Assembly (NCBI RefSeq): GCF_000003815.2 | Contig: NC_049981.1 | Span: 20,076,789 to 20,140,788 of the forward strand | Source: Branchiostoma floridae | Lineage: Eukaryota; Chordata; Leptocardii; Amphioxiformes; Branchiostomatidae | Reading direction: 5' to 3' | Length of the DNA stretch: 64,000 nt | Shown here: positions 1-64,000 of the stretch, piece after piece | Layout: each line of letters starts with the position of its first letter | Numbering within the stretch: the first letter of the stretch is position 1 | Notes under the pieces: model-generated | What the model was told of the DNA's origin: nothing | The model's database searches: none | The model's input: only the letters and a program-made list of their open reading frames with translations | Translations under genes and position numbers: made by a program

Positions 1-246
1 CACAACCTCCTTCGCCGAGCACGCAGCCACTTTGCTGTGAGCACACAGCTCTTTCGCCGAGCACGCAGCCCCTTTGCTGCGAGCGCACAGCTCTTTCGCC
101 GAGCACGCAGCCCCTTTGCTGTGAGCACACAGCCCTTTCGCTGTGAGCACACATGTACTTTGCCGAGCACACAGCCCTTTCGCTGTGAGCACACAGCTCG
201 TTCGCCGAGCACGCGGCATTCGCTGTGAGCACACAGCTCCTTCGCT
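1..246. repeat. 42-bp minisatellite (two 21-bp half-units)
   Basis: About six copies of a 42-bp unit alternate a half-unit like ctctttcgccgagcacgcag with one like cccctttgctgtgagcacac. The array runs off the left edge, so its full length is unknown. It sits in what should be the last intron of the gene that ends at 675. The long open frames through it are repeat artefacts. Confidence 0.9.
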
Positions 247-573
247 AAAACACGTTTTGACCCAATGGTCCTTCGTATCTAGCAGCCTTCCATTGGTCAG
301 AACTCCAACTATTGTCAGACTGAGAACTGAGCCTGTTACCATCGTATTGATGGGTGTGATTCCTGGTTTCCAGAATTACAGATGATTCTAAGTTCCTATT
401 GGACTGATTTTATGGAGAATCTTGGGCAGAGCTCCTATTGGTAGGTATTGGAATGGGAATTCTCTAACTTGAGGTAGAGGTGTATGACAAGCTCTCAGCA
501 AGGCGGCCTAGTCAGCCCCTGACAGGGAGAGACCAAACCACATGTAACTGCATTGACATGCCCTCTGTTGCAG

Positions 574-675
574 GTGTTGGTTGCCAGCACACCCCACATC
601 AGCACCGGCTCCACGGTCTCCACCTTCCTCACACAGGCCAGCGACCTGGAGGCAGAGTACAGAGATGCTACATAA
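574..675 (+). CDS. Terminal coding exon of an unidentified gene
   Basis: A pyrimidine-rich stretch ending in ctctgttgcag (563-573) is a textbook splice acceptor. It is followed by 33 sense codons and a TAA at 673-675. The peptide begins VLVASTPHISTGS and ends LEAEYRDAT; it has ordinary composition and does not look like random sequence. Phase 0 at the acceptor is assumed. Upstream exons lie outside the window. I do not recognise the family. AT-rich 3'UTR-like sequence follows, with AATAAA motifs near 866 and 1143. The alternative is a chance ORF behind a cryptic acceptor, which I consider less likely. Confidence 0.6.
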   Translation: MLVASTPHISTGSTVSTFLTQASDLEAEYRDAT

Positions 676-3200
676 GGCTGCAAGTCATCAGCAAGAAAGC
701 TGTTATCCATCCATGTTGGTAGAGAAAATGTCACCTTTCAGAAATGTGAAGTCAGAACATTGTCAATGGGTCTCCAATGACAAGGCTGGTGCAGACTTCT
801 AGGCACTTTGGCCCCCCATTTCTGACATCTCATTTCCAGAGGTGCCAGAAGTATTGGGTATTAGTGCTTTCACAAATAAACTGGAAAAAAAGACCAATGC
901 TTTATCCAAGAATTTGTCTTGGTAAATCAATTTCATTATTGCTGAAACAAAGGGGGTAACTTACATGAAAGGCCTGTAACTGGAATGCAGTCTTTTCTCA
1001 GTTTGTGCAGTAAATTCCTTTTGATGCCATTGGAGATCAGCTAAAAAGTTCAAAGCTTTGTCTTAGTCTCACTGATCAGCCCTAAACCCTAATAGGAAGG
1101 AGTTATATAGCTAAAGTGAAAGAAGAAATTACATGTATATTGAAATAAAGTAAAGTCAACTCTGCAAAATTGTATTCAGGATATCAAAAATGTGTGACTT
1201 AATTTTTTGTTTGACAAAATAAGCTGTGCCATTTGCTACTTTATATCTTGATAGCTGTTTTTACCTTTTTCGATATATATACAATATTTTAAGACATTTC
1301 ATGAGATTTTGACGTATCAAAGACCTTCATAAAGATTTTAGGACACAGATGAAGTTAGATATAAAATTTGCCTTGATTTAGATACAATATTTTAGAAGTT
1401 GGACAAGATTTCTCTGCACCAAAGTACTTCATATTATCAAGATTTCATGACCCAAATGAAGCTAGATATAAAATGTGATTTAGATACACCATTTTTAAAG
1501 TTTGACAAAATTTCTTTTTCTCAAAGTATTTCATACAGGTAATCAAGATTTTATGACTAAGCTGAAGCTAGATCTGAAATCTACATGCTCTTTAAAATTT
1601 GTATTGTATTTTTTACTAGAAAGTAATAGATATATACAACTATATACTATATATGACAATATATACTTTGCCAGACAGGTAGTCAGTGTATGTATAATGC
1701 TGATACAATGTATATAGAATTGAGAGGACCAAATGAGATGTCACATATGAAATACATATTATGCAGGAATCATTTCCAGATCAATATTATTCTATCTAAA
1801 GTCATGATAATTCAGGTTTTCTTTTTTGTCAAAACTACTACCACTATTTAATGAGAAGACGCTGACATAATGTGTATTTCGTTGCATTTTTTTTTGTTTG
1901 TTTGTGTCTCTATTTAGTTGGACTGCATGTATAGTTCTTACCACAAGTGTGGCTTAGGAAGCTTTTCAATTATTTACCTACATATATGCATATAAGTGAT
2001 TTGGGCCAAAGAAATGTTCAATCTATATGTCATATTGTATTTTGTAGCATATCCACCAGACGTATGTTTGCAAGTCAGCAGTGTTACTTATTATCCCTGA
2101 CATTTTCTGTCAGTTTTAAGCTCATCAAAGAATGATGATATTTATCGTTACAGTTAGCTGGCATAGCTGATAAAGAGGCACTTTATTGTGATATAAATCA
2201 TAAACTTTCCAGTTCTGTGGTTGTTACCTCTATATAGTTAATCTGATTTCTCCTATTTGCAAATGCAGTTGACCAGGTACCTTGTAGTAAAAAAAATCCA
2301 CCACCGTAATTTTGTGAAATGAGATGAAGAGGAAGTGTGTTTGAGTAAGATATAAAAACCAATTAAGTCAGCCTGGTATTTCTGTGGTCCACAAGTTAAA
2401 GTGGTAATTCTAAAATTTGTGTCATTTGAACAAGCAGTGATGATGATGGTGGTAGTGGTTTTTAAAATGGATAATTCATCTTCTCTACACTACATTTCAT
2501 GTGAGCTAAAGGCTGGTGTACTGTTCTTGGTGGAAATGTGGACAAAAAGTCAAAATGAATTAAAATTGATTTCTATATGATCTGTTTGTTTACACATTGT
2601 TGTACTGTGCGAGCATCCAGACAATATTCAATTTGAAAACAAGAGTGTCACGACCCCATGTTTAGGTTAATTTTGTCAATAATTATGTTTCTCATTAACA
2701 CCGCTAAGTATGAATAATTTGTATATGAATTTGCATAATTAATCTCTAGTGATGTCAACCGTATCCTCTGGTGATGTCCAACTTGGATGTCAGAAATGTA
2801 AAATTCTCTACTTGTATCTTAAATGCATAATAACAGTTTTTAATGAATTGTGTCTAAAAGAAGTCATTTACGTTATTTAGATTCATTGATGATCTCATTC
2901 ACTCAAATTACGCATGTCGGAAATATGGAAGTCATGCTGTCAGAAGTATGAAATTCCCATCCATGACATTGCCACAGTCCGAAAACATGTTTGTGCTTGC
3001 TTATGACTTATGCTGTTAAAAAAAAAATCTGTTAACGTTATAGCCAGTGGCTTCTTTTGTAAACATAGCGTCATTCGGCGGCGTCAGTTCCATGACTTTG
3101 GCTAGTGCGAAATCTCTCTTGAACACTATAAGGTCTATAAGGACACAGTTTAGGCTTAGCAAGTGAAGGCTCTAACGATGATGCACAGAAGCTTACAGGT
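676..3200. other. AT-rich 3'UTR / intergenic sequence
   Basis: No convincing coding exon is seen. The first part is probably the 3'UTR of the gene ending at 675, with candidate poly(A) signals (AATAAA) near 866 and 1143. Around 1270-1600 a loosely repeated phrase recurs about three times (cattttaaagttggacaaga-like, tcaagattttatgac-like), suggesting an old degenerate tandem duplication. Confidence 0.5.
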
Positions 3201-3265
3201 TATCCTCTGTTTGCTAAACATTGGGACGGATGTTTATCTCGCCCAAAGCTCGTGTTTCGGTGTAG

Positions 3266-3387
3266 ATGGCCACCAAGCAATTGTCTTCTGAACTGCATAG
3301 AAGAGGCCTGTCTGGCCAAGAGCGCGCCTTCGGACAAACACTATCGAACTTGGTTGCGTCCGTAAAGACTCGTATTGCTTTAGAAGG
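3266..3387 (+). CDS. Candidate first coding exon, unidentified
   Basis: An ATG at 3266 (context gtgtagATGGCC) opens 40 codons, beginning MATKQLSSELHRRG and ending RIALEG, that run into a strong donor gaag|gtaaga at 3387/3388. The segment is more GC- and CpG-rich than its surroundings and the peptide has balanced composition. No acceptor or following exon could be assigned. The frame also stays open past the donor to 3511. It could be the start of a plus-strand gene, a noncoding exon or chance. Confidence 0.3.
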
Positions 3388-3634
3388 TAAGAAATTTGAG
3401 TCCGCGCGCTCTTTTCCAGGAACTAGCCTGGCGACCCGGCGAATCGCTGCGCACATGCTGTCTTCTCATCACGGGCTGGCAGCGAGGGCATTCCTCACCG
3501 GGATCGGTTGACAAGCCGGCTGTGCGCTAATTTTAGAGACCATGTTCCAACACCCTAAAATACGTCAAAAATCGGGCAGCCGGTCTCCCTGTTGTTTACC
3601 ACTCCCGGTACATGACTAAACTCGTGCTCAGGGG

Positions 3635-3642
3635 TATAAAAG
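3635..3642 (+). promoter_or_regulatory. TATA box
   Basis: The run gggtataaaaggg is a near-perfect TATA element. About 30 bp downstream lies a short exon-like segment (about 3665-3721) that ends in the strong donor acaag|gtgagt. An ATG at 3665 gives 19 open codons up to that donor. This looks like a real plus-strand promoter with a short first exon. Which gene it serves is unknown; the kelch gene at 7843 is the nearest plus-strand acceptor. Confidence 0.5.
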
Positions 3643-4896
3643 GGACTGTACTGTGGGTGTTTACATGTTTGTCCTCCCATGCATGATACTCAGGCTCCGT
3701 CGAACCCCATCCATTGACAAGGTGAGTGGGAAGTGGTTTACCACAACACTAAACGTTATGTCAACATAGATGCTCTGTCAGTGACTGTCAATGGATGCAT
3801 ATTGATATTTCATTGGCGGCGATTTTCTGTCAAAGATAAGGCTGCAATATGACTGTATGACATACAGGTCCTGAAATTATGAGAAGCATCTCTGCGTTGT
3901 TCTGTCCGTATACATGTTAGAACGTTTAACAGTAAGAGTCTGACTGTGTAAAGCACGCCATAAACGGTATGTTCCCGACCGGCTGCGGTCCTGGGGCGCC
4001 TGACATACTTCCACCATTCCCTGTCGTGATGCGAGCAAGTTCGACAGGGACCAGTCAAAATGAAGGGCGCCACTTTCAGCTTCTCTACGATAAGCGACAG
4101 CCTCCCAATGGACATCATGTAGCCGCGCAGTTTCCGTTCCGTTTTCTCCACCCGTGAGGTCTCAGATAATTTGGAAGCTGGAGAATAACTCCCTCAATAC
4201 ACAACACAAAACGAAATATAGACATTGGGGGCCATCTTTAGTTGTAGGAACAATTTACTCTCCAAGCAGAAGGTTGGCTCCGGCTGTTTTAATGTGTTTC
4301 ATGCGTTTTTGTCGGGCTTTGTATTGTGCACCCGTTTTCTTCATGTCCACTGGGCCAACAAAAATGCGTCAAAACAGCGGAAGCGAACCTCAGCATGGAG
4401 AGTAGCAGTATTTAGTTTTTCAAGCATAGTGCAACGAAGCCCTCATCTGCCACTAGGGCTTGCAGAACTTTATTGTTGTTACTCAAATTTTATTCTACAT
4501 GTAGCACGTAAAGCCATATTTTGACCTTCGCCAGGTTTGGACATCTGGAAAATCCGTACATAACCATACACATACACCTGTATCTGTAGTATTCCACTAG
4601 AAAGTGCGTGGGTGCGACTTATATTTTTTTCACGTCGGTTTTTACATTGTCTTCTGCTGGTCTAGTGGTTTGCATTTTCTGTTCTGCCCCCCCCCCCCTC
4701 CGATCCTATGTCTATAGTATATCTGTAAACGTCAGTGATATCTTCCAATGACAGCTGTGACTGTGAGGTCCTACGTGATCGGCTGGGTCCCGCGTGCCTA
4801 TATATGAGCAAACAGGATTGAAAACAAAGTCCGTGGAAATGAGAGCCCAAGGCAGACACAAAGCTCGAAGGTCAACCGAGATCATTTCTGAGCCTT

Positions 4897-4937
4897 AATC
4901 TTAAGCTATCTCTAAACAAAAGAGATAGCTTAAGATT
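4897..4937. repeat. Perfect 17-bp inverted repeat, 7-nt loop
   Basis: The arm aatcttaagctatctct (4897-4913) is matched exactly by its reverse complement at 4921-4937, separated by aaacaaa. It could form a stable hairpin in DNA or RNA. Confidence 0.9.
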
Positions 4938-5960
4938 CGCTTCAGTTCACGAAGCTCAAAGTTGAAAACACAAGAATCAGGACTCATCAGGTGTTGTGCA
5001 TTATTTTCTATCTTTCATAGACGGATAGAGTCTGAAAAGTTTCCCCTGTGATACTCGGAAGGCATCACGTACATGTAAGAGGACAAAAAGTTCTAATGCT
5101 TTCGGAAAGCATTACAACGAAACGAACTCAAAAACGTGAATTATGATTCATTTTCATCTAAACAAACGTATTCTTTCTATCAAATGTCATAAACACATGG
5201 ATAACATCCAAAGGACCAACCGGTATATGAATGAATGGCCGGCATCACTGGCATAAGATGAATATATGATACGTCAATAGCAATAAATCTATCCTCAGGA
5301 GTGTCAGAATCAGTTGGTGACCTGACAAGTTGATGGACATGCGGGCATCAGTGACAGCTGATGGCTCAAGTAGAAGCCAGGCTGATGCCAAGCGTGCCCG
5401 GACACTTCCTCTGACGCACATTGTTATGATGAAGACGGTCTTTCACAACATGTGATATTGACCTTCTCGTACACTCACATGGCCTTGAGATGTTTTTGTG
5501 ATAAGATCTATCCTGAGGATCATGCAGACCAAGATCGTCACATCCAGAGATTTGATGTTTATCATATATCCATTATCTAATCTATTCTTCCTGGATTCTA
5601 GCCATAAAGCACAGCATATACATCGATGATTACAATCCACATATAACAATCACAAAAGCTACAGAACGGTATCACAATTTAGTAGCAGCAGCATGAAAAT
5701 CACAACTTTAAATTACACTTTAAGTCGCTTAAAGCTCGGACGCCAGAACTCAATGTTTACTCTTAACCTACTTCACCTAGTAATCCTAGCCCTATACCTC
5801 ATCTCATGAGAGTCGAGGACTGTGGTAGGACAGTCATTGCATGAACTTGTATTTTCTCTCATTTTGCAGTAGTGTACACATGTATAACGTATCTGATGCA
5901 ATCTTAGTGTGATTATTTTTGCAGTCTTTCTGTCATATCCGTTATGACAGTGATAGAAGA

Positions 5961-6017
5961 AGAACTTTACTGCTCGACAATGGTACAATTTATGGCAACG
6001 ACTATTACACAAAATAC
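5961..6017 (-). mobile_element. Dispersed repeat fragment (retroelement 3' end type)
   Basis: Read on the minus strand, this segment matches 17975-18033 on the plus strand through the core gtgtaata(g)t(c/a)gttgccata, acaattgtcg and caataaagttct, with a few mismatches. The plus copy lies just downstream of a reverse-transcriptase C-terminal remnant, so both are probably the 3' end of the same LINE family. Confidence 0.55.
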
Positions 6018-7902
6018 AAAATATTGATATTGTATTCATTTATCTTATGACGTTATGTGTAGCACCACAGGAAGAATAGCTTACAGAAATGTCAAGCTAA
6101 TTGTGGATGCAAAGAAAGTCAAAGGCTGTGGTAGCATCTAGTACCACCCTCCTATGTTTATCAAGACATTTTGGATGTATTTACCACCAGTGCTGTAAAT
6201 GTTTATTTGTGCCCACCATAAATCAAACCCAATCCTCTATGTGTTTCCTGAACATCGACCCCACCTTACTCCCTAGTAGGTGTCTCAAGAGTCGGTCGGT
6301 CAGAAAGCCTGACCACTCCCTACATCTGCTTGGAGATTACGTCCCACCAAATGACTTTCGATGACGCCCGTTGTTGGGATGAGTTTGATTACAACATAGG
6401 TTATCAAACGGAAAATGTTCTCCCGAAAAACTTAAGCTATCCAGTTCCATAACACTCGATGTTATGTAATGTTCAAGCTTATGAATATGTCACCTCTCAT
6501 TGCATCATACCTGTTTCTGGTCATGTAACGTTAAGTTTAAATAAAAAAATGTATGTAGAAAATCGTTCTTAAATCTTTTTCGGCTCAACGTGTATCTTCT
6601 CGTTTTTTAAAGATGAGCCAGTGTATTTCCTTTTGTCACTGTCCGTAGGGTTTAGTGTTCTCTATAGCAGTGAACTTGAAATATTAGTTCAGGTAGAAGA
6701 AATAAAGCTTACTTTCCCGGGTAGTTGGATCACACTCACGACGTTGTTTGTACAAGATACATACCAATGTTATGCTAATATCAAAGACTTTCATGAGGCA
6801 TGTTGAGTATAAATAGAGATCGATGGGAAAGTATGTATCGATATCATTGTCATTGGATGAGAACGTTGGAGGGGGGGGGGGTAACAACTGTGAAACATTC
6901 CCCGGGAATGTAGCACCCCATCACTGCCATTCCCGACATGTCGGCCATATCGTGTCTGGTGTTGTGTCTCGCCCCTCCATGTTGTTGTTTGTCGAGTCAC
7001 TCCTGGTCACGTGGGCTGCGTATGATGTTATGTAGCGTTGACCTCATAAGAGGAGCGCAAAACAAAAACACAAACACAAATATGGCGAGCGCTTGCTACG
7101 CGATTAGGTTGGCAATCGTCCGAATGTGTGGCGTCGAAGAACCTGCTACTAATACTCTTCTCATAAAATAGGCACTCCCAGGCCGCTATTCTGAACAGTA
7201 CATTTTGCATATTGCGCTTTAATCTACTATTTACTAAACAGTCTAATTAGTATTTGATCTTTGCAAATTACATGTATATGGTTTTCAGCATTTAACAAAT
7301 ACCCTCAAATGTCATCATATAAACCCCAACGGTACACCGGCCATTGGACGCCGGCTTTAAACCGGCTGCGCTGTTACAGTTTAAACAAGTATTACGTCAG
7401 ATAGATACCTCTTCTATTTTTGTCGGTCCATCTCTGAGCCCTGTGATATAAAAAGAACCGCGACAAGTCTACATAGTAGTTGAGTCCTACTTTGGGTATT
7501 CTCAGTTCTCTCTGTAGATCACCGGACTTAACATCGGCACTGCTGAGATCACCAAGAGGCTGATAACATGTACATGTTAAGCAGAAATTCGGCAAAGCGG
7601 ACATGAGTATAATTACTGATAGTGGCGATTAGCGAGTGTCGTGCAGTCGTCAGCTGGGGCTGGTACACAGCCAGAACATGTTGACAAGTACTTGTTTCTA
7701 TGGAAGGAGATCAGATGTCCATTCACTCATCAGCGGTTGTGTTTAACTGTTTTGAATGCAGTAGAAACTTTGTGTTCGTTGTATTTCTTCTGTCATTTTT
7801 ATCTGTTATTCTCAAATTGCTTTTCTTCGTGATGTTTTCCAGTAAAGCAAAGGAGAAAATCCGGTTAGAGTCCAACCCACAAGCAGGAGTTGCCTCTTCA
7901 CC

Positions 7903-10209
7903 ATGGCCGGTCGTCCGACCAGGCAGGCTTACATGAGCTCCAGTGATGAGGAGCCCGACATGCCCAAGTCGTCGTTGGTCAAAACGTACGACGGCAGTCA
8001 TCTTGGGCTGGGGCGGCCCGACATCTGGCTCTGCACGGGCCGGCAGCGGTTCCGAACCCACAAGGACCTGCTGGCCACCGAGAGCGACTACTTCCGTGCC
8101 ATGTTCGAGTCAGGGATGCGAGAGTGCAAGCAAGAGGAGGTGGATCTGGAAGGGTTTTCGGGGAGAGTGTTCGAGCTTCTCTTGGACTTTCTCTACACGG
8201 GGAAGCTGTCGGTGAAAAAGATCATGATAGAGGCTTTGCTGGCCCACGCCAGCTTCCTCCAGATGCGCTCGGTGATGGAGCACATCAAGTACCGTCTGGA
8301 CAATGAGAACTGTATGGAGGTCCTGACGTACTCGGAAGTGTACGGAGTGAGCGACCTGGAGGATAGCGCCTATCGTTTCCTGAAGGACCACTTTAAGAAC
8401 GGAGAAGACATCTTGGGAAAGTTGAAGTACGAGCAGCAGGAGAGGTTTAAGGGACAGCTCAGGAGATACCTTGTCGGTGTGGGAACCCACGCGGTCGACG
8501 TTACGTCGTTGTACGATGACCAATACCGACTCATTCAGTACTTCGACGAGGACAAAGACACCTGGGAGAAGTTGACGGCTCTCCCGTCCGACTGCAGCAC
8601 GATATCCAGCGGCATCGCTGTACTCAACAACAAACTGTACATCACAGGCGGACAGGCGGACTTCCATAAGGTGATCAGCCAGTTTCCAGCCATGCAGGAC
8701 AAGGCGTTCTGCTACGACCCCGCCGCGGACTCGTGGTCTGAGATCACGCCCATGCACCAGCAGAGGAAGTCGTTCTCGCTGGTGGCGCTGGACGGGAAGC
8801 TGTACGCGATCGGCGGCAGGTTCGGGGACTACGCCCTGCAAACCGTGGAGGTGTACAACCCGCGCACAGACACATGGGACTTCGTCAGCCCGCTGCCCTA
8901 CGCCTCGTCCGACCACGCCGCCACCACATGCGCCGGACACATCTACGTCTGCGTGTGGCACCCGCCTAACACTACGGACATATACAGGTGCGTCTCATAC
9001 ACTCAGTCTCCACTGTGTGACTTCTAGTCCTGCCTACAACGCTTGCACTTATAATACAGCTAGATGTGCAAAGGTCGGCAGTGGCAGGTCGGTCGTTCAG
9101 TGTAATAAAGCCAGCAGCTGGCGCACCCACGGTGTCGGACCAGGTAATAGATACATTGAAAAAACGCATTCAAGTAAAGAGACCTGCAAAACACATCATA
9201 AACAGGTTTGCAATAAGTTGAATAACATTCCTATTTTATCTGCATAAAGTGACTACCTTGTCGTCCTCTTGTGTATATAGTCAACGGTATGATGGTTGTC
9301 TCACACTATTCCATCTTCACCTGCGGCGGTCAGGTACAGTCCGAGAACTGACAGGTGGGAAATGAAGGCCACCCTGAGGAGGACGCACAGCTACGGGCAC
9401 TGCATGGTGTCGTACAGGTTAGTCTATACTATACTTTTCTTTTCTTTTCTTTTCTATTCTTTTCTTTTCTATTCTTTTCTTTTCTTTTCTATTCTATTCT
9501 ATTCTATTCTGTTCTATTCTATTCTATTCTATTCCATTACATTACATTCTATTCTAGTTAAGGTTGAATATGGACAGAAGCTACCCTCTCAGTCCAAACT
9601 GTTAACTTTGTGTGACCTCCACAACATCAGTGATTCATTCTTTCGAAATCATTTTCTGTGAGTTCGGAATGACCGGTACCCGTCGCCATGTTGGTGGGTT
9701 GCAGATTCAAGATGGCGACTGGTCATTCTGCCTATCCACTCATCAACATGGCAACTGCCCATACCTACAATTGCCGTTGATGACGCGGCGAAACGTTAAT
9801 TTCAGTAAAACTGAAGCAAACTGCAAATTTTGAATCTAAAATGAACGTATACTAATGTCAATAATTGAACGACCTGACATTTTTTTGTGTCCATAGGGAT
9901 GTGCTCTACGTCATCAGAAACGGGCCTGACGCAGACTTCCTGCGCTGCGAGATCGACTGCTTCAACGTCACGACCAACCAGTGGAGCTCTCTGAAGGGCC
10001 ACTACATCAACAGGAGAGGCTGTCTCTTCAAGAGCGCCATCATAGGCAACACGGTCTACACAGTCAACAAACTCATGACCTTACCGTACACTATAGATAA
10101 CGAGCAATGGGTCTGTCAACCTTCAAAGGCTGGGTTTCCTCGGAGCGGGACAACCAACTGCTTTACGCTGTGTCTACCAAAGAAACCTCGTAAGGAGGTA
10201 CCGGAGTGA
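7903..10209 (+). CDS. BTB-kelch protein (KLHL42/KLHL15-like), three coding exons
   Basis: Coding exons: 7903-8987, 9334-9417 and 9897-10209, joined in phase 2 both times (donors gtgcgt and gttagt; acceptors cggtcag and ccatag). The product is 493 aa. An acceptor at 7842 (ttttccag) precedes the ATG (caccATGG), so a 5'UTR exon exists upstream. BTB domain about 36-135, with the typical core HKDLLATESDYF at 53-64; a short BACK-like stretch about 137-190; kelch repeats from about 205 with glycine pairs at YITGG (246-250) and YAIGG (301-305). The exon 1/2 junction restores a kelch strand pair (DIYR-YSPRTDRW). Length and layout resemble KLHL42 (about 505 aa). The family usually recruits substrates to cullin-3 ubiquitin ligases; that role here is inference. 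The later kelch blades have lost the GG signature and the BACK region is shorter than in classical KLHL proteins. A candidate AATAAA lies near 11095. Confidence 0.9.
9434..9545. repeat. Pentanucleotide microsatellite (TTTTC/TATTC)n
   Basis: About 22 copies of ttttc grading into tattc, in the second coding intron of the kelch gene, just after the donor at 9418. It makes long repetitive frames that are not genes. Confidence 0.95.
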
Positions 10210-13027
10210 CCACGGGGGTGCTCGGGCCAGGGCAGGCCCTGAGCCCGTCAAGAGGTCGGGTTGTCTTGCCTCAGTGTGACAAGGATCACGAATGGCATGT
10301 TTTGACTTGCACCAAAGGTTAATAGTATTCTACATCCTTGGCGACATTGAATAGCATATTTTAAAAGGTATCTCACCCAACAAATCATGTACACCAGCTA
10401 GAAATCTCTAAAGTATTTAATCAAATCAAACATGAAGTCAAATCTATATCAAATCATTGACCAAATTCATGTTCGATATAGTTTTATCACTGAATATGTA
10501 TGTGGAAATAGTTTTGCCCAGGATACAAAGTCTTACTTTTGACGTCGCAAAATGATCTAAGATTATTAGAAGAGACCTGGCAAAGTGTATGTAGGTAAAG
10601 ACAGACAAACATACATCTTTGGTGCGGCGTTAGCGAAACCGATGGAAGGCACATGTATGTGGTGCTGAGAAAGAGACTACTGACCACATTAGAGATACGC
10701 ACAGTACAGTACCGCTAGACCGTTGCGGAGAGAGCACAATCCCAACGAGTGAGGGGCTGCTACTCAGGCTATGAAACATCGCTTCAGGCAAGTAACGGTT
10801 AACGTTACTTCTTAACGTGACGTCAACAGAGCTTAGAGATGGGAACTACTTTGGCCACCACGTGAGAAAGTTTGAGAAAGAAGGTAAAAATAGCTAAAAC
10901 GGTACGAGAAGTTGGTCTCAGACAGAGGAATCTGGTAAACGGTAAAACACTGCTGTACAGTTCAAAACCAAAAGACTGAGAAACGAGGCATTTGCACAGA
11001 GGCTTGATGGAACTGGCCTTACCTGGCTTGGTAATTGCAAACAAGTTCACAAGTGCAATGGGAAGCGACAACGAAGCGTCATCTGACGACTTTCAGAATA
11101 AATGCAAAACGTCTTAATCACGTTTAGGGATACAACATGAGGCCTTAACTGACAATTAACTTTCTTGGCGAAGGTAATGAACTGATGGTCATGTCAGATT
11201 AACTTCTGCACGCCATCAACAGTATGTACAGAGATCTAGAATTTTACGATGAAAACTTTGTTGAATATCAGATATGATACCTTCGTGATCACCGACATCA
11301 TTGCGAATCCCGTGTGTACATATATATGAAATACTTAAAAGTTGTGATCTTTTATGAAAGTTTTATGAAAAGTATATATAAACGGATTGAAACTATATTG
11401 CTGTGCAATTTATCCCCCCGTTATTGTATTGCTTCCCCTCTATACAGATAACATGTGATGATGTTAAGTCACATGTTTATACTGATTAGTGTATTAGTTG
11501 TTGTTGTCGGTGCATGTTGAAAAGCATGTGAAATGTTTATTTCAGGGGCAAAAGCTATCGTACTGTGTATTTCCCAATCACACACAAACTTTGGCGATAT
11601 TTTACTTGCACATTGTTGTAAAATGGAGGTCGTCAGTGGCCATGGCGTACAGATACGTAATATCATGTTAGTTCATTTGTCATATTCTGTATAGTCATGC
11701 GTGTGCACGACCTTGAGAAATCCTAGTGGAATTTGAATATAAGAAAGAAAATACTGTTCACTAATAATATTGTGTCGTGCCTTCTTTCTCCGTCCTATTT
11801 TTCTTCTTTCTCCTTCATATGTCTCTTCTCTAGTTTTCACAAATATTGCATCATAAAAGGTGGCAATGTGCCACGGTTTTGTGGTTTGAGTTGTTAACTC
11901 TAAAGCTAAAGGTTCTGAGCTCGAATCCCAATCAGGTTCCAATGTTGTACTCTTGGGAATGACACGTAACACCTATCTCCAAACAGGTCAAAATGAGTAC
12001 CTAGCTTCGATTAGGGACGATCCGCTTTGATTTGGAGTGTTTTGGAATATGATGGTCTAGTCTGCATGGGGGTTCGGTGGAAAATCACATCTGTCGGATG
12101 GATTGCAAAATCTACCGGAGGCCCCGAGCACTTTAAAAATAAAGAACCTACCACAGCACACTTAGCGAAAATACTAAAGGTCCTTCCCGATGTGAGTGGA
12201 TGAAATAGATATATCTGAATGTGCAGCTTGTACTCTGTACAGACCTGGTGTATCATTGAACGCCATAGGGTGGTTTAATTGACATACAATACAAACACAC
12301 AAACATTGCTGGGAAGCAACGTCTCAATTTGGTTTATTGCACATTGATATGAAACGATTACCAGACTCCAAACCTGTAAATACACAACAATGAACTAAAT
12401 CAACATAGATAAGATACCACAGTATCGAGGTGGGATAATTTTGTGGTGATTGTGTGCTGTCAGCGACATAACATAAAATGTACAGTATATTTAGCTTGGT
12501 TCTGGATACTAAATCACATGATTGCCCTTTCATCACTTGGTACTTCCTGATGATGATATTTACAAATCCATTGGAAGCAAAATAATTTTATTTGTTTTAT
12601 AAAGAAAATAAATCATTTGTCTCTAGATTACAAAATGTATCTTGCGTAATGGAAATTTTATGGCATTCAGACACACGAACTACGCATATTTGAGTTCAAA
12701 GGTTAAGACCCCATAAAACAGTTCTTTTTTTTATATTATTCTTCCTTGCCGGACTGCCCAACCCAATATGCTGTTTTGTATTTGTATTTGTGATTGTCAG
12801 CTTTGATATTTCATTTCCTAGTGTTAATATTAGCAGCTTGCTGGAGTTAATCACCACTATGTCTTGTACTTTTTCATGTTAATGAATAAAAATCCCCCAA
12901 GGTAACGAATACTCCATATAAGCAGCTGTTTAAGTATTTCTGTGGAGTTGGGCGCTACACATACGTACAATACTGTCCCTATAGCTAAATATGATCTGTC
13001 CATAGGTGTTCTCTGACATCAGGTGGT
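10210..13027. other. Convergent intergenic region
   Basis: This lies between the 3' ends of the kelch gene (plus) and the mucin gene (minus). There is a candidate plus-strand AATAAA near 11095. Candidate minus-strand signals (tttatt on the plus strand) lie near 12330 and 12588. A SINE-like element is at about 11860-12005. No coding exon was recognised. Confidence 0.5.
11860..12005 (+). mobile_element. tRNA-derived SINE-like element
   Basis: The segment contains a degenerate tRNA-like head with a box B-like run (ggttctgagctcgaatccc). A tail follows with actcttgggaatgacacgtaacacc. The same head-plus-'cttgggaaa...' arrangement recurs at 36713, 38330 (minus) and 57400 (minus), which supports one SINE superfamily. 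Confidence 0.6.
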
Positions 13028-13066
13028 TCAGTACGGGTCGTCTCGACCACCCTTCAACATGGAATA
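13028..13066 (-). CDS. Mucin exon 4 (C-terminus with YSML)
   Basis: The acceptor ttctcatcag (minus strand) follows a pyrimidine-rich tract. The exon reads YSMLKGGRDDPY and stops at 13028-13030. It continues exon 3 in phase 0, so the NPVYDR and YSML motifs abut exactly at the junction. Confidence 0.8.
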   Translation of the reverse strand, partial: YSMLKGGRDDPY

Positions 13067-16000
13067 CTGATGAGAAAAGGGGCAACGAAAGAGACAGTAG
13101 TTAATATTTGCATTATAAACAGCAAAAGGCAAAGTCGTACGGTAAAGCGTTATTTAAGACTTCCAGATCAATCCGGATTGGCCTAAGATCATGACAGGCT
13201 ACTTACATTTTTAAAATCTAGTGCAATCTACTAACAAATTAGAAGTTATACAACATGACAGAAGATAAGATTAAACATTGTATGTCAATGACACAGCTAC
13301 ATATCCTGTTATGCTGATACTCGTATTTAGTAAAACAGACAAGACCACAAGGGAGATAACAAACGGTGCCGTTATTTTATGAGGCACGGCAGGACTGACT
13401 TACCCGGTCATAGACAGGGTTGTTGAAGGACGTCCAGCCGTAATCGTCCGCTGTGATGTACCCTCTGTGCGACCGTCCCCTGCAAAACACACGGAACACA
13501 GGCATTACCACATTTTCATACACAATATCATGTTATTCACACTAAAAACATATAGGAGTAACGTTTACTATATGTCATGTTCTGCTTGTTCAGTTACAAT
13601 AGTCTATTTGTGGTCACTTAGATGTTCACATTTGCCCACGTTCGCATCACTGAGTCTGGGGTGTCCATCCTTGATATCAAGTCAGCGTGGTCTAAGTCAC
13701 AAAGCTCACATTTAAGCCCCGGTCACAAGAATCGTACGATTGACTGCGATGGAGGTTTTATGCGCGGCATAAGCGCAGTACGTCGGAAGTCGGGGAAGAA
13801 TCGGAAGCAATGGTTTAAATATATGAAGCCGTGGTCACAAGAATCGTAGTGCATCGTACGATGAGGTCATAAGAGCGTACCTGCGTCAATCGCAGGTAAA
13901 TCATAGTAAATCGGGGAGCCTCCTATGACGAAAATAGAGCTGAAATGGATTTTGAACATAAAAATTTCGCTATCGTCGTAAGATTTTATTTGCCCCCAAA
14001 GCAGACTTCATTACGGCAATTTTTGTCTACTGATGAGGTTTTAGATTTATGAATTTTTAGCATGTTGTGATGGTTTCAGTTTTCCTTGATATTGTCGATA
14101 TTGACGAAAAGGGAAAATACATCAGTCGCAACTGCCACAGGATTCCCAATGATATCACAATGGAATGAACTCTCGCGAGATCTCCACTCGCGTGAGTTTA
14201 TGACATGTGATATAACTCCCCCTCTATTCATAAGTGAATCATGAGCCGCACGAACAGGACGTTGTCTAGCAGAGCTCCTGTAGCGCGGTACCAGCCATGT
14301 GCAAGCCGGTGACATCTTTTACTTCTGGGAACGTATCTTGCCGGCAGCAAAGGACTGAGTAGTTTCCTTTGGCGTTAGTGTTTGCATCGTGTGTCTACAC
14401 CTAGAAGGTACGCAGTATTGCCTTGCCGCCTTATGGCGTGTTCTGGAATTTTTGTTTGGCGGTCTGTTTCCCGCGCTTTGGCGGGACAGTGTTCTCAGTG
14501 CAGAGACATTTTGCTGTCTGAATTTCGTTTTATTATTCTGTGAATTTGTTTGCTCACCTTTCCTAAGGCGTGCAGCTTGTGTTTTAGAGCATTTTCGAGT
14601 TTTCAAATGTTCCTTCTGATACTCGGGTCATTTATGAGTGGAATTTGCATCTGTATGTGGAGCGCACGTGTTCGGGTGCGCAGGTGAGATTGATTCAACT
14701 TAGCGTGGTTAACTTGGCTTCGGATGCATTTTGATTTTCTTGTTTGTTTGTTTTTTCGCATGAGTTAGGTATTCAGACAAGGCTGTATCACCACCAGGAC
14801 TGCCGTAATCCTTGTTTTCTTGCGCTTGGAGCCTAATGGAGCAGAACAACACTGAACTGATCACCGAGGGCCTGGAGGAGCACCTGACATTCCTCCCCTG
14901 ACGACAGTAGTGGTTAAACTTATTACTGACACCGCTGTGGGTGAGTTAAGCCATTTTTTGGAAACTTTGGGCAGTCGTCAAAGTGGTGGTCAGTGTTTTT
15001 CTGTGTGTGCCGAAGCGCCATGTTTCGGGTAGAGTTGCGTGATTGGGCTGCTCTCGTTTTAGCAGTGTTGCTTGTCTGTTTTACCGTACAATTTTGTCAT
15101 GGTTTTCTGTGCTAGGCCAGCATTTCTGCAATCTGTGGAGCAGTCAACAGCCCGGAAAGTGGTTGGACCAGGCTCAAAGACTTCAATACTCGGGCAGTAG
15201 TCAACAATTTGCAGCGGTGATTCCAAGTTGACTGTGATATCCTTTCTGAAAGTGTTTGTTTTTGCACTTCAGGTTGTCGGACAGCCTGTACGCTAGTAAG
15301 AGATCTTTTAACCCTCGTGAACTCGAGATGTTTCTGTTTTCTCAGTAATTTTTGCCGCGATGACGTAACATGTGATGTGCCCTTCTTCCAGTTTACCAGC
15401 TCCTGTCCTGCTGATCGGCGGGGCGCAGTTTGGGGCGGGTCGCAGGTTTGTGCTAAACCCGGCGTTCTCTCCACCACAGCTCCTGTCGGGCTGATCGGCG
15501 GGGCGCAGTTCGGCACTAACCCGGCGTTCTCTCCTCCCCAGCTCCTGTCAGGCTGACTGGCGGGGAGCAGTTCGGCACTAACCCGGCGTTCTCTCCTCCC
15601 CAGCTCCTGTTAGGCGGACTGGCGGGGCGCAGTTCGGCACTAACCCGGCGTTCTTTCCTCCCCAGCTCCTGTCAGGCTGATCAGCGAGACGTAGTTTCGG
15701 AGTGGGTCGCAGTTTTGCACTAACCCGGCGTTCTCTCCTCCCCAGATCCTCTCAGGCTGATCAGCGGGGCGCAGTGGTCTGATTTCTTAGTACCGAGGAC
15801 GTAACTTTTGTGGGGAAACTTTAGGTTTTGACTCTGTATGACTGAGGATCGTCGATCGATTTAATGTTTTAATTGGTTAGAATTCGCTGTCGGGCAACGG
15901 CACCGTCGGATGACGTAATAAAGTAATTGTTGTATATTGTATTCGCTGTCGGACAGCAGCACCGTCGGACGGTGTGGTACAGTAATTTGTGTTTATTGTA

Positions 16001-19000
16001 TTTGCTGTCGGACAGCGGCACCGTCGAACGGTTTGGTACAGCAATTGTTGTATATTGTATTGGCTGTCGGACAGCGGCACTGTCGGACGGTGTGGTACAG
16101 TAATTTGTGTATATTGTATTTGCTGTTGGACAGCGGCACCGTCGGACGGTTTGGTGAGATTGTTGGACAATCGTGTAGAGAATTCGTTGTTGGACAGCGG
16201 GGTGCGTCAGACGGTATAGTGGATTTTCGCTGTAAGACAACGGGCGCCGGTGGACGGTAATCGTAACTTTGTTTGATTTGAGTCGGTGTTTCATTTGATA
16301 TGACGACAGGTTGTTGGACAACCTCAGATTTTGTTTGGTTTGTTGCATGGTTGGTGAACAAATCCATGGTAGGTAACAAGACCGTACGGTAGTACAGTGA
16401 AGACCTACCTTGTTGGACAGGTCAGAGGTAAAGGTCAAAGGAATGGAGGACACAATGGGAACAATGGAACTTCGTTTGTCACAATTAGATTGTGACCTTG
16501 GACGACATGCAATTTTCGATAAGGTCCGCAGCGTCTGCACGGTAATGTTGGATGGTGATTTTACCGTTGACTGAACCGGTGTTTGCGTTTCTTGTTATGC
16601 AAGTTTGGAATAAAGACAAAGATCATGACGAGTTTCTCGTGTCACATTCCTTCCTACCATTGGATTTTCGGTGTTCCTGTTTATTGGCTACCTTTAGCTG
16701 GCCTAGTTCTCACTCGTGGACCGTGTTCAGCTCCCTTAAGCTGTTGCCACCCATACTGGCTTCGGCCTGGTGGTCCGGGAAGCGAGTGGGGCCTGTCCAG
16801 ACTGAAATATATAGAACTGTGCGTAAAGGTCGACAGTTACAGGTTAGATACTGAGCAAGCATTGTGGTGATAGCTTTCTCTGCAGCTGGAATATTGTTCT
16901 TGTATACGCAGAGAAATCAATGTTTGATTTCCAACACGACGCAGGATGAGTTGAACTACTGTAAACCTGGGAGAGGTTGGTCTCAGGTAATCTCTAAGGG
17001 CTCTCTATCTAATCGGACTGGTCGTCGACCATTCCACTGAGTTCGGATTGGACAGGTCCCACTCGAGCCGGACCTTAGGCGCCCAATGAACTTAGCTGAG
17101 AACCAGGGATCAATCTGCATTCCTGAGGAACACCTAAAGACTGATGACTGTGACTGTGATAGTCTTACACCCACCCTGTTGATAACAACAAGCATGCGCA
17201 GCAGACCATAGGGGATGCTGCTGTGTTGTCAAGGTGGCTTAATGCATACGTAGAGGGTTTTGTACGGAAAGGCACAGAGGTGAGGGAGTAAATATAAGGG
17301 ATTGGGGGAATGAAGACAATAAGGATTGGGAAAAGGGAATGGAGAAGAATAAGGATTGGGAGAGGATTAAATGAAGGGAAATCTAGGAACTTAAATTAGG
17401 GGAATAATGGCACTCGGGAGAAGCGGGTGCCGAGGTCTTCTCACCCCAGTCCTTAACTCTCCACTGAGGCAACGTGAGTGGGAATATATTATGATTCCCA
17501 ATGATATCACAATGGAATGAACTCTCGCGAGATCTCCACTCGCGTGAGTTTATGACATGTGATATAACTCCCCCTCTATTCATAAGTGAATCATGAGCCG
17601 GACGGGAGGGACACAGCCTAGCAAGAGTAGACTAGTCTAGCTACAGTCCACGGTCAGAGGCAATGTAGGTTTCTAGTGTAGCCGTTTTTCACCAGAGGGA
17701 TATCTCCGATCTGTGTGGATTATCCAAAGCTCCGAAGTTATATGCAACTACCACCCTACATGCGCTAGATGTTTGTGTACTGCAGGGACCAGAGTACACG
17801 AACAACCAAAGCAAGTAGTCAACTGGTTGTCCCAAAGCCTAAGCGAGAGACCTTCAGAAGATCAATAGCCTACCGTGGGCCCAATGTCTGGAACAGCCTA
17901 CCGCCAGACACAAAGAGTGTATGGCTCTTTCTCATGTGGTACAGCAGTCGGAATAAAACCGAGTGTCAGTCATTTGGTACTTTGTGTAATAATAGTTGCC
18001 ATATTATGTACAATTGTCGGGCAATAAAGTTCTGTTCAAGTGTAGGTGTCTTTTCTGTGTTATATCTGAACAACAGAGCGCAACACATGATATCAAGTTT
18101 CGGAGCAATTCTTCACCTTTTCTGCTGAAGAGGATATTAGTAGATGGGGGGAGCACGGGAAAGAAGTGCAGTCAAATTTTTAGCCCCCCCACCCACCCAA
18201 CCCCTAAGTATTTTACGGGTAAGCATGGAATCTCGGATTCCACGATGCCTCGGTCTTCTCAGCCAAGTCCTTAACTCTCCACTGAGGCAACGTGAGTGGG
18301 AATATATTATTCGCAACCAGAAAACAACGCGCCCCGCACAGGTGATGCAGACAATTGTTTNNNNNNNNNNNNNNNNNNNNNNNNNNNNNNNNNNNNNNNN
18401 NNNNNNNNNNNNNNNNNNNNNNNNNNNNNNNNNNNNNNNNNNNNNNNNNNNNNNNNNNNNCATAATCGTAAAAACCATGGGGACACTCAATCCATAAAGG
18501 CAGGCTCTATGAGTCGGAAATATATATGATATAATGCTTATGATATGATTTTTGTATGATGGCATCTTTTTGTTGATAGCATATCATGATACGATCTTCG
18601 AAAGAGCCTGACACGTATAGCCGGCAAGCAGGCCGAGATAACCATACCAGTACTCACACTTGATTTGTTTGAACTTTTGCTTGTAATACTCTTGTTGTCA
18701 TGGTCTTTTTTAATTCATTTTTACAGTTAAAGATATTATAGGAAGGTATTCAGCAGCTATGTCCACATTTTGTTGGTTAAAGAAGCACAAAAACGGTCAG
18801 ACGGCTATACAGAAGAGACACAAGTGAAAAATCGTACGACGCTGGAAAAATTTTGAACATCATCCGATGCTCTGCGATGGCTGATTTTGCTTACGATTTA
18901 GCTGCGATCCACTGTGATCATCGTGCGATAGGCGTAATATGCCATCGCAAGGACGTCGTACGATTCTTGTGACCGGGGCTTAAGTGTATTTGTCAGATAT

Positions 19001-21482
19001 GCAAGAAATACTTGAGGTGTACTCACATGGTTCTTTTGCGGATGTAGACAACTGAGATGATGAGTACACCAATTGCAATGGGGATGGTGACCGCTAGGGC
19101 CACAACTGTCCCGTGGTTCATCCCAGAAGTCTGTCCATTCTGGTCTTGTTGCTGAGTTGTTTCTTGCATCACTGGTGTACTCTCTGCAGCTGTGTTAGTG
19201 GGCCCTACATCAGGTTTTGTTGCTGTGCTGTCCTTGCTGGTGGTAGAGAAGACCGTTGTAGTGCTTCTTGTCGTTGGCGCTGGAGGCTCTGTACTTGGGG
19301 TTCCGGATTGCTCAGTAATAGTGGGTGTAGTTTTTCCCTGTGTAGTTTCAGAAGCAATAGTGCTACTTTTGCCCTGTGTTGTTTCAGAAGCAGCAGTGCT
19401 AGTCTTGTCCTGTGTAGTTTCAGAAGCGGCATGGGTTGTTTCGCCCACCGTAGTTTCAGAAGCGGGAGTGGTTGTTTCGGCCACCGTAGTTTCAGAAGTG
19501 GCATGGGTTGTTTCGCCCACCGTAATTTCAGAAGCGGGAGTGGTTATTTCGCCCACCGTAGTTTCAGAAGAGGGAGTGGTTATTTCGGCAACCGTGGTTG
19601 CAGAAGCGACGGTGGTAGTGATGTTCACCGTAGTTTCGGAAGCGGTAGTGCTGCCTTCCACAGATTCAGGCGTAGTTGGGGAGGTGGAACTGTTGGTTTC
19701 TGCCGTTGCCGTGGTAACAGGGGGCTGCCCTGTCGTGCTTTGTGAAGTGTCGTTTGTCTCTGCCGAAGTCGAGACTGGTGATGTTGTCGAAGAGCCTGTA
19801 GTCTGGACTGTGGGTTGAGGCGTGGCGGAGGGGGTTGTAGATTCAGGCGTGGTGTTAGCAAGAACAGGTGTGGTGACTGCGGCAGTTACTGTTGTCGGGG
19901 AAGCGTCGGTGACATTTGGAGTGATAGTTTTACTGGTTGTAGCGGCAGACGTAAAAGCGGTCGTTTCAACCACAGCGGTGCTTCCCTCTGGAGTCGTTGG
20001 TGTTTCCGTGGTGGTTTGTAGAGCTTCTGTCGTTAGTGAAGTTTCAGTAGTTTCGTTGGCTTCTGAAGTAGTCGCGCCGTTAATGGGTGTTGTGGCTATG
20101 GTTGTTAGGGATAGTGTGGTGTGTGAGAGAGTAGAGGGAACACTGGTAGTGTCATTGTCAGGAGTGTTGGATGGAGGAACGGTTGTAGACATCGGAGAAG
20201 ATTCATTAGTGTTAGGTGTAGTTTGGAGCTGTGTGCTGGAGGCTGCAGTACTGCCAGTGGGTGTGCTTGGTGCTGTGGCAGGGTGTGGAATGCCTGTATC
20301 TGAAGTATTGGTTGCTGTAACGACAGGTAGTGTGTTGGTGGTTGCTGTAGCGTCATGTGGTGTAGCAGTAGCTGTAACGGGTTGAGAAGTGGCTGTAGTG
20401 CGTGAAACTGTTGAAGTAGTAAGAGAAGTGCTAGACGCGCTTGTAGGTCCTGCACTGGCAGTAGTAGAGGTGTTATTGCCGTCTGCTGTTGTGTCGTTTC
20501 CATCTCCGGTAGGTGGTAACGACGTGGTATGGGCCTTTGAAGATGTTGCAGTTGTGGTGTATGGTGATATTGCACCCCCTGCCTCAGTAGAAGTCGCAAT
20601 GTCCGTGGTACTCGTGCCTGGAATAACATACCACACTGGTTATTTCTCTCTATGGTTATCTAAAGGTACCAACCCCAAATTATGTCAATATAATTTTTAA
20701 ATACGACAGGTGTAAACTGCAGTAGTGCTGAAAAGAAACGCCAGGAGAGTAAAATCCTAATTTTACCAATTACGGTACTCATATACCTTCCCCCTACCCC
20801 CACACGGCCTGGAGGTGAAGGGACCAGGTAGCTAGGTAGGTACATACCGAAAACCATCAGTACGTGACTTCCTTCTGCCATATCTAATCATATCGCCTAG
20901 CCACACGCGCACTGACTGACTTTTCAAAGCTTGAATGTAGGACAATGACCAGAGTACGAAGTGATATTACGCGTACGTACTACCAACCATGCTGTATGGT
21001 ATGGTATGTACGAATCATATACACTGACAACTGTCAACAATAAAGATTTCCATGTTCATATAAAACTCAGAACAGCGACCTGTGTAATGTTCAAGCTTCG
21101 GTTTCTAGGTAGATGACGTGCCCATCTGAACCTAATAACAAATGACCCGACATATATATGGCTCGCACTGAAATACAACATGTTTTTCCGTGCCCTAATT
21201 AATTCACTTCTGGATTTACGTGTTGAAACCGTATACAAGTTCGTCGTTTTCCTCTCCACACAGCCCGTGAGCCATAGATAACGTACCGTCCTCGAGAATA
21301 TCATTGACAAAGATCTATACTAACGTTAGTATTACAAAATATTATCCCAAGCACATGACCCACTGTAGATCGGCACCAAAATGGCGGAACTTGTTTTATA
21401 ACAGCTGTAAGAAAAGCTACACCGTACCTGTGATCGTCAGATGCGCTCCGAACACCACAATGACAATAAAAACAGCTTTCAT
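13028..21482 (-). CDS. Ser/Thr-rich transmembrane mucin, four coding exons
   Basis: Exons in order: 21482-21428, 20617-19027, 13479-13404 and 13066-13028, with phases 1, 2 and 0 all agreeing; product 586 aa. Residues 1-18 are a signal peptide (MKAVFIVIVVFGAHLTIT). Residues 19 to about 515 are an extracellular stretch dominated by Thr, Ser, Ala and Pro, expected to be heavily O-glycosylated, with a block of 12-residue repeats of the type SETTVGETTHAA. A hydrophobic span (about 522-544, TVVALAVTIPIAIGVLI) is followed by the stop-transfer RKR. The 42-residue tail has NPVY (569-572), YSML (575-578) and a DDPY terminus. NPxY and YxxPhi are known clathrin-adaptor motifs; an endocytic or signalling role is inference. 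No EGF, SEA or other folded domain is seen. No specific mucin orthologue is recognised. Confidence 0.88.
13404..13479 (-). CDS. Mucin exon 3 (cytoplasmic tail, NPVY)
   Basis: Bounded by acceptor gttttgcag and donor gtaagt. Its first G completes the Met codon begun by exon 2 (AT|G). The 25 following codons start GRSHRGY and end NNPVYDR. Both flanking splice sites and both phases fit. Confidence 0.85.
14141..14248. repeat. 108-bp direct repeat, copy 1 (LTR-like)
   Basis: The sequence from gattcccaatgatatcac to aatcatgagccg is repeated essentially exactly at 17493-17600, 3352 bp away in the same orientation. Sequence beyond the right boundary of both copies remains weakly similar. The layout resembles the ends of a non-autonomous LTR element, but no TG..CA ends, primer-binding site or pol ORF were identified. 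Confidence 0.75.
15397..15775. repeat. Tandem array, six units of 62 or about 79 bp
   Basis: Units begin cagctcctgtc(g/a)ggctgat and include gcactaacccggcgttctc followed by tcctcccc. Two size classes exist: about 62 bp, or about 79 bp with an extra block like ggggcgggtcgcag. It is GC-rich and lies inside the TTAA-flanked element. Each unit boundary reads pyrimidine tract plus cag, resembling a splice acceptor on the plus strand. Confidence 0.85.
15882..16258. repeat. 59-bp tandem array, about six units
   Basis: Unit starts at 15882, 15941 and 16000 give an exact 59-bp period. Each unit carries tgtcggacagcggcaccgtc and then ggacggt, which forms the near-palindrome accgtcggacggt. The last two units are more divergent and of different length. 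Open frames on both strands here are repeat-driven, not genes. Confidence 0.9.
17434..17492. repeat. 59-bp direct repeat, copy 1
   Basis: From ggtcttctca to gggaatatattat, this is repeated at 18252-18310 with three or four mismatches in the same orientation. Copy 1 abuts the second 108-bp repeat directly. This suggests that the two blocks belong to one longer terminal sequence, of which other copies are partial. Confidence 0.75.
17493..17600. repeat. 108-bp direct repeat, copy 2 (LTR-like)
   Basis: Same sequence as 14141-14248. The preceding kilobase includes a purine-rich stretch (about 17280-17400, ggattgggaaaagggaatgg) that could be a polypurine tract ahead of a 3' LTR. No coding region for a retroelement lies between the copies. 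Confidence 0.75.
17769..18045 (+). mobile_element. LINE remnant (C-terminal end of reverse transcriptase ORF)
   Basis: The plus frame at about 17769-17920 encodes ASSQLVVPKPKRETFRRSIA followed by YRGPNVWNSLPPDTK. This is the characteristic C-terminal signature of Jockey/CR1-group LINE reverse transcriptases. The following sequence (17975-18033, with AATAAA-like caataaag) is shared with 5961-6017. The element is 5'-truncated, as usual for LINE copies. Confidence 0.75.
18252..18310. repeat. 59-bp direct repeat, copy 2
   Basis: A second copy of 17434-17492. It ends about 50 bp before the assembly gap, so what followed it may be lost in the gap. Confidence 0.75.
18361..18460. other. Assembly gap (100 N)
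   Basis: Exactly 100 undetermined bases, the usual placeholder for a gap of unknown size. Its position inside repeat-rich sequence explains the break, and the true length of the surrounding element may differ. Confidence 1.
19027..20617 (-). CDS. Mucin exon 2 (ectodomain and membrane span)
   Basis: The acceptor gttattccag and donor gtgagt bound 1591 nt of uninterrupted frame rich in Thr, Ser, Ala and Pro. It ends with the hydrophobic span and RKRT. The antisense frames are also open over long stretches, which is an artefact of the biased codons. Confidence 0.9.
19318..19640 (-). repeat. 36-bp coding repeats in the mucin ectodomain
   Basis: About nine units of 36 bp encode 12-residue repeats such as SETTVGETTHAA and SETTQGKTTPTI. 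The plus-strand unit begins gtagtttcagaagcgg. Two alternating subtypes (HAA/TPA endings) suggest duplication of a 24-residue pair. Copy number is likely to vary between alleles. Confidence 0.85.
20618..21427 (-). other. Mucin intron 1
   Basis: An 810-bp intron between the signal-peptide exon and the ectodomain exon. No other feature was seen apart from a C-rich patch near 20790. Confidence 0.6.
21428..21482 (-). CDS. Mucin exon 1 (signal peptide)
   Basis: The ATG at 21482-21480 starts 18 codons of hydrophobic leader (MKAVFIVIVVFGAHLTIT), ending in phase 1 at the donor acag|gtacgg. It is the only upstream ATG exon with a matching phase for the ectodomain acceptor. Confidence 0.85.
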
Positions 21483-24291
21483 GATGGCTACAGTTTACTT
21501 GGATCGCAGCAAGGGTCCAAATGTCTTCTCGTGTCCCTCGGGGGACAGCGTTGAGTGTTTCTGAGTGGCCCGTCTGTTCACCTGCTCACCTGTGAGTCAG
21601 AGGCGGACTGTACTTTGGTCATCGGACTTCCTCCGCAACGCAAGCAAGCAAACACACGTCACTCCGCAAATGTTTACCGTTAGGAGGTTGGGTACGTTCG
21701 GGTAAAGTAGAACAAAGGGGGAGGCTATAGATAGGATTGGGTTCCGTTCCTCTGGTATTAGATATGACCGAATCCTTTACTGGACCTGAAATAAGAGGCC
21801 CGGGTAGGGATTCGCGTCTGTATTATTTGTATAAGTAGGCGGGGAGATGTAAAGGATTGCGACAGCAAAAAGAAAATAACGATGTCCCGTTATTTCAATA
21901 GATGGTCAGATACAAAACGGCCTCTAATGTTACAGGATGTTGATCGGGTTTACTTAATGGGAAGTACAATTACAAAGTTCAACTTACGATTAATGACTTC
22001 TTTTATTGGGCCAAAAGCCGAAAAGGAAATGATTGCGAATTCGTGAACGACATGAGCACAGTGTTTCATTTTCATGCGTTAGATCATACTTGCATATTTT
22101 CAACATCCAGAGCAGAGACATATATGGCTTTATAGGGTACACGAAGCGTGATGTCTAATCTGTGGAGATTTTTCTTCCTGGAATTCGACTTGTACTTTTC
22201 ATGTTGTATGGCTCTACACGTTTCCCTTATTTCCAATTGGTGACAGCCTCTGGATTTAAACGGCGCAAAGATTTGCCTAAATATCACAAATATTGTTAAG
22301 ATGATTGAACTCATATAGTAACTGGCAGTAAAAAATCTGAACTTGAAGGTACGCCTTGTTTTCTAAGATAAAGGATTACAATTTGACTACGTTATGTGGG
22401 TTCGATTTGTTTTCATAACCGTCTTTATCACTTGCTCGTGGATCCATTTTGCAGGGTCCCTTGGATGCCTTCCATGAATTCAAGTCAATATAGCGTTACC
22501 GCGACTGGGAACCAATATCTGACTCCAAAGACCAGACTGATTGTTTTTAACATTCTTTGTTCCCTTCCTACCTTTCTCTCTTTCTTTAGGCCATCCAGTC
22601 AAGTTAGCTCAAATCAGTTCGTGGAGGATGCTACCCCGTGGTGGCGTCATTTATGAGAAATTAGAATCTATAACGCATAGTGAAACGTGGAGTGTATGAA
22701 TCAGGAATAGATGAAACCTTCTGTAGTTTGACACTTCGATGACAGAAACGATATGTGAAACCAATTAGCAAAACCATGGCTTGGATAGTACTTTTTGTAA
22801 GTTTTCTTGTGATTTCGGGTTCGGGTTTCATTATTGTTACGTTAGCATTGTTCGCGAGCTTTGACATAAACGTCTGTTATGACGAAATATTCTTAAGTCC
22901 AAAAATGAAAATAAAAAGAGTTTTTCAAATCAATTGCTGTTCTTGTACTAAAGGCAACCATGGTCCCCGACCCTCTTGATGAGGATGGGACTAGGTGAGA
23001 ATCACTTTTGACCTTCCGAAAGTAAGTTTGGTTGTATCAAAAAAGCTCAATTGGTCTCAAAAATAATCTATCCAATTCGCATTCGAACCACAAGTGAAAG
23101 GGACAACCGGTGGAACAAGTATAAACATTTGTAGGGGCCTAGGACAGACTCTACTAGGAAAACTCAAAAGGCTCGTAAGGTTTTTACAAGTTTATTTCGT
23201 AAAATGTTCTTTTGTGGGACTGGTTTTCAGCTTTTTCGCCGAATCAACACATAACTGTCCATAAATTTACTTATTGATGGACAAATTTTTTTTGCTGGCA
23301 ATCTACCATCGGTGCAGTCAGCACAAGTCGACGATCATGGATCAACAGCGGCCTCTAGCAATTCATTGAAGTACTGCGCTACAATGTTAGCTATTGTGTT
23401 TGTTGTACTGCATTAATATTTTTCACCGCTACATGGCGCTTTTGATCCAGTGCGCTTTTTCATACCAGGCGTTTTCACCGCTCTCATACTGAAGCAAAAA
23501 AAATATATGTCATAAATATAGGAGCGGGATTTCCTTGTTTCCTGTACAAAGAAAACATAATATCAAAAGAGAAAATATTGCCTTTGAGGTTCAAAGAAGA
23601 TGATGGAGGGGAAGGTGTAGTAACAAAGTGAGGTTAGCTAGACAGAGAGAAATAATCACAATAACAGTGACGTGGTTTGTCATATAATTCCCTCACTTTA
23701 TTTGTACATAAAGTTTGGAGTGTTAGCTGTTAAAAACATGAGTACAAAATATGTTATCTCCTTATGATTTTGTCTTTACATTTGTGTTGATAATAGCTTC
23801 AGGTAGATGGTCACAAAGAATAAAGTACAGTGTCCATGGTCAGGCTTGGACCAAGAATGATGCATAATACGTGTTGGATTCCCTTTACGTCACCTGAGAA
23901 AACATTTTTTTTAAATTTCTTTATTTCATTTCAATAAACATTACAAAGACATACAAAAGACATGTACCACAACGTGGATGGATACATACAGAGAAGGAAA
24001 GAAAACATACATTTCAGGGGAAAATGTAGCAGTAGTTGAGAAGATTTGGTGCCCCTAAAGAAGAAAATGGTAAGGACATAAATGTCAACAATGGAATCAG
24101 CTATTCAAATTTTCAACAGAGGCGCATATTAAGCACCTTCAGAATATTCTATGGAAGCCTGAGATACAAGCAGATGCCTGTTGGATATTGTGAAATAGTC
24201 TAGACAGGAATACCTGTGTTGAATGTTATCAAGTTATGACATAAATGGTATCTACAAATTCAACATTAATTTATGTATTTCATAATTAACA
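21483..24291. other. Intergenic region, mucin 5' flank to KCTD 3' end
   Basis: The region upstream of 21482 is the likely mucin promoter; no TATA box was obvious. A minus-strand poly(A) signal for the KCTD gene is likely at 23920-23925. A plus-strand ATG at 22776 with good context (aaaaccATGG) opens a 67-codon frame containing one hydrophobic segment, but no splice context or family supports it. Nothing else was recognised. Confidence 0.5.
23920..23925 (-). terminator. Candidate poly(A) signal for the KCTD gene
   Basis: AATAAA on the minus strand, about 370 bp past the KCTD stop codon, followed by an A/T-rich stretch. It is plausible by position; other candidates cannot be excluded. Confidence 0.4.
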
Positions 24292-25175
24292 TTAATGCTT
24301 GACAGATGAGGGTGTCAGAGGGTGGTTTCTTTTCCGCATGGCCTTCTTTGCTTCAAAGTACTTCTGTGCGCTGTCAGCGCCGGAGTCCTCTGACAGTGCG
24401 TCTATGGCCAGGCGAACGTGCTGTCCAAGGATGTAGAAGTCAGCATCCGCTTCCAACATGGCGGCCGTCACGTGAGAGTTCAGTAGAAGCTGTCCGTGTC
24501 TGGGTATACAACACAACAAAACAAAACAAAACAACACCATGTTACCGAGACAACTAATCACAGCAATGACAAAACATTTCTATATTCTATAATGACATAC
24601 AGTTCTAATCACATAATTTCCAGACATGTGGAAAATTAAGAGTCGAAAATAAAGTTGTCATTGACTATCACTTCAAGCCTATATAATATCATTGTTATCC
24701 CAGAACAGCATAACACTTTCAAGTATCTCAAATATTTACTCTTCTTCTTCTTTCACTGTGATGTCCAGCTACTCTACTCTACGTAGTCCATCCCCACATT
24801 GTGGGGAAATGATATTTTAAACTTTACCACAAGCTAAGCCAAGCGCAAGCGAGTCACTGTTTGTTGTCATCGGTACAGTTATCGGTCTGTAACGTTAACG
24901 TTACTGCTGTAGTATCAACTGCGATCGCTGTCTAATGAAAAGAAGCCACAAAGTTAACGTTATGTTTACCTGCCAAAATTAAGTAGAACTCTGAAAACCT
25001 CTGGGTCTCTGTCGATCTTGTAGACACCGTCAGCAGGCCTGGAGAAGCCAGAGTCTTCGGCAAGGAGTCTGTCGAGGAACTGGCTCTTGAGACGAGCCAG
25101 GGTGGTGCGGGTGGTCTCAAACATCGTCCCACCCACATTCAGTCGGACCCAGTCGGACTCTCCATCCTCCGCCAT
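24292..25175 (-). CDS. KCTD-type T1/BTB domain protein, two exons
   Basis: Exons 25175-24970 and 24499-24292 are joined in phase 2 (donor gtaaac, acceptor tataccca g) and give 137 aa. The start is the ATG at 25175 (MAEDGESDWVRL). The longer open frame upstream begins with GTG and is not a likely start. Residues 9 to about 95 form a T1 domain: WVRLNVGGTMFETTRTTL, then DGVYKIDRDPEVF and NFGRHGQLLLN, all typical of KCTD proteins. The C-terminus (about 95-137) is short and charged. T1 domains of this family assemble as oligomers and often bridge cullin-3 or GABA-B receptor partners; the partner here is unknown. At 137 aa it is shorter than most KCTDs and is nearly a bare T1 domain. Confidence 0.88.
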
Positions 25176-25178
25176 GTT
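25166..25178 (-). promoter_or_regulatory. YY1-like motif over the KCTD start codon
   Basis: The minus-strand run aacatggcggagg contains the YY1 core atggcgg overlapping the ATG, a common arrangement in animal housekeeping promoters. Assignment is by motif only. Confidence 0.35.
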
Positions 25179-25650
25179 TATCAACCTCGCCACTCATGTC
25201 CCTCCGCGGGGTCAGTAAACAATGTAGTGCCGTTGTGATAGAAAGAATTCATTTCACAAGTACAAAACACCCTAAAAATCACTGGAAGTGGTAAAGTTGA
25301 GACATTTCTGTGCAGAATTGATCATTATGTTGAGTTTTTGTCTTGTACCGTTACGCGGAGTAAGCTGCCTTTTATAGGTCAAGATTTCAGACAGAAATAG
25401 CCGTCCCAGAGGATGGCTGACCCACTTACTAAAGTGCGCTACCATTTGGCTTTATTAAGACTATTTAACCGTGGTGTTATATCCTCCAATCTATCAACAA
25501 GCATCTAACGTTATCTATTTATCTCAGCGTATCTCGATGGCTCATTAAAGGGACTGGCGTACACATATACGTTAGCATTTTGCTCGTGTAACTGATAGCT
25601 ATTCAGCACCAAGGATGTTGCCTTTGTACAACGGACGTAATTGTTCTACC

Positions 25651-25735
25651 ATGGACAGCACCAATGCGGGAGGGACAGGACCGGCTGACCTAGTGCCCAC
25701 TACTCTGGAAAGAACCGAAATCACTCAATCGTATG
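25651..25735 (+). CDS. Candidate divergent first exon, unidentified
   Basis: The ATG at 25651 has near-ideal context (ctaccATGGAC) and opens 28 codons (MDSTNAGGTGPADLVP...) to a donor-like tatg|gtcagt at 25735/25736. It lies about 480 bp from the KCTD start codon on the opposite strand, as in bidirectional promoters. No second exon was identified and the family is unknown. The frame closes a few codons past the donor. Confidence 0.3.
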
Positions 25736-28643
25736 GTCAGTAAGGCCACACCAATATAATGATCTGGTTCTGAGTTTATTTTTTTCTGATTTGGAGAAAA
25801 AGATTGCTTGCAACATTAATTTGACACCAAGGGCTGAAGAAGTACAAAATAATGTATTTTCATTCTACTTGTTTTTCCATCTATCATCAATATCAATGTA
25901 TCAAAACGTACAGGTTGGGATGTTTAGAGTCTGGTGACTATTATTGGTCCTGTGTTTACACCTGTGTCTATCACAGAATGCCAATTTCCCTCCTGTCCCT
26001 TACCTCTTTAATGTCATGAAAAACTGGGAACAACATGAAATCCAACTATTGTGTCAAAAGTCTCTTGGCTACTGACCAATTCCACCAAATCTGATCTAGG
26101 TGAATGTCTTCTTGCTTGTGTCGAGCCTTTGCAGCCTGGTGACAGGATGGCTCCACATACATCCGTCTTCCCTCATTGCCTGTTGTCTACTTTAAGGCCA
26201 GTGTCCTTATGAAAGGTGTCTATGTAGATTGTTGTTGCTCTCCCTCTTTTCATTTCTGAGAGTCCAAGGCACTAAGTCAGCTACAATTTCTTCTCTATTC
26301 CTAATGCTGAGTCCAGCAAACTTCAGGCTACTTGTCCAAATTCTATTGAGAGTTTTGCTAGACAATTTTGTCTTTTCATTGCTGATAAGATAATGAAGAA
26401 GTCCTCTTTAAAAGGAATGACAAAACATCATCATTTGCATCTGGATATAAGTTTTAATTCCAAATCTAGCAGTAAGAAAATACTCTATACACATGGTAAG
26501 TAGTCACATAAATATCAGAGGGCTTAAATCATGTAAGGCATCACTACAACCAACAAGTTCAAACCTGTAGGATACCAACACAACTTGTTGGTATTTATTC
26601 AAGATTTAGGAATGGACATGCTTAGTAAATTTACCATTTTATGGTAGTACTTTTTTTTCCATACACTCATTTTGACATTTCAAAGCACTCTGTAACATTT
26701 AGTAGAAAACAAAGGTATAATTCTTGGTATTAAGTCAATCATAAGATTAGAATAGCCAATTCTGCTGGTAAAACATATACATTGTAGTATGTTTCAAATT
26801 TCCTTACAAACTTTTTGAACTATCACTTGACAGTGATGTTGGGTATATCTTGGAGACAGGTACTGACTTGTCTGGGGATGCTTGCATGCATTGATGTGTA
26901 GCATTTGTTATTTTAACTTTTCCTGACTTTCGAAATTCTTTCTATCATTGGCCACTGTCAGATCAGCAATAAGATGCTAAAATTGCACAGTTTCACAACT
27001 TGCTGACTTGCACATTGGGTTAGAGGGAGTCACAGAAGCAGACTGAAGAATGAACTACAATGGATCAAAGAGTGAACTTTTGCTGACAAGAAAACATTAT
27101 TGTCTATTACAAATTAGGAAGTTCATTCTTAAATCTGCATTCCTGAGTTATCAACAACCACAACATTTGAGTTAATTTGCTTAGTATATAGTACACAAAA
27201 CGTAGGAGAGTTAAGATATTTTTTTCTTTCAGATACATATTGTAAGACTCTGCCTTGGACATACATTTGTATCAACAAGACAGGGTATATGTATATATAT
27301 AATCACAGCTATGTACAAATAATTGTATACACTTAGGTACCTTATTAAAGCGATACTTTACAATCATGTTCAGCCGCTAAAATGGCTGATAACATCTATG
27401 ATACATCTGTACAAGTTCCAATTCAAAGACAACAGTTTTCAAGACATGCCTATAGACAAGGTTGAAAAAGTCCGACGTCAAAAAAAATCACCAAGACAAG
27501 ACCACTAAGAAAACAAAAGTATGTAACAGGTAAACAGAAGGACAAAAGCAACAAAACAAAAGTTGTCCTTTCTCAAAATTCTACGAGGTATTTTGTGTCG
27601 TTGCTAAGAGGTTTTTTTTGCTTTGCTTCATTTTACTACTTAGGAACTTTTGATTGTTGATGCTTTTGAGTGGCTTGTGGCTATGTAACAACTGTTTTGA
27701 TTTGCAATGCTGTACTCTTCCCATAAGCTCGAGAATGTATCAAGAGCTTTTAGATGTTGAATATATCTGATGCATGAAAGTTTTGTGCAGAATGTGTACT
27801 GTGTTTCACATTTGAAATCCCACAAACAACAATGAGGATAGCTGCCAGTGGACTGTAAAGACATGCAATGAGACAGATGCTATGAGACCTTGAATGTCTA
27901 TTTCTAGTGGCAGTTGGAGGATACCCGTAAAGAGAGCAGAAATCGGTTGAAACAAACGGCTCGGATGCATTCCTGACGGCATGATTTAACAGGAATGCGC
28001 TTATAACACCAATACATGCACTAACATATAAGTGGGTAAGCAACGAAGCAAACCCAGAAACCAACATTGTAGATGGTCCTCCCAGGAAGAAGTGGAGACA
28101 ATGAATCAATTAAAATGCAAAAATTCTGTTGCTGACAAAAGCTACGCAAGTCTTAGACATATCTGAAATCAACCAAATGAATAAGCAACATAAATAGGCT
28201 TGTAAACACAGTCCATAAGTCATTTTAGCAGTACATTTTCAGAGTATAGGGCATTAGGGGCAACGTTATTACAGCCTCTCGTTAACACTCCATGCTTCAG
28301 CATTGGTTATAACTGCAGCCTGTTTTAGATATTTTGCTTTTCTTAAACACTTCTGGAAAAGCTTGGTTGTCATTAGAAGGTGGCCTTGTTCAGAGAAAAA
28401 TGCTCAGTAGCTTTGGCCATGAAATGATGAACATATCACAAAACTTTTGACAAAACATTAGGTTCTAAAACAACTTTCGAAGAAGGTGGGGTGTTGTAGG
28501 GGATACAAAGTAACTGGACATAAGAAGTGTATGCTGCACTGGTGACCCCATGTTGCCCCTTCTGAAAATAAGAGTATTGCTATGATACAGGACTTGGCAC
28601 TTGACAGTGAGAAGTAGCAGGAGTTGCAGCGGCACCACGGAGG
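25736..28643. other. Intergenic region, FAM149B1 3' side
   Basis: AT-rich. It presumably includes the FAM149B1 3'UTR at its right end. No clear AATAAA was found on the minus strand close to 28644. No coding exon, tRNA or recognisable transposon was seen. Confidence 0.5.
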
Positions 28644-28717
28644 TTATCTGACCAGACTGCCCAGCTTCCCTCGCCCACGTGCATACGGGTTGTTGCTGGG
28701 GCTCAACCCAGAGTGAC
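28644..28717 (-). CDS. FAM149B1: FAM149B1 exon 14 (last)
   Basis: Residues 618-640 (HSGLSPSNNPYARGRGKL...), stop TAA at 28644-28646. Its first two bases complete the Gly codon from exon 13. One other frame is open much longer but does not fit the phase. Confidence 0.85.
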
Positions 28718-31700
28718 CTATGGGGGGGGAAAAGTAAAAACAAAACACAACTTTCAGTCAGAAATGCTCCCTTAAACAAGAGTTTGGAGACACCACATTT
28801 CCATGAAATATCCTGCTTGTGCACATGACTTTCACATCTGCATGATTCGTGCTTGGTTATGTAGACTAACTTATACAGGTGGGGCAGAGTAACTTAGTAC
28901 ATGACTGTGTAGTATGGGAGTTGAATACCATTCTGTAACAGAATCTACGGTGAGAAAGAAAAAAAAAAAAGAGAGAGAGGCATTATATAGACAGATACAA
29001 ACTATTCCCCAAAGACGAAGGTCTTCCTTATCATACACCCAGTATCCAGCCATATTATAGCTGCCGAGTCTCTTCTGTCCTCTCTGCAAATACCTGGTCG
29101 TATTAAAGCTCCCAAGTTACTGAGAGGAGAGAAGAGACTCAGGAGCTATAATACGGCTGGATACCCGGCTATTTATCATAGGGAACCCTGAGACATGCAG
29201 ACAACCCAGCCCAGTGGCTCACCCCATGAGGATGTCCTCGGGATCTGGAAGTTCTCACTGTTGCCCCACTCCTCCTCATCCTCCATCTCCTCAGGATGAT
29301 TGACATGTGGGTCCATCTGGGTAGCGGAGCTTGAGATGCCGTAGCCCACCACCCCCGGGATGACTGGGTTCCCTGGGAGGTAACACGGGGAGGAGGCGTT
29401 AAGAGACAGGGCATGCATTTTTTACTTTTTGTAGCCTTTTATACAAACATGACAACATTACAACTCCAAGCCAGAAAGTGGACTTCAATGGTCATGGCAA
29501 TTAACAAGTAGGTAAGAAAAGTCTTTGCAAAGCAGTTTGATATATGAAACATTACTGTGCATTTATCAAGAAGTTACTATGTAAGTCTGTAGATACCCTG
29601 TCCAGTAAATTCTCAGTGTCTTTCCAAAACCACAGTGTTGAGGTTACTAACCTAAAGCTGACCCACTCGTTCTGAAGTTATTATTTGTCCCCATTGGAGT
29701 AGACGAGCGCCGAAGACCAAATGGGGTGTCCGCCTGTAAGCAAACAAGGAAACGTTAGGAACAGCCTCAACTGTCAAGAACACAGCTATTGTATAGTTCG
29801 GTCTGGCCCCAATTCTGTCATACATGTACATATATGTGGGATATTTTTCTTTAACACAATTTAACAAATTAACACAATGTTTTTTCTCAGATCATTTTTA
29901 AGTAGGTAGACAGCGTAGCCTCATTATAGCCTAATTGCTTTGTACTCCATTGCATTACATAAAAGTGTACTTTTATATTTTTCAGTCAAACAATAACAAT
30001 GAGCCACTAGGGCCACCTTTATCTTTAAGCCTATAATTGCATACCCTGAATGTGTGTGTGGTGTTGGGCCGCGATTCCGGGCTGAACTGGATAATTTTTG
30101 ACGTTCTTCTCCCGTTTTCATCAATGACGGCACTGGATGCTCTGGACCCCAGACCCTTTTTCGCCTGTAGTGTAAAACAGAATGTTAAAATCTGGTCTTC
30201 CCCGTACGAACTGCCAGCACTGCAGTAATAATGACTGCAGTACCAACAAATTCCAACAGGAGGTGCTCTACCTCTGTGGCTTATCTGCACACCTGTTTGC
30301 AGTTCAATTCATCCCATAGACTTTTTCACAAAGAGTCTAACAACTTTTAATTGCCATAAAAAAACTTTAACTTTCTATATCAGCAAAAATAATGTGCACA
30401 TAATGTACAAATCCTGCATGTATGTTTCTAAGGATTGTCCAAAATTCTGTAAAACGTACAAGAGCCAAATTTAGCCTTTCCACAATCCTTTAAGTTATGT
30501 TGGTCATGTTACATACAAGGATATAGTCAAGGATTATTCTAACCTGTACTACTTCTAATTCTTATCTAATCACACTTCTACCTTCATCTTCATCTTCACA
30601 TGATTAAATCTCTCAGTATCATGTATCTTTTCTGAGCAGCCCAAACACGACCATGTCCCGACACTGACCTTGGCGGAGGCGTGTGGAAGGCTGTTCTCGA
30701 AGGCTTCCTGCGGGTGGGACAGCGGCGGCAGGTGCTTGTTGACGATCCGGTAGGTGCTGGTCAGCTGGGGCGACAGCACATGGGGCGGGGACGACAACCT
30801 GCTGTCTGGTTGCCTGAAATGAGACCAACGTCTGCTATTAGAAAACTTATTACATTACATGGGCCTTACTGCCTGTCTGTACCAATTTGCTGGGTGATAG
30901 AAGCTGTACAATGTATAGAACTGGAAATAGAAATACCGAAGGGGAAATATAAATCCTGAGGGGAACATATAAATACTGAGGAGGAAATAATAATACTGAG
31001 GGGGCAATGCTGAGGGGAAATATAAACATTGAGGGGGAAACATAAATACTGAGGAGGAAATAAAAATACTGAGGAGAAAATATAAATATTGAGGGAGAAA
31101 TGTTGATTAAGAGTGCATTAGTGCAGAAACAGCAGAACCCTTACAGTCTTGTGCCCCTGATGCCCACATCTGCATCCAACGCCGGCGTGCGCGATCTGTC
31201 ATAGTTGGGGATGGGTGCCAGTCTGGCCACTCGACCCCGCGCCGAAGGCTGCCTGTACCCGTATCTTGTACTGGGCGGTCGGCCCCGTATCCCGCTCGCT
31301 ATCATCATGGAGGAGCCGGCACGCACGGGCGAGTCATCACTGCGCTCCCTGCGGAAGAGTTGGGCATGGGTCAGTTGAGCAACACACTAGCTACCCTACC
31401 CCCACGTACCTGTGGACATGGGTCAATAGGGCAACACACCAGCTGCCTCACCCACACTAACCTCAATGGGAAAAGATAAGTGGTCAACTAAGTACCCAAC
31501 TAAGATAGGATATGATCAATTAAGAGGATGTTTTAGCAGGAAACAATATTTGTCTATTGTGTCCATTTGTACCTCATGCACACACAGCATATTTGTGTCT
31601 AAACTTTTAAATGATGTACAGATCACAATTTTTCTTTTGTTCAAACCACTATGGTGTTGGAAAATTTTTAAATGTACAACCACTTGGGTTATGCTTCAGT

Positions 31701-34700
31701 GACAACATGAAACAGTTAACATACACCAGTTGGTCGCAGACACAAATTTGTTTGATGAGAAACTTACTGGAAGGAAGTGTTTGCCCTCTCCAGGATGGGC
31801 TTGGTGGTAATCGTCATGACCCCGTTCAGTGCGTTGTAGTCCATGAAGGACGATGTGGCCAGGGTGCTGGGATAGCGGCCCTGCACAGGTACAAACATGA
31901 TGCAGTTAAACAGAACTCATGCCTTCATGTAGTAAAATTTGTTACAAAACTTAACTCTGCGCTGTGAGTTTGAGAAACATCAACTACTGAAGGAATCAGT
32001 ACAGAAACCTTATTTCACTTTTACTGTTCCTGATTTACTGCTTAACACTGTCTAATGTATCTTCAAGAAGCTAAACAACAAAAAGACCCATTGTGATGTC
32101 ATAGAGATAAAGCCACAAGTCCAGAGAATTTGAGCCAGACAGGGAACTGTGCAATCAACTTACCAAGTCAGGTGAACTTAAAGGGGAAGGGCTAGCAACC
32201 CTGCTACTGAAACAGCAAGGAACCTGCTACCCTATGTGATACTAGGCATAACAGATGAGCTGTCTTGCTAACAGTAGGACATGTGAACCCACCATAGAAG
32301 GCCTGAAGCCACTGAAGCCTTCCCGAGAGGGAGGTGGCAGCTCCCGCAGGGGGAGGGGCGACTCCACATCATCGAAGTCCATCTCTGCAAGCTGCTTCTC
32401 AGCCTCCTCTGCAAGGGCACACACAATGTCTTTGAGGCAAGCAACGTCTTAGATGCATTCTTAAACAACAAACTCTTGCCCAACATCTGATGGTGACTTA
32501 AGCTGCATAAGCAACGAGTATTGACAACTATCCTAAGACGGGTTACTTTTTCATGGTAAACTTCATTTTCTAAAAATGCACTATAATGCTAGTTAACCTT
32601 TATCCTTGGGGCAACCTATCTCTGCTGCTCTGCATATCAAGTCAATGGATGGTGGTTTCAAACTGCAATATTCTAAATATTTCTTTTGAATATTCAACAT
32701 ACTGCAATTTGAAACCAACTTCCATCAACATGATATCCCTAAATACTGTGTGTTTAAAAACTGTGGATATAGGTCAGCCAATGGATAATGGTGAACTAGC
32801 GTTATACACTTTGATAACACTGTGACGTAGTTAACACAATAATGAAAGACCTAGAATGGAAATGACTTTGTACTAAGAAGGATCACAAGATGAAAATCTC
32901 ACCCCGCAAAGCCTGGTCCACTTGCACCTTCAGGGAATGTCTGATCCATGAGTTGACCTCTGACCAAATCATGGCGAAGATCTCCGCTCCCAAGTTGTCC
33001 TTGAACGATGCGTTGGGCGTGATTGGGGGGAGTCCTAATCTTTTTCTTCGACTAAGTGTGTAACGTAGTTTATAATCTGTCCTAGAGTCCTCATCTCTGT
33101 GGAGGTTTAAAAACAGAAGGACTTTTGTTACTACTAATATTACAACAATAAACTATAAGGTTGCAACAGGCTCAGAAAAAAGCAGCTTTCCCCACAGGCT
33201 ACTTCTATACATACAACAGGAAAATTTATCATGGATCAAACTTTGAGAAGGAATGTACACTTACACTTGTCTATTACTTGTATCGTAGGCTAAATATTCT
33301 TCTACATATCCGTCACACTCAAATATTTCCTCTTCTAGGTATGAGAACGGGGAGTTTGGCGAGTTACTGCGGAGGGCAGCTTCAGGAGGAGACAGCACGT
33401 CCAGGTGGGTCCCCTGGACAGCAATCCTGGGAGAGGAAAAACATCAGGATGATTCTAGCATCATCTGAACATCAGGTACAGATGTACAGAGGCTTAGGTA
33501 CCTACACAGGGTACCTATACCTGAACTATTTAACTTCAATGATGACAGTAATATGAATAAACTGCCAATAGTTAATCTGAACTTCAGTTGTAGAGAACCC
33601 ATTCTTTCAAGAGAATCTCGCATCAAAGATCATATGAAATGTTTCCATTGTCTTCCTTTTCTATATTTCCATCTTTGTGGTAGAAGTAACATATTTCAGC
33701 AATGAAAGTCACAAAGATCCCTGTATATACTTGAGTGTAAATCTATTAAAGGTACAGTACTGGTAGATTGATGTTCTGGTACTCTGGACCTGAACACAAC
33801 AGCACAACGCCCTGGGTGGTTTGCCCCAACAAACTAGGGGTGTTGCCCAGTATCATAACAAGAACAAGAACAAGAACAAGAACCTGTACCTGAATGATTT
33901 TTGCTGTATTGTACTTGTGCACAGCCCTATCACAAACACATGAGCTTTCCTTTCTACAGGTTGAAATTACAAAAAAATTCCTATCCATGCTACAATAGGA
34001 GGTACTGTGGAAAAGGGAAATTCATCAATAGCTTTTGTTATGGATTCGTCTGGACGATGTCACCAAAATATATCTTAAGGCAAAATGACCTAAAATTTGT
34101 ATGGGCAGCTCAGGGATATATCTTCACTCTTTTAATCCACTCAATGTTCAAGCCATTTACACCAAATCTATTAGCAAAAAAAAAATGCTGAGTGGGCTAG
34201 CATTGTAAATCTTTTGCACTATCAAGAAATTCATTTCCAGATGGATTTTGTTACATTCATATGTTTGCGATACCCTTGACGAAAAGCAATAGCACACTGA
34301 GACTGTTTTACAATGGGGTTTAAAAAAAGCTCATTACTGCACCATGCTTACTGTTGTGGTGGTCGCTAGGATACGGAATTATAAAGTCTCTTTGATGATT
34401 CTCATGCCCCAGGCACTAATTTCATGGCATTGCATTTGTGATTAATAATAAATAAAAGGCCTGGAGCGCACCAATGTGTGTTATCACCATAGATAAATGT
34501 TATCATTATTCAACCGTAACGTCACTCTTGCCATGGATACCATGCTTATGTGAATGTTCGGATTGTGTAAGGTCTGCTCATCCTAAAATCAATTTTGCAC
34601 AGCTAAAAATGCAAAGAAAGCCATACAAGCCACTAACATTCCTTTCATGAAATACTGAGTCATGGGACTGGTGCAAAGGCTTGGTGAGTAGAGTGTTGCA

Positions 34701-37700
34701 TTCAGTAGGTTGTGAGTTGGATCCCAGGCCAAGTCATACCAAAGACTTAAAAAATGGTACATGTCACTTTTTCTGCTTAACACTCAGCATTTGGAGAATA
34801 GAATGGGAGTTGTACACACACATCAATGTACAAAGTTGTGTGGCCCAATGGCTAAGGAACGGGGATAGGCACAACCTTATGCACCATATATGATGCCGAA
34901 GGACAGACTTACCCCTGCAGATCATCCATGTCCGCCATGTCTGTGACGACAGTTCCCGTGGACGGACGCGCCGTGCCTTCGCTGGGGATATGCCGGAAAC
35001 CCTGGTCCTGAGGCTCCAGCAACTGTGCACCACATATTCTGGGATAGAAATACACGTAATCAGAACACACATCAACATTATAACAAAACTAGCAGACACT
35101 AACTTTAAGGTACTTTCATAATGCTTAAGTTGGGCAAGGCTAAATTACAATCATCTCAAGCGGCATATTACCACGACAACTTTCCACCAAGAATTGACCA
35201 CATATTTGACATTTAAATACTACCACGCAACTTTTATTTGTACATCTGACAGTTGATTCTGCCAAAGCCTATCCAAAACTACTGTAGGTGTAAGGAGCTT
35301 TAGAGCCTAACCCCCACTTCAAAGAACTGCCAATCAAAGAATACTGTCTCTGTGAGAATCTCACCTGAGGTGAGGGAACATGGAGACCCACTCCTTGCAC
35401 TCATTATAGATCTGCTGGTTTCCCTTCTGCCGGCCTTCGTACAGCATGTCGTCAATTTCCTTGAACATGTATCGTACCTTCTGAGAGGCCTGCCTGTCAA
35501 AATCCTGCAAAAACATGGAACACAAGAGTTTGTACATGTGAGGGCATGATGCATCTGAAACAGGCCACTGTAAATTTGAGAGTCTGGTAACTTCGAATAT
35601 CTACTAGTAATTAAATGTAAGTAAAATATCTGTAATGAAGACATCATGATATTGAGGGATTACTAGGCATGCTCTTTCCAGTGACATGTGAAAATATGGC
35701 CGTTACAGTATAATCACCAACAATGTGAAAATTGAGGGATTATATTTTTCCAAAATTTTGAATTTACTGTAAGGGACTAGTGTAAGTGTGTGTGTGTATC
35801 ATAGCTCACATTCATTATGGTATTTTCAGTGTAATTATCTCCCTACATGTCTTCCCAAGATTGTCTTGAGCACTGAATGTTAAATATCCTAAATGTAATA
35901 CAATTCAGATATTAACGTGTTGAAGACAATCTTGAGAAGGCCTCTATAACAACGTTTTGGGAGGTGGCGGTATAATGACACCTGGTGGAATTATGCGAAT
36001 GTATGTTATACACCTAAGCGATAAAGGAACCAATACAGTACTGTCAAATATGATGGTCCACATTTTGTTGGGACTCAGATTAATTCAGCAAGCTCGAAAT
36101 AAGTCCCACCAAAACTATTTACTTGCTACAGACAACAATGTACGAACCATGTATGTTGTGGTTTACATTCAAATTGCCTTTGGAAATCTGTGTGGAAGAT
36201 ATGTCTGGGATCGACTGGCCCATACCATAGATTCCTCTGTAAGTGTTAGTCTATACTGTTTAGACTTGTTGTAACAACAACCTTTAAAAGCTCGCTGTGT
36301 TGGTCTGTCAAACATGGTTACTAACTTGTTTTCCTGTATTTTGGGAAAGTCTTTCTGGTTTAATGTCTTTACTCTGTTTGAACTGCACAACCTACAATTT
36401 CTGTAAAGTGCAGGTTGCACATGGGCATTTTGAGCCGGTACACTGTTGCCAGGGCTTACATACATAAACAAACAAATACACACCCTATTCTTCCTATGGC
36501 TTGGTGATACAATACCACATCACATCCCCTTGACTAAAATACTAACAAAATTATAATTAAAACATTGCCTGTTTTTCCGGAGCATTGAGCATAACAGTGC
36601 TCCTCATACTCTTGTACTAGATTTTATATCTTATTGTCAGTATCTTGCATCAGTTCTTTGATTTTTTTTATTGACATATCTTGTCAAATACTCTACAACA
36701 TGTGTATGTGGCATTGGAGGGCTGAGCGGTTAGGCTAGCGAACATGAGATCTAGAGATCACATGTTCAATTTATGGCATTCCTGGCCAGACATTGTGTCC
36801 TTGGGAAAGGCAGTTTACACAACTTTTTTCACTCAACCCAGGTGTAGAAATGGGTCCACGACGTATGTCAGCGAGTAAAAGGGCCTTCCAGTACTGTGTA
36901 CTAAATACAGAGGATAACAACTCACGGCCACTACAGTCTCAAAAAGGCTATAAGACTACCTTTTCCTTTTATTCCACCTGTGTTGTATTCAACTGGATAT
37001 TGTAAGTATCTGACAATTGAGCCATTGGATTGACTTATCTCCTGTCAAGTATGTTGTGATGTTACATCATGTATATGTTGACAATTCTTTTTTGGGACTG
37101 AAACAAACACATTTCTCACATGACTGAAAGCTATCAGGACTCGAAATTCATTTTTGTGATTAGGTGCACTGGTGCAGCCAGCTTAAAAAATTGGGTGCAC
37201 CAAACAATTTTTGGGTGCACCACTTAAATTTAAGTAATAACCTAATAATAAAAGTTAGTTACAAGCTATCAAATTCTTAAACAAGTACCATGACGGACAT
37301 TTTTATTATCTTTCTAACACTTAGATGTCAAGAATATGATGTATATTAGTATACTTTGATATCTTAACATACATAAACCTAAGAAAATATTTGGGTGTAC
37401 CCTGTGCATCCAAAGAAAATAATTGGGTGCACAGCTCCAATTTTGGGTGCACCTGGGTGCACATGCACCCAGTATTTTGAGCCCTGGCTATGGATTATGG
37501 GTAATTTCCTTCGTCCAACACACATTTACTGTCTCAGAGTTAAAAGCAAGTCTGCCACGTACAGGGCCTAATTGTATTGAACAAGAGCAGAAAATATCTC
37601 CAAATGATGTACAAAGATAATGATTACCCAAGTAATCCCCACCAACATTCCCTCCAAACACTGTGGTAAATTCAACATTAAGCCAATATAAATGAAACCT

Positions 37701-40700
37701 TACCAGGTGATCACACCCCCTAGTCCTTAGTTGTCTTTCAAAATGTAACAAACTCATTTGGAGAAACCCTCTATCACCAGTGTACCTTGGGTGTTTTTGT
37801 CTTTACATTTTAACCTGGTACAATTTGTATCTTCTATCATGAATTTTTTGTTGTTGAAGATGATCAAAACTGAAAACAAATTCAATAGTGAAAAATGTGT
37901 AAATGTACAATGTACTTGGATCTGCAAAGGACACAAATTAGCACATATTCTTAAAAGTTTTTTAAACTGTTCCTTTGCATATAGCTCGTAGAATAACCAA
38001 GAGACTCTAATGTGCTTCAAAACAGATTTATGACCCATAAATGCACCTTCATAAGACATTAAGAGCTTTAGTCATTTCTGAAGAACATAAGGCTATAAAT
38101 TATGCATAGAGGTCACTGACCCGAGCCTGCTCAAAAAGGTGTTTTCCAAAAAGGTGTGCACTGGTGACAATCAATGGATGGTTGATATGTGAAAATTACC
38201 ATTTAAGACGTGCGCAAAGGGGCTGGTGATAGTCACTTTTTGAGGCTGTATAGGCAGTGGGTTGTTACCCAATGTGTGTAGGAAATGGTATTGGAAGGAA
38301 CAGCATCCCGATCCTTCCATCGCCTTTTACCTCCCCAACTGAAGTCAGGCACCCATTTTTGAACTTTGGAGAAGTTAGCAAAGTCGGGATAAGTGACCTT
38401 TTCCAAGAACAGAACATCTGGCCAGGAATCAGACCTGTGACCTCTCGATCTCATATCTGCTCCACCAGTGATGCCACTACCCTGATGATATTTAGGGTCA
38501 ACATGCTGAGTGGATATGTACACCTGTACAGTGTCACCTAATTTTGGCCATATATTTGCAAAGGGTTCTCCACATAAACTATGATAGATAATAAGTACTG
38601 TAAATGGATTTAAGTTCGCGGGGATTTAATTTCGCGGTACCAGGACTTTTCGCGGTGGATTTAAGTTCACGGTAACACCATAGGCTGCAGTCTATTAAAC
38701 CATAATAGAAAAATGTTCGCGGTAGTTTTAAGTTTGTGGTGAAGTGGTCACTGCAAAAACCGCAAACATTACTCCACCGCAAACATTTCTGCCTTTACAG
38801 TAATACTGTACACTAGTACACAGCATATTCTTGACATTTAAGTGTCAGAAAAAAATGATAATACAATAATTGACTTGTTTTATTGGGTTCAAGTTCCTGA
38901 TTAGCTTGCACATTTCTAATTTAAGAACTGAAATGGAGCAGGAAGGCTTATGATTTGGGTTTGCTGACATTCTACTTTATTTTACGTTGTGCACCAAACA
39001 TTTTTTATGTGCACCTTAATTTTCTTGGCTACATGTACGCGCACCAGCGCGCCTATTCCTAAAAAATGAATTTTCGAGCCCTGATATGGAACGACAGCAG
39101 AAATGCAGCATGTATGACAGCACCAGCATACCACAATGAAAAGCTACATATTTCTGATGACAGCCCAATGGACAAATACAAAGAAAACTCGATACTCACA
39201 TCCTCGCCGAAGGAGTACACACTCTCTGACCCTGTTTCTGTCGTCCAACCGTTGGACGCGGAAAACATGCTCTGGTCGATGGTTGGTGACGACCTCCCGC
39301 TACTACTCTCGACGGACGGCGCGACATTGTACTGCCGTATCGCCTCGTGTACAGTCCTGATGTAGTCGTTTGGGAGGTCATCCTCCGGCTTCTCCGGTAG
39401 AGGATGGTGTGAAATCACCTGGCTTCCTCGCGAAATTCCCCGTCTGTACAGAACAGAAAAACAGTTATAAATATAGATTAACAAGACAATTTTCATGCCT
39501 GTTTTGTACTATTGGTCAAAGTTCTATGTTTATCACTGTCACTGTTGTAGGGAACTCTGTAATGTTTCCCAAATTTTCCACAACTCGCTAGAAGCCATCA
39601 AAAAAGTAATTCCAAGTACATAATGTGTGCAGTTGCAACACAGACATGAGTGGTTTCATAATGACGTGTACATGACATCAAGATTACAACTACTAACCCA
39701 CAAGACATGCCCATACTGTCTCCTCATTCCTGTCCAAACTTGAGAGCATCTTCAGCAACACGGGCACATTGTACCTGACAGTGTAGGTCTGTCCCTGTAA
39801 GGCCAGAAATCCCCTTTGACCTTTTGTCTCATAATGGCCAAGGTTGAACCTGCCAAAATGGATCGAACTAACTCCTCATTATCCCATCTTCCTGGCTTCG
39901 GGATGAAAGCCGCTGACGCTGCGATGTAATCCGTAAATGACAACTTGTCATGACAACACGACAAAACACAGGCATTCCCAGGTATATATTTTTGGGGTAA
40001 AGCAACGCTTCTTAGTTCCTGTAGCCGTTTAAGGTTGTACAATGTGTAGAATAGCTAACATGCATATTTTGACCTATAACAATAACTGGGATTGGGTACT
40101 GAGCTGAAATTCTGAGCGTCACACACAGGAGAAAAATAAATCGGCAAAGAGTCTACTAGCTCAAAGTGACATTTTTGGCAGTATTTTGGCACACAATGTT
40201 GAGATTGGTCGATGTGCGCAGATACCCAAGCACTGTCCCATGTGATAAGGTAGCTTTTTAGGTGAAATACATGCTCCAGTATGTGTAGAGATTTTTTTAC
40301 CTTAGCAACCTTCTGGTAATCAACACATATGGTTACAGTTTGTCAACTGTGGGACAAGGACTTTTATTTTAAGAAAATATTGCAACATCCTTGTTATACT
40401 GAATGTTAGGGACACCAAATACCAGCACAGGAGCTCCATTCCTAAACTATGATTACATCAAACAGTGTGCATGGCGTCACCCTTCACACATGAATGAATA
40501 TTACATAAGGAACAGGAATGCAGAGATAAGCAGTTTATCTCTGGCTTTAGAATGTTGCACTTGTGCCTGGACCAAGCATAAACAACCTGGCTGAAATTCC
40601 AGCCCAGGTGACAACCCTACCATCATGGCTGGCTAGCTTCCCAAAGAAACACAACTTATAGAACCATGACTTATTCATTTCCATCACGTTTCTATCCACG

Positions 40701-43700
40701 TGAAATCCCTACGGCTTTTTGATACTGTAATTGTCTGCGCGGAGGCACAAAGACATCCCATTGTAACCGGCACGCGTAAATGATTCATACGTTGCCAAAG
40801 CATGAACTTGTTCCGATGGTTGACAATTGTATCCATCCAGATGCAAGTGACGGCATGGATACAGCCTAACATAGGCATATCTAAACATAGATATGGGCTC
40901 TGATGGCATTTCACAGAATGAAAACCTGGCTTTCAAATCATATAAATCGAAAGTACTTGAAAAATGTTTCAATTATTTTCTTTCTGGACTTCATATAATT
41001 CCTTTATGAATGAATACTTTTAAATCAAGAAGTAGCGACGATAACATATTGGGAAAGATCAGATGATGCGTAACTATTGTGTTGGCTTGGTAGGGGTTTG
41101 TATTTTCAGTGCTCTGTCTGGTTTTCAATGTTGACTCAGAGTGTTTCTTCTTTGGGAGGGCTAAGTTACACCTCAGTGCACAGCTGCTTCTCTATACATG
41201 TCATCACACACCTGAAGTGGCTCCCAGAGACTTATACTCACCCTCAACAGAACTGAAGCCTGTCTGTCCATAGATACTCGCCTGTTATACACACATCCTA
41301 ATCCAAACCGCCAAGGGTATAGCACAGACACTTTTCAATTTTTAATGAATACCTTTTGTTGCAAAGGGTAGACAGATGCCAACACATTCAAAACCTTTCA
41401 ATGTCATGTTGAATGCCTTGTGTGGAGTGCCTTTAACGTACAGCCGTCAAGTTAAGTCTCCCTGCTTAATTCCACAAACCCACCAAACCTGTTCTACAGG
41501 AATACAGCGTGAGAACTTCTGCTAACTAAAATAGACACACTGTTGTAACAGGTCATCTAATGTATACATTAGATGGCTATAGATATATGAAAAACAGTCA
41601 GATCTTCCTTACATGAGACAAAGGTATAGATAAAAAGAATGGAAATGTCGGAATTTTGCTGTGAGTAAAAAACTCCCAGTCATATCTTTCCACAGCTCAG
41701 TGTTGCAGGTGTTGCGTGACAAATGTCTGCTAGCCACACATTTCAGTAGAACTCCCTGGTATATATATAGGATACATAAGATATGTAATATTCTTCCAGT
41801 TGCTTAAAGTTCAGCTGCGTGGGTGTCTTTCTTAAACTGACAAACAGCAATGCTGCTCCAGGCAACAGGGTATCTCTGTCAGACAGTTAACACAGCTGCT
41901 GTAAGCCTGAGGACTTGTACCCCATAGTCACTGGAGTGTGGTGGGTCATCCCCTTCATGTTGTCTCTTCCATTTGTCATGCTAGTCAGGGATAGCCAGGC
42001 ATGGCACAACAAAGATGGCAGCAAGCCAAGTCATTAGTAACACACATGTCTATAGCAGCACACATGTACTAGACATTGTTTGATAAATCGTAGAGATCTT
42101 TAGCTATGGCCTACATCTTCAAAGGGCCTATTGAAGTTGATGTATGTATCATGAACAGATCCTTAACTATAAATAGTCTTCTCCTGTCAGTTGCATAAGA
42201 CTTTGATCTTTTGTCTCCTTTTACAAATGGAAGCAGAGAAGATCTAAGGGGCAAAACATATAGCTAGGGGCCCCCAGTTTATATAACTATACAGTGACAT
42301 TAACATTCCCAAACATACAGTATGTATCAGGAAAAGCTTGGTAGCAAGATATATTTCCATATATTCGATGCATTGCATCAATTAGAGGAGTTGGTACATA
42401 GATCTTGATTATAAAAAAAAAAAAATCATCCTATATATGCAAATATTACATGTATGATCGCTGGTTTTCCACACTATTTTGCACAATTTGTATCAAATGT
42501 ATGGAAGGACATACCCTTGTTAAGATAGGGTTTTCTAATTTGCCTGCTAATTTACTATTTTATTTTATGTTCTGGGAATATTAGCCACAGATATGCTCAA
42601 CATAAGCCTGGCTCTTAAAAATACATGCCGTAAACCAGTACCAGTAGAAACATACCACAAAACAACATAACGACAGTCGACCCAACAAACAGGAAATGAG
42701 TTCTATTTCTCTATATTGACCATCCTCATCTTACCAAGACATATTTTTCAAACTCAAATTCTGTTTATCCAAGCCATACAAAATGAACATGTCACCAATA
42801 TAGCTTAGGATGCACTTACACAGATAATTTCAATGCATTTTGTCAAGATCAGCAAAAATTTCCTATACTTAAATAATTTCAGTATTGTTACGTATACAGC
42901 AAAATGAAATCGAGATAAATATTCCCATTTGATATTCTTGTTCATTATATTTGTTTAACGATCAAACTGACCCTTTAGATTGTTAACTCACCTTAAATGA
43001 TACCATATGTCCTAGACATGCAACTAGTATTTGTGCAGAATGTACAAATGCCACAAGATGACCCTGGATGAATTTTGTCATTTTATCATGGCTATCCGGC
43101 TTAATTGGGTTGGCACAAGGAACCACATCATTAGTGGATACACGTAAATCAATCTCGGGGGTCTGCCAGGAAAATCTAATGTAATACCATCAGCAAACAG
43201 GTCAGAGCCAGTAATTCTGGGGATCTGAAAGCTTCGTTACATTTCACGTCATAGTCACACTTGTTCTGTTTTCAGTAAAAATTATTTCGCCCATGGAAAA
43301 TCCAACATCTCTATTTGAAGAAGCAGATCACCTCTATACTGAAACTACCACAAGTGAATGGACAAACATAGGACTGAAAATAGATCTATTGCGGGAAATT
43401 TTCATAAATTCCTAGAACAATTATTATAGTGCATTGACTCCGAAAAGGTTACTATATACTATAATATAGATAAGTCGCAGATCCTGATGTTTATTTTCCT
43501 GAAAATGTCCAAATAATTCTAGCCAATAATATAGCTATATACTACATAACATCAGTGATGTGTTTAGCACTGTATTCCAGGCTCTTTGAAGAACCATATT
43601 TATTCCACATTTTCAGTTGATGGTGATCTCAAGCTATGTGCATGCTGAATATATAACCTTGCTACAACACAAATTGTCATTGCCAAGGTCAGACAATATC

Positions 43701-46700
43701 CAACAAAGGCACAATGTGGGAGAATAAAAATTCCCTGCCCAAAGATACATACTGTAACACCTGCACAAAGGTTCTCCTTACCCTTCTACGATGAGAAAAA
43801 CCCCTGAATGGGTGGAAGTGCCAGAGCTGCAGCGCATTTTCCATCCCGAGCACACCATGGGCCAGTCTATCTGTTACCAGTCGGGATAACCAGCACCATG
43901 TGGTGTGTGGCACGCTGCCCTGGATTAAATGTAGCCTCTCCTCTCAATCCTGCCTGGCACACAGTTCCACCTCACTGTCTCAGACAGAAGCAAGCCTACT
44001 GATCACTGCCCACACGATGAGGATGACATCAGTAAGGGAATGGGCTCAGTCCATCCACACCCTCCCGCCATCTCCACATGACTGCACAGGAAGCTGACAC
44101 TGACAGCTGACAGGTAAACAAATCCCAGCAGGCATTGCAATCCAGATGGGGAGGCTTAACAACTCAGGCTGATTTTCTCTCCCAAAACCAGTAAACTGCC
44201 CATTTCTGCAACTTACCCGCTAGTCCCTGGGTGATTATCATAATTCCCACTGAGGTATAATCACATGGCCAGAAATGATATACGATCGGAAAGGAAGAGC
44301 ACGTAAATGGCACGTATTCCACGCATTACCATGATCATGATTCAATTTATGTATATGTGTTAACAAAAAAACCTGTAATCAGATCATGGATTCTTTATTT
44401 CTTTGGCTTATCCATTTATGTTCAGGAGAACTGGCGAGGTTTTGCTTGGATAGATGACATTAAGTATCCCTAACAGAGGACTGTTCAGAGAAGTAATCCC
44501 CGGTTTGTTGAGCACATTCCATGGGCAGTGAACATCCCCAGTGCAAATTCTTTATCAAGAGTCTGGCCCAATTATCCAGCTGGATGTTGTGTTTTCGGCT
44601 CAGAGGCATCCACAGGCCTCAAAAGACCCCTTTTCTCTGACCTACCATCCTGCAGGCAGCCAGACAGTCTGTCTGTAATAGACTGACCCCATAGCCCAGC
44701 CCACCTTTGTGTATAAATACAAAACAAAAACATAAAAATTTTGTGTATAAATACAAAACAAAAACATAAAAATTTAAATATCTAACAGACATTCAAGCAC
44801 TCTGTGAATTTTATTGTGATAAACAAGATTGGGCTATTTGGTGAAGTTAAATCAGGAATCGTCTAAGATTATAAATATAAATCTGATTTATAGAGGCAGT
44901 GTCTTATTAGTCTGTGTAACGCAAATTCCAATTAAATCAGGCAAATGCCTTATATATTGTTCTCAAAATTATTTTGTACCTTTAGTACCTACAAAATGAA
45001 ATTTGATTGAATTGATCTTTCTTATATTTAAGTTTTAAATTATGAAATCTTTTCCTTCAGTTTCAGTTTATACAATTGTATCAAGTTCAGGTAACAGGTG
45101 GGCATTTGGAGCCCTGAATCCACTTGAGAGAAAACAGCACCAGTTCTATTCTGGTTATAGAATGTGATGTGCCAAGCTATTTCCACTCCCCATGGATAAC
45201 AACTATTCTGTTTGGGAGGAAATTTAGTGTAAACAAACTCTTATATGTCTAGTAGAATTCTTGACCCTTAACCACATGCCTCTTCTATAATCACAAACAA
45301 GTCTTAAGTTTCTGGAAGCTCTTGAATACCAGCTGTAACACTAGTTCACCTTTATCCACCAGGTAACCCTTATCTACCAGTTTTTAAAAACAGTGTATTT
45401 AGGGATATCAAGTCGATGGACAGTGATTTAAAACTACAATATTGAAATACTGCAATTTCAAACCATTATCCATCGACTTGATATCCCTAAATACCTTTTT
45501 TAAAAACAACGTATCCATATGTAAACTAGCAAATTACAATCCGATGTTTGCCTTCTTCGTTTCCAAGCAGCAGAGTATCAACTTGTAGACGTGTTCCATC
45601 ATGTTGAATACCAATGGGAGTTTAAGTAAGTGATCAATCAGACAAAGCTTCCACAAGACCTAACAGAGGGGGTTGTGTAAATAGTGCAGAGCAATGTTTT
45701 CTTCTTCTTGATAGTTTGAGCAAACATCTGTATCTTTCTGATTTCATGCCAAATACGTAACGTGAACTGAAAGAGTATCTTAAACCCTTGTCACATTATA
45801 TCATGGGGTGAAAAAGAGAAAGCTGAGAAAAGGCATGACATCACAAGAACAGAAATCTAACCATAATGATAGTAATTATCACATAGATGATAATAGTTCT
45901 AACCCATGTCAACACCAACAATAATCACAATGAATAACAAGAAATAGCCCTAATTTCTAGGCTGATTTTCCTCTAAAGATGACGGTAGAAGCAAGAGATG
46001 ATTATTTGCTACAAGCTGAAAAGAAAAAGGAAAGAAACCAAAGAAGAGTCTTTCAAATTAATGGAGGGTAATGTTCCTATGAAGGACGTCCCTGTATCTC
46101 AATTGGTAGCAGCCTCACAGTTAAGCTCTTAGCCTGGAATTCAAGGGGGTGCCTTATTATGTGTAGTGAAGCCCCCCACCCCCAAAAATATACTGCTCCT
46201 CAAACAGCAAGGAAACTTGCTATCTTATGCTGGCAAAAACAAACAAATGAAGATTCTAAATGATTTCCATTTGTGGTTCATTCATCTTTGATGCTTTGGG
46301 TTACCGCCCAATATTTCACCACAGACCATCATAATGATCCAATTATACCCAATTAGTGCTTAATAAATAATTCATGCACAAGATGTACATTTTTGGGCTA
46401 GGAATTAGAAAGCCTCAAAGGCTAAGACTTTGTCCTTGATCATTCAGGTCAGGAAAGAGCTGTACATTTTTTTCCAGATATATTCATATTGCCCTTAAAT
46501 TTAAAAAATAAAACTGCAAATATATATAATATTCCTTGGTAGGTCACTTCAATGTCGAAAATCTGAATTCTAATTTAGCGTCAATTTCAACATTTAGAAT
46601 AAATCATGTTGAAATTGACTTTCATGTCTTTAAATAGATGCAAAATTAAAGCTGAAAAGGCACAAGTCAATCAAAAAGCATGGATCTTTCTAGAACACAA

Positions 46701-49700
46701 TGTCTTGATTCTGTGATAAATGCTGAAGTTATTGACATATTTGAAGTTAATGAAACTTCCTAAATTTCCAGTGTCTATCCGAAACTTGTGTCATTTCTGA
46801 ATGTATAAGTTTTGGGTTAATAAGGATCACATGGTAAACCTAAGGATAGTCTGAGACACATGTTTATGTATCATTGTCACAGTCATAACTGACTGGATGG
46901 CTGTTCAGCACCACGGTAAGGGCGGCGGCATGCTTCTTTCTCCTTGCTCACAAAATCAGGCATTACTCAGGAATGTTGCAACATTTTGAACCCATGTTGT
47001 TGCACAAATGCACTGGATCAGCAGAGTAGAGAGGGGACCCCATCTCCGCAGGGAACGGCCATTATTCCATCAAATCCCCCAGGTTGTATCCAAGAAACAA
47101 ACGTTAAAAACATCATATTTTATTCATACAATTAACTACTACGGAGGCGGGTGTGCCCGGTTTGCTGCACGCTCCCCTTTTCTTCTGCACAATTACAGAA
47201 TTAGGCGGCAAAACAGGAGGCAAGGCCGTGGCACATCTGTGTGGATCACAATGGCATTGCGTGAGGTGTTCTAAGAGAAAATAGTACTAATACCAACAAT
47301 ATACGTTTATAACCTTGTCCATTCAAGTGAGTCACCATTCCAATGGTATGTTATCATTCTGTAAAAAAAATAACCAAACTCTTAAACTACCTCAACTGCA
47401 TCTTACATTGATGTATTGTATAAGGTGTACATACATTATCAAAACATGAAGTCCATTGTTGGTTGTGTAGAATTTCATTTCAGGCCTACATCTATTTTGG
47501 CATCAACAACAACAGTTATATTCAGACAAAAAAATTAATGGGACAATCAATTTTGCACCACAATCCATTATGCTTTAAACATCTTTGAACAGAAAGAAAC
47601 TTTTCCAAACATCAACCTTAGAGCCTCGCCTATTCATTTATGAATGTGAGAAGTTCATGCATATTTACATTATCAACAATACCATTGTATGAACCAAAAT
47701 GTCAGTGTTCTAATTTTACATATGGCATTATCAATCATCTCATCTTTATATGATATAATCAATCATTGCCTGGCAAACATATCTTGCACATATACATATA
47801 CACTGTTTCTCTCAAACACACACAGACACACACACACAGACACACACACAGACACACACACAAACACACACACACACACGAGAATGCTCAAGTCTTCGTC
47901 TCTCTTTAATAGTATCTTATATACTTTAGAAGGCTGAGGGTGATACAGAGCCTCCTAGCAGATTTACTTTGAAGTGCATTTAAACATGTAGGCGAAAGAA
48001 TCAGTAACTGAAGGTAATGCAAAGAGCAGAACAATGGTACGAAATGCCAACATGATGTTTCTAATATTTACTTAGGTAGCTTACATAGTAGCTTATCTAA
48101 TCCAGCAGTTCAATTTGCCCCTTTGCTGGACTGAGTAACCTTGAAACCCTTTGTCTGAGGCAGTCATTGAATCTTGCTAAAAATAAACCCTTCCCACAAA
48201 GAACAAAAGCAACTTCTGTGACATGGTAAACCTACATGTAGTCCATACACATTCATGTGTTTGTCCACACAACAAATTGGCTGTGGATGCTAGTTTATTT
48301 TGGATATCATTACTTTTAATTTTTTTTCTAAAGATAGCATCTGATTATTAGAACAGTAGGGAGTAAAATGGTAGTTTTACAAATGGCCCAGGTAACTCAA
48401 AGTGTGCCTTCTTTAATTTAATGATGGCTTTTCAAAGATTTGAAAGTTTTGAACTATGTACTGGTTACCTTCAATTTGGAAACTGGAAAATGTATTGCAT
48501 ATAAGCCTTGAACTGCAACTTGATGCTCAAAAGTAGAAATTCACACATTTAGATTTACACATTTTAAAAAAAACACAACAAAACTCTTTCTTTCAAGGTA
48601 TTTCTGCCATGAATTCCGTAACTATGGAGATATATGACTTTAATCAAAGTTGATCAGATTTTCCGAAGTGCCATTGTCGTGGATTCGTGTTTTGTAAAAT
48701 GCACCAGTACATGTATTACAAAACACACACATGTGCATGTATATGTCCAAAGACGATTGGTTATCGTGACTGAACCTTGAAGCCAGCTTAACTGGAAACA
48801 ATGTGTTTAGGTGGATGTGGCTGAACTTGTAAGGACTTAACGGAACATTTGCGTGTGACGCCTGACAAACCAGGATGTGTTCAGCAGGCAGACGCAACGT
48901 TGGCGACACTAAATACTGCAGCCTAGCAACACGAGTGGCACCAAACACATGGCAGCCAGGCACTGCAACCGTTTTTCAGCACTGGGAGGGTTGCTTTCAA
49001 AAGGTGTTGTCTTTTGTTAAGTACTGAACTAAATACACATGATTATGCTGCCAGGTAATATCAGTCGGATACAAGACACTTGGTGTCCAACATCTTCAAA
49101 TGCTTGTCTTTTGACAAGTTGGTTTAACTTGGACAGATAAAAATCTGACAGAATAAATGTACAACTGCTGCTAATCCTTGAGTATTAGATACGGAACTGT
49201 CTTGTTCACTTGTAAAAGATCAACACCAGTTAATGGAAATATATGTGCCCATTTTATGGTACAGGCTCTCAACAAAGTTGAGACGATGATATGGCAGTTG
49301 AACACTGAGAGGGTATTTGGGTAGGAGTCACCAACCACCGGAGCCTAGGCTTCACACTTATAGTCACCTGTGAGTAAGGAACAAAGGCAGCGGACATCCA
49401 ATATGATCTACAATATACTGCCATTATTGTTGCCGTTACTCGATACCCTCACGAAATCGCTGTGTTGTACCCAAAACACGGTCACCTAAAAAGTCAATGA
49501 GGTGTCAAAGCAAAGCCCTCTTCACAAAAACATGGTGTGATTAGCTCGAACACGGACACGTTGAAGATGCCTTCCATCTGTGTTCCTTAGTTTATGATAT
49601 AAATGACAAATCTTGCAAACCAAAGGAGCAAATTTGGACAACAAACTTTTAATAAGAGCATGGCAGCTTCCTTTTTAACTCGACACTCAGTCTCACTTAT

Positions 49701-52700
49701 CCAAGAATGAGTAATGATCGTTAAATGGAAAACCTACTTAATGGGAACTTGTAGCGTACAACGACATTGTTCGTAGGAAATTGACCTATCCATGGGAGGC
49801 TGCATTCGCTACTTCGGTGTCCTCTGCGGTTCATTCATGTCAATGGTGGTGGTTATGTAGCAGGATATGGACACAACATACACACCAAAATGGCTATTTC
49901 GTGTTGTCACAAATAACAAAACAGGTGAAACCAATAGCTTTGCTTGGGATGAAGGTACCAATCTGTATTTTATTTCAGACACCCTTCTATGACATTGCAA
50001 CAATGCAAAACACCTTCTAACCAGTATGATGCTAAGATCTCATCATATCTATGTTTTTTTTTAAAATCAGGAAAACATGGAATATCTACCTTTCATTTTT
50101 CAACTTCTTGATGAATGTAATGTAACATGTAAGCTGGAAGGGAAGGGAATGAATGGTTTGTATATGTCGTTTCTTTTACAGTGAGTGTATATAAAAATGA
50201 TATTTTTTGACTTTCCAATATCTTTCCAACTGGTTTGAACAGTTAGTTCTCAAGAAAACCAGTCTTTTCTTAACAATCATTTACATGGCAGGAAGGAATT
50301 AGGAAACAATTTATTCATACAGGTTATCTAAATCCCTAATACCAATTTTTGACCTTTTGAAGTCAGCACTCTTCCGGCCAATATAGCTTTACAATATAGC
50401 GAACTGGGGTAACCACGATCAACAGACCAAAACAGATACCATGGTGGTATAGCAGGGGGTAATATAATATAATGTAATGAGTGATTGGACGCGAACAGTT
50501 TTTACAATATCCACTTACAGTAAGTTATACAAATTACCCCGGTGCTAACAAATATGGGGTGAGTCTTGGGTCAGCAAAGTTATGATGCTTTCTCTGTCAT
50601 TCTTAAGACAAAGACACAAGGATAAATGATCGACATAACTATTGAATACAAAAAGACCTGTAGGTTTTCTCTTAAGGACAAACTAAGTGATTATGATAAT
50701 CAAAAAATTGACAGCATAAATGCCATCTAATGAAAGTAAATAATAATGTATCGTATATGGATGTTTATCCCAATTTTAACAAAAATAGTTTCAAGTTTAA
50801 TACTTTGGTAGCAGTAGGAGACAAACTTCATAATGCTATGACAGCTTAATTTATTTTTATCTCCCCATCTAAATGTTTTGTACAGTACTGTTTAAGTCTG
50901 ACCTTTACATGAAAAAGTGAACTAGATGATTATAGAGAGTGGCTTGTTCACTGTAAATATTCACAAGACATGACAGGTGCCAAAAATATTAATGTACTTT
51001 ACATACAATTTAACATGTAACCAGGTCAGTCTCCAGGAGTAGGCAAGCTGTAGCTGTGTTGTTGGTGTCATTACCGTTTTGTGACTTGTTACGAACAAGA
51101 GATTGGAGACCTCATATCATATTCTAATTCATATTTATGCGAATGACTTTCACATCTGCATGATCTATGCTTGGTTTTGTAAACCTTAACTAACTTACTC
51201 AGGTCAAAATGTTGACAATCCAATCATGAAAAAAATTATGGCACTTTTGCATTAATTATGCACATCAGGAACTTCTATAGATTCTATAGATACTAAGTTA
51301 GCATAGGCTAGCATAAACACTAGATATTAGCAAAGATTCAGATACTCCATGATACCAAACTAACAACAAAATGTGTCTTTGTATGTTGGAAGTATAATGC
51401 ATAACAGTGACAACCACTCATCACACAGGTTCCTAAATAACTTTCCTGCATTTTAATGGCATTTTGTCTGTAACCATCATGCCAGGGTTGCTCAGTATAT
51501 ACGATGGTAACAAATTGGAAGGCACTTTGGTATTGAGTGTATCAATGGTTTATTCAAACATACATATACATACATACATGGATATACTAAAACAACGTTG
51601 CAGCCTTTCATACAATGCTGTAAAACTGGCTGAATTAAGTTAGTTTTAGTCTTAAAAGCATCTTAATATATACAATATAACATATTTAACAATAATTGCT
51701 GCACACAAAGGCTTACATGAGCAGTAATCAAGATTCCATGTAGTAGTCATGTGACTATAAACATGCTATAAATCAGTATTTAAGAGTGTGGACAAGTATG
51801 GAATAGCACTGTTTCTGTACCTATCATGTCTGGCAAAAGGTATGCTAAGCTCGAGCCCTCGTTTTAAGTCTCTGTTGTGAACTTCATTACGGGTAGCTGG
51901 CAACCAGCTTCGAAAAATGGGTGAATTAAACATGGATTTCGCGAACTTAAGACATAGAAATTCTCTTCTTGCTTTTAAAGTGTTCATATTTAGCCTACAT
52001 AGAGCTTCGGTATAACAAGTATATTCGCTGCCCAGAATGATTCTTAGCGCACGCTTTTGTATGCGTTCTAATGCATCCGATTGTTGACATGTTAAACCTG
52101 GATGCCATACTGGGGCCGCATATTCCATGATAGGTCGGACATATAATAGGTAAATCTCACAGAGATCTTCAGTGCAGACACCAAAGCGTTTTAGTTTTTT
52201 AAGCAAAAAAAGGCGACAGCTTCCTTTTTTTATAATGACGTTAGTATGTTTTCCCCATTTCAAGTCCGCAGACATCCAGATACCTAGTATACAGGCATCT
52301 TCAGTGTACTCCAAGGCTTTGCCATTCAGTAATAACACAGGGGGTAGAGGGGGATCCTTCATGAAGGAAATACACATTAATTTGCACTTATCATCGTTCA
52401 ATGTCATACGGTTTTCGGATGACCATGTATCTAGTTGGTTAATTGTTGTCTGCATTGAGCTCTCTTCACTGAATAATCTACTCTCTTTTAACGACAGATC
52501 ATCAACATACTTCCATCTATCCAGAAAAAATTGCATTGCATCATTCACATATACTAGAAACAGGATCGGCCCTAGTTTTGTCCCCTGTGGGACACCAGAG
52601 GCAATTTTTTCCCAACTGGAAATAACGCCTCGGTACCGGACACATTGTGTACGCTCAGTCAGAAAATCACAAAGCCATGGTAAAATACAAGTACGCACAC

Positions 52701-55700
52701 CACATGTTAACAATTTACGGATTAAGATAGTATGATCAATTCTATCAAACGCTTTGCTAAAATCAGTCAGCAAAACAGTGTGGATGCTTTTAGGAGTCTC
52801 AGCACCGCGAAGAATTGAATCAATCATACTAATCAAGTAGTGGACAGATGAGCGCCCTTTTCTACTGCCATATTGATTTGGATCCAGAATTTTGTCAATG
52901 TCTTGGAAAATCCATTTTGAAATGAACGATTCAAACGTTTTCATAAAAACAGAAGTAAGTGATATTGGTCTTAGATGCTCTACTGACGCCGGGACTTTCT
53001 TTGGAATTGGGGCAATAATGGCTTCTTTCCATTGTTTGGGAACACGTCCCTCTTCCAATGAGCAGTTGAAAATATGGGCAAGAATTTCACTAAATTCGAC
53101 AGCAAATGTTTTGACAATTTTCGGGGAAATGTTATCAGGGCCGCAACTTTTCCTGGCATCAAGGCGCTTCAAGATTTCATGAACCTCATATGAATGTATA
53201 TGCGGAGGTTTGGAAGGAGAAGGCAGGTAAGATGGCAATGACTCAAGATCAAGGCATGGAAGTTCGTTAACAATGTCAGAAAAGTGATGATTGATTACAT
53301 TAGCAATATCATTGTCAGTCAGAGGAGTGCTGCTGGGCACAGACACTGATACGCTCCGCTTGGAATTTAGTATGTTGCGTAGACACACGTGCCACCTGGC
53401 CGGATTCTCCTTCTTTAACACATGGATCTTACAAACATAATATCTTTTCCTTGCCTCAATACACAGTCGATTTACACTGTTTCTTAGCTTTCTATACAAT
53501 GCCATATTGCCAGAGTGAAAAGCTTGCTGTCTCTTCTTAATAAGTGATTTGATATGGGGAGTAATCCATTCCTTATCAGTATTGTGTTTAACGACAGATT
53601 TCATAGGGAAATGATGGTCTATTCTACTTTGGAGAGTTTTATAGAAAATATTAGCTTTAGTTTGGATGTCGTGGGCATCAAAAACTTCAATCCACGGGTG
53701 GGAGGAAATCCACCGTCCAAAAGAGCGGACCTCGGAGTCCTTAAAAGGGCGAATTTTTGACCTCGTTTTCGTATTGATAGCTTTGTAGTCACTGGGAAAC
53801 CATAACACAGTATTGTGGTCGCTCATTCCTAAGGGCTCCTCAATCCTAGGAATTTGGTAAAATGGCTTCAAATTGGTAATAATTAAATCAAGAATGGCTT
53901 CTCCCCTAGTAGGCTGTCTGACCAGCTGTTTTAGCTGGGCTCCATTAAGAATATTGCTAATATCACATCTATTAAAATCTCCTAAAACACAAATTCCTGC
54001 AAGTGGGTACCTAGTATTAATCTTATCAATGCTATCAATAATATGTCTACGTAACAATTCTTGGCTGGGTGACGCCGGAGGATTATAAACAGCACAAATG
54101 GCAATATTTGCAATGGAACGTGGTAGCCAAAAGGGCTTAGCCCATACCCACAGACATTCAAGTTCTGTAGGTATTTCTATGAAGTCTATGATCTCAGCAT
54201 GTATGGAATCCTTAACATATATAGCAACACCCCCACCACGGCTTTCCTTACGACATATAGAGAAAAGGTTAAAGCCATCAATATGTGTACATTCCGGAGG
54301 GTGTTCATGAGTAAACCAAGTTTCAGAAATTACGGCTATATCAATCCCATAACTATTCAAAGAATCAGACAAATCATCCATCTTATTCAACAATGATCGA
54401 GCATTACTAAGCAAAAAAGATGGAGCAGTACAGCAGAGATGGAGCATTACAGCAGGCCCCGAGTGTCTATACTTGATGATATCTATTTCTGTCATTGCAT
54501 TTTTAGTTTTAAAGTGATATTTGATTCATAAGTTAAAGATATTTCCAGAACTCCCTTTGCCTTTCTAATTCACAATCATCAGCATCACAGCCACTGCCAT
54601 GGTCAACAACCTGGAGCACTGATTGTTGTTGATTTGCATATTATTGGTGGGTTACCAGGCAGAACTCTACTGACGTCAATATCCAAGACAAATTAGCCAC
54701 ATGAATCATTTGAACAGTTTGCTTTCCACTTGAAGCTGTCACATCCAAAAATCCAATTTATTTCTACAGGACAAACATACATTTTACCATTACTTTCAGC
54801 TTTTTGGCCATAAGAATTGTACACATGTATTTCTTGGTCCTTTTGTTTAAAAACTGGAAAAGCAATTTGAAAACAGTGTCTGATTGAGAGGAATTACTAA
54901 ATCTATATCTTTTAGTTTTACAGGAATTCCAAAAGTTGGTGCCTAATGGTCGTTCTTCAATTTGGGATTAAAGCTAGAGGTCCTGTCCAGCCTGGATGCC
55001 AGACTGTTACCAGAGCCTATAGCCCAACTCCTCGGCTCAGGGGCCAACATGCCCAGAGAATGTTCTACAGCAGGCCCCGAGTTAGACCCTGATATTACTT
55101 AGTGAGATTGTCCCGGAGTCTGGGTGGTGCTCAAGTATATCAATGAACCCATCACACTTGTCGATAAGAATAGGGGTTTTCTCTGGTGTAATTTGAACTC
55201 CATCATACTACCAGCTTCAGTAGACTCTGGAAGGAGGTTGTTTTACCTTTTCCAGCAGGAAATACATGGAAGAGAGTGGCTTACCTAGGCTCCTCAGAAC
55301 TGATGTTAGTGAGAAATCTTTGGATCAGGAAAGACTTAGAATCATGTCCTTTGAAAATCTTCATGTTGAGAAAAATCACACCAACTGGCGCAAGTAGGAG
55401 AGGTAATCAACAGTCGGAGCAAAGTCATGAAAACTGCCGACTTTTCATCCAGAGGAAAGGAGAGTAGCCCCTTCTCTCTTAGGTCTCACTCCAAATGCGT
55501 TCTCTGACCGGATGTGTCCAGAGGTGGGAAATGTCTGTACCCTTGACAATTCTACCTTAACCTTTCGCTACAAATGAATGCATAATGAGCTACAACAATA
55601 CATCTCTGTCATCTGCTATGAACTGCCTGACAGTGTAAACAAAACTTGAGATTAATTGATTTGAACCATTAAATTTATCTGTTTATTTTCCGTGACTACC

Positions 55701-58700
55701 ATAGGTGCATGGCGTGCAACTGTAATCCCAGGTTTTGTTTCATGACCAAGAATGGACGGCGAAGGATACCCGCTTACGTAACAAGTAACACACAGTCAGC
55801 TTTAATGACTATTTATCATTGATGACTGCATTAAATCTTTGTTGACAATACTGCATGCGTGTAACTGCCATATACGTTTACTACTGCTAAGTTCTGTCAA
55901 CAGAACTAAAATTAACAAAACAGTCTTAGCTAACTTTTGTATTATAAGACACTGAAAAAAAGTGGAATAATTTTTTCCATGGACTTTTATTGGAAGTATG
56001 ATTGATTTTAGAATAATTGACATGCCAAGAACTACATGTCATCTATTGTTCTGTTTTTTCAAAAGTATTCTTTCCACCCAAGTGTGCTTCACTAGGTCAG
56101 TGGGAAAAAGTCTGACTTCTTTGTATGGCTAAGAACACAGTGTTCAAAGAGGCATATTCTTTTCTTTTATCAAGTGATTCAGTTACTAAGGCAGTTGCAG
56201 GAATTTCATAACACCATTGTAAAGGTTTATACATAGGTGCGCAGTGTTTAATTGATGTTTGTACAAACTTGTAACCAAATTTCAATGTAATCATAAGGCA
56301 AGATTGATTTTCAAGTTCAATAAACTGTCAAATAGTTTGACTGTGAATAAATTACAGCATGGAATGTATACTTTATGACATACATGTTGTAAAAATGTTT
56401 AAGACTACTAAAAACAATAGGAAATCCATAAACATCTTTTGAAAGGGATCCTTGGAAACCGAACAATGAAGTTAGAATTTATCAAACACACAGGTACGTG
56501 AAAGGTCAAAGATTTTTCTATTATCTGCAGTGAATACCATGGTGGGTGAGGTATACCCAGCCTGAATGGTACTTAATGGGCTTGTTTATGGGTTCCTGTA
56601 TTGTTATATACTCCACATTGCCACATGAACTCCACTATTATTTATAGACATTTATCAGACATTACTCATTTTATGATCATAGTAATAACTGAGACTGCTT
56701 TGAACAGTAAATAGCCAGAGTTGTGTAAAAAAAATGCAAAGTTCCACAAAATAAACTACTATTTGTGAAAAAAAAAAAACAGCAAAAAAAGTACAATATA
56801 CTCAAACTTAAAGTCAAACTTTCAGAACATTCAAAGTCAAAGACTATGAGTATAAGTATGACTGTGTCACGTAATCTGTTAAAACACCCTAGTGACAATG
56901 CCTGTACAGCAAAGTGCCACTAGAATATTGCACACTAATTAGTAAATTACTGGATAATGTGCAATGTACACATGAGGCATCATTTTTCATCAACTTCCTG
57001 ACAGCAACTTTGACCAGTCGGGTCAGTTTGGAAGAATATATCAACCCAAGATGACAATAACTGACAAGCTAAGAATAATACAGTGGGGAGAAATATGCAC
57101 ACTGAAATAACAGTGATACCAGCCCAACAAAAAAGGGAAAATTTTGGAATGACATTAGTTATGTCTCCAAACCACTTGTTGAAATAGGGGCTGATTTCAG
57201 ATTACATGTCTTGTTTGCGACTGTTAACACACCATTGGGCACAACAAACCAGTTTTGTACACTTATATATGTACAAGCTGCAGAAGAAAAACTGATGGAT
57301 TTGATCCATTTCACACACAGGGATGGACCTCTAGTCTTTTCAATAAGCTCCAGGTGTGATTCTCCTCAAATTTGGGACCTCTGACTTAATGTCCTACAGT
57401 TCCTACCCTATAGGACGTCCTTAACCAAAGCCAAGTATGCATTTTCCCAAGTGAGGAAATAGGTGTTAAGTGCATTTCCCAAGAACACAGCACTGGGGCC
57501 CGCTAGGGATTCAAACCCAGAACATTTAGATTCCAAGTCACCAACCCTATCACAAAACACCTTGGCACATTCCTGCTGTTAGTCTGTGCCACACCCATTA
57601 ACAAATCAAAACCAAGACACCCTTGTCTAATGTAATCCTCTCTTGAATTGATGGGGATTAAAATGAGTGCTTGGGCAACTTTTCCACAAAGCTGCCAAAA
57701 CAAACATATTTCTGTAGAACAATAGGAAGTTAGCAACAGGACATTATCCGCATGGTCTCTTATCTAGGACAACAGCTGTGTGGTTTTGTATCACTCAAGA
57801 CACAGTTGCAGCTGTGGAGTATATACAAAACAGTTCAATCAACACATTGGATGCATACAGACAAAGAATAGTTAAGTTTGACAATGAAATAGTTCTAATA
57901 GATGGGTGAACTTTTAGACCCTATGTGCAATTTTAGTATACTTCCAACAAATGTCTCTGGGTCAATGTTTCTGTGCCAATACATGAATAGTACCACCAAA
58001 CTTTCGTCATTAATCATGACCCCTTCTGACAGTTCTTTTCTTTCTTTGATGCTCTAATTCTAAAGCAAGGAATGTTGTGTTTTTCTGGCCGAGTAAGACT
58101 ATTATAATGTTTGGAATACTGGGAGGTAATGTATCTATTTCATAAAAAATCTTAAAAGAAGAAGTTGTGTTATGCTTATTTGAATGAGCCATAATTGTTA
58201 TAGGCAAAATTTGTTGTATTGAAACAACTTTGAGTAATCCACAATTTTTTCCATACCTCCTTCAGGACTATCAAAACACCTTTTCTACTCAGCAGTAAAG
58301 TGACCAGGAAGCTTGTTATGTTATACATGTAGCACCAGCATGTTGATAGATGTTGTGATTTTATAGGCTCCTTCAGGACTATCAAAACTTGTCAAACAAA
58401 CAAACAATACAAGTGACCAGGAAGCTTGTTATGTTATACATGTAGCACCAGCATGTTGATAGATGTTGGGATTTTATAGGTCTTGGTGTAGATATGGGTG
58501 GCCTTGTCAAACAAACAAACAATACGAGTTGCACCTGCAAAGTTGAAATGATACACATGGCCTAGATTCCAGCTGAGAACCATCAAAGGCTGGCCTACTT
58601 CACACCTGTGCTCAATGGAAGTACCACAGGCTTATGCCAACCTCCACCATACTGTTGTACTGTTGCACAGGTAATAACACAACAAGGTGCACAGCTAAGC

Positions 58701-61700
58701 TTATAAGCCTGCCTTGACCTAGTTCACACTGGCTTATGTTGAAATGCTTGATTCTGAGTATTATAACATAGATGCCAGTCTTTGCATCTTTTCCTCCTAA
58801 GACAACAAAACGTCGCTGGCCTAGATTCAAGGGTCAAATGTTCTTTTCTTGCACCTAAAGAACATAAACATGCATCCATTATGCCCCAAATTAAAAGAGG
58901 CCTGTAACACTATTTCTTTACTTTCTTTAGATCTGCAAAGAATGTATGGCTAGGTACAGAATGGTCACATTTCATGAAGTTGATTAAGAAGCTTCTGTTA
59001 GAAACACCTGTGGTGACTATGAAAGACCAATGTTATGGTTCTAAGAACGATACTACCCCATAACTTTGCAATGTTATTTTTGGCCGAAAGGGCTGTACAG
59101 TTGAATACATGTTAACTTAATCCGTATCAGAAAGGATTTCTTAAGGTGCTATTAAGTTCTTTCTAGAAGCTTTGTGATACCACCTCTGAACCTCGCAAAA
59201 AGAGGAAACTACCTGTTAGAGCGATGACCTAAAAAGTGTTCCAAAATCGTCAAATTCTTTTCCTTCGTCTTCATGGATTCAATTCTACAAACATAAAAAC
59301 TTTTATGGTAAGATGTAATTTTGAATGTCTAATTGACTTCTTTTACCAAATGTTTCTACTTTCCCCCTTGCTAAATCTAAGTCATAAAAGCTGACAGAGA
59401 GAATTTAATTGACCTGGTAGGATATCACAAAGAGCAAAGTATCACATTGGCATACCATGATAAGATTAAACTACTTGTATAGACACAAGTCAATGAGTCT
59501 TAATAAGTCAACTCCTCTGGCGACATACAAACGACATAACCATAGAGACAGCTACAAAACAGTATCATTGCAGCCCATCAATTAACAGGTGTAGGACACC
59601 TTACAGGTGTATCAAATCACCTGAACTGAAAGTTCCTGCTCCAGTTTGCGTGAATACAAACCACCGCAGTAGCTAAAGTTTATCTACACTGAGGGCTCAA
59701 AAATCTTAATTTTTTCAAAGCTACTCACAATAACACTTCATAACAATACTAACTGATTCTCAGCTAATGAAAAGTGACCGTGCCTATCTCCCAATCTCTC
59801 TGGAATGTACATAGCCCACAGACAGACAGGTTTACAATGCTTGTCTATCACAACTTTCCTACATGGTAAGATGTGAAAGTAACTGATCGATCTGTACTAA
59901 GATTCAGTAGCACAGGTATGAGTTATGCTAGGACATGTACATTAAACCCCTGTAGAGCAGTAGGGTTAAAATGCTGTTGGCCCAGTAAACTTAGACATTG
60001 CTGTCTTCAAACTTCAATTTAAGAACTTTAATCAAGTTTTCTTTGGCTATCTTCAAGTAAATCAGGGTACAGGTAAGATTTGTGAACAGATAGAAAACTT
60101 GTATCAGCTTGCTGAGATAACATTGTTCATTCTTGATTAAGTTGCTGCAGGTGGTTAAGCCTTATCTACAAATTCTAACTATGTTGATATTTATCTTGTA
60201 TGTAAGTAACATACTGGGAATCTTTTGACATCTAATATTAATAACACAAGATGATGGTTATGTGCAGCAACAACATGTCAGGATTTTGGTGAGTTGGTAC
60301 TGGGCAATCCCAAAAATGCTAAAATGTCTTACTGAAAGCAAGTGGTGACTTGGTTAGTAGCTTTTTGAGCAGAATGGGCAGATTTAAAACAATCCTTCAA
60401 TCACTCTAGATTCTATCTATTCTGTTTGTGATCTTTTCTTAAAACACAATAGGCGGCAATGAAAAAGCTGTTTCAGAGAAACCAACAACCTGTTCATGGA
60501 ACGTAACGCATCCCTGTTAGTCAACAGAACCATGTTTGAAGAGTGACAACATGTATAACTGATATCTGGTTGGGGGAAGGCAGATCACACAACACCTAGG
60601 CATGCTACCTCTCTACTGGCAACACTTGCACAAACATTGGGTAACCATACACTATGGGAAAAAGAAACGGCCACGGTCACAAAGAAAGGAGGGCAAGAAG
60701 TGGGGAGGCTGAGAAGTTGGAAACCGTCTACACCACTTCTCCCGCCTTTTTTGTAGTGAAGGGGCTGTGTTTGTACAAACATGGCTGGAGGATCTGGAGG
60801 ACACGTGAGAAGGTTTTGTGAAAAGGGTTGCCGCAGGAATCAGGTAGGGAACCAAACAACTCATGTTGTAACCAACACAGAAAAATTCGGCGGCGAAAAG
60901 CTTGAAAATTGTACATACTTTTTTAAACTTACGATCAAACCAAAACAAATCTGCACCAACATTACAGATATGTGCCAGAGATGCATCAAGGTTTAAAAGA
61001 AATAGATTTTGATGGCTTCCGTCATGGATATGGTCACAACAAGGTATGGCATTGTTAATCCCCACTGGAACTTGGAAGGCATTCACAGTTTGTGATATAC
61101 AATACAATGCACTACATTCATATGGTGACAAAACCATATATCTTAGAAAGGTATATGAGATGTCACAGAATTGATGTTACTACATTGTATATTACAATAC
61201 ATCACCTAAAAAGGCTTAAGTAACTCCTTTTGATCCATACAGGTCATAGTAAAAGAAAAACTGTCAACTGTGGCCATAAAGAGTTCTTTGTCCATGGAAT
61301 CGATGTGACAGACCAGTTCGTAAAAGTTTGCAATGTGTACATACACTGTAATGTTTGGCAAAAGAAAACACGTACTTGTTGTCAGATGTCAAGGGATATG
61401 CATTCCAATGTAAAACTACATTTGTTCAAAAGACAACCACAAAGCCTTCCTTTTCAGGCTTAGTTTACTTTCTACCTACTGAGGTAGACCTCTGATGCCA
61501 GATTTGTATTGATTATGAAGATAGATAGCACAATACTTGTACAAATTGTACAATCATGACTTTTAGAACACCTATGGTGCAAATGTATACTAGCATTTCA
61601 ATATACTGTAGTCTGCCCTATGAACAAACATGCTAAACAGATGTAATGTGACTCCAGCAATTTTACAAGTGTGACTCTTTTCAAGGTTTCTGAAACCACC

Positions 61701-63463
61701 CGTTATGGTAAATGTTTCACCATATTGAATGCTAGTCGGTTAAACAACAGAATTGTTTGTTCCATAATTCTGAAACGTGCTTCCAAAGGGGGGACTTCTT
61801 ACTCCTCTTTAATCATCATCATCAGTCGGCTGTGGAGCAGTCTATTACTCCTCTTTACTTAATAACTTACTTTACAAGTTCTAACAGAGATGAGATTGGT
61901 AGTTCTGTTGCAAGCAGCTGTAAACATCTTACTGCTGTCTAACCTTGACACAGATTTGGTATAAAAGTTCTAGCAATTCTGCCTTCTTGTTGTTCTCACT
62001 GAAGAAAAACATTCTATTCCTAGGTTTCTGGATCAATTTGCTTCTACAAAAGTATCTTTTGCTTGTGAACGTGAGACATGACTTCAAAGGGAAGGGAATG
62101 GGAAAGAAGACCCCAGTCACAGATGGCTGTGTCAGCTTTGGGCTCCTGCCAACCTCAGTACTGTGTGGAAGGCCCCAAGAACACCCAGGCAACTTTCATC
62201 TGGGTATCAGGAATGTTCCTGCCTTGTTTGCCATCAGGTCCCCTCACACAGTCCATGGACTGTATAATGTCCTGCCTCCTGGCACATTTACAATTTGCCA
62301 TCCTCTATAGGAATTTATGTTGCATGTAATATTTCACATTCTATCAGCATGCATTGAAATGATTGATCCATGGTAAAACTATCTTCTTAATAAGTTAATC
62401 TGCATAAGTTTAGGGACTGTTAATAGGACTGTTAAATGGTTCATATGAATTATGATATATATCATTACTATATGTACACACGGAGCCCTGAAGCCTGTTT
62501 ACTAAAATAAAAGAGATCTAAATGTAATCTAGATTTAAAAGGCATTCCTGAATTTTACAGCATCCATATGTAAAACAAGTAAAGAAATGCCACATTGTCT
62601 ACCTTACTTTACGAGTGTGAGAAACAATTTGCCCCTTACCTCTCAAGTCAGGTAAGCTGGGTACTTGAAACAAGAGGCTCCGAGTAGGAACACTCCAGAT
62701 TCTGAGTTCTAACTTGTTGTGCTTAACTTTATGACCAGATGAGTTGACATAGGAGTGCCTCATGTCATATCAAAGACATTTTCACAATAGTTATATGATA
62801 GTAACAAACTTGGTTTTCCTCACAGTAAGTTTCTTATGCTGATTAGGGAAAGTATGAGAAGTTTTCAACTTCAAGTTTGTGATTCCTAGTTAAGTTACAC
62901 CAAATCATGATCAGCATAACTTCAGGCTAAAATTGACAGCTGTAATTTTAACGTCAAATCTAAATGCTGACTATTATTTTAATGTTTCCAGTGTGTGAGA
63001 TACTCCTGAAATAAACAGGATCAGAAACATGTATCACTGACTTCAAACGTGTTTGTTGTAGAACGTGTTGTTGTGGACTTCGCCAGGTGTGAAAACTCAA
63101 GCAAACAAACCCTGTATAATTTTTCGTAACAGATGGTAGCAGAAACCAAACAGGAGGGGTCCGATGCCGGGGAACTCTGTTGTGGTTGTAAGATTGCACT
63201 TGACGTCAGTTAAATCAGACAGTTCGGCCCTCAGATTACATTATGTCGTGACCGACCAGGAGGTGAAAGTGTTGTATTTGGAAACACGAGCTCCAAGTAG
63301 TCCTACTGTGCTACACTTATAGACCAGCTACGAACGCAGACCGAGAGGGGCTCTATATCAAAACCACTGGTAAATGCTGGGTTGTTGCACTGTTAGAAAA
63401 CGGTACTTACATCTCCAGCTTATCGAGGATGTTCCTGTTCCTACTGATGGTCCTGGCTGCCAT
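28644..63463 (-). CDS. FAM149B1: FAM149B1 orthologue, 14 coding exons, 640 aa
   Basis: Exons: 63463-63411, 39443-39200, 35504-35365, 35038-34913, 33426-33265, 33096-32903, 32408-32293, 31880-31768, 31348-31145, 30813-30669, 30164-30045, 29733-29652, 29372-29223 and 28717-28644. All junctions are GT-AG and phase-consistent; the total of 1923 nt is 641 codons. Diagnostic stretches against vertebrate FAM149B1 as I remember it: LEIRGIS and HHPLPEKPED (human LELKGIT, HHPPPEKLEE); KVRYMFKEIDDMLYE and FPHLRICGAQL in the DUF3719 region (about 106-152); DGYVEEYLAYD (human IIEEYLAFD); and GLPPITP. The human protein is 582 aa. FAM149B1 is a poorly understood protein tied to primary-cilium signalling, and human mutations cause a Joubert-type ciliopathy. 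The C-terminal half is basic and Ser/Arg/Pro-rich, probably disordered. Exon 1 is separated by a 24-kb intron. Confidence 0.93.
29040..29170. repeat. Long foldback repeat in FAM149B1 intron 13
   Basis: The left arm (29040-29084, with tatccagccatattatagct) pairs with the right arm (29121-29170, with agctataatacggctggata) over about 45 bp with a few mismatches and a loop of about 36 nt. It is MITE-like; no target duplication was confirmed. Confidence 0.8.
29223..29372 (-). CDS. FAM149B1: FAM149B1 exon 13
   Basis: Residues 568-617; acidic patch EEMEDEEEWG. Acceptor tacctcccag, donor gtgagc, phases 1 and 1. Confidence 0.88.
29652..29733 (-). CDS. FAM149B1: FAM149B1 exon 12
   Basis: Residues 540-567 (ADTPFGLRRSSTPMG...). 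Acceptor gcttacag, donor gttagt, entry phase 0 and exit phase 1. Confidence 0.88.
30045..30164 (-). CDS. FAM149B1: FAM149B1 exon 11
   Basis: Residues 500-539, exactly 40 codons (phase 0 both sides), basic and Ser-rich. A 120-nt symmetric exon that could be skipped without a frameshift. Confidence 0.88.
30669..30813 (-). CDS. FAM149B1: FAM149B1 exon 10
   Basis: Residues 452-499 (PPHVLSPQLTSTYRIVN...). Acceptor atttcag, donor gtcagt. Confidence 0.88.
30924..31110. repeat. About 22-bp minisatellite in FAM149B1 intron 9
   Basis: Eight or nine degenerate units of the type gaggggaaatataaatact lie between exons 9 and 10, just 35 bp from exon 9. Confidence 0.8.
31145..31348 (-). CDS. FAM149B1: FAM149B1 exon 9
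   Basis: Residues 384-451, Arg-rich (SARGRVARLAPIPNYDRSR). Acceptor cttccgcag, donor gtaagg. The plus-strand open frame here is a shadow. Confidence 0.9.
31768..31880 (-). CDS. FAM149B1: FAM149B1 exon 8
   Basis: Residues 346-383, including MDYNALNGVMTITTKPIL. This corresponds to a conserved short motif before the variable C-terminal half. Acceptor ctgtgcag, donor gtaagt. Confidence 0.9.
32293..32408 (-). CDS. FAM149B1: FAM149B1 exon 7
   Basis: Residues 308-345 (EAEKQLAEMDFDDVESPLPL...). Acceptor ccttgcag, donor gtgggt, exit phase 0. Confidence 0.88.
32634..32768. mobile_element. Palindromic MITE, copy B
   Basis: The left arm atatcaagtcaatggatgg mirrors the right arm tccatcaacatgatatccc, with inner arms ggtttcaaactgcaata and tgcaatttgaaacca. 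It is related to 45380-45510 by arm and inner sequence. It lies in FAM149B1 intron 6. Confidence 0.75.
32903..33096 (-). CDS. FAM149B1: FAM149B1 exon 6
   Basis: Residues 243-307. Contains KRLGLPPITPN and the aromatic-rich AEIFAMIWSEVNSWI, matching the vertebrate segment KLGYPPIAP...VFDSVWCKVV as I recall it. Acceptor cctccacag, donor gtgaga. Confidence 0.9.
33265..33426 (-). CDS. FAM149B1: FAM149B1 exon 5
   Basis: Residues 189-242, including ECDGYVEEYLAYD. The strong donor gtaagt at 33264 (exit phase 2) fits exon 6. An alternative upstream donor (gtaata, exon end 33278), used with an acceptor two bases downstream, would also keep the frame and remove five residues. Confidence 0.88.
33859..33883. 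repeat. Hexanucleotide microsatellite (AAGAAC)4
   Basis: Four copies of aagaac in FAM149B1 intron 4. Confidence 0.9.
34650..34745 (+). mobile_element. tRNA-derived SINE-like fragment
   Basis: The segment tgggactggtgcaaaggctt, then ttgtgagttggatcccaggcc, has spacing and a box B-like run typical of a tRNA-derived SINE head. It lies in FAM149B1 intron 4, antisense to the gene. Confidence 0.5.
34913..35038 (-). CDS. FAM149B1: FAM149B1 exon 4
   Basis: Residues 147-188 (ICGAQLLEPQDQGFRHIP...), continuing FPHLR of exon 3 as in vertebrates. Acceptor ctatcccag, donor gtaagt. Confidence 0.9.
35365..35504 (-). CDS. FAM149B1: FAM149B1 exon 3 (DUF3719 core)
   Basis: Residues 100-146: QKVRYMFKEIDDMLYEGRQ, then CKEWVSMFPHLR, the most conserved block of the FAM149 family. 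Acceptor tttttgcag, donor gtgaga. Confidence 0.93.
35851..35940. repeat. Foldback repeat, about 40-bp arms
   Basis: The arms cttcccaagattgtcttgag and gaagacaatcttgagaagg are inverted repeats. The similarity continues inward with mismatches (gttaaatat/atattaac), leaving little loop. It lies in FAM149B1 intron 2 and is MITE-like. Confidence 0.75.
36713..36895 (+). mobile_element. tRNA-derived SINE-like element
   Basis: The head ggctgagcggttaggctagc, then atcacatgttcaatttatgg (degenerate box A and box B), is followed by tgtccttgggaaaggcagtt. This tail motif is shared with the elements near 11860, 38330 and 57400. Confidence 0.7.
37135..37486. mobile_element. MITE rich in GGTGCAC, 352 bp
   Basis: The ends caggactcgaaattca and (reverse complement of the right end) cagggctcaaaata are imperfect inverted repeats, flanked on both sides by the direct repeat gctat (37130-37134 and 37487-37491). 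The interior is dominated by gggtgcacc words on both strands. A related end (tgaattttcgagccctg) recurs at about 39067-39083 beside similar gtgcacc sequence. The superfamily is not identified. Confidence 0.7.
38330..38490 (-). mobile_element. tRNA-derived SINE-like element
   Basis: On the minus strand: gtagtggcatcactggtgga, then ggtcacaggtctgattcctgg, resembling tRNA A and B boxes. A tail follows with ttcttggaaaaggtcactta. Confidence 0.65.
38594..38810. mobile_element. MITE with CGCGG-type subrepeats, about 217 bp
   Basis: The ends agtactgtaaatgg and (reverse complement) agtattactgtaaaggc form inverted termini. The interior carries repeated words ttaagttcgcgg, ttttcgcggtgga and, inverted, accgcaaacat. 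This is a recognisable type of palindromic MITE found widely in invertebrate genomes; naming the family would need a repeat library. Confidence 0.75.
39200..39443 (-). CDS. FAM149B1: FAM149B1 exon 2
   Basis: Residues 19-99, beginning RGISRGSQVISHHPLPEKPE and ending SVYSFGED, with a Ser-rich middle. Acceptor ttctgtacag, donor gtgagt, exit phase 0. Confidence 0.92.
44708..44773. repeat. 33-bp tandem duplication
   Basis: The unit ttgtgtataaatacaaaaca followed by aaaacataaaaat occurs twice in direct succession, with identical copies. Confidence 0.9.
45380..45510. mobile_element. Palindromic MITE, copy A
   Basis: The arms tatttagggatatcaagtcg(atgga) and (tccat)cgacttgatatccctaaata are perfect over 25 bp. 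They extend outward through imperfect tttttaaaaaca-type ends to about 40 bp. The inner sequence (caatattgaaatactgcaat) is also partly palindromic. It is the same family as 32634-32768. Confidence 0.85.
46089..46250 (+). mobile_element. tRNA-derived SINE-like element
   Basis: The head ctgtatctcaattggtagca (box A-like), then agcctggaattcaaggggg (box B-like). The downstream part actgctcctcaaacagcaag, then gaaacttgctatcttatg, recurs in altered form at about 32200-32240. Confidence 0.6.
47816..47879. repeat. (CA)n dinucleotide microsatellite with GA interruptions
   Basis: About 64 bp of cacaca interrupted regularly by cagaca. Confidence 0.95.
51545..55085 (-). mobile_element. Near full-length CR1/L2-type non-LTR retrotransposon
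   Basis: The element carries one uninterrupted endonuclease-reverse transcriptase ORF (51766-54495). Its 3' part runs about 220 bp to a tgtatgta-rich tail and an AATAAA motif (51549-51554). The 5' boundary is uncertain; I place it near 55085 because the 17-mer tacagcaggccccgagt occurs both there and at 54448-54464. No target-site duplication was established. It lies in FAM149B1 intron 1, in the same orientation as the gene. Confidence 0.75.
51766..54495 (-). CDS. Endonuclease-reverse transcriptase (LINE ORF2)
   Basis: 909 codons without interruption, starting at the ATG at 54495. The N-terminal quarter is an apurinic-type endonuclease: LLSNARSLLNK (about 28-38), AVISETWF (about 54-61), GDFNRCD and MSDHNTVL. 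The central part is the reverse transcriptase: DFSKAFDRIDH, SGVPQGTKLGPILFLVYVND and the catalytic WKYVDDLSL. The C-terminus has EYAAPVWHPGLT and ERIQKRALRIILG, typical of Jockey/CR1/L2-group elements. Length is normal for an ORF2. The preserved catalytic motifs and frame suggest recent insertion. No gag-like ORF1 was seen upstream. Confidence 0.93.
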   Translation of the reverse strand: MTEIDIIKYRHSGPAVMLHLCCTAPSFLLSNARSLLNKMDDLSDSLNSYGIDIAVISETWFTHEHPPECTHIDGFNLFSICRKESRGGGVAIYVKDSIHAEIIDFIEIPTELECLWVWAKPFWLPRSIANIAICAVYNPPASPSQELLRRHIIDSIDKINTRYPLAGICVLGDFNRCDISNILNGAQLKQLVRQPTRGEAILDLIITNLKPFYQIPRIEEPLGMSDHNTVLWFPSDYKAINTKTRSKIRPFKDSEVRSFGRWISSHPWIEVFDAHDIQTKANIFYKTLQSRIDHHFPMKSVVKHNTDKEWITPHIKSLIKKRQQAFHSGNMALYRKLRNSVNRLCIEARKRYYVCKIHVLKKENPARWHVCLRNILNSKRSVSVSVPSSTPLTDNDIANVINHHFSDIVNELPCLDLESLPSYLPSPSKPPHIHSYEVHEILKRLDARKSCGPDNISPKIVKTFAVEFSEILAHIFNCSLEEGRVPKQWKEAIIAPIPKKVPASVEHLRPISLTSVFMKTFESFISKWIFQDIDKILDPNQYGSRKGRSSVHYLISMIDSILRGAETPKSIHTVLLTDFSKAFDRIDHTILIRKLLTCGVRTCILPWLCDFLTERTQCVRYRGVISSWEKIASGVPQGTKLGPILFLVYVNDAMQFFLDRWKYVDDLSLKESRLFSEESSMQTTINQLDTWSSENRMTLNDDKCKLMCISFMKDPPLPPVLLLNGKALEYTEDACILGIWMSADLKWGKHTNVIIKKGSCRLFLLKKLKRFGVCTEDLCEIYLLYVRPIMEYAAPVWHPGLTCQQSDALERIQKRALRIILGSEYTCYTEALCRLNMNTLKARREFLCLKFAKSMFNSPIFRSWLPATRNEVHNRDLKRGLELSIPFARHDRYRNSAIPYLSTLLNTDL
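57370..57560 (-). mobile_element. tRNA-derived SINE-like element
   Basis: On the minus strand: gtgatagggttggtgacttg, then ttctgggtttgaatcccta (good box B), then gtgttcttgggaaatgcactt. This is the clearest SINE head in the window. Confidence 0.75.
58257..58527. repeat. Tandem duplication, about 113-bp period, about 2.3 copies
   Basis: tgaccaggaagcttgttatg recurs at 58301 and 58414, ctccttcaggactatcaaaa at 58258 and 58369, and gtcaaacaaacaaacaata at 58391 and about 58507. Copies are nearly identical, so the duplication is recent. Confidence 0.85.
63411..63463 (-). CDS. FAM149B1: FAM149B1 exon 1 (start codon)
   Basis: The ATG at 63463-63461 starts MAARTISRNRNILDKLE, followed by a codon split AT|A. 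The donor is gtaagt at 63410. Joined to exon 2 it gives LEIRGIS, which supports this distant exon despite the 24-kb intron. Confidence 0.9.
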
Positions 63464-63736
63464 GATTAGAGGCTAGATCGGCGCCGGTTGTCGCCGGGGT
63501 CGGCCTCCGGACAGGTCTCTCCCCGTCTCATCTCAAGCAACCCGCGCTCTGCCTGCTCGGAAAACTGGAGTCCACAACTGCATCAAAACGCCATTATATC
63601 GACACAGCAACCTCTATAACGCTTTGTAAAAATGTCTACTGTGTGTAGAATCTACTGAGGGTCACGTTTGAAACCGGAAAAACCTTGTTTTCCAGAGTTT
63701 TGGAGAGCTTGCCAAGAATTCGTTCTTACTAAACAA

Positions 63737-63747
63737 ACAAAATGGCG
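63737..63747 (+). promoter_or_regulatory. YY1-like motif
   Basis: acaaaatggcg matches the YY1 consensus core (aaaatggcg). It lies immediately beside the ZNF143-like site. Confidence 0.45.
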
Positions 63748-63750
63748 AAA

Positions 63751-63779
63751 ACTAGAAGTTACCAGCATGCTTTGCGGGA
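63751..63779 (+). promoter_or_regulatory. ZNF143/Staf-type binding site
   Basis: Starts actagaagtt and continues accagcatgctttgcggga. It closely follows the vertebrate ZNF143 promoter element (ACTACAA, then TTCCCAGCATGC, then TTGCG) over about 28 positions with a few mismatches. It lies about 290 bp upstream of the FAM149B1 ATG, where such sites are found in vertebrate, often bidirectional, promoters. Confidence 0.65.
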
Positions 63780-64000
63780 CGAGCAGAAGGAAACCAAGAC
63801 CTCACATTTCCCTATATCTACTTCCCTAATGATTATATTGGCACAATTGAGGAGATACTAGTGCCTTTGTCTGTCAGCAAATGCCATGTGAACCAAAATT
63901 ATTTACAAATTCTATTACCTTTGTATCTTTCTAGAGCAACAGTTTTATCACAATGACTATATTTGAGTTATAAAACGGTCCAGGTGAACCTGACTTGGGA

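Follow-up and report, generated by a model that had tools for sequence, protein, structure and literature searches.

A predicted membrane mucin of Branchiostoma floridae as a probable relative of PARM1, with NPxY and YxxPhi tail motifs on adjacent exons

Background

PARM1 encodes a little understood mucin with reported links to the growth of cells, to heart stress and to early embryos. Human PARM-1 comprises 310 residues, divided into an ectodomain (20-260), a transmembrane segment (TM; 260-280) and a cytoplasmic tail (280-310), and the C-terminus of its homologues is described as highly conserved (PMC3750824). The protein was found in Golgi and endosomes, shuttles to the cell surface and back, and reaches the plasma membrane if the tail is removed or if YGRL (287-290) is changed to AGRA, the latter result being cited there from an earlier paper (PMC3750824). 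The authors of that study credited the TM for the Golgi-endosome location and proposed caveolin-1 for uptake (PMC3750824). In heart cells, PARM-1 was placed in the ER (PMC2841187).

The present analysis concerns a gene predicted within a stretch of 64,000 nucleotides of B. floridae DNA (the window), the product of which is a mucin-like type I membrane protein. In agreement with the first-pass annotation of this DNA, its tail has a pair of clathrin-adaptor-type motifs, each on a small exon of its own.

Results

Gene structure

The gene model is coherent: four exons on the minus strand splice to an open frame of 586 codons.

21428..21482, minus strand: exon 1 (55 nt), supplying the start codon and the signal peptide (residues 1-18 plus first base of codon 19); open frame, GT donor, hydrophobic N-terminus
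19027..20617, minus strand: exon 2 (1591 nt), S/T/P ectodomain and TM; open frame, AG acceptor, GTGAGT donor
13404..13479, minus strand: exon 3 (76 nt), start of the tail, including the PARM-like stretch DYGWTSFNNPVYDR; skipping shifts the frame
13028..13066, minus strand: exon 4 (39 nt including stop), encoding YSMLKGGRDDPY; extends past the end of PARM-1
12587..12592, minus strand: AATAAA polyadenylation-type signal, about 435 bases past the stop; pattern match only

All three introns are of the GT..AG type, with the donors CAG/GTACGG, CAT/GTGAGT and CGG/GTAAGT (the slash marks the exon end) and CAG acceptors, which fit the consensus. Exon 3 runs from phase 2 to phase 0, and the exon 3/4 junction is in phase 0. 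The junctions are predicted solely from splice consensus and open frame. The earlier coordinates proved exact, as did the earlier motifs, with NPVY at the close of exon 3 and YSML at the start of exon 4. A second AATAAA-type signal, likewise a pattern match only, lies at 12333.

Intron 2 measures 5547 bp and includes a gap of 100 N. It owes its length to one TTAA-flanked element, as subtraction of the element and one TTAA leaves 279 bp.

13716..18979, no strand assigned: 5264-bp element forming most of intron 2; identical terminal inverted repeats of 24 bp, TTAA on either side

Protein product

Hydropathy and composition divide the product of 586 amino acids into a signal peptide, a Cys-free ectodomain, one TM and a tail of 42 amino acids. 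The 501 residues of the ectodomain include 163 Thr, 69 Ser, 43 Pro and no Cys, together with 12 N-glycosylation sequons, and nine 12-residue repeats take up 108 of them. While the claimed 12-residue repeats were thus found, the description of the ectodomain as almost pure Thr/Ser was too strong, since Thr and Ser make up 232 of the 501 residues (46 %; 55 % with Pro). No Pfam family scored above its own cut-off in the ectodomain, and the search gave no homology signal there. The predicted product is expected to be mostly disordered.

19320..19643, minus strand: residues 344-451, made up of nine 12-residue repeats of the ASETTVGETTTP type; 36-bp period, units listed
19044..19112, minus strand: transmembrane segment, residues ~521-543; hydropathy peak 2.79

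Tail motifs and chance expectation

The tail reads RKRTMGRSHRGYITADDYGWTSFNNPVYDR up to the exon 3/4 junction and YSMLKGGRDDPY beyond it.

13410..13421, minus strand: NPVY (within FNNPVY), residues 569-572; ends two residues ahead of the exon 3/4 junction
13055..13066, minus strand: YSML, residues 575-578; first four residues of exon 4

NPVY and YSML lie about 26 and 32 residues past the TM, respectively, so that the tail displays a layout seen in clathrin cargo, in which FxNPxY and YxxPhi are both cytosolic and some 25 or more residues away from the membrane segment. Four tyrosines (Y556, Y562, Y572 and Y575) fall within 20 tail residues. Ahead of NPVY the tail holds no YxxPhi, the tyrosines there reading YITA and YGWT.

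When the tail was shuffled 200,000 times, NPxY arose in 1.1 %, aromatic-x-NPxY in 0.17 %, and NPxY with a YxxPhi within the next four residues in 0.08 %. YxxPhi alone arose in 54 %, and YSML by itself therefore weighs little, while NPVY carries weight.

Similarity to the PARM family

Profile searches covered 24,736 Pfam families at E values up to 10. With the TM plus the exon-3 part of the tail (57 amino acids) as query, PARM (PF17061) was the best of all families (E 0.022, 15.3 bits, profile positions 242-294 of 296), a score that falls short of the curated PARM cut-off of 35 bits. A query of the C-terminal 75 residues matched PARM with an E value of 0.046 (14.2 bits). With the whole 586-residue protein, PARM was not listed at E up to 10, DUF4064 and DUF7454 appearing instead (E 0.12 and 0.39), and neither the tail alone nor exon 3 alone matched any Pfam family at this threshold. 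Behind the same TM, the PARM match was lost in all nine shuffled exon-3 tails and in the one reversed, as well as in both hand-scrambled tails. Some of the shuffled or cut controls, like the TM alone, matched unrelated families with E values between 0.11 and 0.2; as controls reach E 0.11 to 0.13, the PARM value of 0.022 betters chance matches by a small factor only and is weak in itself.

For a closer comparison, the presumed sequence of the human PARM-1 tail (including NPLY near its end) served as query and scored 56.8 bits on PARM (profile 273-296). With Ala in place of the nine residues that it has in common with the lancelet tail, the score fell to 22.0 bits, so that these nine hold about 35 of its 57 bits, and swapping in the lancelet block gave 33.5 bits. 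The common block is DYG-(x)-W-x3-NNP-x-YD, represented in the lancelet by DYG-WTSFNNPVYD. Local alignment of the lancelet tail with this PARM-1 tail yielded 9 identities in 13 aligned columns with one gap, a score equalled by 1 of 20,000 shuffles (13 of 20,000 with NPVY kept whole); having been chosen after the Pfam match, this alignment is not an independent test. At a softer gap cost the corresponding counts were 0 and 11 of 20,000. There, Y556 (of YITA) faces R289 and not Y287 of YGRL, and an ancestral lancelet YxxPhi at the place of YGRL is therefore not borne out.

Two other candidate kinships were discarded. Matches of amyloid precursor protein among PDB sequences had E values of 0.45 and up and spanned the TM and a few residues beyond, and a match to CLLAC persisted with shuffled tails and thus reflects the TM.

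Genome-wide searches and chromosomal neighbours

Across the 513-Mb genome, no second match to the lancelet tail appeared with an E value of 0.001 or less. When the genome was searched with the PARM family model, the mucin locus, the TM and tail of which sit on separate exons, was not listed. Two other places were matched, with 18.4 bits (E 0.588) and 16.6 bits (E 2.09). Both, on C16 and C1, were rejected as PARM homologues since they are confined to the TM region; by eye, one adjoins receptor-like coding sequence and one lies within an LRR protein.

USO1, NUP54, RCHY1 and SDAD1 are presumably neighbours of human PARM1. In the lancelet, USO1 is located on the same chromosome as the mucin (C3), about 14 Mb off, and NUP54 on C7. 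Genome searches with the models for RCHY1 (PF14599) and SDAD1 (PF05285) gave no match, and neither did their controls. USO1 thus counts for shared neighbours of PARM1 and NUP54 against, the other two giving no information, and on balance the comparison favours neither side. Of the window ORFs other than the mucin, 8 of 25 were scanned. Ten flanking 10-kb stretches yielded nothing of use. Outside the window, nine of the 23 long ORFs listed were scanned, and none had a family above cut-off.

Splice-dependent tail forms

As exon 3 measures 76 nt, its skipping would put exon 4 out of frame with exon 2, whereby YSML is lost along with NPVY and the predicted protein stops at ...RKRTIIPC. Retention of intron 2 would end the protein at ...RKRTM with neither signal, and retention of intron 3 at ...NPVYDRVSQSCRAS with NPVY but not YSML. 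In these predicted forms the tail can be cut back from its C-terminus, from the version with both signals to one with just NPVY and one with none, YSML never occurring without NPVY through any of the three events. The earlier suggestion that one motif could come or go through alternative splicing would thus hold for YSML, which intron 3 retention would drop separately; a switch of NPVY alone through exon skipping is ruled out by the frame.

Discussion

Proposed role and origin

As a whole, the observations are best explained by a type I membrane mucin which resembles PARM1 and would be rapidly internalised through its tail signals, a reading to which we assign a probability of about 0.64. The lancelet protein is probably a PARM1 homologue in which YxxPhi follows rather than precedes NPxY. 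It was kept out of formal PARM membership because of its score below the Pfam cut-off, the different place of YxxPhi and the different C-terminal end.

The S/T/P ectodomain would be heavily O-glycosylated and may act as a spacer or decoy, not as a lectin or enzyme. Going by the known readers of such motifs, FNNPVY would recruit clathrin adaptors of the PTB type (readers of FxNPxY) and YSML the mu subunit of AP-2 or AP-1; because the two adjoin, probably one adaptor at a time would be bound. The mucin may then be rapidly internalised and cycle between Golgi, endosomes and surface, as reported for PARM-1, where YGRL helps. Most likely like PARM-1, it would form a sugar-coated rod kept mainly in Golgi and endosomes through rapid uptake. 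The reported credit to the TM and the caveolin-1 proposal for PARM-1 argue against a simple clathrin reading (PMC3750824).

More tentatively, and with somewhat less than even odds, PARM1 may predate the vertebrates, the lancelet homologue having the same NPxY block and a YxxPhi across it on a separate last exon. Uptake through YxxPhi alone could then be switched off, with NPxY staying, if intron 3 were retained or polyadenylation took place earlier.

Alternative readings

A stop a few residues past the TM in the unspliced frame, together with the 5547 bp of intron 2 and its 100-N gap, would suit a transcript that ends within intron 2 (at RKRTM) or elsewhere, exons 3 and 4 being chance ORFs. 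This reading appears highly improbable, since a single TTAA-flanked element accounts for the intron length, both exons have in-phase consensus splice sites and the PARM-like stretch is encoded by exon 3. An unrelated, lancelet-specific membrane mucin could also have acquired its PARM-1-like tail by convergence, FxNPxY and YxxPhi evolving easily in short tails. The Pfam match far under the cut-off, the ready appearance of YxxPhi in shuffled tails and the ectodomain devoid of homology signal are in keeping with this, and LRP1 and CED-1 are reported to pair NPxY with YxxL on very different ectodomains. However, the match extends past NPxY, only 13 of 20,000 shuffles with NPVY whole aligning equally well, and it vanished in all ten tails that had been shuffled or reversed; we therefore hold convergence to be somewhat unlikely.

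Compatible with kinship to PARM1 is the view that the NPVYDR and YSML exons mainly provide phosphotyrosine signalling sites for SH2/PTB docking, and not endocytosis. Besides the four closely spaced tyrosines, it draws on reports that PARM-1 raises phosphorylation of ERK1/2, AKT and STAT3 and that the NPxY of MEGF10 binds GULP. Yet the tail effect reported for PARM-1 concerns surface location, and its growth effect is seemingly kept without the tail or without the ectodomain, which makes such a main role rather improbable. The PARM1-like, rapidly internalised mucin hence remains the preferred reading, and with it an odd-looking mucin becomes a probable pre-vertebrate relative of PARM1. If true, the NPxY block would be the old part of the PARM1 tail and the YGRL signal is suggested to be the replaceable one. 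No paper pairing PARM1 with amphioxus or Branchiostoma was found in a literature search that missed most subscription journals.

Comparison with known systems

According to published descriptions, PARM-1 shares with the lancelet protein the layout of signal peptide, S/T/P-rich ectodomain, single TM and short tail. It presumably also combines a YxxPhi signal with an NPxY (NPLY) in one tail, at nearly equal spacing of NPxY from the TM (position 304 and TM end 280 in human, 569 and ~543 in the lancelet). The earlier statement that no named mucin has this layout is therefore not supported, as PARM-1 bears YGRL and presumably NPLY beneath a mucin ectodomain in the other order, and given this resemblance of the tails a mucin with a pair of internalisation signals is nothing new. 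The two proteins differ in that YGRL precedes NPxY, whereas YSML comes after it, and in that PARM-1 presumably ends right after NPLYDDS, whereas the lancelet adds the 12 residues of exon 4 with YSML. The lancelet tail is about four residues shorter from the first tail tyrosine to NPxY. The human ectodomain has about 240 amino acids vs. about 501 in the lancelet, and the human tail 30 vs. 42.

Among other membrane proteins, MUC1 has a SEA domain, and its Y60 is a Grb2 site and not part of an NPxY. It resembles the lancelet protein as a membrane mucin with two endocytic tail tyrosines, Y20 being assigned to AP-1/AP-2 and Y60 to Grb2 (PMC4202122). In LRP1 a YxxL adjoins the second NPxY, and CED-1 has NPxY and YxxL in the same tail (PMC8192809, PMC1762421). 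The ectodomains of both consist of folded repeats, and the two motifs of LRP1 use one tyrosine (NPxYxxL), whereas those of the lancelet use separate ones. In view of LRP1, CED-1 and the two tail tyrosines of MUC1, the pairing as such is known; what would be new is an older origin for PARM1 together with the same pair of signals in reverse order.

Intron 2 of the mucin gene

The bulk of the 5547-bp intron 2 of the PARM1-like mucin gene consists of a 5264-bp element that lies between two copies of TTAA, the tetranucleotide at which piggyBac-like DNA transposons insert. Its terminal inverted repeats are identical and comprise 24 bp (GCCCCGGTCACAAGAATCGTACGA). Since other repeats and a 100-N gap locate within the element, it may represent a nest of insertions.

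The intron 2 element and the features inside it
13712-18983, TTAA-flanked element, 5264 bp, terminal inverted repeats and TTAA at both sides
14141-14271 and 17493-17623, dispersed repeat pair, 93% alike
15456-15680, tandem array, 62-bp units
15882-16155, tandem array, 59-bp units
17428-17492 and 18246-18310, dispersed repeat pair, 94% alike
18361-18460, 100-N gap

Other loci and coding regions

In the genome search with the PARM model (Pfam PF17061), a locus on C16 (L002, 2884946-2888053) was matched in the TM region only; it harbours a TM exon and a tail and, as judged by eye, codes for a receptor-like protein. Two loci resembling the synteny marker NUP54 were detected on lancelet chromosome C7 (19.93 Mb and 21.19 Mb), representing either a duplicate or an uncollapsed haplotype.

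The mucin gene has as a neighbour a BTB-Kelch (KLHL type) coding stretch of 393 codons, stop to stop (7846-9027, plus strand). Also located in the window is an open frame of 919 codons (51766-54525, minus strand), which contains endonuclease and reverse transcriptase domains of the kind found in non-LTR retrotransposons.
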